Shown in pieces: positions 1-64,000 of a stretch of 64,000 nt of DNA. A program made the position numbers and the translations under genes. Position 1 is the first letter of the stretch. The number at the start of each line of letters is the position of its first letter. The notes below the pieces were generated by a model, which was not told the DNA's origin, searched no databases, and was given only the letters and a program-made list of their open reading frames with translations. This DNA comes from Lepraria neglecta (lineage: Eukaryota; Ascomycota; Lecanoromycetes; Lecanorales; Stereocaulaceae), in assembly GCA_033220425.1 (NCBI GenBank), contig CM065646.1:1991501-2055500 (forward strand), given 5' to 3'.

Positions 1-1480
1 ACTCAAGATATCTCTGGGACTACCGATCTGGTATAACTACCTCCCTACGAGATTCGTTATATTATATACCCGCCTTCGCTAGTATAAAATATAGCTCTTC
101 GCGCCGAGGATTAAAGGATCTAAGATAAAGCGAAAGTAAAATATACTAGATAATATATAATTGCTTGTAAGGCTAGTAAGGAGATACCTGCGCCAATAAC
201 TACTAACCACTTCAAACGTGTATATAAACTACGCGCCGCTACTATAGTCCTAAGCCTTCTAGGATTCGCTCGGCTCGATAACGGACTAGTTTAAATGTTA
301 TAAATAGTAGACCCCGTTATTCGAATTGGAGACTAGAGAAACCATACTATTTAACTCAACGTCACCGATATAATATTTATATCCCAGAATCCCGCTATAA
401 AGACCTAGCCAATACTACCCGCCGCTTTTCCTAACCTAGATTCGTCTTCTCTAACAAATCCAAACGCCGTTACCGCTACAGAGGATATAGTTCCGCCAAC
501 TCAATATATATCCGCTAGTAGAGATTCTCTTTATAGGACGTATTATAAATAGAAGGAGGTATCTAATTATTATTAACCAAGTCGAAGAACTAATTCAATC
601 GGTTAAGCTAATAATGTAACTCTATATCCTACCTATACAACTTAAGAGCCAGCGGCAAAGTATATATTATTAACACAAATCCAGTAAGTCCGGCTCCGCA
701 TATATTCATTAATAGATACTCGAGTAGATAGTATCTAAGGTCTTGAGGTCCCGGGCCAATGGGGCGGAGGCGGCGTATACTCATCGAGGATATAGAAGAA
801 ACGGCGATGTTCGTTATACGTAGGAGAACCATAGCTAGAGATATAGTCCTAGTAGCAACCTATTCGAAAAGGTAGGAAAATTTCGCTCGACTCGGATAGA
901 CTTTTGTCCGACTCGGCTAAGTTTCTATCTAATTTAGTTAATAGTCTTTAAGCTAACTTAATTTTATATTAATATTATATTAATTAAAACAATACGATAA
1001 TAACACGCTAAAGAAGCCTATCCCTTTCTAAAAACCTTCGCCTTCTTCCCCTAAGAACCTCGCCCGTCTAGCTACCTATAACTAGCTATATCGTTATAGA
1101 TTATACTCCTTAATACCTTATACCACCTTATTACTAGTAAAGACCTATATATATATTAGATAGATAATAGAGATCTTCTAATAATGGCTAAGACAAAGGG
1201 AGAATAACTAGTAGCTACTAGAAAAGCCTAGGAGACCAAAGCGACCAAGCGAAAGGTACGATTCGAGCTGAGTAACTTATTCTATATATTAATATATTAG
1301 TAGATTAAGGCTATTAAAGAAAGGTAGCTAGAACCTGAGAGAAGTACTGAAGGGGACGACGGAGTAGTAGAGCCTAGGAAACGTCGAAGACGTAATAGTA
1401 ACCTTAGCGAGGATATCTCTAAAAAAATATGTAAAGAAGAGGTCTCTTTAAAGACAACCAGCGTCGAGGATATCGAAATA
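1..1480. other. RIP-degraded AT-rich repeat, unassigned
   Basis: This stretch is rich in TA steps and has stops in every frame, like the recognisable retroelements further on, so it is best read as RIP-degraded repeat DNA. Around 1183-1480 one plus-strand frame still looks like a Lys/Arg-rich and then acidic protein broken by TAG codons, but no domain can be named. The small open frames here look like chance. Confidence 0.5.
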
Positions 1481-2476
1481 TTCGCTACAGTGGGACTGTG
1501 GGTTAGTGTGTCTCATGATCAGATGCGGTTTCAGCCATGCGCCATGACCATGGGCCATAGCGAGAGATCCGTGCTTCCTGAGAGCACTATTTGTATGAGC
1601 ATCCCACCAGCAGTTGGCTCTTCAGTCGAGTTCATCTCTTTCAGAGCCATAGCAGTTCTTTCCCGCCCACCCGCACCTTATACATAGCCTATATATAGCC
1701 TATCTACACTCCAGGTCTATGCCGCCTAGGCATGGGAGTTTTCTAGCGCTGGGGCACCTGTTGTAGCCTTTCTAGGCCTGCTAGCATCGCGCTTTCCCAA
1801 AAGATTATGTCATTAGCGTCACAGCTAGTTTTGCGCTGTCAGCAGGCCGCATGGCGATCAGGGTCTGCATCCCGTGTCAATTGCGGGCCGAGAAATCAGC
1901 AGGATCAGCAACTCCGGGTTGCTGTCAGCAACTCCAAGTTAACCAAGCAGTACCTGAAAATCATCCCCGAAGTCATACGACTGCGCGCAATGATTACGAC
2001 GCTGCAACTAAATCCCCAAGGTCGCTGCGAACATCACCCCCGCGAGGATTTAGGCCCAATCGCACGATTCCGGGGTCCGTTTTCAGCTGGTGTTGATGGT
2101 GCTCCGGGGGAGTCGCTGCCGTCGATGGCGACGATCATAGAAAATCGACCTTTTGCTTAGTCATCAATCACGTGATTTACTAAATGCTTGCTGATCCTGC
2201 TAATCCTGCTGTTAGCAAGCTGGAGTTGCTGAATGCGCTGAAATCGCGCTGTTAGCGGGCGCTATTTGCTGATTGCGCTGAAATCGACCCATCAGCGGGC
2301 GCTATTTGCTGATCCTACTGATAGGCTAATTTCAGCCCTATCCGCGCGTCCAGCAAATTAGAAGTTTTCAGTAAGATTTGGGAAAGCGCGATGAGCCCTG
2401 GCGTTAGACCGCCCAAGCATCTATTTACATATCCACTTGTGCCGGTGTGTATAGCTTCAGGAGTGAGAACACTAAC
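1481..2476. other. GC-richer island inside RIP-degraded DNA
   Basis: Base composition changes abruptly to a normal mix with few RIP-type stops, then returns to AT-rich sequence after about 2476. Short inverted similarity is visible between the two edges (GTTAGTGTGTCTCA near 1503 and the reverse complement of TGAGAACACTAAC near 2463). The island may therefore be a later-arriving DNA element into which the MITE-like element at 1785-2393 was inserted. No coding function is recognised. Confidence 0.4.
1785..2393. mobile_element. MITE-like non-autonomous DNA element, copy 1
   Basis: The 609-bp segment begins CATCGCGCTTTCCCAAA and ends with its exact reverse complement, giving 17-bp terminal inverted repeats. 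The interior has no credible gene; overlapping plus-strand frames at 1807-2160 and 1851-2096 are not supported by any known domain. Internal short repeats of CAGC/GCTGA type and the motif GCGGGCGCTATTTGCTGAT occur twice near 2254 and 2297. A second, truncated copy lies at 5225-5403. No clear target-site duplication is visible. Confidence 0.7.
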
Positions 2477-5224
2477 TTCTAATAACCCTATAACCAGCCC
2501 TACGAAGAGACCAGTGCCTACTATCGTTATAGGGGTATAACTTCCCTATACTCCTATATTCGGTCCGTTAGATAACTCTATATTTAGGAGACGGAAAAGA
2601 TAGGCTTCTCCGTTATAAGTACGATTAGTATATAATAATAGATATAACCTATTAATTGTACAGCGTAAATAGATACAGCCGTCGACGTCCAGAATCGATA
2701 CTATATTATAAAGCGATACGAGTATTACCCAAAAGAAGACCGTAAGTTACCTATCGACGTTACGCGTATATTTAATACGCTAATATAGAAAGAAGGAAAT
2801 AATATAGAACTATATAATAAAACGAGGTCCTCAAGGGAATATAGATACTAGGAACTACCTATACAGCTCGGTAAATAATGAATTAGAGACGCGTGTTCAT
2901 TAAATATAGCTGAAACAGCCGATAGTGCAGGAACAACGAAACCGAACATCTTCATATACAGAGTAGAATAGCCAGCGTACCGGACGACTCACCTAGACGC
3001 CCCAACAGATAATAACTAATAAGTTCAAATCTACTAGTAAGAAATATCGAAAATCAAGAGAGAATCTAATCAGTAGACGGAAGGATGAATCAATAGTATA
3101 TTTACCTCGGCATATAGGTCTCATAATAACTAATCATTATAGTTAGTGCAATATGAGCAGCGATAGCTAACCCATACCGCACTACCTATACAGCGCAAGC
3201 GGCCGAATTCCAGTACCGCGACTACGGGACAATCATCTAATCCTAACGATCGGGTTCTATTATCTAAAAAGACAAGGCCTAGACCATTATCGACTTCGTT
3301 GCCTATACCTATATATATATCAGATATTAAATCTAAAGACGACTATAAGGAGGTAACCGCGGAGGAGGCGGCAGGACCTATCGCTTAGGGTAGTTCTAGG
3401 TGTCGCCAAGCGCAAAGATACCAGGAATATCAATATATTTTCTACGCAATAAAGCCTATATTCCTCTCCAAGATTATGGGCGGCAACGATACTAATAGCC
3501 TATCACCGTGGCTAGAACATAACCCGGTAGCTCTAAGTAACCTTATAATAAGAATATAGAGAGAATAGAAGGCTAAGCTCTAAAGAACGAAGGGGCCTTA
3601 AGTTGTCAGCGATCTAGATACCTTAGGTAATATACTAACTCCTAAAGAAGCTCGCAAGGTTATTACTCCTAAACCCCTACCTATTTATATAACGCTACGT
3701 AATAGCTAATATCTTCATAGCTTATAGATAGCCTAAGCGAATTTAGAAGTTTTATAATAAGGAAAATAAGATTAACCGTTAAAATAGTAGTAGAATAGCT
3801 ATACCTAACAGTCGAGGACCGGAAGAATAATATATCGAACCTACTATTTGATATGCGATTTACTTTCGCAGATCTAGAGAAAGGTACAAGTATTCTTCTT
3901 TCCTAAACGAGAACGAAATATATAGCTAACAGGTCTAAGATAAGGGTCATTTTCTGGCACCGATAATTATAATAAGTCTATATCGCGTTTTTTTTCTAAT
4001 AGAATAAGCGCTATTAGACTCAGGCATAAGAGTATAGATCTATAGAAACCTTTACCCGCTAGTGCTATTATTTTCGTTGTAACAGCGCTTTATTATATAT
4101 TCGAAGAATACGAATATAGCTCCCGTAGGATCAAGAGATAGGATAGTATATCAGTTAGTAGTAAGTCAACCTGATACTCGAAGAACAACCTATATACTAA
4201 TAATACCTTAAGCCACATTCGAATATATAATAGAGGTATAGTACGATATAGGTAAAATCAAAACGCGGATAGTTACGGGACTACTTTATTGTCGAATAAT
4301 AGACTACTACTATATAAACAGGCATAGTAAGAACCGTCGACTACTAGTTACTAATATATTCAAGGATTCCCTAGAAGATCTAAAAAATCAACCGGACCTT
4401 TAGAGCGTTCTAGAGGAGATAGGAATAAATAATACTAGTGCGATAGGCCAAGAAGAAGAGCACGGAAATAATAAAGAATATACGGTATATATAAGAAGCG
4501 ATTATAGGTATATATTATCGGCTAACACTGAAATTAAGGCTAAAGAACTATCTCCCGAGGAGGGTCTCAATAAGACTAATTTAGAGTTTAGAAACCAGGA
4601 TAGTTTTTTCGCTTCCCTTACCTTCGGTAATAATTCAGCGGAGACAATAGATATCCAGGTATTTTTAATATAGGACTTCGAGCGTATACGGAAGGAGGCC
4701 GGCCTGCGAGTAGATAAGAGTCTTTAGGAAGAGGATTATATTATAGACGTCAAAGAGTAGAGTAGGTCGGTAGAGAGGTAGATTATAGAGGATAAAATAG
4801 TATATCTAAATATTATTCCAATAGGAGAAGAACCTAAGGACTAGGCTACTAAGGATACTGCGGAGGGGATAGAGGATAGATCGATAGAGTATAAATAAAG
4901 CTTAGGCAGGAGGAAGCCTAACGGAATCAAGCTGTCAGTAATCGAATATATAGCTATTGAACGTATAATATGAAAATGATTATCGTATTATCTTTTAAAA
5001 TCGCCTAGCTCGGATAATACTACCTGCAGGTTAATTCTAGATAAGATATCCGACTCGAACATACCCACTATAGCGGAGGATGTGTCCGAACTATCCGACT
5101 CAGATAACTTCTCATCTACTGATATTGTCGATATACTACCTGAGCGTATATGTTTCGCATTCCGGAACAAATGCGCAATGGTGGCGTTGGTCCACGAAAG
5201 CAACTTTTGATACTGATGTTGTAG
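2477..5224. other. RIP-degraded AT-rich repeat, unassigned
   Basis: About 2.7 kb of TA-rich sequence with stops in all frames. Some plus-strand stretches, for example 4590-4900, still read as plausible protein with TAG/TAA at intervals, which points to a decayed coding element rather than simple spacer. No reverse transcriptase, transposase or other hallmark could be recognised. Confidence 0.45.
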
Positions 5225-5403
5225 GCGCCCAGCGCAGCAATTTAAGGTTGTAGATGCTACTGTCGGCAACCTCGAGTTACTAATTTAGCTGATTTCTCGG
5301 TCCGCAATCGACATGGGATGCAGACCCTGATCGCCATGCGGCCTGCTGATAGCGCAAAACTAGCTGTGACGCTAATGATATAATCTTTTGGGAAAGCGCG
5401 ATG
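5225..5403. mobile_element. MITE-like element, truncated copy 2
   Basis: The right end (TTTTGGGAAAGCGCGATG, ending at 5403) is the terminal repeat of the element at 1785-2393. The preceding roughly 160 bp match the left part of that element in reverse orientation, including the segment that reads GGGATGCAGACCCTGATCGC. The other terminus is missing; similarity fades around 5225. Confidence 0.65.
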
Positions 5404-6090
5404 ATAATAAAATATAATCGACCTTCCCTGATCGGGAGAATACGCCCACGGTTTATTTTGAAAATATCGCGCCGCGCGGAATTGGCTCGTCTTGTTTATC
5501 CAGGATACTTTCCCTATCATTATTAATATTGAATTAAACTCTACCTTCTCAGTATCTCCTTCTCCTTTAACAACTTCCTTTTTAAACTCTAGGACTACCC
5601 TCCCTACGAGCCCCCTATCCTCGATCCTAAATCACTTATCTCCCCCTCCTAAGCGACCCTCCCCTCCTTCCGACTCCCCTCTCTCTAGCCGTTCAAATCT
5701 ACCGTCTACGACGTTATCGTAAGTATCTCGTACTCGATCCCCTTTACCGTCTTCGCGGAGGGCGGTAAGATATTAACGCCGTCGACAAAGTGATTATAAT
5801 AAGGTTAAGGCGATACTATAGGATGTAGGCTGGGATATAAAGCGTTTCTTAGTAGTACTATCTAAGAAGCGGGATATGCCTCGTCTCCGTTATTGGTATA
5901 GGTAGTACCTAGATTATATATATACTGACTTCCCGTAGGATGAAGATTTTACGGAGATAGTCGGCCCGATTCCTTTATTAGACCTAGGCGATGGATACCC
6001 TATATACTAAGGTGAAATCCTTGACGGAGCAAGATATATTTAGGTAATTCGTTCCTATAGAAGGTACTAACCTAGGTAGCTGCTAGGAGG
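5404..6090. other. AT-rich and pyrimidine-rich repeat remnant
   Basis: Positions 5540-5700 are strongly pyrimidine-rich on the plus strand, giving a Ser/Pro/Leu-rich open frame (5492-5722) that looks like a composition artefact. Positions 5760-6090 read as decayed coding sequence with TAG stops. Nothing here can be assigned to a family. Confidence 0.4.
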
Positions 6091-6516
6091 AACGCGCTGC
6101 AGGCGCACGAGGGAGCATGAGCTTGGCAGGGTCTGGTTCAGACGAATCGATGTTCGACTCGTTCGACTCGGACATGGTTCAGACGAATCGACGTTCGACT
6201 CGTTCGACTCGGACATGGTTCAGACGAATCGACGTTCGACTCGTTTGAACATGGATGCTTGGCATGGAATTCCTATTGCTATATATGCGGAGCACTGCTC
6301 ACTACTTGGAGCATCGTGCTCAACTTCTGTTTATATCTAGTATTACTACATGCGATAGATCTCTTAGGCTAGGCACTGAATACATATCATCTGATTATAT
6401 ACCAGACCCGCTTAGCACTATATTGAAGCCTGCTTCACACTCTTACTCTATATACCTCCATCCTAGTGAGAATCAATCTGTATACGGACCGTCGGTACGC
6501 AACACGGTTCGTAACA
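6091..6516 (+). mobile_element. 5' LTR (partial) of Gypsy element E1a
   Basis: The right part matches the complete LTR at 27364-27856, including the segment around the TATA-like CTATATATGC, the motif GAGCATCGTGCTCAACTT, and the terminal GTTCGTAACA ending at 6516. The expected TGTTACG start is not found, so the left end is truncated or diverged and the start given is approximate. It is followed directly by CTTTGAGTACCC, the presumed primer-binding site. Confidence 0.7.
6134..6250 (+). repeat. 41-bp tandem repeat in the LTR U3 region, about 2.9 copies
   Basis: The unit starts TGGTTCAGACGAATCG and recurs at 6134, 6175 and 6216, with one or two base changes, then breaks off at about 6250. It lies immediately upstream of the conserved TATA-containing part of the LTR. 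Confidence 0.9.
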
Positions 6517-8864
6517 CTTTGAGTACCCTTAAGGATGAGTGCTGCACTAAGAGACCCTAGGGCACCTACCCTAAGCTCCTCAGGAGGAGGAAGCGGATAG
6601 AGACGCCCTACTGTTGACGAAGGACTTAGCAGGTATATTAAGATAGCCTAGCCCGACTTATACTATAGAGAGAGAGACAAGCTCGAGAGATAGCTATCCT
6701 AGGTATCACTTTACTTAAAGTTTCAAGGAGACCTTATACCTATATAACGATATCCTACCTTCGCTATTACTTACTTACGTAGAAGAGTCTAAAAGTAGGT
6801 TAATCTATTCCTAAAGAAGTATATAGAAGACGACGACGAAGACGGCGAAATAAAACTATAGATAGAGAGTATAGCTATGTTCAGACTCGAAATCTGCCGT
6901 ATATTCCGTCCGTCGAATAAAGTTAATATAGTAATATAAACTATCTAGTATATAACCCAAAAGAAATCTGTATCAGAGTATTCAACTTAGTTTCAGTAAT
7001 ATATAGTAAAGACTAACTGGGACGATAACGTATTGATAACTATATACCGGAGAGGTCTTAAGGATAATATTAAAGACGAGCTTATAAGGTTAGGGATTAT
7101 TATCGATACCCTAGATAAGTTAATCGAAGAAGTAATCGAAATTAACGATAAGTTATTCGAAAGGACTATAGAAAAAAGGTATAACGGAGGAGTCGGTAGA
7201 ATAGGACGCTCGAGCTTTTTTGCTAAATCGAAGAGCTATCACCTAGGATATAAGGAATGTAACCCTTACGGATATATACCGATAGAATTAGACTTCACGG
7301 AGAAGAAAGGTAAATAGGCCTTTAGAGGGCTAGCTAGGGGCAAGAAGCAGTAAGGGGGCAGAAAGAAAATACTTATATATTATAGCTATAGTAAACCGGG
7401 CTACTTCGCTAGAGACTATAAGTCGAAAAATATAGTATATCGATAGTAGCTGAATATACTAGAGAAGGTATAGACCTAGGATAATATAGACGGCACGCCT
7501 GAAGAGATTCTACTAGTATAGGATAAAGTTGAAGAAGACGTTAGTTCCTAGTATAATAGTATAATATAAGAAGAACTTAATAAAGAATCCGAAAACGGCG
7601 ATAATGATTTTATAAGGAAATTCAACGCGCGTATCAGGGGATAATATAAGGAAGACCTAAATACTAAAGACGGTAGTAAGGCTTAAGAAGAAGAATCTAA
7701 GTAGGATTAGGACGGAAGCGAAACGGACCTAGAGTAGGAAGAAGCCCTTAGTATATTAGAAGCTAAGTAGGAAGAAGTATAACTACTAGGGAAAGTAATA
7801 CCTAAAACTACTACGTCTAAGGAGAAGAAGAAAGAAAACTCTAAGGAACTAAAATAAAAAGAGACCTTAAAGGACTATCGGATAGATCGGAACTACTATA
7901 GTCACAAAAGTATACTATAGGAAGAATGTACATCGCTTTATTGCGTATAGTATAGTATACCGAGGAATATAGCCAGGGCACTAATAAGGGTACTACCCTG
8001 CGGATATAACTATAACTACTATTAAGAAGATAGATATCTATAGTACCTCGCAACGAAAAGAATTTACTAGTTCTTCCTAGGACGTAGCAAGAAATAGTTA
8101 GAGAAACTTGGAAAAGATTTAAGCTACGACCTATACTCCAAGAACTGCAACCAGCTAGAATAGTATACTTACTTATATAATAACTGCAGGAAGTATATAT
8201 AGTCGAAGTCGGAAGCTGGATTCCTACTCCTATAAGCGGGAAAAGAGTAATCCCTTATAGCAGGGGTAGCCATAAGGAGATTAATATATTAACCCCTAAA
8301 TAATATCTGTGTTCCGCGCGATACGATATATATATAAAGACACCGGTAATCGTTAACAGACAGCGGACCGTTACAATAATAGACTCTAGAGCTACTAGAG
8401 ACTTTATCTTACGAGATCTAGTACGGATAACTAGAATACTAACTCGGAAGAAGTTATAGTAGTATAATCTTTAGATAGCCGACGGGTTAATACTATTAAT
8501 AGGAAAGGTAGACGAAGAGATACTTTCGTTACCTATTATAATTCAGCGCTACTATAAGGAGATTACCTTTAATGTCGTTAGGATAGCTACTTATTATATA
8601 ATTTTAGGAATACCTTAGTTAAAGAAGTATAACCTGAAAATCAATTAGGCTCGAGGAGTACTCAAGATAGATCAATCCGGTAATATTACCAGGATTATAC
8701 CTACGTATTAGCAGCGTTTAATAGTAGATAAGAAGTCGAACCGAAGACCGGTCAAGGTATATATTACCTTAGCTTCGTATAAGGACGGTACTAAAAGGTA
8801 GTCCGACTCTATAGTTACTAGTAAAGGTCAGCGGGATAGAAAAGTAAGAGTTAAGGGAGGAACT
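6517..8864 (+). pseudogene. Gypsy element E1a: RIP-degraded gag and protease
   Basis: The internal region reads as a decayed Ty3/Gypsy polyprotein. A Gag capsid stretch is intact at 7033-7317 (reading ITIYRRGLKDNIKDEL and on through an IDTLDKLIEE segment). A zinc knuckle follows at about 7378-7430 and reads Y-Y-S-Y-S-K-P-G-Y-F-A-R-D-Y, so its cysteines have become tyrosines, as expected from TGY to TAY change. A retroviral-type protease lies at about 8340-8640; its DSG reads DSR. The copy stops at 8864 where a different repeat begins, so reverse transcriptase and integrase are missing here. Confidence 0.8.
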
Positions 8865-9836
8865 TGTTGGAAAGACTTCAAAAACGCAGGCCACCTTAGG
8901 GTATACTGATAAAGTGGAGCTAGAAAGGTAATAGATGGATAAGGACACTAAGAACCGATACATCAGAGCGAAGCAAATAGTAGGATATCCAATATCGATT
9001 CATTGAAATACCCTGAAGATTAATATTTAACTTAGTGAGCTCTCCTAGGTGTAGAACCTTCTACATATGCCCTAGAGCCAAGCCTTTACATAGAATAAGC
9101 TTTCCGCATGAAAAGCATGAAACAAGCGTATCGCATAAAACATGATACAAGGCGTATCGCATAAGGCATTAGACAGGCGTACCGCACGGTCCACCGGATG
9201 GCTCATTCGCAGATGGCGATATGGCGATGGATTGCCTATTCGACAGATGGTGAGATGGCACCGGATGGCTCATTCGCAGATGGCGATATGGCATACACTG
9301 CCTATGATGCACATGGCGATATGGCGGCGGATTGCTCATTCGCACATGGCGATATGGCGATGGACTGCCTATTCGACACATGGCGATATGGCACCGGATT
9401 GCCTATTCGCAGATGGCGATATGGCGATGGACTGCCTATTCGACACATGGCGATATGGCACCGGATTACCTATTCGCAGATGGCGATATGGCGGTCAGGT
9501 TGCCTATTCGACAGATGGCGATATGGCGCTGGATTGCCTATTCGCAGATGGCGATATGGCGGCAGGTTGCCTATTCGCACATGGTGATATGGCACCGGAT
9601 GGCTCATTCGCACATGGTGATATGGCGGTCAGGTTGCCTATTCGACACATGGCGATATGGCGGTAGATTGCCTCTTCGTACATGGCGATATGGCGACGAG
9701 TATCCTGGAACCATCTGAAGTATACAAAGCTTCAAAGATTATTTCTGCATCCTAGAGCTGTCTATATAGCCAGCTCTCATGTATACCAAAACCGTTTGCC
9801 ATTATATAAAGCTATAGATAAGCTTATAATTCAACA
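8865..9836 (+). mobile_element. Minisatellite-bearing TG...CA element (solo-LTR-like), family M1
   Basis: The 972-bp unit begins TGTTGGAAAGA and ends ATAATTCAACA, so it has LTR-like TG...CA termini with short inverted TGTTG/CAACA ends. Other copies lie in reverse orientation at 33462-34338 and 40661-41545 and as rearranged pieces at 27857-28853. The centre is a large minisatellite. The 33462 copy has a clean 5-bp duplication, which supports LTR-type integration. No internal coding region of a parent element is present, hence solo-LTR-like. No duplication is visible around this copy. Confidence 0.75.
9195..9700 (+). repeat. 33/34-bp minisatellite (GCCTATTCGCA-GATGGCGATATGG type)
   Basis: About 15 head-to-tail units alternate between 33 bp (with TTCGCAGATGG) and 34 bp (with TTCGACACATGG). 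No unit contains a stop in any forward frame, so three long overlapping frames are open (9142-9666, 9198-9587, 9332-9718). They encode repeats such as MAIWRW, HGDMAPD and PIRRWRYG. These are treated as a property of the repeat, not as genes. Confidence 0.9.
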
Positions 9837-10150
9837 AAGAAAATAATAACTAAGCTACTTTCCACGTAAGAAATGTCACGGCCTGATCTAGTGGTGGTAG
9901 AACGGTGGCTATCAATGAGGTGATATGGATAAAATACTAATGCTAAGGAAAGAAGGCCACATGGGCGCGCGCGAGGAATCTATATAGGCATGCGGCGGCA
10001 AGCCCCTGAGCTAGGCCCAATGAGATATGCGTATACATAGCCAGCCCGTGACAAGAAAGACGAGGAAGAAACATATTACCGAAACCAAATAAGACGTTGG
10101 AGTCCAGAAGCAAACCAATACTACCTATAGTAATAGTACGCATGTTTGCA
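9837..10150. other. Unassigned insert between two Gypsy fragments
   Basis: Sequence with near-normal base composition that is not shared with the other repeats in the window. It separates the M1 element from the second copy of the Gypsy protease region. The minus-strand frame 9943-10143 has no recognisable similarity and is not accepted as a gene. Confidence 0.4.
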
Positions 10151-13100
10151 CGACGACTACAAGAAACACAAGTTCGAGAAACAACTTGCAGGATTCCTCC
10201 CCATACAGGGAAAAGAGTAATCCCTTATAGCAGGGGTAGCCATAAGGAGATCAATATATTAACCCCCAAACAACATCTGTATTCCGCGTAATACGATACA
10301 TATATAAAGATACCGGTGATTATTAATAGATAGCGGACCGTTATGATAATAGACTCTAGACCTACTAGAAACTTTATCTCACGAGATCTGGTACGAATAA
10401 CTAGAATACTAACTTAAAAGAAGTTATAGTAGTATAACCTCCAGATAGCTAATAGGTTAATACTATCAACAGGAAAGGTAGACGAATAGATACTTTCGTT
10501 ACCTATTACAATTCAGCGCTACTATAAGGAGATTACCTTTAACGTTATTGGGATGGCTACCTATTATATAATTTTAGGAATACCTTAGTTAAAGAAGTAT
10601 AACCTAATAATCAATTAGGCTCGAGGAGTACTCAAGATAGATTAATCCGGCAATATCACCAGGATTATATCTACGTATTAGCAGTGTTTAATAGTAGATA
10701 AGAAGTCGAACTGAAGACTAGTCGAGGTATATATTACCTCAGCTTCGTATAAGGACGGTACTAAAAGGTAGTCCGACTCTATAGTTACTAGTAAAGGTTA
10801 GTAGGATAATAAAGTAAGAGATAAGGGAGAAACTAATATACCCTCTATCCCTTAGGATTATAGTAAGTAGATATACTTATTCGAGAAAGAGACGAATATA
10901 GAAGTATTACCTAGGTACCAGCTATAGGATTATAAGATTGAACTCGAACCTGGTAAATAGCCGACATTTAGACCTATCTACGTATTATCAGAAAAGGAAC
11001 TCAAGGTACTTCGTAGGTATATTAACGAGAACCTTAAAAAGGGATTTATTCAGGAATCCAAATCACTAGTAGGTTACCTAATCCTCTTTATACTAAAGAA
11101 GGACGGAAGCCTAAGACTATATATTAACTATCAAAAGTTGAACAATATTATAATCAAGAATAGATACCCTTTGCCTAATATCGGCGAGCTATAGGATCGG
11201 CTCGGGAAAGCAAGGATATTTACTAAACTGGATCTTAGAGGCGTATATAATCTAATTTAGATAAAAGAAGGCGAAGAATAGAAAACTACCTTCCGAACAA
11301 GATATAGCCACTATAAGTATCTAGTAATACCGTTTAGACTTACTAACGCACTAGTAACCTACTAAGTACTTATTAATAACGTTATACGAGCACACTTAGA
11401 TCGAACAGCGATAGCGTACCTTAATAATATACTGATTTATTCTAAGAACAAGGAAGACTACGTTTTATATATATAGGACGTCCTCGGATACCTATTATAA
11501 GCGAAACTTCTCCTTAAACTAGAAAAGTGCGAATTTTATCGATAGTCGGTAGAATTTCTAGGATTTATAGTCAGTATAGAAGGTATTAGTATAAGCCTAG
11601 ACAAGATTAAAGCTATAGTAGAATAGCCTATACTATAGGACGTTAAAGTAGTATAAAGCTTCTTAGGATTTGCTAACTTTAATAGGAAGTTTATCGAGGG
11701 CTACTTAAAGAAAGTACTACCTCTAACGGATATTATAGAAAAAGATATCGGATTTATATAGGGAAAAGACTAATAGAAATCATTCGACATATTAAAGAAA
11801 GTATATATAGATCTACTAGTACTCTATACCTTTCAGGCTAACGAACCGGCCCGTATCGAAATAGATACCTCGGATCTTGTAATTAGAGTATGGCTATATC
11901 AAATAAAAGACTAAAAATAGTATCTAGTTACCTATTATTTAAGGAAGATATTAGTAGTAGAACAAAACTATAATATACACGACAAGGAGCTACTTGCCGT
12001 AGTATATATATTATAGAACTAGCGAGTATACGCAGAAAGCTGCTCGGACCTAACTATCTTTACGGATTATAAGAATCTTCTTAACTTTATAACAACGAAA
12101 GAGTTAAATAGAAGATAGGTTTGATAGTCGGAACTATTAGGTTAATATAAGTTCAAGATAATCTATACCCTAGAAAAAGATAATAGTCGAGCGGATACCC
12201 TTAGTAGGCGATTAGACTATATAGGAGAGAAGAATATTATAGAGCGACTAATTCTAAAGAAAGAGGCGAACAGATTATTAGTACTATACTAGGTATTAGC
12301 TATAACCCTTCGTATATTAGGACCTGATATAACTAACAAGATCGTAAAGGCCTATAATAACGATACATTTATAACAAACCTAAGGAAGGATTAATAGGAT
12401 TTAGTATTACTCAAGTATTAAGGTAAGACTTATATACCTAATATATACGTTAAAGAAGTAATCAGGGATTACCACGATAACCCTTTACAAGGTTACCTAG
12501 GGGTATCCAAGACTATAGAACTCCTAGGACGAGGATATACGGCGCCGAAGCTTCGAGCGCGCGTTAAATAATATATTAAGGAATAGATTGAGTGCCAGCA
12601 GAATAAAGCTGCACGATACGCCAAGTACGGACAAATATAGTTTGCTCCTGTACTAAAGTCACTATAGGATAATATTATAATAGACTTTATAGTTAAGCTA
12701 TTACTATCGAAGGATCTAGCTACGTAAAACACCTTCGACTCGATTATAGTAATTATAGACAAGTTAACGAAGTATATAATCATAATACTATTCAAAGAAA
12801 CCTACAAAACAGATTAGTTAGCCTTCGTACTACTCGATAGACTAATAAGAGACTATAGTATACTATATTCGATAACATCCGATAGAGATAAATTATTTAC
12901 TTCCAACTACTAGAGAACGCTTATAGTAGTAATTAGAACCAAACTTCGGATATTAACGGTATACTATCTATAGACTAATAGATAAACTAAACGTATAAAC
13001 CAAATAATAGAAGTATATTTAAGATATTACGTGAACTAGAAGTAGGATAACTAGGTTTCACTACTTCCGATAGTATAACTGGTATATAATAATAAGACAT

Positions 13101-13650
13101 TAAATATAACGAGATTAATACCGTTCTTTACCAACTATAGAAAGAATATAAATATATTTCTGGATCTAAGGAAAGGACCTGATACAGAAAAAGCCTTAGT
13201 TAAGGCTAAAGAGCTCAAGAATTTATATAAGGATATATAAAGGTCTATTAAAAGCTCGAATAGTAAGTTAAAGGAACAAGTCAATAAGAAAAGAAAGAAT
13301 ATTCCTCAGCTAAAAGAGGGGGATAAAGTATACCTCCTAATAAAAAAACATAAGAACGACGAGACCAAGCAAGAAACTGGATTATATTAAGGTCTAACTA
13401 TTCTTAATTAAACGGGTAAAGGGACCTATTAACTATAAACTCGAGCTTCTACCTAACGCCAAGGTATATCCGGTATTCTACGTCTCACTCTTAGAACTAG
13501 CGGACTTAAGTACGCCGCTATAAGAAATATTTTATTATAATATCGAAGAAGAAACGGAGTTCGAGGTTAAGAGGATTCTAAATTAGGTCGATTAGAAATA
13601 TCTAGTTAAATAGAAAGGGTATAACGATACCGAAAATACCTGGGAACCTC
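10150..13650 (+). pseudogene. Gypsy element E1b: RIP-degraded protease, RT, RNase H, integrase
   Basis: In order, the decayed reading frame shows protease (10310-10600), reverse transcriptase (10970-11600; the YLDD box reads YLNN at about 11418), RNase H (11850-12200), the integrase zinc-binding GHPG region reading GYLG (about 12490), the integrase core with TSDRDKLFTSNY (about 12870-12915), and an LKEGDKVYLL segment. It runs toward a chromodomain-like end (GYNDTENTWEPL, about 13618). TAG and TAA codons are frequent where TGG, CAG and CAA are expected. The 5' end starts near 10150 with no LTR. The element is interrupted at 13655 by E2 and resumes at 26761. Confidence 0.85.
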
Positions 13651-13655
13651 TTAGG
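13651..13655. repeat. Target-site duplication TTAGG, left side of E2
   Basis: TTAGG directly precedes the 5' LTR of E2 and is repeated at 26761-26765 directly after its 3' LTR. Joining the flanks restores the continuous E1b sequence. Confidence 0.9.
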
Positions 13656-14041
13656 TGTTAGAACCCTTGGTTCTGACAGGACTGTCCTGTAGGACAAGAT
13701 ACTACAGACAGGACTAGCAGCTGAAGCGATGAGCGCAACGAGCGCCGTGCGCTCATAACGCTCATGGAGTGCTTGGCAGGATTTCTTATGTCTACATATA
13801 CGGGGTTCTGCCCACTGTTTGGAACAGTATATTCAACTTGGCAAACCATTACTTGGTTAATCTTCCTGGTACTCCTTGTACTATACTTTACTAGTTATTA
13901 ATATAGAATGTATTGGTTACCTACGACGAAGAAAGACTGCCATTCTACCTGAGTAACTCCTCTCCCACAGAAGCATAAGACATCTACACCTATACCCGGT
14001 TATCGCACTGTTAGGTAAACGATCGGACGTGGGTCGTAACA
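13656..14041 (+). repeat. 5' LTR of E2 (386 bp)
   Basis: Starts TGTTAGAACCCTTGG and ends GTCGTAACA. It carries one copy of the 42-bp GATGAGCGCAACGAGCGCCG unit, whereas the 3' LTR carries two, which accounts exactly for the 42-bp length difference. A TATA-like CATATACGGGG lies at about 13795. Confidence 0.92.
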
Positions 14042-16203
14042 CTTTGAACACCCTAAGGGATGAGTTCTTCAACAACTTCAGGCAGAAACCCTACCCTAAG
14101 TACCTTAACGGTTACTGGCCAGAGATACTATACTATAGACGAAGGATCTGGAAAGAGGATCAAGGTTACAGTACTAGACCTGTACTATAGAGACAGGGAC
14201 AAGCTTGAGCCGTGGCTTACACAAGTATAACTATACCTTCTATTCCAGGGAGACTTGCTCCCAGCAACCAGATATACCACCTTCGCCATATTATACCTAC
14301 GAGGACGGGCCTAGAAGTAGGTCGAACCTTTCCTAAAGAAGTATATAGAAGACGACGACGAAGACGGTGACGTTAAGTCATGGATGGAAAGTATGCCAAA
14401 ATTTATGGTTGAAATCCGCCGTATATTCGGACCTTCTAACGAGGTAAATGTAGTAATACGTATCATTCAGCATATAAAGCAGAAGAAGTCAGCGTCAGAG
14501 TTTTCAACTTAATTTCAAATATACGCGACTAAAACAGGCTGGGATAATGATACGCTGATAATAATATATTGTCGAGGCCTTAAAGATAATGTTAAAGACG
14601 AGCTTATAAGATTCGGAGGAGTGATTGATACTCTAGATAGACTTATTGAAAATGCGATCGAAATCGATAATAAGCTATTTGAATGATCTATAGAGAAACG
14701 GTATAACGAAGGAGTTAGTGGAACCCGATATAAGGGATTCTTCTCGAAAACGAGGAATTACTGATAAGACTACGGGGAACGTAATACTTACCGCGGTATA
14801 GTACTAATAGAGATTGACTTTATTTAGATAGGAAAGAAGAAAGGAAACTTTAAAGGGAAAAAGCAGCACGGGGGAAAGAAAGTAATTACTTGCTATAGCT
14901 ATAGCAAACTGGGCTATATGGCTAGAGACTGCAGGTCGAAGAATATAGTATACTGACCGCAGATTAATATAATGGAAGGAGGACCTCTAGATAACGAGGA
15001 AAACTCCGAAGAAATATGGCTACTCTACGATATAGAAGAATTAGATCAGGATTCGGAAGACGATGCCTTCGAATCAGAATTCAATGAAGAAGTGTAGAGG
15101 TATTACTATGGGGATAGTGATAGATCTTAATAGTACGAGACGGATTAGGAATAGCGGAAAGCTAGTCCGGAGAGACTAGCGTCGATACCCGAACCTAGAT
15201 CTACTATATCCCAAATAGAAGGAAAATTACTAGAAATTAAAGAACCTTAATCGGACGAAGACGAATATAAACTCTTCGACGAAATCGAAAGTAAAGTACG
15301 AGGTGTGCTAAACGAGTAATTATCTGTGAAGCCCAAATGGGACGAACCTATACGAGACTATCGATGCGATAGGGAACATTAGTAATATGGCGAGATTCTA
15401 TATACTGAGTATATATTACCTGATTGTTTAGTATATAGAGAGGAAAGGGGCCGTCTAGTAAAGGAATGTACGGTACCTCTACTTAAGAAAGCTTACTGTG
15501 GAGAGATATAGTGGTATAAGTGTAAGGAAGATAGGTGCTAATAGCATCTTGCAAGCAAGAGGAAGTATTACTACTTCCTATACTTTACAGAAAAGTGGGA
15601 AAAAGAAAGAAATAACTCGCTTAAAGTCTTTAAGAGAGGAGCTTATAACCAAGTACTATAGTATAGCTACCTATACGATAAATATATTCCGTATAAGGGT
15701 ATAAAGGAAGTATACGGCTTCCTACCATTATAGGGAAAAGAATGATCTCTTATGCTACGGGGAAGTATAAGGAGATTAATATGTTATTCCCTAAATAACA
15801 ATTATGTTCCGCCCAATACTATACTTATATTGTTATACTAGTGAATATCGATAGACAGCGGACTATAGCGATGATAGACAGCGGAGCTACAGGAAATTTT
15901 ATCTTAAGGAACTTGGTAGACTTAAGCGGCCTACCAACCCGAAAGAAGAAATTATCTTACGAGCTACGCCTGGCTAACGGGTTAGTATTCTTAATAGGAA
16001 AAGTAGAGGAGGAGATATACTCCCTACCAGTGATAATTTAGTAATACTACAAGGAGATTACATTCGATATAGTTAGGATGGCCACTTATAATATCATTTT
16101 AGGAATGCCTTAGTTAAATAAATATAACCTAGAAATTAACTAGAAGACAAAAGTACTTAAATTCGGACGATCTGGAGATGTTACTAGTATTAGACCTATT
16201 AGT
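14042..16203 (+). pseudogene. E2 gag and start of protease, RIP-degraded
   Basis: The region begins with CTTTGAACACCC (presumed primer-binding site). A Gag capsid segment lies at about 14340-14720, and a zinc knuckle at about 14893 reads CYSYSKLGYMARDC, with two of its cysteine or histidine ligands changed to tyrosine. The protease is the best-preserved part: an open frame at 15841-16041 contains the catalytic I-D-S-G-A-T-G box. The frame is cut by the insertion of E3 at 16203 and continues at 22772. Confidence 0.85.
16199..16203. repeat. Target-site duplication TTAGT, left side of E3
   Basis: TTAGT precedes the 5' LTR of E3 and recurs at 22772-22776 directly after its 3' LTR. The duplication shows that E3 transposed into E2. 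Confidence 0.9.
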
Positions 16204-16628
16204 TGTTAGAACCCTCGGTTCTAACAGGACTATCCTGTAGGACAAGACACTACAGACAGGACTAGTAGCTGAAGCGATGAGCGCAACGAGCGCCGTGCGC
16301 TCATGGCGCTCAAGAATGATGAGCGCAATGAGCGCCGTGCGCTCATAACGCTCATAGAGTGCTTGGCAGGATTTCTTATATCTATATATACGGGGCTTTG
16401 CCCGTTGTTAGGAACAGTGTGTTCAACTTAGCAAACCATTACGTGGTTAATCTTCCTGGTACTCCTTGCACTATACTTTACTAGTTATCAATATAGAACG
16501 CATTAGCTACCTACACACGAAGACTGCCATTCTACCTGAGTAACTCCTCTCCTACAGAAGCATAAGATATATACACCTATACCCGATTATCGCACCGTTA
16601 GGTAAACGATCGGACGTGGGTTGTAACA
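16204..16628 (+). repeat. 5' LTR of E3 (425 bp)
   Basis: TGTTAGAACCCTCGG to TTGTAACA. It carries two copies of the 42-bp GATGAGCGCAACGAGCG unit upstream of the TATA-like region. Confidence 0.92.
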
Positions 16629-18320
16629 CTTTGAATACCCTAAGGGATGAGTTCTTCAATAACTTCAGGCAGAAACCCTACCCTAAGCACCTTAACGGTT
16701 ACTGGCTAGAGACGCTATACTATAGACGAAGGATCTGGAAAAAGGATTAAGGTTGCAGTACCAGACCTGTACTATGGAGACAGGGATAAGCTTGAGCTAT
16801 AGCTTACACAAGTATAACTATACCTTCTGTTCCAAGGGGACTTGCTCCTAGTAACTAGATATACTACCTTCGCTATATCGTACCTACGAGGATAGGCCCA
16901 AAAGTGGGTCGAACCTTTCCTAAAGAAGTATATGGAAGACAACGACGAAGACGGCGACGTTAAGTTATGGATAGAAAGTATGCCAAAGTTTATAGTTGAA
17001 ATCCGCCGTATGTTCGGACCTTCCAACGAGGCAAATGCAGTAATATATATTATCCAGTATATAAAGCAGAAGAAGTCGGCGTTAGAGTTCTCTACTTAAT
17101 TTCAAACGTACGCGACTAAAACAGGCTGGGATGATGATGCGCTGATAACGATATATCGTCGAGGCCTTAAAGACAATGTTAAAGACGAGCTTATAAGATT
17201 CGGAGGAGTAATCGATACTCTAGACGGACTTATTGAAAATATAATCGAAATCGACGACAAGCTATTCGAACGATCTATAGAGAAACGGTATAACGGAGGA
17301 GTTAGCGGAACCCGATATAAGGGATTCTTTTCGAAAACAAGGAATTACCGACAAGATTACGGAGAATGTAATACTTACTATAGTATAGTGCTAATAGAGA
17401 TTGACTTTGTCTAGATAGGAAAGAAGAAAGGAAACTTTAAAGGGAAAAAGCAGCACGGGGGAAAGAAAGCAATTACTTGCTATAGCTATAGCAAACTGGG
17501 CTATATAGCTAGAGACTACAGGTCGAAGAATATAGTACACCGACCGCAGATTAATGTAATAGAAGGAGGACCTCTAGATAACGAGGAAAACTCCGAAGAA
17601 ACATGGCTACTCTACAATATAGAAGAATTAGATCAGGATTTAGAAGACGATACCTTCGAATCAGAATTCAATAAAGAAGTATAGAGGTACTACTATAGGG
17701 ATAGTAACAGATCTTAATAATACAAGACGGATCAGGAACAGCGGAAAGCTAGTCTAGAGAGACCAGCGTCGATATCCGAACCTGGATCTACTATATCCTA
17801 AGCAGAAGGAAAATTACCGGAAATCAAAGAACCTTAATCGGACGAAGACGAATATAAACTCTTCGACGAAATCGAAAGCAGAGTACAAGGTATATTGAAT
17901 AAGTAATTATCTGTAAAACCTAAATGGGACGAACCTATACGAGACTATCGATGCGATAGGGAATATTAGTAATATAGCGAGATTCTATATACTGAGTATA
18001 TATTGCCCGATTATTCGGTATATAGAGAAGAAAGGGGCCGTCTAGCGAAAGAACATACGGTACCCCTGCTCAAGAAAGCTTACTGTAGAGAGATATAGTA
18101 GTATAAGTATAAGGAAGATAGATGCCAGTAGCATCTTGTAAGCAAGAGGAAGTATTACTACTTCCTATACTTTATAGAGAAGTAGGAAAAAGAAAGAAAC
18201 AACTCACTTAAAGTCTTCAAGAGAGGAGCTTACAACCAAGTACTATAGTATAGCTACCTATACGACAAATACATTCCGTATAAAGGTATCAAGGAAGTAA
18301 ATGGCTTCCTACCATTACAG
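16629..18320 (+). pseudogene. E3 gag, RIP-degraded
   Basis: Begins with CTTTGAATACCC, the presumed primer-binding site. The capsid-like region (about 16930-17420) includes the YRRGLKDNVKDEL segment at about 17151. It is followed by a zinc knuckle at about 17472 reading CYSYSKLGYIARDY, in which most cysteines have become tyrosines. An acidic linker rich in Glu and Asp follows (17560-17920). TAG and TAA interrupt every long stretch. Confidence 0.82.
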
Positions 18321-18328
18321 GGAAAAGA

Positions 18329-21300
18329 ATGATCTCTTATACTACAGGGAAGCATAAGGAGATTAATACGTTATTCCCCAAACAACAATTATGTTCCGCC
18401 CAATACCACACTCACATTGTTATACTAGTGAATATCGATAGACAGCGGACTATAGCGATGATAGACAGCGGAGCTATAGGAAATTTCATCTTAAGGAACT
18501 TGGTGGACTTAAGCGACCTACCAACTCAGAAGAAGAAATTGTCTTATAAGCTACGCCTGGCCGACGGGTTAGTATTTTCAACAGGAAAAGTAGAGGAGGA
18601 GACACGCTCCCTACCAGTAATAATTCAGCAATACTACGAGGAGATTACATTCGATATAGTAGGGATAGCCACTCACAATATTATTTTGGGAATACCTTGG
18701 TTAAATAAGCATAACCTAGAAATCAACTAGAAGACAAAAGTACTTAAATTCGGACGATCTGGAAACGTCACCAGCATCAGACCTATTAGTCAATAGTGGA
18801 CGATAATAGATAAGAGAAAGAACCGAAGACCGGTCGAAGTATATATTGCCTCATTCTTAAATAATAAGAGCGACTTCCAAGAGAGAAGGCTCGACTCCTT
18901 AGTTACTAGTAAGGGTTAGCGGGATACTAAAGAGAGAGCTATTAAAGGGAAAGACGAACCTTCTGCGATCCCTCGGGAATATAAACAGTAGGTATACCTA
19001 TTCAAGGAAGAGACGAATATAAAAGCGTTGCCTAAGTACTAGCTATAGGATTATGAGATCGAACTCGAAACTGGCAAGGCGCTAATATTTAGACCTATCT
19101 ATATATTATCGGAAAAGGAACTTACTATACTTCGCGGGTACATCGATAAGAACCTTAAGAAAGGATTTATTCGGGAATCTAAATCACTAGCAGGTTATCC
19201 AATCCTCTTCGCGCCGAAGAAGGATAGAAGCTTAAGACTATACGTCGACTATCGAAAGTTGAACGACATTACTATCAAGAATTGTTACCCTTTGCCAAAT
19301 ATCAGCGAGCTACAGGATCGGCTTAGTAAGGCAAAGATATTCACGAAACTAGACCTTAGGGGCGCGTATAATCTAATCCGGATAAAAGAAGGCGAAGAAT
19401 AGAAAACTGCCTTCCGGACTAGATATAGCTACTACGAATATCTAGTAATACCGTTTAGACTCACCAACGTACCAGTAACCTGCCAAGCACTTGTTAATAA
19501 CGTCGTATAAGTATACTTAGATCGAATAGCGATAGCGTACCTTGACGATATCTTGATCTATTCTGAGAACAAGGAAGAATATATCAAGCATATACAGGAC
19601 GTTATCGAATGCCTGTCGTAAGCGGGACTTCTCCTTAAACCGGAAAAGTGCGAGTTTCACAGGGACTCTGTTAAGTTCCTAGGATTTATAGTTAGTACTA
19701 AAGGTATTAGTATAAGCCTAGAAAAGATTAAAGCTATAGCGGAATAGCCTATACTACAAGACGTCAAAGTAGTGCAAAGTTTCTTAGGATTTACTAACTT
19801 TAACAGGAAGTTTATTAAAGGCTACTCAAAGAAAGTACTTCTACTTATAGATATCACTAAGAAAGATATCGGATTCATATAGGGACAAGAATAATAAAAG
19901 TCGTTTGACACGTTGAAAAAAGCATGTACGGATCTACCAGTACTCTGTACCTTTTAAGCTAACGAACCGGCTCGTATTAAAATAGATGCCTTAGATCTCG
20001 TAATAGGAGTATACCTTTATTAAATAAAGGACCAAAAGTGGTATCTAGTTACCTACTTTTTACGAAAAATGTTAGCAGTAGAATAGAACTATGATATATA
20101 CGATAAAGAACTACTTGCCGTAGTATATACACTTTAAAATTAGAGAGTATACGTAGAAAGCTACTCAGATCTAACTATCTTTATAGATTATAAAAATCTT
20201 CTTAATTTTATAACAACGAAAGAATTAAATAGAAGATAAGTTAGATAGTTAGAACTACTTAGATAATACAAGTTCAAGATAACCTATACCCTAGGAAAAG
20301 ATAATGGTTGAGTAGATACGCTTAGCAGGCGATCGGACTATATAGAAGAAAAGAACGTTACGGAACGACCAATCCTAAAACGAGAAGCCGATGGATTATT
20401 GGTACTATACCAGGCATTAGTAATGACCCTTCGTATATCAGGACCTGATATAACTAACAGAATCGTAAAGGCCTACAACAACGATACATTTGCAACAAAG
20501 CTATAATAGGATCAGCCGGATTTAGTATTACTTAGATATCAAGAGAGAACTTACTTACCTGATATATACGTTGAAGAAGTGATTAGAGATTACTACGACG
20601 ACCCTTTATAAGGTCACCCTGGAGTCTCTAAGATAATGGAACTCCTAGGACGAGGATACGCAGCGCCGAAACTTCGGACGCGCGTTGAACAATATATTAA
20701 GGAATGTATTCAATACCAGCAGAACAAGTCTGCACGATACGCCAAGTACGGGCAAATTCAGTTTGCGCCTGTACCAGAATCACTATAGGATGATGTTATA
20801 ATGGACTTTGTAGTTAAGCTACTACCTTTGAAGGATCCAGCTACGCAGGACACCTTCGATTCAATTATAGTTATTATGGATAAACTCACGAAGTATATAA
20901 TTATAATACCGTTCAAGGAAATATATAAAGTAGATTAATTGGCCTTTGTACTATTGGACAAGCTGATAAGGGATTATAGTATACCTAAGTCGATAATATC
21001 CGACAGAGACAAGTTGTTCACTTCTAACTACTGGAGAACGCTAATCGTAGCGATTAGAACTAAACTTCGGATGTTAACTATGTACTATCTATAGACTGAT
21101 AGATAAATAGAATGTGCAAACTAAATAATGGAAGTATACTTAAGATATTATATGAACCTGAAACAAGATAACTAGGTTTTACTACTTCTAATGGTATAAC
21201 TAGCGTATAATAATAAAAGGTCAGATATAATAGGCCTGATACTATTCTTTACCAATCACGGAAAGGATATAAACATATTTCTATATCCTAGAGAAGGACC

Positions 21301-21790
21301 TAACGCAGAAAAAGCCTTAGTTAAGGTAGAAGAGCTAAAAAATTTGTATAAAGATATATAAAAGATAATTAAGAGCTTAAATAATAAGTTGAAGGAATAG
21401 ATTAATAGTAGAAGAAAGAATATTCCTCAGCTTAAAGAGGGGGATAAAGTATACCTCCTAATAAAGAATATAAAGATAATGAGACTAAGCAAGAAATTAG
21501 ATTACGTTAAGGTCGGACTATTCTTGATTAAGAAGGTAAAAGGGGCCGTTAACTATAAACTCGAGCTTCTACCCGACGCTAAGGTATATCTAGTATTCTA
21601 TATCTTACTTCTAGAGCTAGCAGACTCTAATATACTACTCTAAGAAACGTTTTATTATAACGTTAAGGAAGAAATAGAGTATAAGGTCGAGAGGATCCTA
21701 GATAGAAGAAATTAGTTCTATCTAGTTAAATAGAAAGGGTATAACGAAACGGAAAGTACCTGGGAACCTCTTAAGAACCTTGCGGGGAAT
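18329..21790 (+). pseudogene. E3 protease-RT-RNase H-integrase-chromodomain pol, RIP-degraded
   Basis: Protease is open at 18329-18730 with catalytic IDSG at about 18461. Reverse transcriptase spans about 19075-19720, with the LDLRGAYN segment and an intact YLDDILIYS box at about 19538. RNase H lies at about 19970-20340. The integrase zinc-binding GHPG is at about 20610 and the core runs from MDFVVK (20801) through SDRDKLFTSNYW (20999). A basic LKEGDKVYLL stretch is at about 21430. The chromodomain-like end (KGYNETESTWEPL) lies at about 21735. More than 30 in-frame TAG/TAA codons stand where Trp or Gln is expected. Confidence 0.88.
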
Positions 21791-22388
21791 TGCAGGGAAC
21801 GCCTATAAGAGTTTTATCGGAGATAAGAGAAGACTAGTCGAAACTCTCGGGGCCCTCTAGGCCGGGGAGGAGGTCGAACTACTCAGAGCCGACGTTGAAT
21901 ATTAAACCGTCAGGGGTATTAGAAGGAAGACCCTTATCCTTCTCTAACTCCTTAATGTTCTATAACTCGCGCTTAACCAACTTTCTCTCTTTATCCTAAA
22001 CTCGATCGAATTGCAATTAAAGGCGTATAAGTTTTGCCTACATTTCTTTTATTTCTGACCAAGTATCGTCACGAACTTTCTTAATACGACATATCTCGTC
22101 GACGGATATAACTAGGTTATACTTCTTGCCCGCGGTAATATAGTTAGAATAACGATCCGAACGGGCGCCCACTAAGTATTACCTATTGCCCTTCGTATAG
22201 AAAGTATAAGGATATATTATAAATCTAGATAATTTACTAGAGAGCTCTTTACGGCGAATGATAGGATCTTTAGAATAGATATTTCGACGAGGAGGTATAA
22301 AGGATAGATAGTTTCTCAGGACAAGAAATCTGGAGGAGGGGGCTAGTATTAGAACCCTCGGTTCTAACAGGACTGTCCTGTAGGACAA
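21791..22388 (-). pseudogene. E3 antisense ORF with Zn2Cys6-like cysteine array (all Cys mutated)
   Basis: On the minus strand, the space between pol and the 3' LTR reads as one protein-like frame shared with E2 and E1b. It has an N-terminal FLVLRNYLSFIPPRRN segment and then a 90-nt array at 22119-22208. Six positions spaced as x2-x6-x8-x2-x6 are all Tyr here, where E1b has mostly Cys. A charged helical region follows. One in-frame TAA lies inside the array. The frame runs into the LTR on its 5' side without an ATG, so its start and promoter are unknown. Confidence 0.6.
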
Positions 22389-22771
22389 GATACTATAGAC
22401 AGGACTAGCAGCTGAAGCGATGAGCGCAACGAGCGCCGTGCGCTCATAGCGCTCAAGAATGATAAGCGTAATGAGCGCCGTGCGCTCATAACGCTCATAG
22501 AGTGCTTGGCAGGATTTCTTATGTCTATATATACGGGGCTTTGCCCGTTGTTAGGAACAGTATATTCAACTTAGCAAACCATTACGTAGTTAATCTTCCT
22601 GGTACTCCTTGCACTATACTTTACTAGTTATCAACATAGAACGCATTGGCTACCTACACACGAAGACTGCCATTCTACCTGAGTGACTCCTCTCCCACAG
22701 AAGCATAAGATATATACACCCATACCCGATTATCGCACCGTTAGGTAAACGATCGGACGTGGGTCGTAACA
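22347..22771 (+). repeat. 3' LTR of E3 (425 bp)
   Basis: Starts TATTAGAACCC (a G-to-A change of TGTTAG) and ends GTCGTAACA. Same length and same two 42-bp units as the 5' LTR. Differences between the two LTRs are mainly C-to-T and G-to-A, as RIP produces. Confidence 0.92.
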
Positions 22772-25700
22772 TTAGTCAATAGTAGACGATAATAGATAAG
22801 AGAAAGAACCGAAGACCGGTCGAAGTATATATTGCTTTATTCTTAAATAATAAGAGTGACTTCTAAGAGAGAAGGCTCGACTCCTTAGTTACTAGTAAAG
22901 GTTAGCGGGATACTAAAGAGAGAGCTATTAAAGGAAGAGACGAACCTTCTATAATCCCTCGGGAATATAAACGGTAGGTATACCTATTCAAGGAAGAGAC
23001 GAGCGTAAAAGCGTTGCCTAAGTACTAGCTATAGGATTATAAGATCGAACTCGAACCTGGTAAGGTGCCGATATTTAGACCTATATATATATTATCGGAG
23101 AAGGAACTTACTATACTTCGCGGGTATATCGACGAGAACCTTAAGAAGGGATTTATTCGGGAATCTAAATTACTAGTAGGTTATCTAATCCTCTTCGCGC
23201 TAAAGAAGGATAGGAGCTTAAGACTATATATCGACTATCGAAAGTTGAACGATATTATAATCAAGAATAGGTATCCTTTGCCAAATATTAGCGAGCTATA
23301 GGATTAGCTCAGCAAGGCAAAGATATTCACGAAACTAGACCTTAGAGGTATATATAATCTAATTCGGATAAAGGAAGGCGAAGAATAGAAAACTGCCTTT
23401 CGAACCAGATATAGCTACTATAAGTACCTAGTAATACTATTTGGACTCACCAACGCACCAGTAACCTGCTAAGTACTTATTAATAACGTCGTATAAGTAT
23501 ACTTAGATTGAACAGCGATAGCGTACCTCGATAATATCTTGATCTACTCTAAGAAAAAGGAAGAATACGTTAAGTATATATAGGACGTTATTAAATGCCT
23601 GTTATAAGCGGGACTTCTCCTTAAACCGGAAAAGTGCGAATTTTATAGGGACTCTGTTAAGTTCCTAGGATTTATAGTTAGTATAAAAGGTATTAGTATA
23701 AGCCTAGAGAAGATTAAAGCTATAGCGGAATAGCCTATACTACAGGACGTTAAAGTAGTATAAAGTTTCTTAGGATTCGCTAACTTTAACAGGAAGTTCA
23801 TTAAGGGCTACTTAAAGAAAGTACTTCTACTTACAGATATTATAAAGAAAGATATCGGATTTATATAGGGATAAGAATAATAGAGGTCGTTTAATACGTT
23901 AAAAAAAGTATGTGCGGATCTACTAGTACTCTGTACCTTTTAAGCTAACGAACCGGCTCGTATCGAAATAGACGCCTCGGATCTTATAATAGGAGTATAC
24001 CTTTATTAAATAAAGGACTAAAAGTAGTATCTAGTTACCTACTTTTTATAAAAAATGTTAGTAGTAGAATAGAACTATAATATATACAACAAAGAACTAC
24101 TTACTATAGTATATATACTTTAGAATTAGAGAGTATATATAGAAAGCTACTCGGACCTAACTATCTTTACGGATTATAAGAATCTTCTTAACTTTATAAT
24201 AACGAAAGAGCTAAATAGAAGATAAGTTAGATAGTTAGAACTACTCAGATAATATAAGTTCAAGATAACCTATACCCTAGGAAAAGATAATGGTCGAGTA
24301 GATACGCTTAGTAGGCGATCGGACTATATAGAAGAAAAGAATATTACGGAACGACCAATCCTAAAACGAGAAGCCGATGGATCATTGGTACTATATTAGG
24401 CATTAGTAATGACCCTTCATATATTAGGACCTGATATAACTGATAGGATCGTAAAGGCCTATAATAACGATATATTCGTAACAAAGCTAAGACAGGATTA
24501 ACCGGATTTAGTATTACTCAAATATCAGGATAAAACTTACTTGCCCGATATATGCGTTGAAGAAGTGATTAGGGATCACTACGATGACCTATTATAAGGT
24601 TACCCTGGAGTGTCTAAAACTATAGAGCTCCTAGGACGAGAATATGTAGCGCCGAAACTTCGGACACGCGTTAAACAATATATTAAGGAATGTATCTAGT
24701 GTCAGCAAAACAAAGCGGCACGATACGCCAAGTACGGGTAAATTCAGTTTGCGCCTATACCAGAGTTACTATAGGATAATATTATAATGGATTTTATAGT
24801 TAAACTACTACCTTCGAAGGATCCAGCTATGTAGGATACCTTCGATTCAATTATAGTTATTATAGATAAACTTACGAAGTATATAATTATAATACCTTTT
24901 AAAGAAACGTATAAAGTAGATTAGTTAGCCTTTATATTACTCGATAAGTTAATAAGGGATTATGGTATACCTAAGTCGATAACATCCGATAGAGACAAGT
25001 TGTTCACTTCTAACTACTAGAGAACGCTGATTACAGTAATTAGAACTAAACTTCGGATGTTAACGGTATACTATCTATAGACTAATAGATAAACGGAACG
25101 TGCAAATTAAATAATAGAAGTATACCTAAGATACTATATAAACCTAAAATAAGATAACTGGGTTTTACTACTTCTAATAGTATAACTGGCGTATAATAAT
25201 AAAAGGTCAGACACGACAGGTCTAACACTATTCTTTACTAACTACAGGAAGAATATAAATATATTTCTATAACCTAGGGAAGGACCTAACGCAGAAAAAG
25301 CCTTAGTAAAGGTAGAAGAGCTGAAGAATTTGTATAAGGCTATATAAAAGATAATTGAAAGCTTAAATAATAAGTTAAAGGGATAAATCGATAGTAGAAG
25401 AAAGAATGTTCCTCAGCTTAAAGAGGGGGATAAAGTATACCTCCTAATAAAGAATATAAAGATAACGAGACCAAGCAAGAAACTAGATTATATTAAGGTC
25501 GGACTATTCTTGATTAAGAAGGTAAAGGGGGCCGTTAACTATAAACTCGAGCTTCTACCTGACGCTAAGGTATATCCGGTATTCTATATCTTACTTCTAG
25601 AGCTAGCAGACTCTAATATACTACTCTAAGAAACGTTCTATTATAACGTTAAGGAAGAAATAGAGTATAAGGTCGAGAGGATCCTAGATAGAAGAAATTA

Positions 25701-25790
25701 GTTCTATCTGGTTAAATAGAAAGGGTATAACGAAACGGAAAGTACCTAGGAACCTCTTAGGAACCTTGCGGGGAATTACGGGGAACGCCT
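22772..25790 (+). pseudogene. E2 pol (RT, RNase H, integrase, chromodomain), RIP-degraded
   Basis: Continues the E2 frame after the E3 insertion. The longest open piece (23065-23301) is the start of reverse transcriptase, from [14 protein letters not shown] to a YPLPNISEL segment. The catalytic box at about 23523 reads YLDN, so one essential aspartate is lost. RNase H, integrase (SDRDKLFTSNY at about 24987) and the chromodomain-like end (about 25725-25760) follow with frequent TAG/TAA. Confidence 0.88.
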
Positions 25791-26372
25791 ATAAGAGTTT
25801 TATCGGAGATAAGAGAAGACCAGTTGAAACTCTCAGGGCCCTCTAGGCCGGGGAGGAGGTCGAACTGCTCGGAGCCGACGTTAAATATTAAACCGTCAGG
25901 AGTATTAGAAGGAAGGTTCTTATCCTTCTCTAACTCCTTAATATTCTATAGCTCGCGCTTAACTAACTTTCTCTCTTTATCCTAAACTCGATCGAATTAC
26001 GATTAAAGGCGTATAAGCTTCGCCTGCGTTTCTTTTATTTCTAACTAAGTATTATCGCGTACTTTCTTAATACGACGTATCTTGTCGACGGATATAACTA
26101 GGTTATACTTCTTGCCCGCAGCAATATAGTTGGAACAATGATCTGAACGGACACCTACTAAGCATTACCTATTGCCCTTCGTATAGAGAGTATAAGGACG
26201 TATTACGAATCTAGATAATTTACTAGAGAGTTCTTTGCGGTGAACGATAGGATCTTTAGAACGGATATTTCGACGAGGAGGTATAAAGGATAGATAGTTT
26301 CTCGGGACGAGAAATCTGGAGGAGGGGGCTAGTGTTAGAACCCTTGGTTCTGACAGGACTGTCCTGTAGGAC
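25791..26372 (-). pseudogene. E2 antisense ORF with Zn2Cys6-like cysteine array
   Basis: Same antisense frame as in E3 and E1b. The longest open piece is 26165-26374 (contains RFLVPRNYLSFIPPRR). The cysteine array occupies 26105-26194 and reads Y, Y, C, C, Y, Y at the six ligand positions with spacing 2-6-8-2-6 and one in-frame TAA. A charged, potentially coiled-coil tail follows. Amino-acid identity with the E1b frame is visible despite the two LTRs being unrelated, so protein-level conservation is likely. Confidence 0.6.
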
Positions 26373-26760
26373 AAGATACTACAGACAGGACTAGCAGCTG
26401 AAGCGATGAGCGTAACGAGCGCCGTGCGCTTATAGCGCTCAAGAATGATGAGCGCAATGAGCGCCGTGCGCTCATAACGCTCATGGAGTGCTTGGCAGGA
26501 TTTCTTATGTCTACATATACGGGGTTCTGCCCACTGTTTGGAACAGTGTGTTCAACTTGGCAAACCATTACTTGGTTAATCTTCCTGGTACTCCTTGCAC
26601 TATACTTTACTAGTTATCAATATAGAACGTATTGGTTACCTACGACGAAGAAAGACTGCCATTCTACCTGAGTGACTCCTCTCCCACAGAAGCATAAGAC
26701 ATCTACACCCATACCCGGTTATCGCACCGTTAGGTAAACGATCGGACGTGGGTCGTAACA
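26333..26760 (+). repeat. 3' LTR of E2 (428 bp)
   Basis: TGTTAGAACCCTTGG to GTCGTAACA, preceded by a purine-rich tract (GGAGGAGGGGGCTAG) that fits a polypurine tract. Two copies of the 42-bp unit. Followed by TTAGG, the right-hand duplication. Confidence 0.92.
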
Positions 26761-26765
26761 TTAGG

Positions 26766-27390
26766 AACCTCCGGAACTGCCAGGACCTTCTATAGGAGTT
26801 CCGGGAACGATCGGGAAGGAGGACCAATCGGTTCCGGCTAGGAAGCCAAATTATTCGGACGAGACGTTGAACATCCAGTTATCAGGAATGCTTAGGATAG
26901 ACCGCTAGTCTTCTTCTAACTCCTATATCTCTCGGTCTACAACCTTCCGTTTTTTATTTTCAAGATATTTATACTATGTCTAAAGACGTATCAGCGTAGT
27001 CTAAAGACGTATGGATTCCTCTATTAATTTTCGTATATAATCCTCGAGCTCTTCGCGCGTGTTTTTTAACTATAACCACGCCTCCTTTCGTTCCGTCTCG
27101 ATATAATATATTTCGAGGGGCGATACTACAAGGTCGTATTTCCTACCGCTGCCCATACAGTTAGAACACCTGTCGGACCCTGCACCTATCAGGTACTGTT
27201 TGCCGCTAGCAACACATCGGGAGCACGGCCGCATAACAACTTCGTTTAGCTCACTGGCCAGCACCGTTCGGCGGACGGTTAGTTTATCTAAACGTTTAGT
27301 ACGTCGGGGTAGTATAAAGGATAGATAGTTTCTCGGGACGAGATATCTGGGAGAGGGAGCTAATGTTACGATCAGGAAATATAATCAGGG
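26766..27390 (-). pseudogene. E1b antisense ORF with best-preserved Zn2Cys6-like array
   Basis: The minus-strand frame begins in or near the 3' LTR and reads YLVPRNYLSFILPRR, then a basic linker. The cysteine array at 27136-27225 reads C-S-R-C, six residues, Y, eight residues, C-S-N-C, six residues, Y. Allowing TGC to TAC changes at the third and sixth positions, this is C-x2-C-x6-C-x8-C-x2-C-x6-C, within the published Zn2Cys6 consensus (fungal Gal4-type). A 65-codon stretch is open at 27070-27264. Downstream codons form a Glu/Lys/Leu-rich, coiled-coil-like stretch interrupted by TAG, ending in a Gly/Pro/Ser-rich tail at 26766. Function is unknown. Confidence 0.65.
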
Positions 27391-27856
27391 ATACGCTCAT
27401 AGAGCGTAGCGCCTGTTATGGTTCGAGTCGACGAATCGGTGTCCGACTCGGACAGACCCTGAAGGCTTGGTATCTTAAGCGATAAGCGCAGTAGTCGCAA
27501 TGAGCGCAGATACGATCAGTGCGATCAGGACGTCTTGGCATATTAAGCGATAAGTGCAGTGGTCGCAATAAGCGCAGATGCGATCAGTGCGATCAAGAAT
27601 GCTTGGCATGGATTTCGTATGTCTATATATACAGAGCACTGCTCACCACTTGGAGCATCGTGCTCAACTTACTATTCAATTATTTACTATATACAATAGA
27701 TCTCTTAGGCTAGGCACTGAACATATATCATCTGATTATATACCAGACCCGCTTAGCATCACTTGAAGCCTGCTTCACCCTCTTGCTCTGTTGCACCTAT
27801 ATCCCTATTGAGAATCAATCCATATACGATACACGGCACGCGACGTGTTCGTAACA
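27364..27856 (+). repeat. 3' LTR of E1b (493 bp)
   Basis: Starts TGTTACGATCAGG and ends GTTCGTAACA, preceded by a GGGAGAGGGAGC purine tract. It contains two tandem copies of a roughly 61-bp unit (about 27467-27600, CTTAAGCGATAAGCGCAG type) just upstream of ATGCTTGGCATGG and the TATA-like CTATATATACAG. No matching duplication follows. Confidence 0.85.
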
Positions 27857-28853
27857 TTATCCACCTATTACCTTTCTAGCTCTGCTCAGTCAGTATACCC
27901 TCAGGTGGCCTGCGTTTTTGAAATATTTCCAACAATAAGCAATCCGGTGCTATATCGAATAGGCAATCCGCCGCCATATCGCCATGTGTATCATAGGTAG
28001 TGTATACCATATCGCCATCTGCGAATGAGCAATTCGGTGCCACATCGAATAAGCAATCCAGTGCCATATCGCCATGTGCGAATAGGTAATCCGCCGCCAT
28101 ATCGCCCTGTGCATCATAGGTACTGTATACTATATCTCCATCTGCGAATAAACAATCCGGTGCTATATCGCCATGACCAGAATGGGCAATCATGTAGACC
28201 GTGCGGTACGCCTGTCTCATGCTTCATGCGGTACCCCTTGTATCATGTTTTATGCGAAAAGCCTATTCTATATAACGGCTTAGCTATAGGGCATATATAG
28301 AAGGCTCTGCATCTAGGAGAGCTTACTAAGTAAAATATTAATCTTCAGGGTATTTCAATTGATCGATATTAGATATCCTACTATTTGCTTCGCTCTGATG
28401 TATCGGTTCTTAGTGTCCTTATCCACCTATTACCTTTCTAGCTCTAGTATACCCTAAGGTGGCCTGCGTTTTTGAAATCTTTCTAACAGGATTGCCTATT
28501 CGACACACGGCGACATGGCACCGGATGGCTCATTCGCACATGGCGATATAACGGCAGATTGCCTATTCGCACATGTAGCGATATAGCGGCAGGTTGCCTA
28601 TTCGATATATGGTGATATGGCACCGGATAGCTCATTCGCAGATGGCGATATGACGGCGGGTTGCCTATTCGCAGATGGCGACATGGCGGTCTAGTTGCCT
28701 ATTCAATATGGCGATAAGTATCCTAGAACCATCCGAACCATTTAAAGCTTCAAAGATTATTTATACATCCTAGAGCTATCTATATAGCCAGCTCTTATAT
28801 ATACCAAAACCGTTGCTATTAAATAAAGCTATAGATAGGCTTATAATTCAACA
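27857..28853. mobile_element. Rearranged M1 solo-LTR-like copies, partly inverted
   Basis: Three pieces of the M1 family lie end to end: 27857-27934 (reverse, the CTTTCC-AACA end), 27935-28488 (reverse, minisatellite plus end), and 28489-28853 (forward, minisatellite to ATAATTCAACA). The reverse and forward minisatellite arms form an imperfect inverted repeat around 28488. Open frames in the minisatellite on both strands (27876-28220 and 28025-28300) are artefacts of the stop-free repeat. Confidence 0.65.
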
Positions 28854-29340
28854 CTGGCAATACCTATAGGTTAATTCTATTATATTATACCTACTCTTAC
28901 TAAGCTAGATAATAATCGAATCAAGATCCCTTTACCTTATCTAGAAATATACTATACTTATATACCTTCTATCTTTGCTATTAATACTAAATAAACCGCC
29001 TATAATGTCAAATCCTATAGCACTTTATCTAGTCTATATCTATATTTACACTTCTAGAGGTTTTAAAAACGCAGTTTATAGGGGGAACAAAGTGATTATT
29101 AGCGCAGGCTATCTTAGGAGATACTAACTAAGTAGATCTAGAAAGGTAATTAGAAGGGTAAAGGTAACTAGTAGAATATCCGATATTAATTGATTGAGAT
29201 GAATATTTTACTTGCTGAGTCCTCCTTAGCATATATTGAATTATAAGCTTATATAGCTTTATCTAGTAATAAAGTGCTGGTATATATAAGAGCTAGCTAT
29301 TTAATACAGTCCTGAGAGGTAAGAATAATAAGTTAGAAAA
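28854..29340. other. AT-rich repeat with RIP-degraded M2 fragments
   Basis: The first 245 bp are AT-rich and unassigned. Positions 29099-29230 match the start of the M2 element (compare 29479 onward) with many C-to-T and G-to-A changes. Positions 29231-29340 match its end in reverse orientation. This is an old, internally deleted inverted copy. Confidence 0.5.
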
Positions 29341-29341
29341 G

Positions 29342-29478
29342 TGTTGGAAAGATTTCAAAAACGCAGGCCACTTTAGGATATACTGACTGAGCAGAGCTAG
29401 AAAGGTAATAGGTGGATAAGGATACTAAGAACCGATACATCAGAGCGAAGCAAATAGTAGGATATCTAATATCGATTC
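29342..29478 (+). mobile_element. M1 element fragment, interrupted by M2
   Basis: The first 137 bp of the M1 family (TGTTGGAAAGATTTC onward, through the ATCAGAGCGAAGCAAATAG motif), broken at 29478 by the start of an M2 element. Confidence 0.65.
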
Positions 29479-30002
29479 TGTTAGCGCAGGCCACCTTGGG
29501 GTATGCTGACTAAGCAGAGCTAGAAAGGTGATTGGAAGGGTAAAGGTACTATGATCGATCTGTCAGAGCGAAGTAACTAGTAGAATATCCGATGTCAATC
29601 GGTTGAGATGAATATTTGACTTGCTGAGTTCTCCTTGGTGCAGGACTATCTATATATGCCCTATAGCCAAGCCATCGCATAAAACATGATACAAGGCGTA
29701 TCGCACAAAACATGATACAAGGCGTATCGCATGAAGCATGATACAAGGCGTATCGCATGAAGCATGATACAAGGCGTATCGCATGAAACATGATACAAGG
29801 CTTATCGCATGAAAAGCATGAAACAGTCGCATCGCAGAAAGCATGAAAACAGGCTCATTGCAAAAATGCCTTGGAACCATCCGAGACATGCAAATTTTTC
29901 CAACTCATCATTCCTGCCACTCAGGACTGTGTTGAACAGCCAGCTCTCATATGTGCCAGCACTTTGTCACCAGATAAAGCTATGTAAGCTTATAATTCAA
30001 CA
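29479..30002 (+). mobile_element. TG...CA solo-LTR-like element, family M2
   Basis: 524 bp from TGTTAGCGCAGGCC to ATAATTCAACA. It is related to M1 at both ends but carries a different internal tandem repeat: a 26-bp unit of the CATGATACAAGGCGTATCG type, about five copies at 29683-29810. A reverse copy with a 5-bp duplication lies at 30998-31530. Minus-strand open frames through the repeat (29549-29791, 29650-29889) are not accepted as genes. Confidence 0.75.
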
Positions 30003-30144
30003 ATCGTATTACTTCTCCTCTACCTCTAATCGGCCCCCGCCCTAAAGCAACCCGTTCCTTTAGGGCTCCGCACCCTAATGGATTCTGCATCTCAGTGACC
30101 GTTTTTCAACATCCACCTTATTCTAGGGACTACTCAACCCCATA

Positions 30145-32218
30145 ATGTCCGAGGCCTACCAGGAGCGTGAATGTCGCATTACTAACGCTGTTAATGCGTA
30201 CTGCGAAGGTTTCTACTCCAACGCCGCCCAGGCCGCCACGGCGTTCCAGGTCGAAGCGCGTACAGTCCGAAGGCGCTGTGCAGGCGTTGGATCCAGGTCT
30301 ACACGGGTACCAGCCAACCGGAGGCTTAACCCGGCTACTGAGCAGGCAATAGTGGAATAGATAGAGCGTCTGGATCGAATGGGGGCGTCCCCAAGGCCTG
30401 GAATGTTGACGTCTACCGCGAATTACTTCCTGAATCTAGGGCTCCCTACGCGAAAGCTTCAAGTCGGTCCAGACTGGACTACACGGTTTATTAACCGCCA
30501 TAAGCAGCTATTCAAGCGTCGCCAGACACCATTAGCTGCTGCCCGAAAGAACGCCCACTCGCCTAAAGACACAGCTGCCTGGTTCGAGCGCTTTAGGGAC
30601 GCCTGTAGGGAGGTGGGCGTCCAAATACAAGATATCTACAATTTCGACGAGATAGGGTTCCGTATTGGGTGCGGTAGAGGCCATACCGTAATAACCCTCC
30701 ATAAGAAGAAGCAAATACGCCTAATCGACGCCGAAAATCGGGACTATATTACCTCTGTTGAGTGTGTTTCGGCGGATGGTTGGGTTATCCCCTCGATGCT
30801 AATTCTGGCCAGGGTCAATATTTTGGAAAAATGGGCCCTAAAGAATCGTATTCCGGGGGCTACGCTATTAGGTGTAAGCCCTACTGGATACACCAATGAT
30901 GAGCTTTCTATGGAGTGGATTCGCCATTTCGATATACATACTGCTGGCCGCCGGAGAGGCGCCTGGAGACTGCTCCTTATGGACGGCTGCGGGGCCCTGT
31001 TGAATTATAAGCTTACATAGCTTTATCTGGTGACAAAGTGCTGGCACATATGAGAGCTGGCTGTTCAACACAGTCCTGAGAGGCAGGAATGATGAGTTGG
31101 AAAAGTTTGCATGTCTCGGATGGTTCCAAGGCATTTTCGCAGTGAGCCTGTTTTCACCAGTTTCATACTTTTCATGCGATAAGCCGTGTATCATCTTTCA
31201 TGCGATAAGCCGTGTATCATCTTTCATGCGATAAGCCGTGTATCATCTTTCATGCGATAAGCCTTGTATCATGTTTCATGCGATACGCCTTGTATCATGT
31301 TTTATGCGATACGCCTGTTTCATACTTTATGCGATGGCTTGGCTATGGGTCATATATAGAGAGTTCTGCACCAAGGAGAACTGAGCAAGTCAAATATTCG
31401 TCTCAACCGATTGACATCGGATATTCTACTAGTTACTTCGCTCTGACAGATCGATCATAGTACCTTTACCCTTCCAATCACCTTTCTAGCTCTGCTTAGT
31501 CAGCATACCCCAAGGTGGCCTGCGCTAACAGGCCCATATGACCTGGGAATTCATGGACTATTGCAACACCAATAAGATCAAGTTAGTGCTACTTCCAGCA
31601 CACGCTACGCACTTCCTCCAGCCCCTAGACGTCGGAATTTTCCAGCCGTTTAAGTACTAGCACGCCGAAGGCGTTGATAAAGCAATGCGCTTAGGCGCCG
31701 AAGATTTTAATAAGCTCGATTTCTTAGACCTATTCCCCCGTATACATATCGAAACGTTTAGGTCGTCTACTATTCAAGGCGCCTGGCGAGCCACTGCGCT
31801 CGTTCCCTATGAGCCAGAGATTGTACTTAGGCACCTACGCGAACAGCAGGTTCAGCGACTTACTACCCCCCCGCCCTCCGAAATAATGGAATGGTCAACC
31901 CCAAAAGGCGCTATTGATGTGATTACTAAGGGCCGGCAGCTACTAGAGTATATGAAGGATGGGGGAAAGGAGCTTATTGAGCCTGGACTCCAGGCGGATG
32001 TTATACGCTATGTGAAAGGCGTTGAGGCTACGGCACTAGCCCGAAAGCAGCTGGAGGATGAGGCGCTAGAGTCAGTACAGTACGCCACTGCTAGGGCTCA
32101 TAAGCGTCTGAAAGCTTGGGATATGCTCCGCAATAAGGAACGCCTGGTAGCTAATAAATTAGAGGCTATTCGACGTGCGCAGTATATAGCTACAGCTAAG
32201 AAGGCATCAAAAAAATGA
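30145..32218 (+). pseudogene. pogo/Fot1-type transposase, disrupted
   Basis: DDE superfamily transposase that would cut and paste the transposon via its inverted repeats. The first ATG frame runs from 30145 with an N-terminal helix-turn-helix (SNAAQAATAF..ARTVRRR) and a CENP-B/Tc5-type HTH (TSTANYFLN..PDWTTRFINRH). It continues to a DDE domain with NFDEIGF, LLMDGCGA and, after the insertion, PAHATHFLQPLDVGIF. An in-frame TAG at 30358-30360 and another at 31658-31660 replace Gln or Trp. The M2 insertion at 30998-31530 plus its duplicated 5 bp adds 538 bp and shifts the frame. Across the empty site the reading is DGCGAHM, the normal motif. The stop lies inside the right inverted repeat. Confidence 0.9.
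30998..31530 (-). mobile_element. M2 solo-LTR-like insertion in the transposase
   Basis: 533 bp from TGTTGAATTATAAGC to GCGCTAACA, reverse orientation relative to the copy at 29479. The 5-bp sequence GGCCC stands on both sides (30993-30997 and 31531-31535), showing genuine integration with a 5-bp duplication. Tandem 26-bp units (CATGCGATAAGCCGTGTATC type) lie at about 31169-31325. The open frame 31212-31460 is part of the repeat. Confidence 0.88.
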
Positions 32219-32297
32219 AAAACGGTCACTAAGATGCAGAATCCATTAGGGTGCGGAGCCCTAAAGGAACGGGTTGCTTTAGGGCGGGGGCCGATTA

Positions 32298-33461
32298 GTA
32301 CCTATCTACTATATAGAAATCTTCTAAGCCCTATCTTTTCTATTCTTATTTAAATAATTAATAAGCTTATCGACTTTTTCAGACCTTTATACATCCTAAT
32401 AATTCTAGGGGTTAGTACTAGTTAGATAATCCTAAGTAACCCTCCTTTGGTCTCCTTGGCCTAGTCCGTTACCTATTTATTTTGCGTGTCTTTTTTGATT
32501 TCTTTCTTTATAGCCGCTATTAATCTCTTAGAATAAATTAATAGCTTTGCTATATAGTCTATATCTTCTTAATAATCCTTACTCGGTATTTATATTATCT
32601 CTATTCTATAGTATACTTTATAGCTTTATTAGCTACTTCATTCTCTATAAGATCCCGATATACTAGTATCTAGTATATTACTAGCTCGTATCCTTCTGCT
32701 TAGACGTGGTTAATAAGTTTCACTATATCTCTAATTATTATTTGGCCTGATATATATCCTAGTTTCTATATTATAGTAATTGTAGCCTAGTTATTAAAGA
32801 AGATATATACTTCCTAGCTCGCCGTTCTTTTAAGTACTATTATTAATAGAGCGAGAAAAATTCCGTATAGCTCTACTAAATAGACTATATACCAGCTATC
32901 TTTCCCTATATACGCCTTAGCTCTATCTAGCTACGGTAAGACTACGGCCGAGCCTATTTTCTTATTGATCCTACTCCCGTCTACTATATTTCGTACTTGA
33001 TTTATAGCTTCGTCCCTTGAGAGTATACTAGTTCTAGGGGGTTCCTAGTCTAGTAGTATACTATATAGGTAGATAATCTCTATTTCTTTTACTAGTCCGT
33101 GTCTAGCTTCGAATATTCGAGTTAGTATTTCTAAAGAGCTATTTTTCCTTATTTTAGAGGTTTTTTCCCTCTTACTAAGTATCTATCTCAGGTAGATTAT
33201 ATCTTTATACGCCGGGCCTATAGCTATCCTTAGGGTTAATTCTATCGCTAGTTTCTCTAGGGTAAACTTTATAGATAGTAGGTATACTTCAATATTTAAA
33301 GCTGCCTATAACGTGGCTTTAAAGGCCTCTATAATGTATTATACCGCTCTTATTTATACATTTTCCAGCGTGCTTAGTATACTCCTATTATGGCCTTTAT
33401 ATCCTTCTAGAGTATACTATACCGACAATCTATATATAATTTGTGGAAGTACTATCGCCTT
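32298..33461 (-). pseudogene. Tad1-like LINE remnant (RT C-terminus and RNase H), RIP-degraded
   Basis: Read on the minus strand, the region gives a decayed non-LTR retrotransposon. Near 33200-33330 it reads AALNIEVYLLSIKFTLEKLAIE, typical of the end of Tad1-clade reverse transcriptases. Near 32650-32900 it reads ELYGIFLALLII, GQIIIRDIVKLINHV and YWILVYRDLIENEVANKA, the RNase H pattern (WIPGHxGIxGNExAN). Stops and losses fit C-to-T/G-to-A decay. The upstream part is separated by the M1 insertion at 33462-34338. Confidence 0.75.
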
Positions 33462-34338
33462 TGTTGAATTATAAGCTTATCTATAGCTTTATATAATGGC
33501 AACGGTTTTGGTATACATAAGAGCTGGCTATGTAGACAGCTCTAGGATGCAGAAATAATCTTTGAAGCTTTGCATGTTTCGGATGGTTCCAGGATACTGG
33601 CCGCCATATCGCCATGTGTCGAATAGGCAACCTGCCGCCATATCGCCATCTGCAACCTGGCCGCCATATCGAATAGGTAATCCGGTGCCATCTCGCCATG
33701 CAGTCCGGTGCCATATCGCCATCTGCGAATAGGCAATCCATCGCCATATCGCCATCTGCCGAATAGGCAGTCCATCACCATATCGCCATCTGCGAATGAG
33801 CCATCCGGTGCAATCTCACCATCTGTCGAATAGGCAATCCATCGCCATATCGCCATCTGCGAATGAGCCATCCGGTGCCATCTCACCATCTGTCGAATAG
33901 GCAATCCATCGCCATATCGCCATCTGCGAATGAGCAATCCGGTGCCATATCGCTATGTGCGAATAGGCAATCCGGTACCATATCGCCATGACCAGAATGG
34001 GCAATCATGTAGACCGTGCGGTACGCCTGTCTCATGCCTCATGCGATACGCCTTGTATCATGTTTTATGCGATACGCTTGTTTCATGCTTTTCATACGGA
34101 AAGCTTATTCTATATAAAGGCTTGGCTCTGGGGCATATGTAGAAGGCTCTACACCTAGAAGAGCTCACTAAGTTAAATATCAATCTTCAGGGTATTTCAA
34201 TGGATCGATATTGGATATCCTACTATTTGCTTCGCTCTGATGTATCGGTTCTTAGTGTCCTTATCCACCTATTACCTTTCTAGCTCTGCTCAGTCAGTAT
34301 ACCCTAAGGTGGCCTGCGTTTTTGAAATCTTTCCAACA
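33462..34338 (-). mobile_element. M1 solo-LTR-like element with 5-bp duplication
   Basis: 877 bp from TGTTGAATTATAAGC to CTTTCCAACA, flanked by GCCTT on both sides (33457-33461 and 34339-34343). Orientation is reverse to the copy at 8865. The central minisatellite has about ten units. Open frames 33481-33747, 33528-33755, 33542-33937 and 33816-34004 are read-throughs of the stop-free repeat. Confidence 0.85.
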
Positions 34339-34343
34339 GCCTT

Positions 34344-34689
34344 ATAGATTTTTCTCAAACTGATATAATTGCCCCTCTAGATCGATCCTGAAATCCTTGC
34401 CAACGATTAATATAGAAGGTCAGGATCCTGCTCTTCACCTAGTTTGTACCCTATAGTTACTTCAAGGTTACCGTTCGCTCTTTGGCTTTTAGGACTCTTC
34501 CTCTAGGCCAGAGTTTCACCCAGTTAGTGGACGAGGCCAACTATCGCCTGAGTTAATCGCTATTTACTCCTTAAGTATACCTCCTAAGCAGATCTAGGTA
34601 TAATACCGCTTTAGCTTTGCTTACTACTCCGCCGTAGGCCCTCGTAAGGTAGATATTCCCTTAGCTCTTAGTATATCGATATACGTATA
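34344..34689. other. Repeat remnant upstream of the LINE fragment
   Basis: AT-biased sequence continuing after the M1 insertion. It may be the upstream part of the same LINE on the minus strand, but no motif is clear. It is interrupted by the solo LTR at 34690. Confidence 0.35.
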
Positions 34690-35110
34690 TGTTAGAACCA
34701 GTGGTTCTGACAGGACTGTCCTGTAGGACAAAGTACTACAGACAGGACTAGCAGCTGAAGCGATGAGCGCTGGAGCGCTGAGCGATCAAGCGATCAAGGA
34801 TGATGAGCGCTGGAGCGCTGAGCGATCAAGCGATCAAGGAATGCTTGGCAGGATTTCTTATGTCTACATATACGGGGCTTTGCCCGTTGTTTGGAACAGT
34901 GTGTTCAACTTGGCAAACCATTACGTGGTTAATCTTCCTGGTACTCCTTGCACTATACTTTACTAGTTATCAACATAGAACGCATTGGCTACCTACACAC
35001 GAAGACTGCCATTCTACCTGAGTGACTCCTCTCCCACAGAAGCATAAGATATATACACCCATACCCGATTATCGCACCGTTAGGTAAACGATCGGACGTG
35101 GGTCGTAACA
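34690..35110 (+). mobile_element. Solo LTR of the E2/E3 Gypsy family
   Basis: 421 bp from TGTTAGAACCAGTGG to GTCGTAACA with GTATA on both sides (34685-34689, 35111-35115), so it is a complete solo LTR left by recombination between LTRs. It carries two exact copies of a different repeat unit (GATGAGCGCTGGAGCGCTGAG..., about 40 bp, 34764-34840) in the place where E2 and E3 have the 42-bp unit. It is much less RIP-mutated than the LTRs in the nest. Confidence 0.92.
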
Positions 35111-36418
35111 GTATACTATCCTCTCGGGCCATATAGATAGTCTTATTTAGCCTTACTAACAGTGGCTACTATTATATACCACGCCCTACAGGGTTCGCCT
35201 ACTTCGCATTACCATTAGAGGTCTCCCTACAACGTTGCCCTAGCCATCAACAACGCCATAGTGTTTCCACCCTACTAACCAAAGTACGCGGTATACTGTA
35301 TCTAGTTGCCGCTCCCAGCTGATGACTGCAGGGGAAGACTTGAACTTCCAGGAGGATAGACGTAGTAACCGATCGTACCCCAAGGGTGTCCTGTTTAAAA
35401 GCTAGCAGACTAACACGTCCACTGGTAGAGACCAGCTTCGGGCCACGTCGCCGACACGTGGTAGCCTTTAATCGGATGGTTTTTATAAGCCAATTCCCTT
35501 GTATCTATCGGGCGCGACCCGACGCGTTTCAGTGTAGATAGGCCTATTTCCTAGCTCTTCTAAATGGCTTGTTCCAGCTGGTGACTACGTGGATGGACTT
35601 GAACCATCAGAACGGTGTACACGCTCCTAGCCTCCAGCTAATGACTGCAAGGGGAGACTTGAACCCCCAAAGGTGTAGAACGCGTATAAATGCATCGGTC
35701 GCGAGCTTGTAACCCTCAGCTAATGACTGTGTAGGGAGACTTGAACTCTCAAGGGTATGAAACAGGCTTGCAGCGCCATCCGCCTCCTTCTCTTTCCTCT
35801 GGTACGCGTCAGCGATGGCGAGATGGGAATACTTAACGAGGCCTCCTCCCAGTCCACGAATGGTCTCCTTCCAAAGTTCTTCCTCGGGCTATAAGCTCTA
35901 GCAGGCAAGTGAAAGCTCGTTCGCAAAGGATCTACTCTAGTCCCAATGAAGTTTAGAATGCTTGGCACTACAAGTAAAGAGAAACGTTGCCGCTTTAGCT
36001 AGCCTGGAGGTGAGCAGGGGGTGACAGGACACCTTATTCAGGTAATATACAACCGCAAGCCACGATTTCCTCGCTGATTTTGAGCACAATGGCGAAGTTT
36101 GACGCTCTGAAGCTTTACAAGGTATGAAGTCTACTATAAGCTTGCCCTGCGCTTTTTCTTTGGATGTTAAAATTAGTCAATCTTTCCCAATTGGATAAGG
36201 TTCACAGAGGGCATCGGAGGGAGCCGAGGGAAGGACGCCATTGATCTTCCCCCAAACTCAGTCTGCAGCAACAGAGCACCTTTTTTTTCTCCTTGATTCA
36301 ATTTCCTGTTGCCTTAGCGAACCAGGATTCAAGGTCTATACACACGCACATCTTCTTGTCTTCGCTGGTTTTCATAATTTGGCGCGTATTTTATTTAGAA
36401 TCGGTCTTCATTAACTTT
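35111..36418. other. Boundary region upstream of the HET gene
   Basis: Base composition becomes normal here. Positions 35314-35760 carry tRNA-3'-half-like repeats (separate entry). The remainder up to the HET gene has no gene; the minus-strand frame 35720-35968 lacks support. A T-rich tract (CACCTTTTTTTTCTCC at about 36280) just before the HET reading frame may belong to its promoter or leader. Confidence 0.5.
35314..35760 (-). repeat. Four tRNA-3'-half-like units
   Basis: On the minus strand a motif resembling a tRNA T-arm plus 3' acceptor (for example GGGGGTTCAAGTCTCCCC followed by TTGCAGTCA) occurs four times, at about 35315-35352, 35574-35612, 35634-35672 and 35717-35754. Each is followed by AGCTG or AGCTGA. 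The T-stem bases differ between units but stay paired. No matching D-arm, anticodon arm or 5' acceptor is found, so they are not complete tRNA genes. Confidence 0.5.
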
Positions 36419-38443
36419 ATGTCGCAGCCGCTAGACACCAATCAAGAAGAAATCCGCTTGATCAGGATCTTCCCGCTTGGTCCAGGCCAACCTGACTCAA
36501 CGCAAGTAGAATGTCATTTGGATACATTCTCTTTGGCTAACACTACTTTCACGCCTGCGTACAAGAAATACTTGATCGACAAGGATCTGCCAGGAGCGTG
36601 GAACAATCCCCGTTCTATCTCAAGTCGACCGATTCAGGGGGACGAGCTCGGCGATTGGGTTCACATCGACCATCCTAGGGACAATGCTACAGCTTTTTTA
36701 CCAAAATTTCGCTATGAATGGGGAGACTTCATGGCTCTCAGCTACACATGGGGTGAGCCAACTAATGGCCGCGAGATTGTGGTCAATGGGCAGCCGGTTT
36801 CGGTTACCCAGAACCTTGAGGCCTGTCTCAGAGTCCTGCGAAGAAAAGATTATATCAAAGACGGATGGCAGATCTGGATTGACGCAATCTGCATCAATCA
36901 AAAGGACATCATCGAACGTGCCAACGAAGTCAAAAGAATGCGTGAAATCTACACAAAAGCGTGGACACCAATCATTTGGCTAGGAGAGGAAGCAGAGGGT
37001 AGTAAGACCGGCCTGAATCTTCTAATCACACTTGCCCTTGAGTACGCCTCGCGAGATGGCATCAATCGATTGACTAGAGCTCTCCATCAAAACTCCGAGC
37101 ATTTCGGAAGAGGTGCTTGGCGTGCCTTGAATGATATCGTGTGCTGCCAATACTGGGGAAGGCTTTGGATCATGCAAGAGGCTACTTTAGGGCGAGACTC
37201 TACTCCTGTGCTTTGCGGTGAAAAAACCCTCCCTTGGGTCTACTTCGCGGATGCCTTCAACATTATCATCAACACAGATGAGGTCATCAATACGTATATT
37301 GCCAATGAATTGAAGGATATGTCTCGCTCCCTCGATCTCATAATATGGCCGAATTTGAATGCCGTCAACGAGATCCGAATGTTTCAAAATCTACATGCAA
37401 ATCGCTCGCGACCGAATTTATATCGCCTGATTCTATTCAGTCGCGCTGCTCTATCCACGAATCCGCGTGATAAGGTTTACGGTCTCTTGGCTCTTATGGA
37501 TGAGTCATTGACCAGTCTCATCAAACCGGACTATTCGGACACAGTGGAGAATGTCTACCGTTCCTTTACACTTGATACAATCCGGGCAACTGAATCTCTT
37601 GATGCCTTGAGGCACTGTGAACTTGAAACGGACTCTGCGCCACCATCATGGGTACCAGACCTACTAGCCCAAAATGGCAAAGCTGCCTTGACAATTGAGG
37701 ACAATGCTTTTGCTGCCAGTGGATCCTCCCTTGCTTCGATCCAAACGTTCGCAGACCCGAGCATCATCTCTTGTAAAGGCATCATTATAGATCATTTGGA
37801 CGGTCTCGGTTGCCAGTGGACAGGTGGTTGGTCCACTGACACAGTAATCGCGAGCACAAGCCGCTCAAATCCATATGGTTCTTTTGGAGGCATACGTGAA
37901 GCCATCTGGAAATCAATGGTGGCATGCCATCGCCTTCCTAGCGAGCCTTTAGATGCCGATTACAGCTCGCTGCTAGCAACCCCAGCATTAGCAACCGTAA
38001 CGTTGCCAGAACAAAGTCCCGTCAAGGACGTTGTGGATAGCGGTGTCTTCGAGTACTGTGTACGCTTTCTCAAAGGGAACGCAGATCTTCATATCGGCGG
38101 CAGGCGCATGGAGGAATACTATTGGAATGACATAAATGCGGATGAGATTGATGCCGTGCATCTGAGAGATGCGTTGATGCAGAGAGATCGGATAAATTTA
38201 GGAAGGAGACTAGTCACCACTGGAAGAGGATATATTGGTATGGCACTGGAGAGTGTGGTCAGGGAAACTGATGTTGTGGCGGTGCTGCTGGGCTGCAGCA
38301 CACCCTTGATTCTCAGGTCAGCCCAGAGCTGCGACAACGGAGAAGTTCGTTGGAAAATTGTAGGCGAATGTTACCTGCACGGCACGATGAATGGAGAAGC
38401 AATGCAGTGGGGTGTAGAGATCCAGGATATAGTGCTATGTTAG
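36419..38443 (+). CDS. HET-domain (heterokaryon incompatibility) protein
   Basis: Predicted 674-residue intronless protein with a HET domain, the fungal module that triggers cell death or growth arrest after fusion of incompatible hyphae. The hallmarks are ALSYTWGEP at about residues 106-114, IWIDAICINQ at about 152-161 followed by ERANEVKRMREIY, and WGRLWIMQEA at about 245-254. The rest resembles the variable C-terminal part of this family. An upstream in-frame ATG at 36293 would add 42 hydrophobic residues; the ATG at 36419 (MSQPLDTN) is preferred because the added part looks like leader sequence. The gene lies directly next to the transposon nest, a common place for HET genes. Recognition partner unknown. 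Confidence 0.88.
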   Translation: MSQPLDTNQEEIRLIRIFPLGPGQPDSTQVECHLDTFSLANTTFTPAYKKYLIDKDLPGAWNNPRSISSRPIQGDELGDWVHIDHPRDNATAFLPKFRYEWGDFMALSYTWGEPTNGREIVVNGQPVSVTQNLEACLRVLRRKDYIKDGWQIWIDAICINQKDIIERANEVKRMREIYTKAWTPIIWLGEEAEGSKTGLNLLITLALEYASRDGINRLTRALHQNSEHFGRGAWRALNDIVCCQYWGRLWIMQEATLGRDSTPVLCGEKTLPWVYFADAFNIIINTDEVINTYIANELKDMSRSLDLIIWPNLNAVNEIRMFQNLHANRSRPNLYRLILFSRAALSTNPRDKVYGLLALMDESLTSLIKPDYSDTVENVYRSFTLDTIRATESLDALRHCELETDSAPPSWVPDLLAQNGKAALTIEDNAFAASGSSLASIQTFADPSIISCKGIIIDHLDGLGCQWTGGWSTDTVIASTSRSNPYGSFGGIREAIWKSMVACHRLPSEPLDADYSSLLATPALATVTLPEQSPVKDVVDSGVFEYCVRFLKGNADLHIGGRRMEEYYWNDINADEIDAVHLRDALMQRDRINLGRRLVTTGRGYIGMALESVVRETDVVAVLLGCSTPLILRSAQSCDNGEVRWKIVGECYLHGTMNGEAMQWGVEIQDIVLC

Positions 38444-39844
38444 TCGGGCCGGCTGTAATGGTTTGCTGAATATCGACGAATATGTTCACTCAACCTTCTA
38501 GGTCAGGCCCCGAAGAAGAGTGGAAGTCGACCTAGACGATGGGTTGTGTTATCCACCTCTTCTATCGAGTACGTCTCATCGACTCACCTTTTACCCAAAC
38601 CAGTTCCACGGAAAATATGGAAGTACCTGCCACTATCTCTAGCAATTTCACTCGTACTGCAAATTTAAACATGAAAAGTCCTGCTCAGCCCTGCTGGTTT
38701 TGTTGCTCGCCCGAAACCCAACAGTCGTGTTGGCGAGCGCGGCTGACTAGTGAATAAAATTCGACGCCCGATTTTGCTCATGCATCAGTCCTCTTTACCA
38801 AGACACTGTTTTTCATCTATATCCAAAGGAGTTATAGAAGCCTATCGTTGAAGCATTTGATCAAGCTATAGTTAACATATCTGTAATATCACCTTCGCTC
38901 GCACGACGCTCACCCGTGTCGCCCGACGGTAGGGCGGCGCTCACCCTAGGCCCAGAGAGGGGTAAGGTCGGGGTACATTTCCATTTGCTTGGCTACACTG
39001 TTTCTCCTGCAGCCGAATGCGGATGCTGTCGTTCGCCCTGTTTGATAGCGTCCTGGCGGAGAGAGGACTGCAAAGTCCACAATGCCTAATCACGGCTCTC
39101 AGGCGGAGGATTCGAAGATGCGAGCCCAGTGCCCTTTTAAAACCATCTCTCTCTTCTCCTCTTCTACTTTCTCCTGCCAAACAGCAAGCTATCCCTCCTT
39201 CACCTGTCCACCATCTCAGTAACCTTATCCAATATGCCACATCAAATATACTCCTCCGGTCTATCCCAAGAACACAAACGCTACTTTGGTCATACTTCGA
39301 CCCGGAATCAATCATCACGTTCACTCTATAGTTCAGAAAGCCAGCGAAAGCATGCTTTGGCTCCTTTCAGGCCGTTTGACAGAACTACTCCGCCTTAAAG
39401 CCCGGTGAGCAAATTAAACGATAGATATTCTAGTACACCGAGATATACGTCGAGGCTTTCGACGAGCAAAGAAGTAACTACGTTGGAGAAAATATAGGGA
39501 TCCTTGTTCGATGAAGATGGTCAATCTATAGCCAGGCTTGGTCAACTCTTGCGAGGATTGGCAATGCACATTGTAGTTCTAGGTTCTTGAGGATTACTTG
39601 ATGAGCTATGGCTGATGGTACACCGTAGATCGAGGAATTCGATGTTGCAATGTGGCAATAGGCTGGGAAGGATATCTAGCTAATGGGGGCCCCCAGGGCC
39701 CCATATATGGCCAAAACAGACAAAGAACGGCTAGCAACAGGCTTCTGGAATCGTATAGAAAGCAATCAAGCAACGGATTGCAACACTCCCCTCGATACTA
39801 GAAACATAGACCCAAAACATTTGTCGGCGTCCGAGAGGTCGTTG

Positions 39845-40062
39845 ATAGTCCTGAGAATCCATATCTCCCCTGTAGCCGGACCAAAATGCTCCCAGTAGTA
39901 ACAGACTGATGAGCGGTGCCTAAAAAGCTGTGTAAGGCTTGAGTAGTCGTCGTAGGCCTGAGAATCCATGTGTATCCCCTGTATCCGGACCGAAATACTC
40001 TCAGTAGTAATTGACTGAGGAGCCGTGCCTATAAAACTGTGTAGGGCTTGAGTTACTATTGA
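39845..40062. repeat. Tandem duplication, unit about 108 bp
   Basis: The sequence CCTGAGAATCCATAT...GGCTTGAGTAGTC beginning near 39850 is repeated with about 15 percent changes beginning near 39957. Both units contain the TGTGTA(A/G)GGCTTGAG segment. No function is evident. Confidence 0.75.
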
Positions 40063-40167
40063 CCGTACATACAAAAAGTCGAAAACTCGGGCAAGTCTGC
40101 CGAGCACCGCCGTTGCAGCCAATGAGAATGGCCCTATATTCTGCATTCCCTCTTTCGGCTAGCGCCT

Positions 40168-40508
40168 TCAACCACCAAAAGTTGAATACGCTGCGCACTT
40201 CTTCGCAGTAATGCCCTGAGCCACATACGTTATATGATATCGAGATGATTTCATAAGTTTTGGAGTCAATCATTAGCTTGCTTGCGCATCAAGAATTTTT
40301 AGAATCGGCCCATTTGCGCAATAATTATGAAGCGTTTTCGCCATGTTTTGCGAGCTCGGTGGCAAATGCCAAGCATTGAGCTTGGCGACCCGGACCTTGG
40401 AACATCAAAAGTTGAATACGCACCGCAACTTCTTCGCAGCGATACCTCGCGCCATATACATTATATAATATCGAGATAATTTCATAAGTTCTGGAACCAA
40501 GCATGCGC
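40168..40508. repeat. Direct duplication of a roughly 105-bp unit, spaced by about 230 bp
   Basis: AAAAGTTGAATACGC...TTTCATAAGTT near 40177-40262 recurs near 40409-40493 with scattered, mostly C-to-T/G-to-A, differences. Each copy ends at a GCAT/AGC(A)T-rich segment. Likely two remnants of one repeat family. Confidence 0.7.
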
Positions 40509-40660
40509 TTTCCAACGCGGTTCGAATTTTAAAATTTGGCTAAGATTTAGCTAAGGAAAGCTCAAAAAACATGTTTTTGCCTGCGGAGTAACCTAAAGCT
40601 ACCCCCGCAGCCGCCAATCATATACTAAATCCTTAATAACTTTTAATACATTAGGGTTAG

Positions 40661-41545
40661 TGTTGAATTATAAGCTTGTCTATAGCTTTATATAATGGCA
40701 ACGGTTTTGGTATATATGAGAGCTGGCTACGTAGACAGCTCTAGGATGCAGAAATAATCTTTGAAGCTTTGTATAGTTCAGATGGTTCCAGGATACTCGT
40801 CGCCATATCGCCATCTGCGAATAGGCAATCCGGTGCCATCTCGCCATGTGTCGAATAGGCAACCTGCCGCCATATCGTCATCTGCGAATAGGTAACCTGA
40901 CCGCCATATCGCCATGTGCCATATCGCCATGTGCGGATAGGCAATCCGCCGCCATATCGCCATGTGCATCATAGGCAGTGTATGCCATATCGCCATCTGC
41001 GAATGAGCCATCCGGTGCCATCTCACCATCTGTCGAATGAGCAATCCGGTGCCATATCGCCATGTGTCGAATAGGCAATCCATCGCCATATCGCCATGTG
41101 CGGATAGGCAATCCGCCGCCATATCGCCATGTGCGTCATAGGCAGTGTATGCCATATCGCCATCTGCGAATGAGCAATCCGCCGCCATATCGCCATGACC
41201 AGAATGGGCAATCATGTAGACCGTGCGGTACGCCTGTCTCATGCCTCATGCGATACGCCTTGTATCATGTTTTATGCGATACGCTTGTTTCATGCTTTTC
41301 ATGCGGAAAGCTTATTCTATGTAAAGGCTTGGCTCTGGGGCATATATAGAAGGCTCTACACCTAGGAGAGCTTACTAAGTTAAATATTAATCTTCAGGGT
41401 ATTTCAATGAATCGATATTGGATATCCTACTATTTACTTCGCTCTGATGTATCGGTTCTTAGTATCCTTATCCACCTGTTACCTTTCTAGCTCTGCTCAG
41501 TCAGTATACCCTAAGGTGGCCTGCGTTTTTGAAATCTTTCCAACA
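40661..41545 (-). mobile_element. M1 solo-LTR-like element
   Basis: 885 bp from TGTTGAATTATAAGC to CTTTCCAACA, reverse orientation, nearly colinear with 33462-34338 except for the number and order of minisatellite units. No clear duplication at the flanks. Long minus-strand frames 40778-41242, 40878-41111 and others read through the minisatellite and are rejected as genes. Confidence 0.82.
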
Positions 41546-42584
41546 TCAACAACTATTTATACCGATACGCGACCAAGACGCGCAGGCTTCATGTATCTAT
41601 CTTCTCTCCTTAGATATGTTCTCCTAGTCATACTTCAACCCTATCGACTCGACAGATACAAGGCGTATCGGCGTATCGCATGAAAACAGGCTCATTGCAA
41701 AAGTGCATGCAAACCCCTTCAACTCATCATTCTCGCCTCTCAGGACTGTCTGAACAGCCAGCTCTCATATGTGCCCGCACTTTGTCACCATATAAAGCTA
41801 TATGTAAGCTTATAATTCAACAGTCTATGAAACAGTCTTGTCGCATAAACAGACCTTTCGCAATATCGACTCGGACCCCATAGCGCTATCTTGCGCATGT
41901 TAGTGGATCAGTCACTCCCGAGGATATCCCGGGGGCTTCCGGTGGCAAAAGTGCCTCGGAGCCATCCGAGATCGTTGCTACCATGTAAAGCAGCTACGAA
42001 CTCGCGTTGAATGAAAGGGGCGTCAGGCTTTAAACTTATTGAAGTTTCTTTGGTCCTCTGCATGACGATGCCTGCTAGTTATAACGTACGTATGGACGAA
42101 TATTTGAGAGTGCTCTGAAGCACCGAATTTGGGAGGAAAGTTGAAGTACGGGACTCGGCAAAGTCGTGGGAACTAGCGGCGCTTTTTGACAAAGCGAGGC
42201 CATCCTAGTCATGCAAGCTCCCTTTTCTCTTCCAAAGTATATCAGAAGGCCTGTATTAGAGCCAGGCAGTATAGTACAGTGCGAGACAAGTTCTTACGGT
42301 GGTGCATTATACATTTAGCTGTTGCATATATATAAGGTAATCAACAAGATGCACAAAGGACGCGTGTTTGAAGCTAAGAGCGAAAGTGCCACATTAAAAT
42401 ATTCATATCAATATCCAAAAAGATACTCAGAACGGCGCAACCAAGGCCGAGACACCCTCGTTTTCTAACCAATTTTCCAACGCCACGTCCTTGCCTCCGT
42501 CGCTATGCTTGATATCAAAAGACAACGCTAAGAATCAAAAAGGGTCAACGTAGCGATAAACAAACATTACTACTGCGCAGGACT
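41546..42584. other. Intergenic region with M2 fragments, downstream of the rhomboid gene
   Basis: Positions 41655-41821 match the right half of M2 (single tandem unit to ATAATTCAACA). Positions 41940-42000 show weaker similarity to the same segment (GGAGCCATCCGAGA). Positions 42300-42584 would hold the 3' UTR of the minus-strand rhomboid gene. Nothing else is recognised. Confidence 0.5.
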
Positions 42585-44219
42585 TCACAACATGTCCTTT
42601 AGGTTGACGGGTAGTGGCATAGAGAAAATGTCGCGCTTGCTGGTGTTGTTCTGCGTTGTCGTCGTCAATTGCCCGATATCGCACCAATGATTGATGTTCT
42701 GAGACAGTCCGTTAGCATGACTCAAAAGGATGAACGGAGAGTTGAAACTTACTATGCAGCTCAGATATTTGCACCATGAGCATGTCGTAGGATTAGCCTT
42801 GTAGAAGTTCTTGAGCAACACCACGAAGACGATGAACACGCCTATCAGTGCAGCCACTCGGACCAACCACCACGCCCACCAGAGAGGTTTGCGACCTTTG
42901 AAGAAAGCGCCCGGCTCCTTGGCGAATGCCCTAATTCCGCCTTCAGCAGCTCTCTCCCTGGCTGCTGTGACGGAAGCATAAGGTGGTAGATCGGCGCCCA
43001 CTCGTGCGCGTAGCACGTCAGGTGAGTGCAAGATGCAGATACCCAGTACCAACCCCATGAGGAATCCGCCTATGTGCGAGAAGTTGTCCAGTCCAGGTAG
43101 AAGGCCCAGCACAAATGATATGACGATGTCGAACACTAGCCAAGCAAGGTCTACCCAGGGCGATCGACGTTCTCCCCAGTGATAAAACAGATCCAGGAGC
43201 ATGAGTGCTATAACGCCGAAAAGTGAACCTGAGGCGCCAGTGGACGCAATACCTTCTGCAGCAAAGTTCCCACCCAAGACAAAGCCGAAGATCCCACTGC
43301 TGATATATACCAAAAAGAATCGTATTGGGCCAATTTCTAGTTCCATTTCCGTCCCAAGCATGACTTGTAGTAGCATATTGAATGCTATATGAATGAAGCC
43401 TGCATGCAAGAATATGGGGACAATGAAGCGGAACCATTGGTGTGGTGGAGACGTGTCTGTGTATGGTTTGTCACCGAATCCACACAGTTGATTGATCTTG
43501 CACTGATTGGAAGGATTGCTTAAGTCGGTGGTTGTGGTGTTCGGACATGGCCATTGGATGGCGTCGTTTAGGCCTTGAGAGGTTTTGCGCATACATGGGA
43601 TATACCGAGCACCCATGTTGATAAGGACGTAGGGAGAGGGGCCAATCATGGGATTGAATGCGGGGTGAATCTCTATGGGCGTCTTGGTGAGGACACCTAG
43701 ATACGTTAGCTCGATGACTAGACTGCCGGATGTGGTATGCTCACCATTCTTGGCTAGTTCAGCAATAAAGACGATCACCTGTATCAAGGTGAAAGTATAG
43801 ACCACCCAGGGTTGCTTCCTCCTGAAGAACCCTTGCTTCCGCCTTGGCGAGCTAGGATATTGTGATCGTCTATCTATGATGGTTGGGTCGTTAGGCAGAG
43901 GATCATGCATCACGGTATCTGAGTCGCCTTTACTTGGGTGCTGGCGTAGTGGAATGTTGTCTGAGTATGGGTTTTGTTCATATTCTCGTCCTCCTCCGCC
44001 GGAAGCATAGTATGGAGACGGTATGTCTTGGTGGTTCTGCTCAGCGTAAGGATGGTAGCTTGTATCCTCAAATGATGATGACATGTACGAGGGAGATGGT
44101 TGCGTGTGGTGCCGGTTGTACGCGGAATAGGGATCTGGTGGAAGGGGCTTCGGGGAAGTGAGATTGGAGTGTAGGCCGGTGCGACTGGGAGACGGGTTGT
44201 AGTAATCGTTGGATGCCAT
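42585..44219 (-). CDS. Rhomboid-family intramembrane serine protease
   Basis: Two exons, complement of 42585-42698 and 42753-44219, give 526 residues. Residues 1-135 are a cytosolic Pro/Ser/Tyr-rich tail. Membrane segments then follow with the rhomboid signature HxxxxHxxxN (H272, H277, N281), the catalytic serine in GASG (S330) and the catalytic histidine in FSHIGG (H382), so the protease should be active. It would cleave single-pass proteins inside the membrane of the secretory pathway. The long N-terminal tail and lack of a mitochondrial presequence argue against Pcp1. The 54-nt intron (GTAAGT...GCTAAC...TCAG) is a multiple of three, so retention would add 18 residues without a stop. The gene is divergent from the DHHC gene. 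Substrate unknown. Confidence 0.92.
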   Translation of the reverse strand: MASNDYYNPSPSRTGLHSNLTSPKPLPPDPYSAYNRHHTQPSPSYMSSSFEDTSYHPYAEQNHQDIPSPYYASGGGGREYEQNPYSDNIPLRQHPSKGDSDTVMHDPLPNDPTIIDRRSQYPSSPRRKQGFFRRKQPWVVYTFTLIQVIVFIAELAKNGEHTTSGSLVIELTYLGVLTKTPIEIHPAFNPMIGPSPYVLINMGARYIPCMRKTSQGLNDAIQWPCPNTTTTDLSNPSNQCKINQLCGFGDKPYTDTSPPHQWFRFIVPIFLHAGFIHIAFNMLLQVMLGTEMELEIGPIRFFLVYISSGIFGFVLGGNFAAEGIASTGASGSLFGVIALMLLDLFYHWGERRSPWVDLAWLVFDIVISFVLGLLPGLDNFSHIGGFLMGLVLGICILHSPDVLRARVGADLPPYASVTAARERAAEGGIRAFAKEPGAFFKGRKPLWWAWWLVRVAALIGVFIVFVVLLKNFYKANPTTCSWCKYLSCIVSFNSPFILLSHANGLSQNINHWCDIGQLTTTTQNNTSKRDIFSMPLPVNLKDML

Positions 44220-44790
44220 GATGGGCAGACTCGTGAAGATAGGTGAGGCACTTTGAAGAACAGAGAGCGTCGGTCTGTGAGTTCAATTACGCAAGGCTAG
44301 ATATGCGGAGCAAGCGTGGTCGAGCTTGGCCTGATTCCAAGAAAAGAGTGAAGGAACAAAGCCTTGCTGACGCAATGGGAAGTACAACGCGCAGCAGAAA
44401 AGAGTGCTAGTACTATATCCATGAAGGAAGAATACGAATATGAAAGAAGGCTGTCCTCTTGGCGATTAGCGGATCAATAGAGCATGTTTCCGTAAATAGA
44501 GTGTCGTAAGCAGGATTCAGTAAAGTGTCTCCTGCCGAGACGCCAAGACCGAAAGAAAGCTGAATGACGCAGCAAGAGGCTTAGCTTCAAAGGGCTGATT
44601 TCCAGCATCGACTCACGGAGATGTTTACTCTACTGTCTCTTTTCTATACTCTCATTTTTATTATCTCTTCGACAGTCTCTCCATTTACTGCGCGCCACTC
44701 CCAGTAATATCTTGGACCCTCGGTCGTGACGCAGCTGTAACGCCCCTAAACATGGATGCCTTGCATTCACTTCAAACCTAAGCTGAGAGG
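44220..44790. promoter_or_regulatory. Divergent promoter region, rhomboid and PFA3 genes
   Basis: 571 bp between the two start codons. It must contain both promoters. No TATA box or known operator is obvious. Open frames here (such as 44630-44836 minus) are not supported. Confidence 0.6.
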
Positions 44791-46471
44791 ATGACGGCTC
44801 TCGCATCGTCATCTTCGCCTTCGTCTTCACCTTCACCTATGAAACGACGACCAAAGAACTTCGCGAAGAAATGCGAGCGTGCTTGCTGCCAGACTGTCAC
44901 CTACTTCCCCCTCGTGTTCGTCTACGGCTTGAGTACTTGGGCAATATGGGTTGAAGCAGGAATAGGGTTCGCCCAGAACTCGAAAGGATGGACTCGTATG
45001 ATCCATTTGCTGTGGTCGCCTGTATGTATGAAGCTAATGCTGGCTTGCAGACGTATTCACCTCCTTCCTGGGCATCATCCTTTACCTTCTCCTAAACTGG
45101 TGCTATACCACCGCTGTCTTTACCGACCCAGGATCTCCTCTCATATCCACGGCCCACTCTGGCTACTCGCACCTTCCTACCCACGAACCTCCTTCACATC
45201 GAGATGCTCCCTCGTTCACCGTCAAATCTACAGGAGAGAGCAGATTTTGCAAGAAATGCAAAGCTCGCAAGCCGGACCGTGCTCATCACTGCTCGACATG
45301 TAGGAGATGTGTCCTGAAAATGGACCACCACTGTCCTTGGCTGGCTACATGTGTTGGATTGAAAAATTACAAGGCGTTTCTTCTGTTCCTGATATACACG
45401 TCGATCTATTGTTGGCTGTGCTTTGGCGTCACGTCGACTTGGCTTTGGAGCGAGGTCTTGAGCGACACAGGGTATACCGATAGCTTTATGCCAATAAACT
45501 ACGTCCTGCTCTGTGTCATCGCTGGGATCATTGGGCTGGTGTTGACCGGTTTTACTGCATGGCATATTAGTCTGGCATACAGGGGTCAAACGACCATCGA
45601 GTGCTTGGAGAAGACAAGATACTTGAGTCCGTTGAGGAAGACCATGCAAGGGAAGAAGTTTGGACATGCGAACGGCAACGTTGGGCAGAGCTACGGACAA
45701 CAGCTAGCAGAGATCCACGCAAATGCGTTACCTGGCGTCACGAGGCCAGAGGAGGGGGAAGCGATGCTTGCGAATGATGATCTCGAGGACAGCCGGAGGT
45801 CAAACGCAAAGCAGTCGCTGCGGAGGGATTACAACGAAAGAGAACGGTCGAGGGAACGCGAAAGATATGAAGACTACCTTGACGAGCAGGACTCAGACAA
45901 GCTGCCGAACGCCTTCGACCTGGGATGGAGACGAAACTTACTTCATCTGTTCGGCGAGAAGGCCTTGCTACGGTTTCTGCCAATATGCAATACGTCAGGC
46001 GATGGATGGCATTGGGAACCAAATCCTAAATGGGTGGAGGCTAGGGAAGCAATACGCAGGGAACGAGGGAGCCAATGGCAAGAGGAGGAAGACAGAGGAA
46101 GGAATGGCTACGGACGCTCTGATCATGGGCAACAAGGGTACCCGCAAAGATGGCCTGGAAGAGGCGACTCGGAACGACACTACTTGACGACTTCGAATGG
46201 TGTGATCGCTGTACCAGGATCTGGGACGAGATCGCCTAATAAGGCCGATCTTATTCTTGGAAGAACGGACGAGTACTTTGACCGGGACTTCGATGATGGA
46301 AGCCCTTCGAGCACGATGTCAATGAAGACACTGAGACGTCGAGGGAGCTTCAGTGGCAGCGATGACGACGACGATAATTACGATGTCAGTAGCGATGAGG
46401 AAAGGATGCCACCTAGGGGATCTCCTAGCGGGCACCAAAGAGTTGAGAGTGGGGGTCAGAAGCAGGATTGA
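44791..46471 (+). CDS. PFA3: DHHC-type protein S-palmitoyltransferase, Pfa3-like
   Basis: Exons 44791-44995 and 45051-46471 give 541 residues. The 55-nt intron (GTATGA...GCTAAT...TTGCAG) restores the frame as GWTHVFTSFLG. The enzyme transfers palmitate from palmitoyl-CoA to cysteines of target proteins; Pfa3 modifies Vac8 on the vacuole. The N-terminal [19 protein letters not shown] fits fungal Pfa3. Two membrane segments precede the cysteine-rich domain ([21 protein letters not shown], then DHHC at about residues 160-163, then [13 protein letters not shown]), and two follow it. The long charged C-terminal tail (about residues 250-541) is acidic near the end. All catalytic residues are present. 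Assignment to Pfa3 rather than another DHHC enzyme is inferred. Confidence 0.9.
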
Positions 46472-46904
46472 ATCTGCAAGATGTATATGACAATTTGTGA
46501 TTAGCCTCAACCTACGAGCATTACGCTATGCTCTCGACCTGTACAACACGCCGTGGCAGAGGGTAACGAACCTCATTTACGTCCAAATTTTGGACACGTC
46601 GCGCCTACTGGCCTGGGATTTTCTGGCTGTTGCCCTAGTAAGTTTGGATTTGTAGGCTCGTCAATTCGGATATTGACAATGACATGGTAGATAAATCCTT
46701 TACTATAAAGCCATTAAACATCAGATCCTTGAAAGTCTGAAGCTGAATACAATCAGTCATTGATGAATCTGGTCATGCGAATTATGCATTGGGTTGTTTG
46801 GTGAAAGTGAACCTCAATCAATCGCGGTTGCCTCCCATCGCTCTACACATTTCGCCAAGACTTCACAACCTCTATCACTTCGGACCCCGTGTATATCTAG
46901 CTTC
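46472..46904. other. Intergenic spacer / promoter
   Basis: 433 bp with the 3' UTR of the palmitoyltransferase gene and the promoter of the next gene. No particular element seen. Confidence 0.5.
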
Positions 46905-48419
46905 ATGGCCTGCGATGAGATCATATGCGGTCCATGCGGCGAGTGTCTTGCATGTCACATTGTAAAAGGTGGCGTCCGCAATTGTCGATGGAAGAATGTC
47001 AGATCTGAATGTCAGATCTTGCCAAATACTCAAAGTAAGCAACCACTAATCGACTACCATAGCTACCTGACCCGCTGCCTAGAGAAGTAGCGGCTCGTGC
47101 GGAGGAAGCAAAGAGATACGTTAGTGAGCGTAGTGAAAAGACAAAGGCTACGCTAACTATGTATCAACCACCTTGTCACACGGCGTATCCTGATCCAACA
47201 ATCAACTACCCTTCAACATATACTCCGCACTAATAGCAACACCATTACCACCATACTCCAGGCTATCTGCAGCCCCAATATCACCAATCTGCCGCCTACT
47301 ATCCAGGTCCTGCGAACTTCTACCCAAATACTTCCGCATACCATCAGCCACAGCCCCAAAGCCAATACCCACAAACAGACATGTCATTCGCTTGGATGCA
47401 TCCCCTATACCACCAAATACATCAGCAGTATTCTCCTCAGCCCCAGTATCCACCAGCATGGACATATCACCCGCAACAGCAGCAGACTGGAGCACATCCA
47501 ACACATCACGCCCAGCCAGTACCAGTCTCTCAGCCCAGACCCATCCGACCTAAGCCGCCAGTGCCACAAATTCCGCATCCGCCGCTATCGAGCACCACAA
47601 ACCAGGCTCGACCGCCTCCCCCCACCGCCTCATCTCATACTCAAAAGCGAACCAAAACTGGATATCTTACTTCAACCTCTTTCTAAAGCTGTAACCCCTA
47701 AACTACCGCAAAAGGTACCGTCCACCACGCAGCCGAGCGAGAAGTTGCTTCCAGTTGGCTCTGAAACCCTTCAGATTATACCTAATGCAGTCCAGCTAGG
47801 TTTGCTTCCCGCTGGGACTGGAGATTCCTCGATTGTAGCGGAGCCAGTCCAGTCTCTACCCCAAGCCCAGACCTCGCAATTGGCTCCTCCCATGCCATCC
47901 GCGCAAGCCAAGGTACCAAAGCTTTCCAACTCTACATTTACTCCTCCCCGATTAACTCTCCCCTCGCAGCTCCCAAGGCTCAAACACCATGAATACCTGT
48001 CACAGTCCGCTGCTGCCTTGAATTACGATTACTCTTCCCCAGAGCTGCAACCCACACTCAACGTGCCTCACCAGAAACCGTCCCTGCCACAAGCGCCTCC
48101 AAAACAGCTTACAGTCTCTCAGGCCAGATCTATCCTGAAGGTCTCTATCTTTGCTGAGCCATCCGAGTACGTTTTATATCCTTCCAGTCTGCCTCAGTCC
48201 TACTAACCAATAGCTCCTTTTTATAGGATACGCGCGGCATACTGGTCTCTCGAATTTGAATACCACCCCCACAGATACCACGACAAGCAGCCTGCTGTTC
48301 AGTCTGTTATTGCGGAGAAGTTGGCGGAAGCGCAAGAGGCGGTGGATAAGTTGAGAGGGTTTATCGGAACCTGCTGGGACTTGGAGAAAGATTTCGAGGA
48401 CTTTAAGCGGAGCGAGTGA
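46905..48419 (+). CDS. Pro/Gln-rich protein with J-domain-like C-terminus (gene model uncertain)
   Basis: The ATG at 46905 starts a Cys-rich stretch (CGPCGECLACHIV). Intron 1 is 47035-47090 (GTAAGC to GTAG) and leads into an AEEAKRY helix. A further intron (about 47120-47236, GTTAGT to AATAG) would bypass a TAA-TAG pair and enter a Tyr/Pro/Gln/His-rich region (to about 47680). A frame change near 47600-47700 is not explained by an obvious intron. The last part (about 47690-48166) is Pro/Gln/Ser-rich and is joined by a clear intron (48167-48226, GTACGT, CTAAC, TATAG) to a final exon. That end reads SQARSILKVS..SEIRAAYWSLEFEYHPHRY..EKLAEAQEAV, matching the J-domain pattern with HPH in place of HPD. 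It could be two genes or a decayed gene. Confidence 0.5.
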
Positions 48420-49259
48420 GGTGTGGCGGATGGAGATTGAAGATATAAGGCAAGGTCTTTGGATGATTACGCGTCTATGTTTGCTCGTTTGCTCATTGTC
48501 TACATCCCAAGCTTTATGTGCGAGAGAAGGTCGACATGTCATGTTAATTAAGAAGAGCGCAGATTTCTTTTTACAATCTCAAGGGTCGGTTTCGCGTGCT
48601 CAGCGAGAGATGTTATTGCACCCTCGCACGCTGTACCGGGTATCAATTACCTCGAGCTCAGCTTAATACAATCAAGTCTACGATCAGAAATGTCATGCAC
48701 ATCAATCACAGCCACAACCACATCACTCATTTACAAGGACTTCTTTCTACAAGGACTTCTGAAAGGGCATCCACGATTCAAATTAGCGCAGCTCAATCGA
48801 GAAGCGAACGCATGGATTGTTCCTAGATCATCCTCTACATACAAAACCCCTCCCTGTCGTCGTCGGCTCCAGCTTATAAGCAACGAGGAAGATAAATCCC
48901 ACCCAACGAGCGTACATAACCTAAAAACCGAACGAACGACAGTTCTATCCATGTATCCATCCTCCCCTGCTATGCACGCATGCATGATCGCTAACAAGGC
49001 TACGAAGTGCCAAAGCAAAACAAGAGAACAGTGCCATGTCATGTCTTAGACCAATCCATCCATCATCCCGCGCACCCATCAGAAAAAAATCATCCGTCAC
49101 ATCCAATACCGCGCGGATCGACCGGCGAAATAAGGGTTCGAGATATGAGGAGCTGGCGTTGATGTATGTTTTGTAATCATGCTGCCTTGTCGAGTCGAAA
49201 CGAGAGGCGGAGACAGCGCTGTGGGTAGTGGTGTGCGAGGTGCTGGGTGGAAGGGCGTA
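48420..49259. other. Intergenic region
   Basis: 840 bp between convergent genes. Overlapping frames at 48596-48826, 48690-49049 and 48731-49042 (opposite strand) match nothing recognisable. Expected to hold two 3' UTRs. Confidence 0.5.
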
Positions 49260-49475
49260 TCACATAACGGAGCAGCCGTAACCTGGACTGCCTGAGGTGG
49301 ATGGATTAGTGGACGGTGTCTACATGACGGTGCAGCCGTAGCCTACGGCGCCGCCTCCGTTGGTCTGGGGTCCTTTGACTAAAGAGATGACTTTACACGT
49401 ACCGCGCCCGTGGTCTTGGGGCTGTTGGGGCACTTCGGTGGGTGAGGCGGAGGTGGTGGTGGGCGTGGGATTCAT
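49260..49475 (-). CDS. Very small CaaX-box protein, candidate prenylated peptide precursor
   Basis: The ATG at 49475 is preceded by a CA-rich leader (AATCAATCAAA) typical of well-expressed fungal genes. Unspliced, the frame gives 51 residues ending GYGCTVM (stop at 49320-49322). A well-formed 111-nt intron (49292-49402; GTACGT, CACTAATCC, CTCAG) removes that end and joins a second exon ending at 49260, giving 34 residues ending SPGYGCSVM. Both ends are CaaX boxes with Met, which favours farnesylation. The shared N-terminus is Thr/Pro/Gln-rich with a DHGRG segment. Length and ending resemble a-factor-type lipopeptide pheromone precursors of ascomycetes; this is inference, and another small prenylated protein is possible. 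Confidence 0.6.
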
Positions 49476-50913
49476 TTTGATTGATTGTTTGGTTGATTTG
49501 TGGTGGGGGTTTGGGTTGGAAGTCCGGCTTTGATGTTGTTAGAGGTTTTGTTGTAGAGCGAGATGATAAATAACGGTGAAAGTAACGCCGAAGCTGATTG
49601 ATTGATGGGTGAGGTTGAGTGTGAGTGAGAAGACGGTACTTGCCTGAAGACCGGATGGCTTTGAGTTGAATTGAGCTGAGCGAGTGTTCGAAGAAGATTT
49701 TTGTGTTGTGTGAGTGATGTTGAAGGAAGATGGAGGAATCGAGGGCGCAATGGGGCTCTTGTAGGCTTGGTACTGTCAATGGACAATAGGAAGTATGACG
49801 CTAAATCTCGGATTTTCGGGGATGTGATTTGTGAAGATGACCTCGACAGTGAAGTTCCTTATGATTGCCGCTTTGTCGATGGGTGGAATAGCTTTGTGGG
49901 TGCTTAATATTGTCGGTCGAGATCGTTAGTATTGTAGTCGCAGGTGTCAAAGAAACCTCTTGATCTTCGGATATAACAGCCGTCTATGGTTCATTCTCCA
50001 TGTTTCACACCGCATTTATGAGGACTTTGATGAGGAGCATGTGCCGTGACCAACCGCAGCTGCTACCTTTCTCATCACCAGTGTGCTCCGATCCCAGCTC
50101 CAATCCCAATACGCCTCTTTCAGCAAAGCCGTTGACGTGCTAGGCGGATAGTACGGCGGGGAGGCGTTGGTGCCACGTGCATAGCCTGAAAGCGATCTCG
50201 GGAGTCGATGCAAGCGAGCTTCCCCAGATCTGCATGTTCCAGATCTTCGATATGCATGGGTCGTTGCACTATTCACTCTACGCACGTAAAGAAGGATGTG
50301 GCGGTCTAAACGAAGGGTCACGCCCACGGGAAATATCAACAAATTATGCTAGGCGATGCCATGAAACTGAACACATGATGGATGACACCTTCGTTAGAAG
50401 CATGCTTGGCATTAAGCACGTACAGAACTTCGATGGGGAGTTGCTCAGTCAGAAAGCCAGTGAGACCTATATCGATGCTTCCGCCCCTTGGCATTCGCCT
50501 CTGATCGGCAGGAGGGATCAGTCTTGCCTCCGGTCTAGGAGCAGTCCGATTGTGGTATCAGAGGTCTTTCTCTAGCACCTCCATTAACTTTGTTCATATT
50601 AGTAAAGACTTCTCAAGAATATGCAGAGGAGTGGGTCCTTTGGAGTCCAAGATTACCGCATTCGGGGCTAGTGCAATTCCTCGCAAGTGCGACTTGCATT
50701 GTTCTATCATTAATATTGTTCTCAGCGAAAGCGACACAATCAGTTTTCATGACTCGTATTTCTGCATAATAAGGTTATCTGCGATTTAAAAGGTTGACAG
50801 CCGTTTACCCGTCTAATCGTCTGTCATCCGCGAATAAAGATAGGCCCCTCTCGGCCATGGCAACAGAAAAGGTGAATCCAGCGGCGCAGAGGCAACTGTC
50901 ATGCTGACCTCCC
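49476..50913. other. Leader of the CaaX gene and intergenic region
   Basis: About 49476-49790 on the minus strand is CT- and CA-rich and looks like a long 5' leader, possibly with an intron starting at the GTACCGTC near 49636. From 49790 to 50913 nothing is recognised; the frame at 50177-50575 starts with GTG and lacks any known similarity. Confidence 0.5.
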
Positions 50914-53900
50914 TCATGTATACACCTCCTCAGTGAAAGCATTCAAGCTAAACCCCTCCTTGGCAATATCCTCCTTGATCAAGAACAGCAAGGGCATCTC
51001 CACCAATGAGCCTTTGATCGTGCTCAGGACCTCCTTCACCTCCCTCGTCCCTTGGTCCCCAGGCGAAAAGTCCTCGGCCACGACATGACCCCACATATAC
51101 TTGGCAGGCTTCTTATTCCCCTCCTTCCCTTCAGCTTCCTCGTCCGCTTCGTGGAAGAACACCTCATAGAACTTATCGTAATCTTTCCATGTTTTTACAT
51201 CATCATGAGGGACTGGATGGAAGACTTTGCCGAAAGCATCGGTGTTAGTACGGGCACGAGTATTCCAGAAGTTGAGGAAGTTTTCGGATATGGGGTCCAT
51301 GACCGCTTCGTCTTCACGAGAGCCGTAGTCGTAGATGTTAGGGACGCCGATGGGCTCGAAGTTCTGATTTGGCTGCTCCATGTTCTGCGGCTTGAGGAGG
51401 CCCAGATGTTTGCGGAACAATTGTCGTCTGAGCGTAGCGGCAAACCTAGCAGCTCGATAAGGTTGGCCATCCATGTAGGAGTCAATAGAGGTGGGGTCTT
51501 CAATAATTACGGCAATCTCTGAGTCGCGATCGCCAAGCTGGGAACGGTCATTGAAATTGGCTGAACCGATAATGGCCACTCGATCGTCGGCGATGCAGAC
51601 CTACCAGCGGTCAGCAAACAGAACTTCTCAAGATCTTTTGCCACTTACTTTGGAGTGTATGTAGAGCTCCTCAGAGACGAAGGCCTGGATCTCTGGGTAA
51701 TCCCCAGCCTCCCAAGGTACTTCTCGGATGTCTTTGCCACCAAGCATGTAGCATTCGCTCACGCTGTCCCAGCGCCCGGTGTAGAGACCTTTTTGTCTAT
51801 TCATTTGCGTGGTCGCTTGTTGATATTGCTGATACTTTGGTCGGTCTACATACTGGCCACTGGCCTCTTCCGCAGGCAACTCCACTGCTTCATCATGTTG
51901 CTGTCGGGCTTCGTCATAATCAATGCCGCTCTTCTGCTCAGCCTCTTTCATTGATCCACTGACATTGATCCGGTCTAGAAGAACTCAGAGTCAGCACACA
52001 TCTTGAAGACTGGAAAAGGAGGTACGAAACAAAGTGTCTTCAAGATTTTTTCCGGAATTTTGTAGGGTGAGAAAGGGCTGAATCAAATATATTATACTCA
52101 CCGTAGTTCCTCAGGTTGTAGAAACGGATATACTCGGTGGGATCGAAACCCTCCTTAGCAACCATTTCCATGATGCTGTGTCCGCCGCGGTTGATGGAGT
52201 TGTATTGAAATTCCATGATGGCGCGGGTACCAAGACTCGCGTCATCCTTGAGGTCTCCAGCGAAACCTGGAACGGCTGGGATGATGACGATGACCTTGAA
52301 CTTCTGACCAGCTCTCGCAGCTCGAAGTATACGCTCGACAATCGCTGCCCCGATCTTGTTCTTGACCGGCTTCCGAGCATCCGATGTTCCTGTGATGAAG
52401 AACTGGTTCTCAATGTATACGAAGTGCTGACTGTTTTGGATGACGCTAATATAGGCGTTCGCAATTGAGTGCTCGGTAGGTACTCCATGGCTCCATTTTG
52501 TGCAGCTTCTTGCAATCTGGCAGGAGATACCGGCATCCTGGAACTTTCCTTGCGTTCTACCATCATGCTCGTTGCCACTCAAGTACTGCTTCCCTTCCCC
52601 GAATCTACCGTACATTTTCGCTGCAGTGCCTCGAGCTTCTTCTTCGAGCTGCTCGCGCAGGTGATGGCGGCCACCGGACTCACCCATCCCGCGTGCGCCG
52701 CCTTGCTCTTCAGACTCCTCGCCAAAGCCACGGCCAGAGACCGGAGGAGGTGGGAAATAAGGAGCTTGTGACTGAGATGATCCTTGGGGCCTTGGAGGAG
52801 GAGGCGGGTATCCTCCTGAGCCCTGAGCGCCGCTAGCTTGTTGAGACCCTATTGGGTGATAGGTTTGATAGGCCTCAGTGTCTGGTGCTGGTGCAGAGGA
52901 AGCTTCGTAGCGAGTCGCTCCTGCCATATTCTGGGCGAATGTGAGCCGGTTGTACCTGACGTCTTTCCTGACGTCATATTTCTCATTGTAGATGAAGTTC
53001 CATCGGTCAACGAAGTGGGAACGGAGATCTTCCACAACAGGCCCACTCAGGCTAACAGAAACGTCAGACCAGCCCATTCTCGAGCTGTCTTTCCGGTTCA
53101 GCTTGTTGTTCTCCCAGTTTGAAACGTCCTGAAAATCCATTATCCTAGGGATTGTAAGCCACTATTGTTGCAGGCAAGGAGATTGACCATGATCAGCCCT
53201 TACCTAGCATTGTTGTAGTCCTGCCCTGGAAACACGATATCGTCAAGGCTAGCGGGATGGGCATCAGCAAGTGGGTGCTGGTTGGTATCCCAGCGTCCAT
53301 AACATAAATCGAGGCCTCCCATGAAAGCAATTTTTCCGTCGATGAGACACAGCTTCTCATGATGAGCCCAATATAGAACGACATCCTCATTCATGCCATA
53401 TATGGCTTTCAGGGCATCTTCAGGCAAGGTAGACGCCGTTTTGGCACTAAGTGAGAGGTGTTGTAAAGAAGAGAAAAAAGAGGACTGGAGAATCTGAGCA
53501 TCAGGAAGATGATCTGGATGTCTGAAGACCGCAATGTTCGGGTGGAGGTTCTCTAGGGCATGTTTTGTATGATACGAACAGACTGTCAATGGCGGGACAA
53601 TCAGCGGATTCGTCCTCTCGGCATGCTCAAGGGATAAGAAGGTGGCGGCAAGACCCAAGCCAGTAAGGGTCTTGGTTACAACATCGGTACTTCTTGGGAG
53701 GAGGGAGTGTAGATAGTCAGGTAGGGTGGGAGAAAGATACTTACGGGTGAGTGCCTGAGTGACTTCCTTGTAGACAATGACGTTCACCTTGACACCACGT
53801 TGAGCGGCTGCTTGAAGCATACGGTCGAGTCTGTACTGCTCATTCCTTGATGCGGGTCTCCGTAAATAGAGCTCAGGTGATAGCCACCCTAGTGATTGAT

Positions 53901-54437
53901 TAGTTCGGCGGGTTTACCATTGGGTCTAGAGTTCTTACAGTCCAGGATCCAAATAGATTCGGTGGCTTGCTCCAAAGCTCTAGATACAGCCCACATGTAG
54001 CCGCAGCCATCGACGTACCATTTGGCATCGTTTCCAATCCTCTGCGCTGCGAAGCTGCCGTATCGATGCTGCTCAGTGTCGTGAGCGCCACTGTCAAACT
54101 GAGCTCCTACGTGGGTGTCGCTGTGCTTATTGGGTGCAGCACCAAGGTTGGCATCCAGTTTGGTGCCGATTTCCTGGACTACATCTTTCACCTTGTGGAA
54201 AAAAGATCCCAGGCCACCAGAAGGGGGAGGTTTGGACTGGCTACTTCCATCAAACTGGACCGGCTGATGCTTGCCACGTAGCATTCGGTAAGTATCTCCA
54301 ATGATGCCGCGCTCTCCCTCTTGCCCTTCAGCAAGACCATCTCCTTCTTCGGGATTTGCTGCTGGTCGTCCATGATAGTCTCCGTATGCCAAAGGATCGT
54401 CCCCTCCACCAGACTGCTGGCCAGCCCTGGGATCCAT
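50914..54437 (-). CDS. Phospholipase D, short form without PX/PH domains
   Basis: Six exons on the complement strand: 53939-54437, 53745-53888, 53204-53582, 52102-53144, 51649-51974, 50914-51600. All five introns have GT-AG ends (50, 162, 59, 127 and 48 nt), giving 1025 residues. The enzyme hydrolyses phosphatidylcholine to phosphatidic acid and choline. The first HKD motif is HHEKLCLID at about residue 289, followed by GGLDLCYGRWD. The second is HSKVCIADD at about residue 795 (split by the last intron), followed by GSANFNDRS. Both catalytic centres are intact. The KWYVDGCGYMWAV start and ILDWWLSPELYLRRP segment match fungal PLDs of this type. A Pro/Gly/Gln-rich linker lies in exon 4. ATG at 54437 is the first ATG; the frame continues upstream without one. 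Confidence 0.92.
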
Positions 54438-55154
54438 GTTCTCGACCGGACAAGGTTGAGTTCTACCCAGAGCGCTTAGAGAATTTAAATTGTAGGGTTG
54501 GACACGACGCAAGTTGCAGTCTGGCTGTCTTACGAAGAGTGAGGGAAAAGGATACGAGTTGTAGGACCGTGCGAATTCAGGGAATTATGAAGTATTTATT
54601 TTAGACAAGAGTTAGAGGATGAGTTTTCCCGTGATCGAGATGGAGGTCAGAAGGACAGTAGTATTCAGCTGAGCTCCTGCCTCTAAGCGCTCACGTCAGA
54701 AGCGTATTGGTGGTAGCTGCCAGGCTCTCGAGTCTGACCGCCCTTTACTTTTCAGCTGGAATGCTGACCATCCATTGACCTATCAACGTTTGGCATGCTC
54801 AAGCCACCAAAGTGGCGGCGGCACCTCGCTATTAAGGCAGACTCTTCGCGTATTCTAAGGTCCACTGGAGCCTTTTTCTGACTCCCATCGAGATGCTGTC
54901 GTCGTTGATACCTTGGCGCATCAGCGGAGACGCGGAAATGGCGGAAGGCCTCGAACGCCCTGTCGATCTTCAAAGCCCGAACCAAACACCACTCCGCCCG
55001 ATGATGTCTTCTCCGTCTTCGTCCGCCTTTTATTTGACGGCATCCGCCCACTTCATAAACAATGGCTTCCCTTCTTTCAAGACAACTACCCCGAGCACTC
55101 TCCAGAACCGTTCCAATTTATTCCCAACGTCTACTACCTCTAAGTACCGTCAGA
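54438..55154. promoter_or_regulatory. Divergent promoter region, phospholipase D and cyanase genes
   Basis: 717 bp between start codons. Overlapping plus-strand frames at 54893-55183 and 54913-55143 run toward the cyanase start; the CTAAGTACCGTCAG just before it may be a leader splice region. No gene is accepted here. Confidence 0.5.
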
Positions 55155-55755
55155 ATGGCTACCACCAGGATCGCAACCATTGACGCAAGCATCAACCCCA
55201 CCTCCCAAATGGAGGCCTGACGCTGACTCCTGCTACAGAGCACCCTCCGTGACCGCCTCCCTATGCAAGCTCACACTCTTTTCGAGGCCAAAGCGGCCAA
55301 GGACATGACCTTCGAGGACATCGCCAAGCAGCTTGGCCGCAACGAGGTTGCAGTTGCAGCCATCTTCTACGGCCAAGCACAGACCACGCCCGAGGATGTA
55401 GAGAAGCTCTCTTCGATCCTGGGCATTGAGCGTGTCAAGCTCCACAAGGAATTGGCTGGATACCCCTTCCGTGGTCAGGTTATGGATATGCCACCAAGAG
55501 AGCCCTTGATCTACCGCTTGTACGAGATCGTGCAGAACTATGGCTATGCGTACAAGGCGATCTTGAACGAGAAGTTCGGAGATGGGATTATGAGCGCTAT
55601 TTCGTTCTCGACAAAGGTGGAGAAGGAGACAGACAAGGATGGGAACAATTGGGCTATCATTACCCTACGCGGCAAATGGTAAGTTCTTGGAACTATACGT
55701 GTGGAATATGCAGATTACTGATGTGAATTCTAGGCTCCCATTCTCAAGATTCTAG
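55155..55755 (+). CDS. cyn1: Cyanate hydratase (cyanase)
   Basis: Exons 55155-55184, 55239-55678 and 55734-55755 give 163 residues, the usual fungal length. The enzyme converts cyanate and bicarbonate to ammonia and carbon dioxide and works as a decamer in the cytosol. The N-terminal helical domain reads [20 protein letters not shown]. The catalytic C-terminal domain contains [20 protein letters not shown] (Arg and Glu of the active site) and [14 protein letters not shown] (catalytic Ser), ending GKWLPFSRF. The first intron (55185-55238) has no GT donor; GCAAGC to ACAG fits a GC-AG intron and gives [12 protein letters not shown], in line with fungal homologues. The second is GTAAGT to CTAG. 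Confidence 0.93.
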
Positions 55756-56273
55756 ATGCGCAATCCTAGTTTGTGCAATATGATTGTATATATTATCGAG
55801 AATATGCAATAGAAATTATGAAGGTTTTCTTAAAGAAGGCCAACGCACTGGAGGCGGCTACTCTGCTGCACCGTGATTCCACCAGAAGAGGAAGTTTAAG
55901 TGAACACTCCTTCGGAAGTCTCCTTTGTAAGAAAATATTGCATTATGATTGAAGAAAACTGCTCTGCGCAGCTGTATCGTGGTTGAATGCCAAGCCTGGC
56001 CATTGGGATATCAGAGGAAACCTATCCAAATTCACTCTCTCGCGTATACCACGTTCAGTCAACACGTCTCCAACCTGCACCCTCCAAAGCTTCCCCGCCT
56101 TCGATCTGCTTTTGAGTATCGTTGTGTTCACTTCAACTGCCGCATGATGAGTCTTTGACAGCCCGATTGTAGGATGCTTTAAGCTGTGAGGATGCTACCC
56201 TTTGTTTCGAGAGACAAATTTGAGAGTTGATATTGACAGAGAAACCCATGACGCGCCGACCCATTGAGTAACA
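55756..56273. other. Intergenic spacer / promoter
   Basis: 518 bp between two plus-strand genes. Small overlapping frames near 55943-56158 are not supported. Confidence 0.5.
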
Positions 56274-56804
56274 ATGGGCCAAAAGCAATCCAAACGCGCC
56301 TCAAACATCTCCTCCAAATCCCTCCTCGCCTCGCCAAAAACTATCAACACCTACTCCAGTCCTCCTACGAGCCCGACATCGCCAACTTCCCCGTTTGACT
56401 CCCCATTCGACGCAGATGTAACCCCGCCAGCACCAGCCCGTACACTCAATCGCATCTCCGACATCATCGACCCGAGGGAATTGCTCCAAGATGAAATCTA
56501 TCTTATGACTCCCATACGGCGTCGTTCCTCTTCAGAACCACTGGCTACTATGACGCTAAGGGGCATTGTACATTCCCCTTCTGGCAACGCATTGGGGGCC
56601 GAGGAATTCATCAGGCATCCGAATCGACCATTGGCTATGTGGGAGAGACAGGAGAGGGTGTTGCAGGCAACGAGGGAGGGCATGGAGAGGTTTGAGATGG
56701 AGAGTCGGATGGAGAATAGGAGTAGAATGGCATCGAGGTTGAGTCAAAGGTCCGAACGCGGGAAAAAGAGAAGGAGCTGGTGGTGTTGCGGGTGCTTATG
56801 TTAA
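56274..56804 (+). CDS. Small protein with N-myristoylation and C-terminal cysteine signals
   Basis: 176 residues, no intron. The start MGQKQSKRAS fits an N-myristoylation site (Gly2, Ser6). The end is a Lys/Arg-rich stretch followed by WWCCGCLC, a likely S-palmitoylation site. Between them lie a Ser/Thr/Pro repeat (SPTSPTSPFDSPFD, residues about 33-46), a DPRELL segment, and an Arg/Glu/Met-rich helix (about 125-160). The protein is therefore expected at the inner face of a membrane. No family is recognised. It lies downstream of the cyanase gene, which contains no clue to its role. The DHHC enzyme at 44791 is the kind of enzyme that could modify it, but no link is shown. Confidence 0.7.
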   Translation: MGQKQSKRASNISSKSLLASPKTINTYSSPPTSPTSPTSPFDSPFDADVTPPAPARTLNRISDIIDPRELLQDEIYLMTPIRRRSSSEPLATMTLRGIVHSPSGNALGAEEFIRHPNRPLAMWERQERVLQATREGMERFEMESRMENRSRMASRLSQRSERGKKRRSWWCCGCLC

Positions 56805-57374
56805 AGGAGGTCATCGCTCATGTGCTTAGGAGTGTATTTGGCAAGGATCGGGCGTTGTGAAGCTGGTGTACAGAAGCGAAGATACGTTACTTCATGTAGA
56901 AATTGACCTTCAGGGTTCAAGTTCCATAGATTTCGTACCTTTATGCGTAGGCTTTCATGATCCAAGAACCATTGTCTATGGCCATTAATTCAAAATTTCA
57001 CCCTAAATCTCTTGAGGTGAGTTGGGTCTGTCCAGTCCAAGCGTCTATCACTTGCAACACCTTCGCATCACTTCGAAAATTGCCCAAGTGAAGGAATTTC
57101 ATCCGGCCCCTCACAACTTCCCGATCAAAACGTCACTTCAACCATCCCCCAACTTCAACTTCAACAAGAACTTCGACTTCTTCCCCGACAAACATCACAT
57201 ACGCAGGGCAACAACCTATCTAGCAGCCACTACTATGAGGAAGGCGGTGTTTTATTACTTCTACCGTAGAGGGCCACCTCACTTCGATCAACTCATCTCA
57301 TCCGTCTCAACACCAACATCTCTCATCGAGGACCTCCAACTTCCATACCATCACAACAAATCTTGAAGTCCATC
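56805..57374. promoter_or_regulatory. Promoter and leader of the zinc-finger gene
   Basis: 570 bp. From about 57040 to 57370 the plus strand is C/T- and CAAC-rich (CTTCAACTTCAACAAGAAC), typical of fungal leaders. The frame 57022-57366 begins with a non-ATG codon and is taken as leader. Confidence 0.55.
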
Positions 57375-59580
57375 ATGTCATTCTTCGACGAGCAACACGA
57401 CCCTACTCGACGCGAGAATCTCGACCCTCGAGTCAGTGCTTGGAGGGACGGCAAGCCCAACACGGCAAGCTCGGCTGGCTATGCACAGATAACCCAAAAT
57501 GTCCAGAAGTCAGTTTTAGGTTCGAGCATTGTGGGTGGCAAGATCGTCGCACCAATCCATGCTAAAACACGAGACAACCTCCCATCTAATGTTCGTGCTT
57601 TCCATAATACAAACAAGGCGGGTCCATCATCACTGGATACGGAGTATGGTTTGGTCACCAACCGATCACTGGGATCAGCATGGTCCTGTACCCCACCAGC
57701 CAGTGTTCGGGGTCAATCTGGAAATGCACCGGCTTTTGCAGCCTCCGCCAGTCGTCTGTCAGGGCCAGAATTCATCCCAGACGTGCGTGGTACGTCGGCT
57801 AGAGCTACAAGCCAAGCATCGTCATCCACAGCTCCTCCAGCAAGACCTAGCAATGCTCCCAATACTCCTACGCCATCTGCAGGAAACGCTTCTCTGGGTT
57901 CCTCCTCCACAGGACGCGAGAGCATCCCGCCGCACCTTCGTCCATCATCAAATGCCAGCCCAGCCTCAACTCCTGGGCCTTCAAAGGACAGCAAGAATCC
58001 TTCGAATATGAACGCCGGCAAGGTTGCAAAGTCAGCCAAGGATGATAGCAAGTTCCTATGTACCTACAGGGATTGTACTCATGGCTTTGCCAAGGAAAAG
58101 GGTCTCAAGAACCACAAGGATGAGGAGCATGAGTGGTGCCGTGTCTGCAAGATAGACTTTAATGATTTCGACGAGCTGCTCGAGCACAAGAAATATAGCG
58201 ATAGACACATCTGTTGCTTGGTCTGTGGAGAAGACTTTCGAAGCGAGGCTGGCCGTGACAAACACCAACGCCAGGTGAGTTGGTCTCGTGATGATCACGC
58301 TTAGCAGCTCTGCTGACATTGTTAGATGCATTCCACCGAGCAGAATGTCCAGTGTCCAGGATGCGGGTACGTTTTCGAGAGAGGGGCAGGCTTGATTGCC
58401 CACATCCACGAGGGCAGGTGCAACAGTCGTAGAGGTCAGAATGCTGAGCGTCTCACTCAATTTGACCTCCTAGGAAACCGAGCTAGAGCAGCACTGTACA
58501 TGGATGAGATGTCTCACCGCCCAAGCAACACAGGCGCACTGATTGCTGCCATGCAGCCATCGGAGGCTGGAGACTACCAGTCCGTCGACGAGTCCGTTGG
58601 GGGTACAGCCTTGACACCTAACTTCATGGACGACGACACACCCTATGGTGGGACCATTGAAGCGGCTTCAAACCTGACCGGAGCTCCGAACCTGACGGAG
58701 GGGGAACAGAGCACCGTGGAAGACGAAGGGTCCGTAGCCCCAAATATGGTCGACACCACCGACTGGCCCACCGTGGAAGAGAGTAAGACCAAGGGCAAAA
58801 AGAAGGAAGAGTCTGTCACTCAAGGGTTAGGCGCCTTGATATTGCGTGACTCGAATGGTCCTGTCTCCGATCCTAAGGCTTCTGCATTGTATGTCAAACC
58901 CACACCAATTATTGGCGAATGGGGAGCTCCCACGATGCCCGACTATCGTAGGAACATCTTGCCTTCAGAATCTGGCTCTCAGCACTTGATTCGCACAGAC
59001 TGGGATAACATGCAATTTGAACGTCATGGCTTAGATGGCATGTATTACTGTCCGTTTACCACTTGTAAGTACGTATCCAAGGGGTTGCACCCTTCCTTCT
59101 TTCGATTTGTTCGGGTAGTTAACCTTCATCAGGGCCAACTTTACGGAGATCAACGACCTCAAATACCACTTGAGTTCGGGTTACCACCAAGGTACCGACC
59201 ATCGCTGCCTGAAATGCCTCAAGATCTTCAAATCTCCAATGGCACTCATCGCGCATATGGAATCAAACAGCGAGCGTTGCAGAATGAAGGATACACACGG
59301 ATTCGGCCACGTTGTTCACGTGGTTTCTGGTGGATTCTTGGCGGTCACGGGCCGTCATGAAGACGGATCAATCAAGATCCAAGCACCGGTCGTCGAGAAG
59401 GAGGAGCGTCATATATTGCGCCTCGAGGAGAGCGATGATGGTGATGAAGAAGAAGAAGAAGAAGAAGAAGAAGAAGAAGAAGAAGAGAACCCTCGCAAGC
59501 TGATGCCTCACCAGCGAAAGCAAAGCAACTCACAGCGGACGAGATGCTCAGTTGAATGCCTGAGACATGGCGGCAATTGA
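57375..59580 (+). CDS. C2H2 zinc-finger protein
   Basis: Exons 57375-58274, 58326-59068 and 59133-59580 give 696 residues. Introns are GTGAGT to TTAG (51 nt) and GTACGT to ATCAG (64 nt). The N-terminal 210 residues are Ser/Pro/Ala-rich and look disordered. Zinc fingers follow: CTYRDCTHGFAKEKGLKNH, then CRVCKIDFNDFDELLEH, CCLVCGEDFRSEAGRDKH, and CPGCGYVFERGAGLIAH after the first intron. A later pair reads CPFTTCKANFTEINDLKYH and CLKCLKIFKSPMALIAH. A run of 14 Glu lies near the C-terminus. The spacing of several fingers suits nucleic-acid binding, but the target is unknown. Similar poorly characterised proteins are common in filamentous ascomycetes. Confidence 0.87.
59446..59485 (+). repeat. 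GAA microsatellite coding for poly-Glu
   Basis: About 13 GAA units in frame inside the last exon of the zinc-finger gene. Length variation would add or remove Glu without changing frame. Confidence 0.9.
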
Positions 59581-59885
59581 GGGCAATTATCCCAAGAGGG
59601 GTCGAGATATTGGGGCTACTGCCCGTGTAACAATAGAACTTTGTGGAATGCAAGCTGGACTTCCATCTGTCAGCGATGGTGGCGAACTCCAAAAATAACG
59701 ACACATCAGGGGAGGTAGCCAACACCATCTTCCATTTCTTTCTCAATCTCGATAGACTAGGCAGGAGCAGATAGAAAAATACCATACATATATATCCCAA
59801 TTCCAGTCCAGCACCTTGCAAATGCTCGCTTGAATGCACTGAACGCTATGCAAACACCCATTTGTAGTCCATATACCGGCCCTCA
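59581..59885. other. Convergent 3' ends
   Basis: 305 bp between the stops of two convergent genes. No gene or repeat seen. Confidence 0.5.
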
Positions 59886-60440
59886 TCACGCTTCCTTCTC
59901 ATCCTCCCCATCCTCCTTCCTCCTCCCACCAAAACCAGGAAATACCTCCTTCACCTGCTCCATAATAATATCCCCATACCCCTTCCCAGCTTCCAACTCC
60001 TCCTTCTCCTTCTCCAACCTCCGTTTCTGCCACCCATGCCTCTCATCCCCCATCCATATCTTCTTCGCCATGCCCTTCAACCCTTCTATGTCATCCTCCC
60101 TTTTCTCTCCACCACCTCTATCCCCCGGTAATAACCTCTCTTCCCTTGCCCCACTTGTTTCGTCGACCTGCGCTTTACCAAGTATACCCATCACACCCGT
60201 ATTCCCCGTCCGCTGTCGTCGCGCTTGACCAAAGGCGAGCTCTTCGGCGCTGTAGACCCAGGCGCCACTGAGGGAGAAGGTGTAGAGGTCTAGTTTTCTG
60301 GGTGGGAGGAGGACGAGGAGCGGGCAGGCGAGGAGGAGGGTTAGGAAGATTGGGCGGAGGGGGAGTGGTGAGGGATTCGCTGGAGGCGTGGAGGTTGGGG
60401 AATTTGTGGACGAAGGACAGGAGGTGGAGGGCTGTGACAT
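59886..60440 (-). CDS. Small single-pass membrane protein, fungal family of unknown function
   Basis: 184 residues, intronless. A short Ser/Pro/Thr-rich N-terminus is followed by one hydrophobic segment (LRPIFLTLLLACPLLVLLPPRKLDLYTF, residues about 28-55) and a charged C-terminal half rich in Glu, Lys and Arg with a helical stretch (WQKRRLEKEKEELEAG). The PPRKLDLYTFSLSGAWVYSAEEL segment resembles small fungal proteins that are sometimes labelled rhomboid family in databases, but no rhomboid catalytic residues are present. The ATG at 60440 is chosen over an in-frame ATG-less extension upstream. Function unknown. Confidence 0.7.
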   Translation of the reverse strand: MSQPSTSCPSSTNSPTSTPPANPSPLPLRPIFLTLLLACPLLVLLPPRKLDLYTFSLSGAWVYSAEELAFGQARRQRTGNTGVMGILGKAQVDETSGAREERLLPGDRGGGEKREDDIEGLKGMAKKIWMGDERHGWQKRRLEKEKEELEAGKGYGDIIMEQVKEVFPGFGGRRKEDGEDEKEA

Positions 60441-60826
60441 TGTCGGCGGAGGATGAGGGCCCCAAGAAGTCGCGAGGAAGAGAGAACGGCGGTTTCGGCG
60501 GACTAATATGGGAATGAAGAAAGCCGAACTTATTTGGTTGGCAGTCCTTTCGCAAAAGCCCAGAGTAGGGGCTCTGATGGTGTTCGGGAGTACAATTGGC
60601 GGTATGGTGAGGATCAGTGGCAATCAGTCCTGAGGAGGTAAGAGGTTTGCGGAAATGGACGAAAAACGTAGAGAAGCACAAGAGGGTGAAGCAAACCTCA
60701 CCGCAGGTCCTTAGTCGACATGGAGAAGAGCGAGGTCAATTAGATCATGACGCTGATTTGGTCAAAGAGACAGTCTTAAAGAATCGAGATTATTATTTAA
60801 TATAATGAAAACACTTGAAGTTCTTT
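60441..60826. other. Spacer between membrane-protein gene and tRNA
   Basis: 386 bp with the promoter of the minus-strand gene. AT-rich just upstream of the tRNA (TTATTATTTAATATAATG), as often seen before fungal tRNA genes. Confidence 0.5.
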
Positions 60827-60917
60827 GACACTTTGGCCGAGTGGTTAAGGCGACAGACTCGAATTTCATTGATATCTGTTTCATTCGTGAGCGCAGGTTC
60901 AAATCCTGCAGGTGTCG
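60827..60917 (+). tRNA. tRNA-Ser (anticodon CGA) with short intron
   Basis: The acceptor stem GACACTT pairs with AGGTGTC. The D-arm is GCCGAGTGGTTAAGGC (A box TGGCCGAGTGG). The anticodon stem ACAGA pairs with TCTGT around the loop CTCGAA, anticodon CGA (decodes UCG). A 10-nt intron TTTCATTGAT follows position 37. The long variable arm with TCATTCGTGA hairpin marks a class II tRNA, as expected for Ser. The T-arm GCAGGTTCAAATCCTGC includes the B box. TTTT follows within 8 bp as pol III terminator. Confidence 0.95.
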
Positions 60918-61292
60918 ATTCTTTTGACTTTTTGGCATTCTGAAGTCCTTGAGTATACGAACTATACGTTTTGGGGATAAAAACGGCCTTGAGAAGGTCA
61001 GAAGTGGGGTTGGGGGTGTGCAGACTTGCTGGAAACGTCAGCGAGTAAAGATCCTTCAAATACTTGGGACAGTAGGATCACGTTTTGTCTCCTCGAATGG
61101 TTTCATTTACGTGTATGTAGGCTAAAAAGGGGAATACTGAGATTTCCATATTGAAGGAATAAACCCTCCACCAGCTTGAACCTTCGAAGGCGGTGCCTAT
61201 TCAGGAATGAAAAACATCGTGGCCATTCATCACACATTGCTTCACATTCCCTCTACTACATATCTCATGCTTAATATCCAAGCGCTCATTCA
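60918..61292. other. Spacer between tRNA and Ybp2-like gene
   Basis: 375 bp. It contains the tRNA terminator and the 3' UTR of the minus-strand gene. The minus-strand frame 60793-61059 runs across the tRNA and is rejected. Confidence 0.5.
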
Positions 61293-63368
61293 TCACCCTT
61301 CCTGAGCCCCAGGCCCAGTATCAGCTTCCAACTCCCAACTCCGAACACCAGCCTTCACCTTAGCATCCATGATCTCTTGAATTTCCATGACCACAAGATC
61401 CATGCTCACCAAAGCTGCATCTTTTCCTTCATCGTCACCAAAACTAAGCTCCCCATTTCGAATGCTAGCGCTGAACTTGTTGGCAGCGCTAAGGAGAGGA
61501 TACAGCAAATTTGGGAATCCCCGCTCTTGGACCAATGTGGCGATCTGTAGCCGAGAGAGAAGCGCCGGAGAGGAGAGGAGTAGGTAGATAAGGTTCAGAA
61601 CTGCGAGGTAGAATCCTTGATGGGCTTGAAAGGTGGCGTAGCTATCGGGCGTGGACTGACCTTCCATGAGTTCGTTAGGGTTGGGAAACAGGAACGGTGC
61701 AAGTGTGGTCAGGCAAGCAGGCGTTGCGAAGATAGATGTCTCATCTGACTGTTTCCCGGCCTGTACAATCATTTCTGCAGCAAGTATCTCATCTTTCAAC
61801 CAGCCAATAGCGCTCGCTTTGAGGTTCTCGTATGGGCAGTGCTCGAGTGTATCTCGTATGAAAGCCAAGCGGACGTGGTCTGACGGGTGGGCATGTAGAA
61901 TTGAGCAGGTCAAGACATGGGCGTGGTATCGTAGCGCGGGTGATGGCATGTTTGCGGAAAGTAAGGAGAGGCGTTGGAGGATGTTATTGTAGGCCGCGTC
62001 ATTGTCCGGCGGAATGCCTCGTCCAGAGTTGATGATAAGGAAGCCTAGGAAGAGCACTGCATCGATCAGTGGTTCAGGCTCTGCCCCCGTGCTGCCGGTC
62101 GCAGAATCTCCAAGGGAGCTGGCGAGTATGGCAGCGAAGTCTGGGACGAGGCTGAGAGATGGTAAAGAGGCTGGAGCGTCAAAGAGCGTAGATGACGCCG
62201 CCATGGTTGATAGAAGGTATAGCGAGCCTGTTCGAGATAATGGAACATCGGTTGGTATTGAAGGCAGCTCCATGTCTTCACCTTCCTCCTCCTCCGGCTT
62301 CGTGATGCTAGCAAGCAACTCTTCGGCGCTGAGTTTGAGATCTCGGGCGAGTGCCTACTCAGTCAGCATTGGAATCCAGGAATGGTACATGAAACTCACA
62401 AGGATTTGGCCAATCACAGTATCTCGTTCATGTAAACTTTCTTCCTCAGTAAACAAGTCGGTGTAAGTACTTCTACCAGGGATGCACTTCTCGGGATGTA
62501 GCTTCTCCTGGAATCTGCTTGACCACGCTAAACCAGGCACATCTTCATCTGCAGCCATTGATGACATATACCCCTCAGTGACGAACGTCAGGAAGGACTG
62601 CAGCAGTCGAGCTTGCAATGCTACCTCGTCTGCGCCTAAGGCCTCATCCTTGCCTTCGGGATCTGGCGCAGACTTAATCATTGACTGTGTGAGCACTGCC
62701 GAGCTGCTTTTACGGGGCGGAAGTCTAGGCCTCTTAGTCCCAGAGAGGGCTTTGATGAAGCCTAAGACAGCTTCTGTAGCTTCCAGTCGTCTCGCTATTT
62801 GCATGAAGGCAGGTAGGATGGATTGTAGAGAGGTCGAGAGGAAGCGGCTGGGATATTTCGTTTTGATGCGGGGGTGGAGGATGGAGAGCATTTCCAGTAG
62901 GGTGCTGAATCTGACGGCTTTTGATGACGGTTTAGGTGTCTCTTGAGGTTCTTCAGGCCTCAGTGTCGGGTGTATTGAGGACTCAGGCTGCTTCCTAGGC
63001 GCCTCATCATCTTTGACCTTCAGCTCCTCAATCCTCTCAGAGACATCTTCAGTGTCCTCTTCCTCAGCCTCGTCCTCCTCGTCCTCATCCTCGGCCCCAA
63101 TCCCCTCTAACATTTCTGTCACCTTCAGAACAACCTCCCTCGGATTCCCCAATCTTGCAACATCTTGAAGACATTCTCGCGATGCCGGTAGCAATGGAAG
63201 AAGCAAGTGGACCAAATCCCAGCCAATGTTTGCTGTCAGTGTTGTGTCTTGTAGAATGTTGTGTAGCGTGGGAAGTTGCTCGTCGGTGAGGTTGTACTCG
63301 AGGATGGTGAGGTAGGAGATGTAGTCGGTCTCAGGCGGTAATGCCTTAAGCAGCGGGTTGTCTGCCAT
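61293..63368 (-). CDS. Ybp2/Alf4/glomulin-family protein
   Basis: Exons complement 62400-63368 and 61293-62354 give 676 residues. The 45-nt intron (GTGAGT to GTAG) joins GQIL to ALARDLKLSAEELLASI. The protein is largely helical and repetitive, with an acidic patch (DEDEEDEAEEEDTED) at about residues 93-107 and LLEMLSILHPRIKTKYPSRF following. This pattern, and the C-terminal ENLKASAIGWLKDEIL segment, fit the family that includes yeast Ybp1/Ybp2 (Yap1-binding, kinetochore-linked) and plant Alf4/animal glomulin (cullin-RING regulators). Which of these roles applies here cannot be told. It is divergent from the permease gene. Confidence 0.82.
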
Positions 63369-63692
63369 GCTGCTGACAGCTGTAGCATTGAGTTCCGAAG
63401 AGAGCTTGATACCTGACTAGCCAGATCGGGTGAAAACAGGCGAACCAATCAAGTCGTTATTCTCTGCCGTGTCGCCGGTCTGGACCCTTGAAGATAGCAG
63501 TACCGGCGCGCCCATCAACAAGTGGCTAAAGTATGTAAAGGCAGACCTCCAAGATGGGCGACTACGTCTCTTGCAACCTGCGCGTCGAATCGCGTATACG
63601 ATTTACCCTGAATCCTACCGTCGAGTCAGTATTAGCTCCACCTATTGGAGCATCACAACGCCAAGTAGATAGGAGAATTTGGATCAGATAAG
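63369..63692. promoter_or_regulatory. Divergent promoter region, Ybp2-like and permease genes
   Basis: 324 bp between start codons. A plus-strand frame at 63430-63672 covers most of it but has no recognisable product. Confidence 0.5.
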
Positions 63693-64000
63693 ATGGACGA
63701 CAATCCTATGGCAGAGAGGCAGGATTCCGTGGCTGCTATTAGAGAGCACGATGAAGACCGCCTTGCAGAAATGGGCTATAAGCAGGAGCTCACCCGTAAT
63801 TGGTCTCTGCTACACAATTTTGGTGTATCCTTTTCTATTATTGTAAGCCCAAAACTTTCTTCTCGAAAAAGCAGCTTAGACAATGGGAGTTCCGTCTGAT
63901 CTTATGGGGTTTCTACACTATCTTTGCCTTGTTGTCATTGCAGACTTCAAGCCTGGAATGAAAGAATAATGAATTAGATATTGCGCAATGTGCTCTGGAA
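63693..64000 (+). CDS. Amino-acid/GABA-type permease, first exon only
   Basis: The ATG at 63693 gives an N-terminal tail of about 24 residues, then LAEMGYKQELTRNWSLLHNFGVSFSII, the conserved start of fungal GABA/choline/amino-acid permeases of the APC superfamily (plasma-membrane proton symporters). The exon probably ends at 63842 before GTAAGC. The remaining 158 bases do not encode the expected next segment (SVITGI...), so an intron of unusual length, or an insertion, runs past the window edge. The gene is incomplete here. Confidence 0.7.

Follow-up and report, generated by a model that had tools for sequence, protein, structure and literature searches.

The locus raises the question of whether fungal Gypsy retrotransposons carry, on the strand opposite gag-pol, a cysteine-rich protein gene of their own, and whether the product of such a gene could be a DNA-binding regulator. 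In the window (the whole stretch of 64,000 nucleotides that was analysed), the original prediction had placed a 90-nt array of six cysteine or tyrosine codons, spaced 2-6-8-2-6, on the minus strand between pol and the 3' LTR of three elements. Translation of the minus-strand frames recovered each array where it had been placed and with exactly this spacing, in E1b at 27136-27225, in E2 at 26105-26194 and in E3 at 22119-22208. The key codons are TGC,TGT,TAC,TGT,TGT,TAC in E1b (C,C,Y,C,C,Y), TAT,TAT,TGC,TGT,TAT,TAT in E2 (Y,Y,C,C,Y,Y) and TAT,TAT,TAC,TAT,TAT,TAT in E3 (Y at all six), and it is correct that only TGY or TAY occurs among them. RIP acts at CpA; a C-to-T change made there on the plus strand turns a minus-strand TGY codon into TAY. 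The array is real, but the feature is longer than had been claimed, with frames of 175-184 codons, all on the minus strand: E1b at 26761-27315 (184 codons plus the terminal stop, ATA where ATG is expected, seven internal stops), E2 at 25757-26284 (175 codons plus stop, ATA at the start, six internal stops) and E3 at 21771-22298 (175 codons plus stop, seven internal stops). All three extend from just inside the 3' LTR border to a point opposite the end of pol. Each whole frame contains 7-8 stop codons with the final one included, and a stop at codon 40 interrupts the arrays of both E2 and E3; given the internal stops, none of the three could give the whole protein as it stands. We read the arrays as RIP-damaged remnants of a gene accessory to the Gypsy elements (Metaviridae) of fungi.

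With borders set by eye, the 3' LTR of E1 lies at 27364-27856 (approximate), that of E2 at 26333-26760, and an LTR common to E3 (as its 3' LTR) and E2 (as its 5' LTR) at 22347-22771, all on the plus strand. Further LTRs of the E2 type are present at 13655-14041, 16204-16628 and 34690-35113. The pol end of E2 (25501-25884, plus strand) shows SH3-like and, in a reading made by eye only, chromodomain-like residues, and it closes with a presumed stop at 25882-25884; a stop at a similar position was seen in most copies whose pol end was read. Among nine pol pieces of relatives, Pfam found SH3_Tf2-1 above its cut-off in three, Integrase_H2C2 above its cut-off in one and rve, under the cut-off, in one, with four pieces giving no match. 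In E2 the pol end and the antisense frame overlap tail to tail by 128 nt when the presumed stop codon of pol is counted in full. In general, the antisense stop falls about 16 codons past the start of the LVK-KGY motif. The Cys6 array is located past the pol stop.

The three elements are fewer witnesses than they seem. E2 and E3 form a tandem (18785-26760) with the LTR at 22347-22771 in common, and their internal regions, spaced 3,986 nt apart, show 90% identity along 3,563 nt, so that the two have to be counted as one piece of evidence; the arrays offered as three instances are all present, but those of E2 and E3 are not independent of each other. Similarly, the LTRs of E1b and of E2/E3, which had been called unrelated, are of two types but not wholly unrelated: the 3' LTR of E1 is 74% identical over 109 nt to an E2-type copy at 16324-16430, and one 80-nt repeat family of the window covers both types. 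The internal region of the E3/E2 tandem is short, as if its 5' part had been lost before the duplication. The 3' LTR of E2 directly adjoins the E1 remnant at the antisense stop of E1b (TTA, 26761-26763; region 26740-26800), and E2/E3 therefore seem to have been inserted into the pol end of E1.

Further evidence comes from the rest of the genome. A search of the window's own 42-Mb genome with the E1b frame gave at least 150 matches (the best 150 of 404 candidates were scored), and 40 of these places were retrieved with their flanks. For 20 further loci, outside this match list, an exact copy of the 17-nt inverted repeat was the sole criterion of choice, and in all 20 the antisense frame adjoins the repeat, with one locus (L093) ending ahead of the array and two (L095 and L108) ending ahead of its last position. 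Together with 13 further search loci and the three copies in the window, they make up a set of 76 copies, from which six search loci duplicating fetched ones and L009, which is E1b itself, had been excluded. At the six array positions, 448 of the 451 readable cells hold Cys or Tyr (C 207, Y 241); the other three, two R and one Q, belong to two truncated loci, L093 and L095. All six cysteines are intact in eight of the 76 copies. Such uniformity at the readable cells leads to C-x2-C-x6-C-x8-C-x2-C-x6-C as the ancestral array, altered since by RIP-type change, just as the original prediction had it. A query of the genome with P0004, an intact relative described below, gave at least 163 matches, the best of them 55% identical; among the matches listed, none covered most of the protein free of stops, and the sole stop-free one spanned 92 residues.

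Intact relatives were sought among proteins. A search with a 104-aa frame gave no match (0 of 5 candidates); a longer open frame from another copy, used as the query, found six related proteins, and a profile built from those six, for which the 8,000 best candidates were scored, extended the family to at least 33 proteins with E no higher than 1. The six are among them, and one of the 33, P0033, is a weak match (E 0.05). The six-cysteine spacing is complete in 17 of the 33, 16 of them with x6 and one (P0013) with x8 in the first loop, and the array is absent from the other 16, many of which are fragments. Two proteins of 174 aa from outside this genome, P0004 and P0005, run from Met to the end with the complete layout, and they supply the open antisense frame on which the prediction depended. 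In eight of the 33 (P0001, P0002, P0003, P0007, P0013 and P0025-P0027), the protein continues on its upstream side through translated sequence of the LTR border (RFLVPRN), a sign that these too are located at such a border. The only name in the family belongs to P0028 from Lasallia pustulata, whose UniRef entry begins 'Zn(2)-C6 fungal-type domain-c'. A chance origin of the array is ruled out by the at least 150 genome matches, the at least 33 related proteins and the 448 of 451 cells with C or Y.

The gene, located between pol and the 3' LTR, has about 174-184 codons and encodes a basic N-terminus, the Cys6 array, a heptad-patterned stretch and an acidic tail rich in hydrophobic residues. This anatomy was examined in 13 of the 33 proteins. 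The usual start (MPPxRxKRSSN or similar) is reached in six, which have 8-9 K+R versus 1-3 D+E ahead of the array; P0013 has 5 K+R versus 1 D+E there, and six predictions begin only at the Met adjoining the array. Heptad periodicity was detected in the 55-69 residues after the array in all 13 proteins tested (p 0.005 or less). Their tails contain 5-12 D+E versus 0-3 K+R, that of P0012 being cut short, a composition that may be partly imposed because the tail is encoded opposite the end of pol.

Is the protein itself under selection, or merely the DNA that contains it? RIP yields transitions only, and transversions therefore provide a test of selection that RIP cannot mimic. In an aligned set of 43 copies (the 40 loci and the three in the window), transversion diversity at the first, second and third codon positions was 0.086/0.093/0.210 in the part between start codon and array; within the array it was 0.053/0.057/0.126. 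For 14 representatives, the transversion-only omega-like ratio was 0.38 in the antisense frame (95% codon bootstrap 0.31-0.48) and 0.23 in the array alone (0.12-0.43), intervals that are rough because copy pairs are not independent and the bootstrap was taken over codons only. Four other frames of the same representatives gave 1.24, 1.46, 1.35 and 1.60.

The sixth frame, the mirror frame on the gag-pol strand that has its third positions in common with the antisense frame, needs separate treatment, since its own omega-like ratio is 0.56 (0.47-0.67) and since it has fewer stops per copy than the antisense frame (means of about 5.6 versus 7.1). Among the eight copies with six cysteines, mirror-frame stops are fewer in six, equal in one and more in one. 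One could thus take the antisense frame for the shadow of DNA-level constraint or of a gene that the gag-pol strand encodes. RIP, however, turns Gln and Trp codons into stops, so that stop counts in damaged copies say little. A direct comparison is offered by third-position transversions, which were more frequent where silent in the antisense frame only (0.154) than where silent in the mirror frame only (0.092), a ratio of 1.68 (1.22-2.39) that rises to 4.05 (1.82-11.3) within the array; third-position transitions showed no such difference (0.78, 0.54-1.19). In addition, pol of the locus L034 uses another frame, and where that frame passes opposite the antisense ORF it is unconstrained (1.60); related proteins run from Met to the end in the antisense frame.

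The 40 loci had been picked by protein similarity, and the selection tests were for that reason rerun on loci picked by the inverted repeat alone (17 of the 20, after three truncated ones were dropped, with seven representatives). The results agreed and were somewhat weaker: 0.47 (0.37-0.59) for the antisense frame, 0.32 (0.15-0.57) for the array, 0.61 (0.50-0.75) for the mirror frame, 1.13-1.50 for the other frames, and 1.55 (1.14-2.12) for the third-position ratio. A bias from the choice by protein similarity was accordingly rejected. The shadow of a gag-pol-strand gene was rejected as well, on the third-position tests in both sets and despite the fewer stops of the mirror frame, and we consider it, DNA-level constraint included, extremely improbable. 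Purifying selection beyond that imposed by the sense strand, which the original prediction needed, is thus found, and the antisense frame is, with hardly any room for doubt, a real, selected antisense protein gene. On the sense strand of L034, the mirror frame is open for 115 codons at 2557-2901, opposite the antisense ORF; we judge it a shadow, which would explain its openness only in part. Open frames of 113-115 codons, in one register or another, occur at similar places in L031, L032, L046 and L068.

What kind of protein the gene encodes is a separate matter. The Zn2Cys6 pattern is C-x2-C-x6-C-x(5-12)-C-x2-C-x(6-8)-C, and the spacing of the array, present in 17 of the 33 related proteins, falls within this range. 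To that extent the array does lie within the Gal4-type consensus; membership in the Gal4 family does not follow. Against a Pfam gathering cut-off of 21 bits for Zn_clus, no frame or protein scanned scored above it, the best reaching 19.5 bits (L029) and the others 8-15 bits or no match; the E1b frame had only weak Pfam matches, all below cut-off. The Zn2Cys6 profile run on intact homologues, which the prediction had proposed as a check, went against it, with 8-14 bits or no match for the related proteins scanned. In Gal4, basic residues of the loop between the second and third cysteines contact DNA. Among 28 host Zn2Cys6 domains compared, out of 68 matches in the window's own genome, this loop is basic at +1, +3, +4 and +6 in 24, 24, 28 and 28; in the antisense family the corresponding counts are 6, 3, 2 and 0 of 17, and a basic residue is found instead at +5 in 17 of 17. 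Profile comparison with Zn_clus gave a probability of 65 over 11 columns, in which the first half of the array aligns to the second half of Zn_clus, and one of 40 column-permuted nulls that kept the cysteines scored as high. A sequence search of the PDB found no Gal4-type chain. Plain Zn2Cys6 membership was thus rejected on both the Pfam cut-off and the loop pattern, and given these together with the weak profile similarity we do not file the antisense protein as a Zn2Cys6 member. As judged from its sequence, it may work like one, or it may be a zinc protein with another task.

The same comparison bears on where the array came from and on what it does. Its cysteine spacing resembles that of the 68 host matches, as would be expected if a fragment of a host Zn2Cys6 regulator had been captured and carried along as passenger cargo; but the array is found across divergent elements and has been kept by selection, and the profile similarity to host domains is weak enough to be equalled by one null in 40, so that we hold such a capture to be very unlikely. 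A more serious competitor accepts the gene as real and gives its product no part in reading DNA. The product would be a coiled-coil protein that binds zinc and works through a partner, be it Gag, integrase, RNA or a chromatin protein of the host, in particle assembly, nuclear entry or integration targeting. This would account for the lack of the host basic pattern in the loop between the second and third cysteines and for the fact that eight of the 12 sub-threshold PF00172 matches enter the profile only at positions 16-17 and so leave its first half uncovered, in line with the offset seen in the profile alignment. The other four (P0001, P0003, P0006 and P0018), however, start at positions 1-3 and cover both halves, the protein combines a basic N-terminus and an invariant basic loop residue (17 of 17) with an acidic, hydrophobic tail, and the antisense accessory proteins known from HTLV-1 (HBZ) and Grande are nuclear. 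A partner-binding protein is the main rival to the regulator, and we see it as a possibility to be taken seriously, with the chances clearly against it.

Between the LTR border and the antisense start codon lies a near-invariant segment of 54 nt that holds the inverted repeat TTTCTCG-GGA-CGAGAAA. The repeat is found in E2 at 26298-26314 as an exact TTTCTCGGGACGAGAAA, in E1b at 27329-27345 with one mismatch to it, between the LTR border and the antisense start, and in E3 at 22312-22328 with two mismatches, each a plus-strand G-to-A change. The segment also holds the polypurine tract, with TTTCTCGGGACGAGAAA on the 5' side of the tract on the plus strand. Its transversion diversity by codon position is 0.000/0.003/0.008 (43 copies), and among 2,741 comparison windows of 54 nt over 3.8 kb, the pol end included, it is the least transversion-prone in 13 representatives (0.0028, against 0.0057 for the next distinct one and a median of 0.107), a constancy that may be exaggerated since the query for the loci spanned the segment. 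Transversions begin directly after the antisense start codon. At up to two mismatches the inverted repeat occurs 372 times in the genome, versus six times for a reversed control. On the folded antisense strand it pairs as a hairpin (z -2.3 and -2.2); the sense strand favours a different fold (z -1.4 and -0.9), and a sense-strand RNA hairpin was rejected on that ground. The protein may use the repeat as its operator; alternatively, the repeat may act as a hairpin in the leader of the antisense transcript or belong to the site where plus-strand synthesis is primed. That repeat and frame occur together does not tell these readings apart. The conserved 54 nt, polypurine tract included, may have a role in reverse transcription.

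Another view gives the protein a secondary role and holds that it is the antisense RNA itself that matters most, by forming double-stranded RNA, by quelling or by competing with the sense transcript. The frame overlaps pol convergently, the 5' segment folds as a hairpin on the antisense strand with the z values just given, and a role of this kind has been proposed for plant and retroviral antisense transcripts. Downstream of the start codon, however, selection tracks codons and not DNA, and we regard this view as improbable.

The reading we prefer is that of a regulator. The accessory gene, which occupies the antisense strand from the 3' LTR border to the end of pol and converges with pol over an overlap of about 130 nt, would be transcribed into an mRNA that starts in the 3' LTR. 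The six cysteines of its product would bind two zinc ions, the heptad-patterned helix would form a dimer, and the protein would enter the nucleus and regulate the transcription of the element itself, in a position and with a logic like those of HBZ of HTLV-1; the inverted repeat TTTCTCG-GGA-CGAGAAA near the LTR border would be its candidate site. We give about an even chance to this reading, in which a small nuclear protein, translated from an antisense mRNA begun in the 3' LTR, regulates its own element as a dimer. We suggest more tentatively a specific version, in which a zinc-cluster transcription factor, a non-canonical Zn2Cys6 of two similar half-sites, evolved within the element and its dimer, on the inverted repeat, would set the activity or targeting of the element, as a fungal counterpart of HBZ that has its own operator and possibly acts on host genes too. 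Of the DNA-binding regulator first proposed for the antisense strand, the selected protein gene stands, and the DNA binding is only partly supported.

Some precedents for such a gene exist. The gene brtn of Boty-like Gypsy elements in Botrytis cinerea was reportedly named by Zhao et al. 2011 (Virology 417:248). Like the gene described here, brtn belongs to a fungal Gypsy element and occupies the antisense strand of the interval from pol to the 3' LTR. The gag-pol of the Boty-like elements carries a CHROMO domain (PMC4227169). Antisense genes at this position are already known, brtn in the fungal Boty among them (PMC8365987, PMC4227169). In plants, antisense additional ORFs are described for Gypsy elements, namely Grande gene23, RIRE2 and Retand TRP28/PF04195 (PMC7264820, PMC11963269); those of Retand are mostly TRP28, with a suggested DNA binding (PMC11963269). 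They share the place and orientation of the fungal gene, and some are nuclear or predicted to bind DNA, yet the proteins are different and the word 'zinc' is absent from the main texts of both sources (PMC7264820, PMC11963269). The region between pol and the 3' LTR of Retand, unlike the one described here, is several kb long (PMC11963269). With the antisense additional ORFs of this position (aORF-3R) the present gene shares its orientation and its place past pol, and it shows coding-type conservation in many copies.

HBZ of HTLV-1 is a transcription-factor-like protein with an activation domain and a dimer helix that damps the 5' LTR of its own element (PMC10186651). It, too, is the product of an antisense gene and is read from the 3' LTR (PMC10186651), a start that is proposed here for the fungal gene. 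HBZ is a bZIP protein, whereas the antisense family has the Cys6 array, and a Pfam scan of 22 antisense-family proteins gave no bZIP match. Gal4-type regulators (PF00172) share with the family six cysteines at permitted spacing followed by a heptad-patterned stretch, and differ from it in that the family stays below the Pfam cut-off, has other basic residues in the loop and consists of a whole protein of only about 174 aa. In the literature searched, we found no report of a fungal antisense Zn2Cys6 gene, and no related terms were seen in the accessible part of a survey of fungal LTR elements (PMC3248453). Neither the zinc-cluster-like family nor the near-invariant 54-nt segment with its inverted repeat was found in print in that literature. 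If the regulator reading is true, an abundant class of fungal retroelements has an accessory gene resembling a DNA regulator at the position where HBZ and the plant antisense genes also sit, and the inverted repeat beside the gene makes self-regulation directly testable. The protein would be a divergent relative or a mimic of a large family of fungal regulators, and annotation can mistake it for a host gene, as the host-like UniRef name of one relative illustrates.

The window contains several other features. An Rfam scan of the window returned tRNA only, and a tRNA-Ser (cga) of 93 nt lies at 60826-60918. Arrays of 33-34-nt units (CACATGGCGATATGGC and similar) occur at 9192-9711, 27940-28704, 33700-34006 and 40792-41213, in both orientations and with closely matching flanks. 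A foldback-like structure occupies 29478-31531, with arms at 29478-29693 and 31316-31531 that are 96% complementary; 26-nt tandem units are found near each arm, and a 213-aa open frame (30379-31020) lies between the two.
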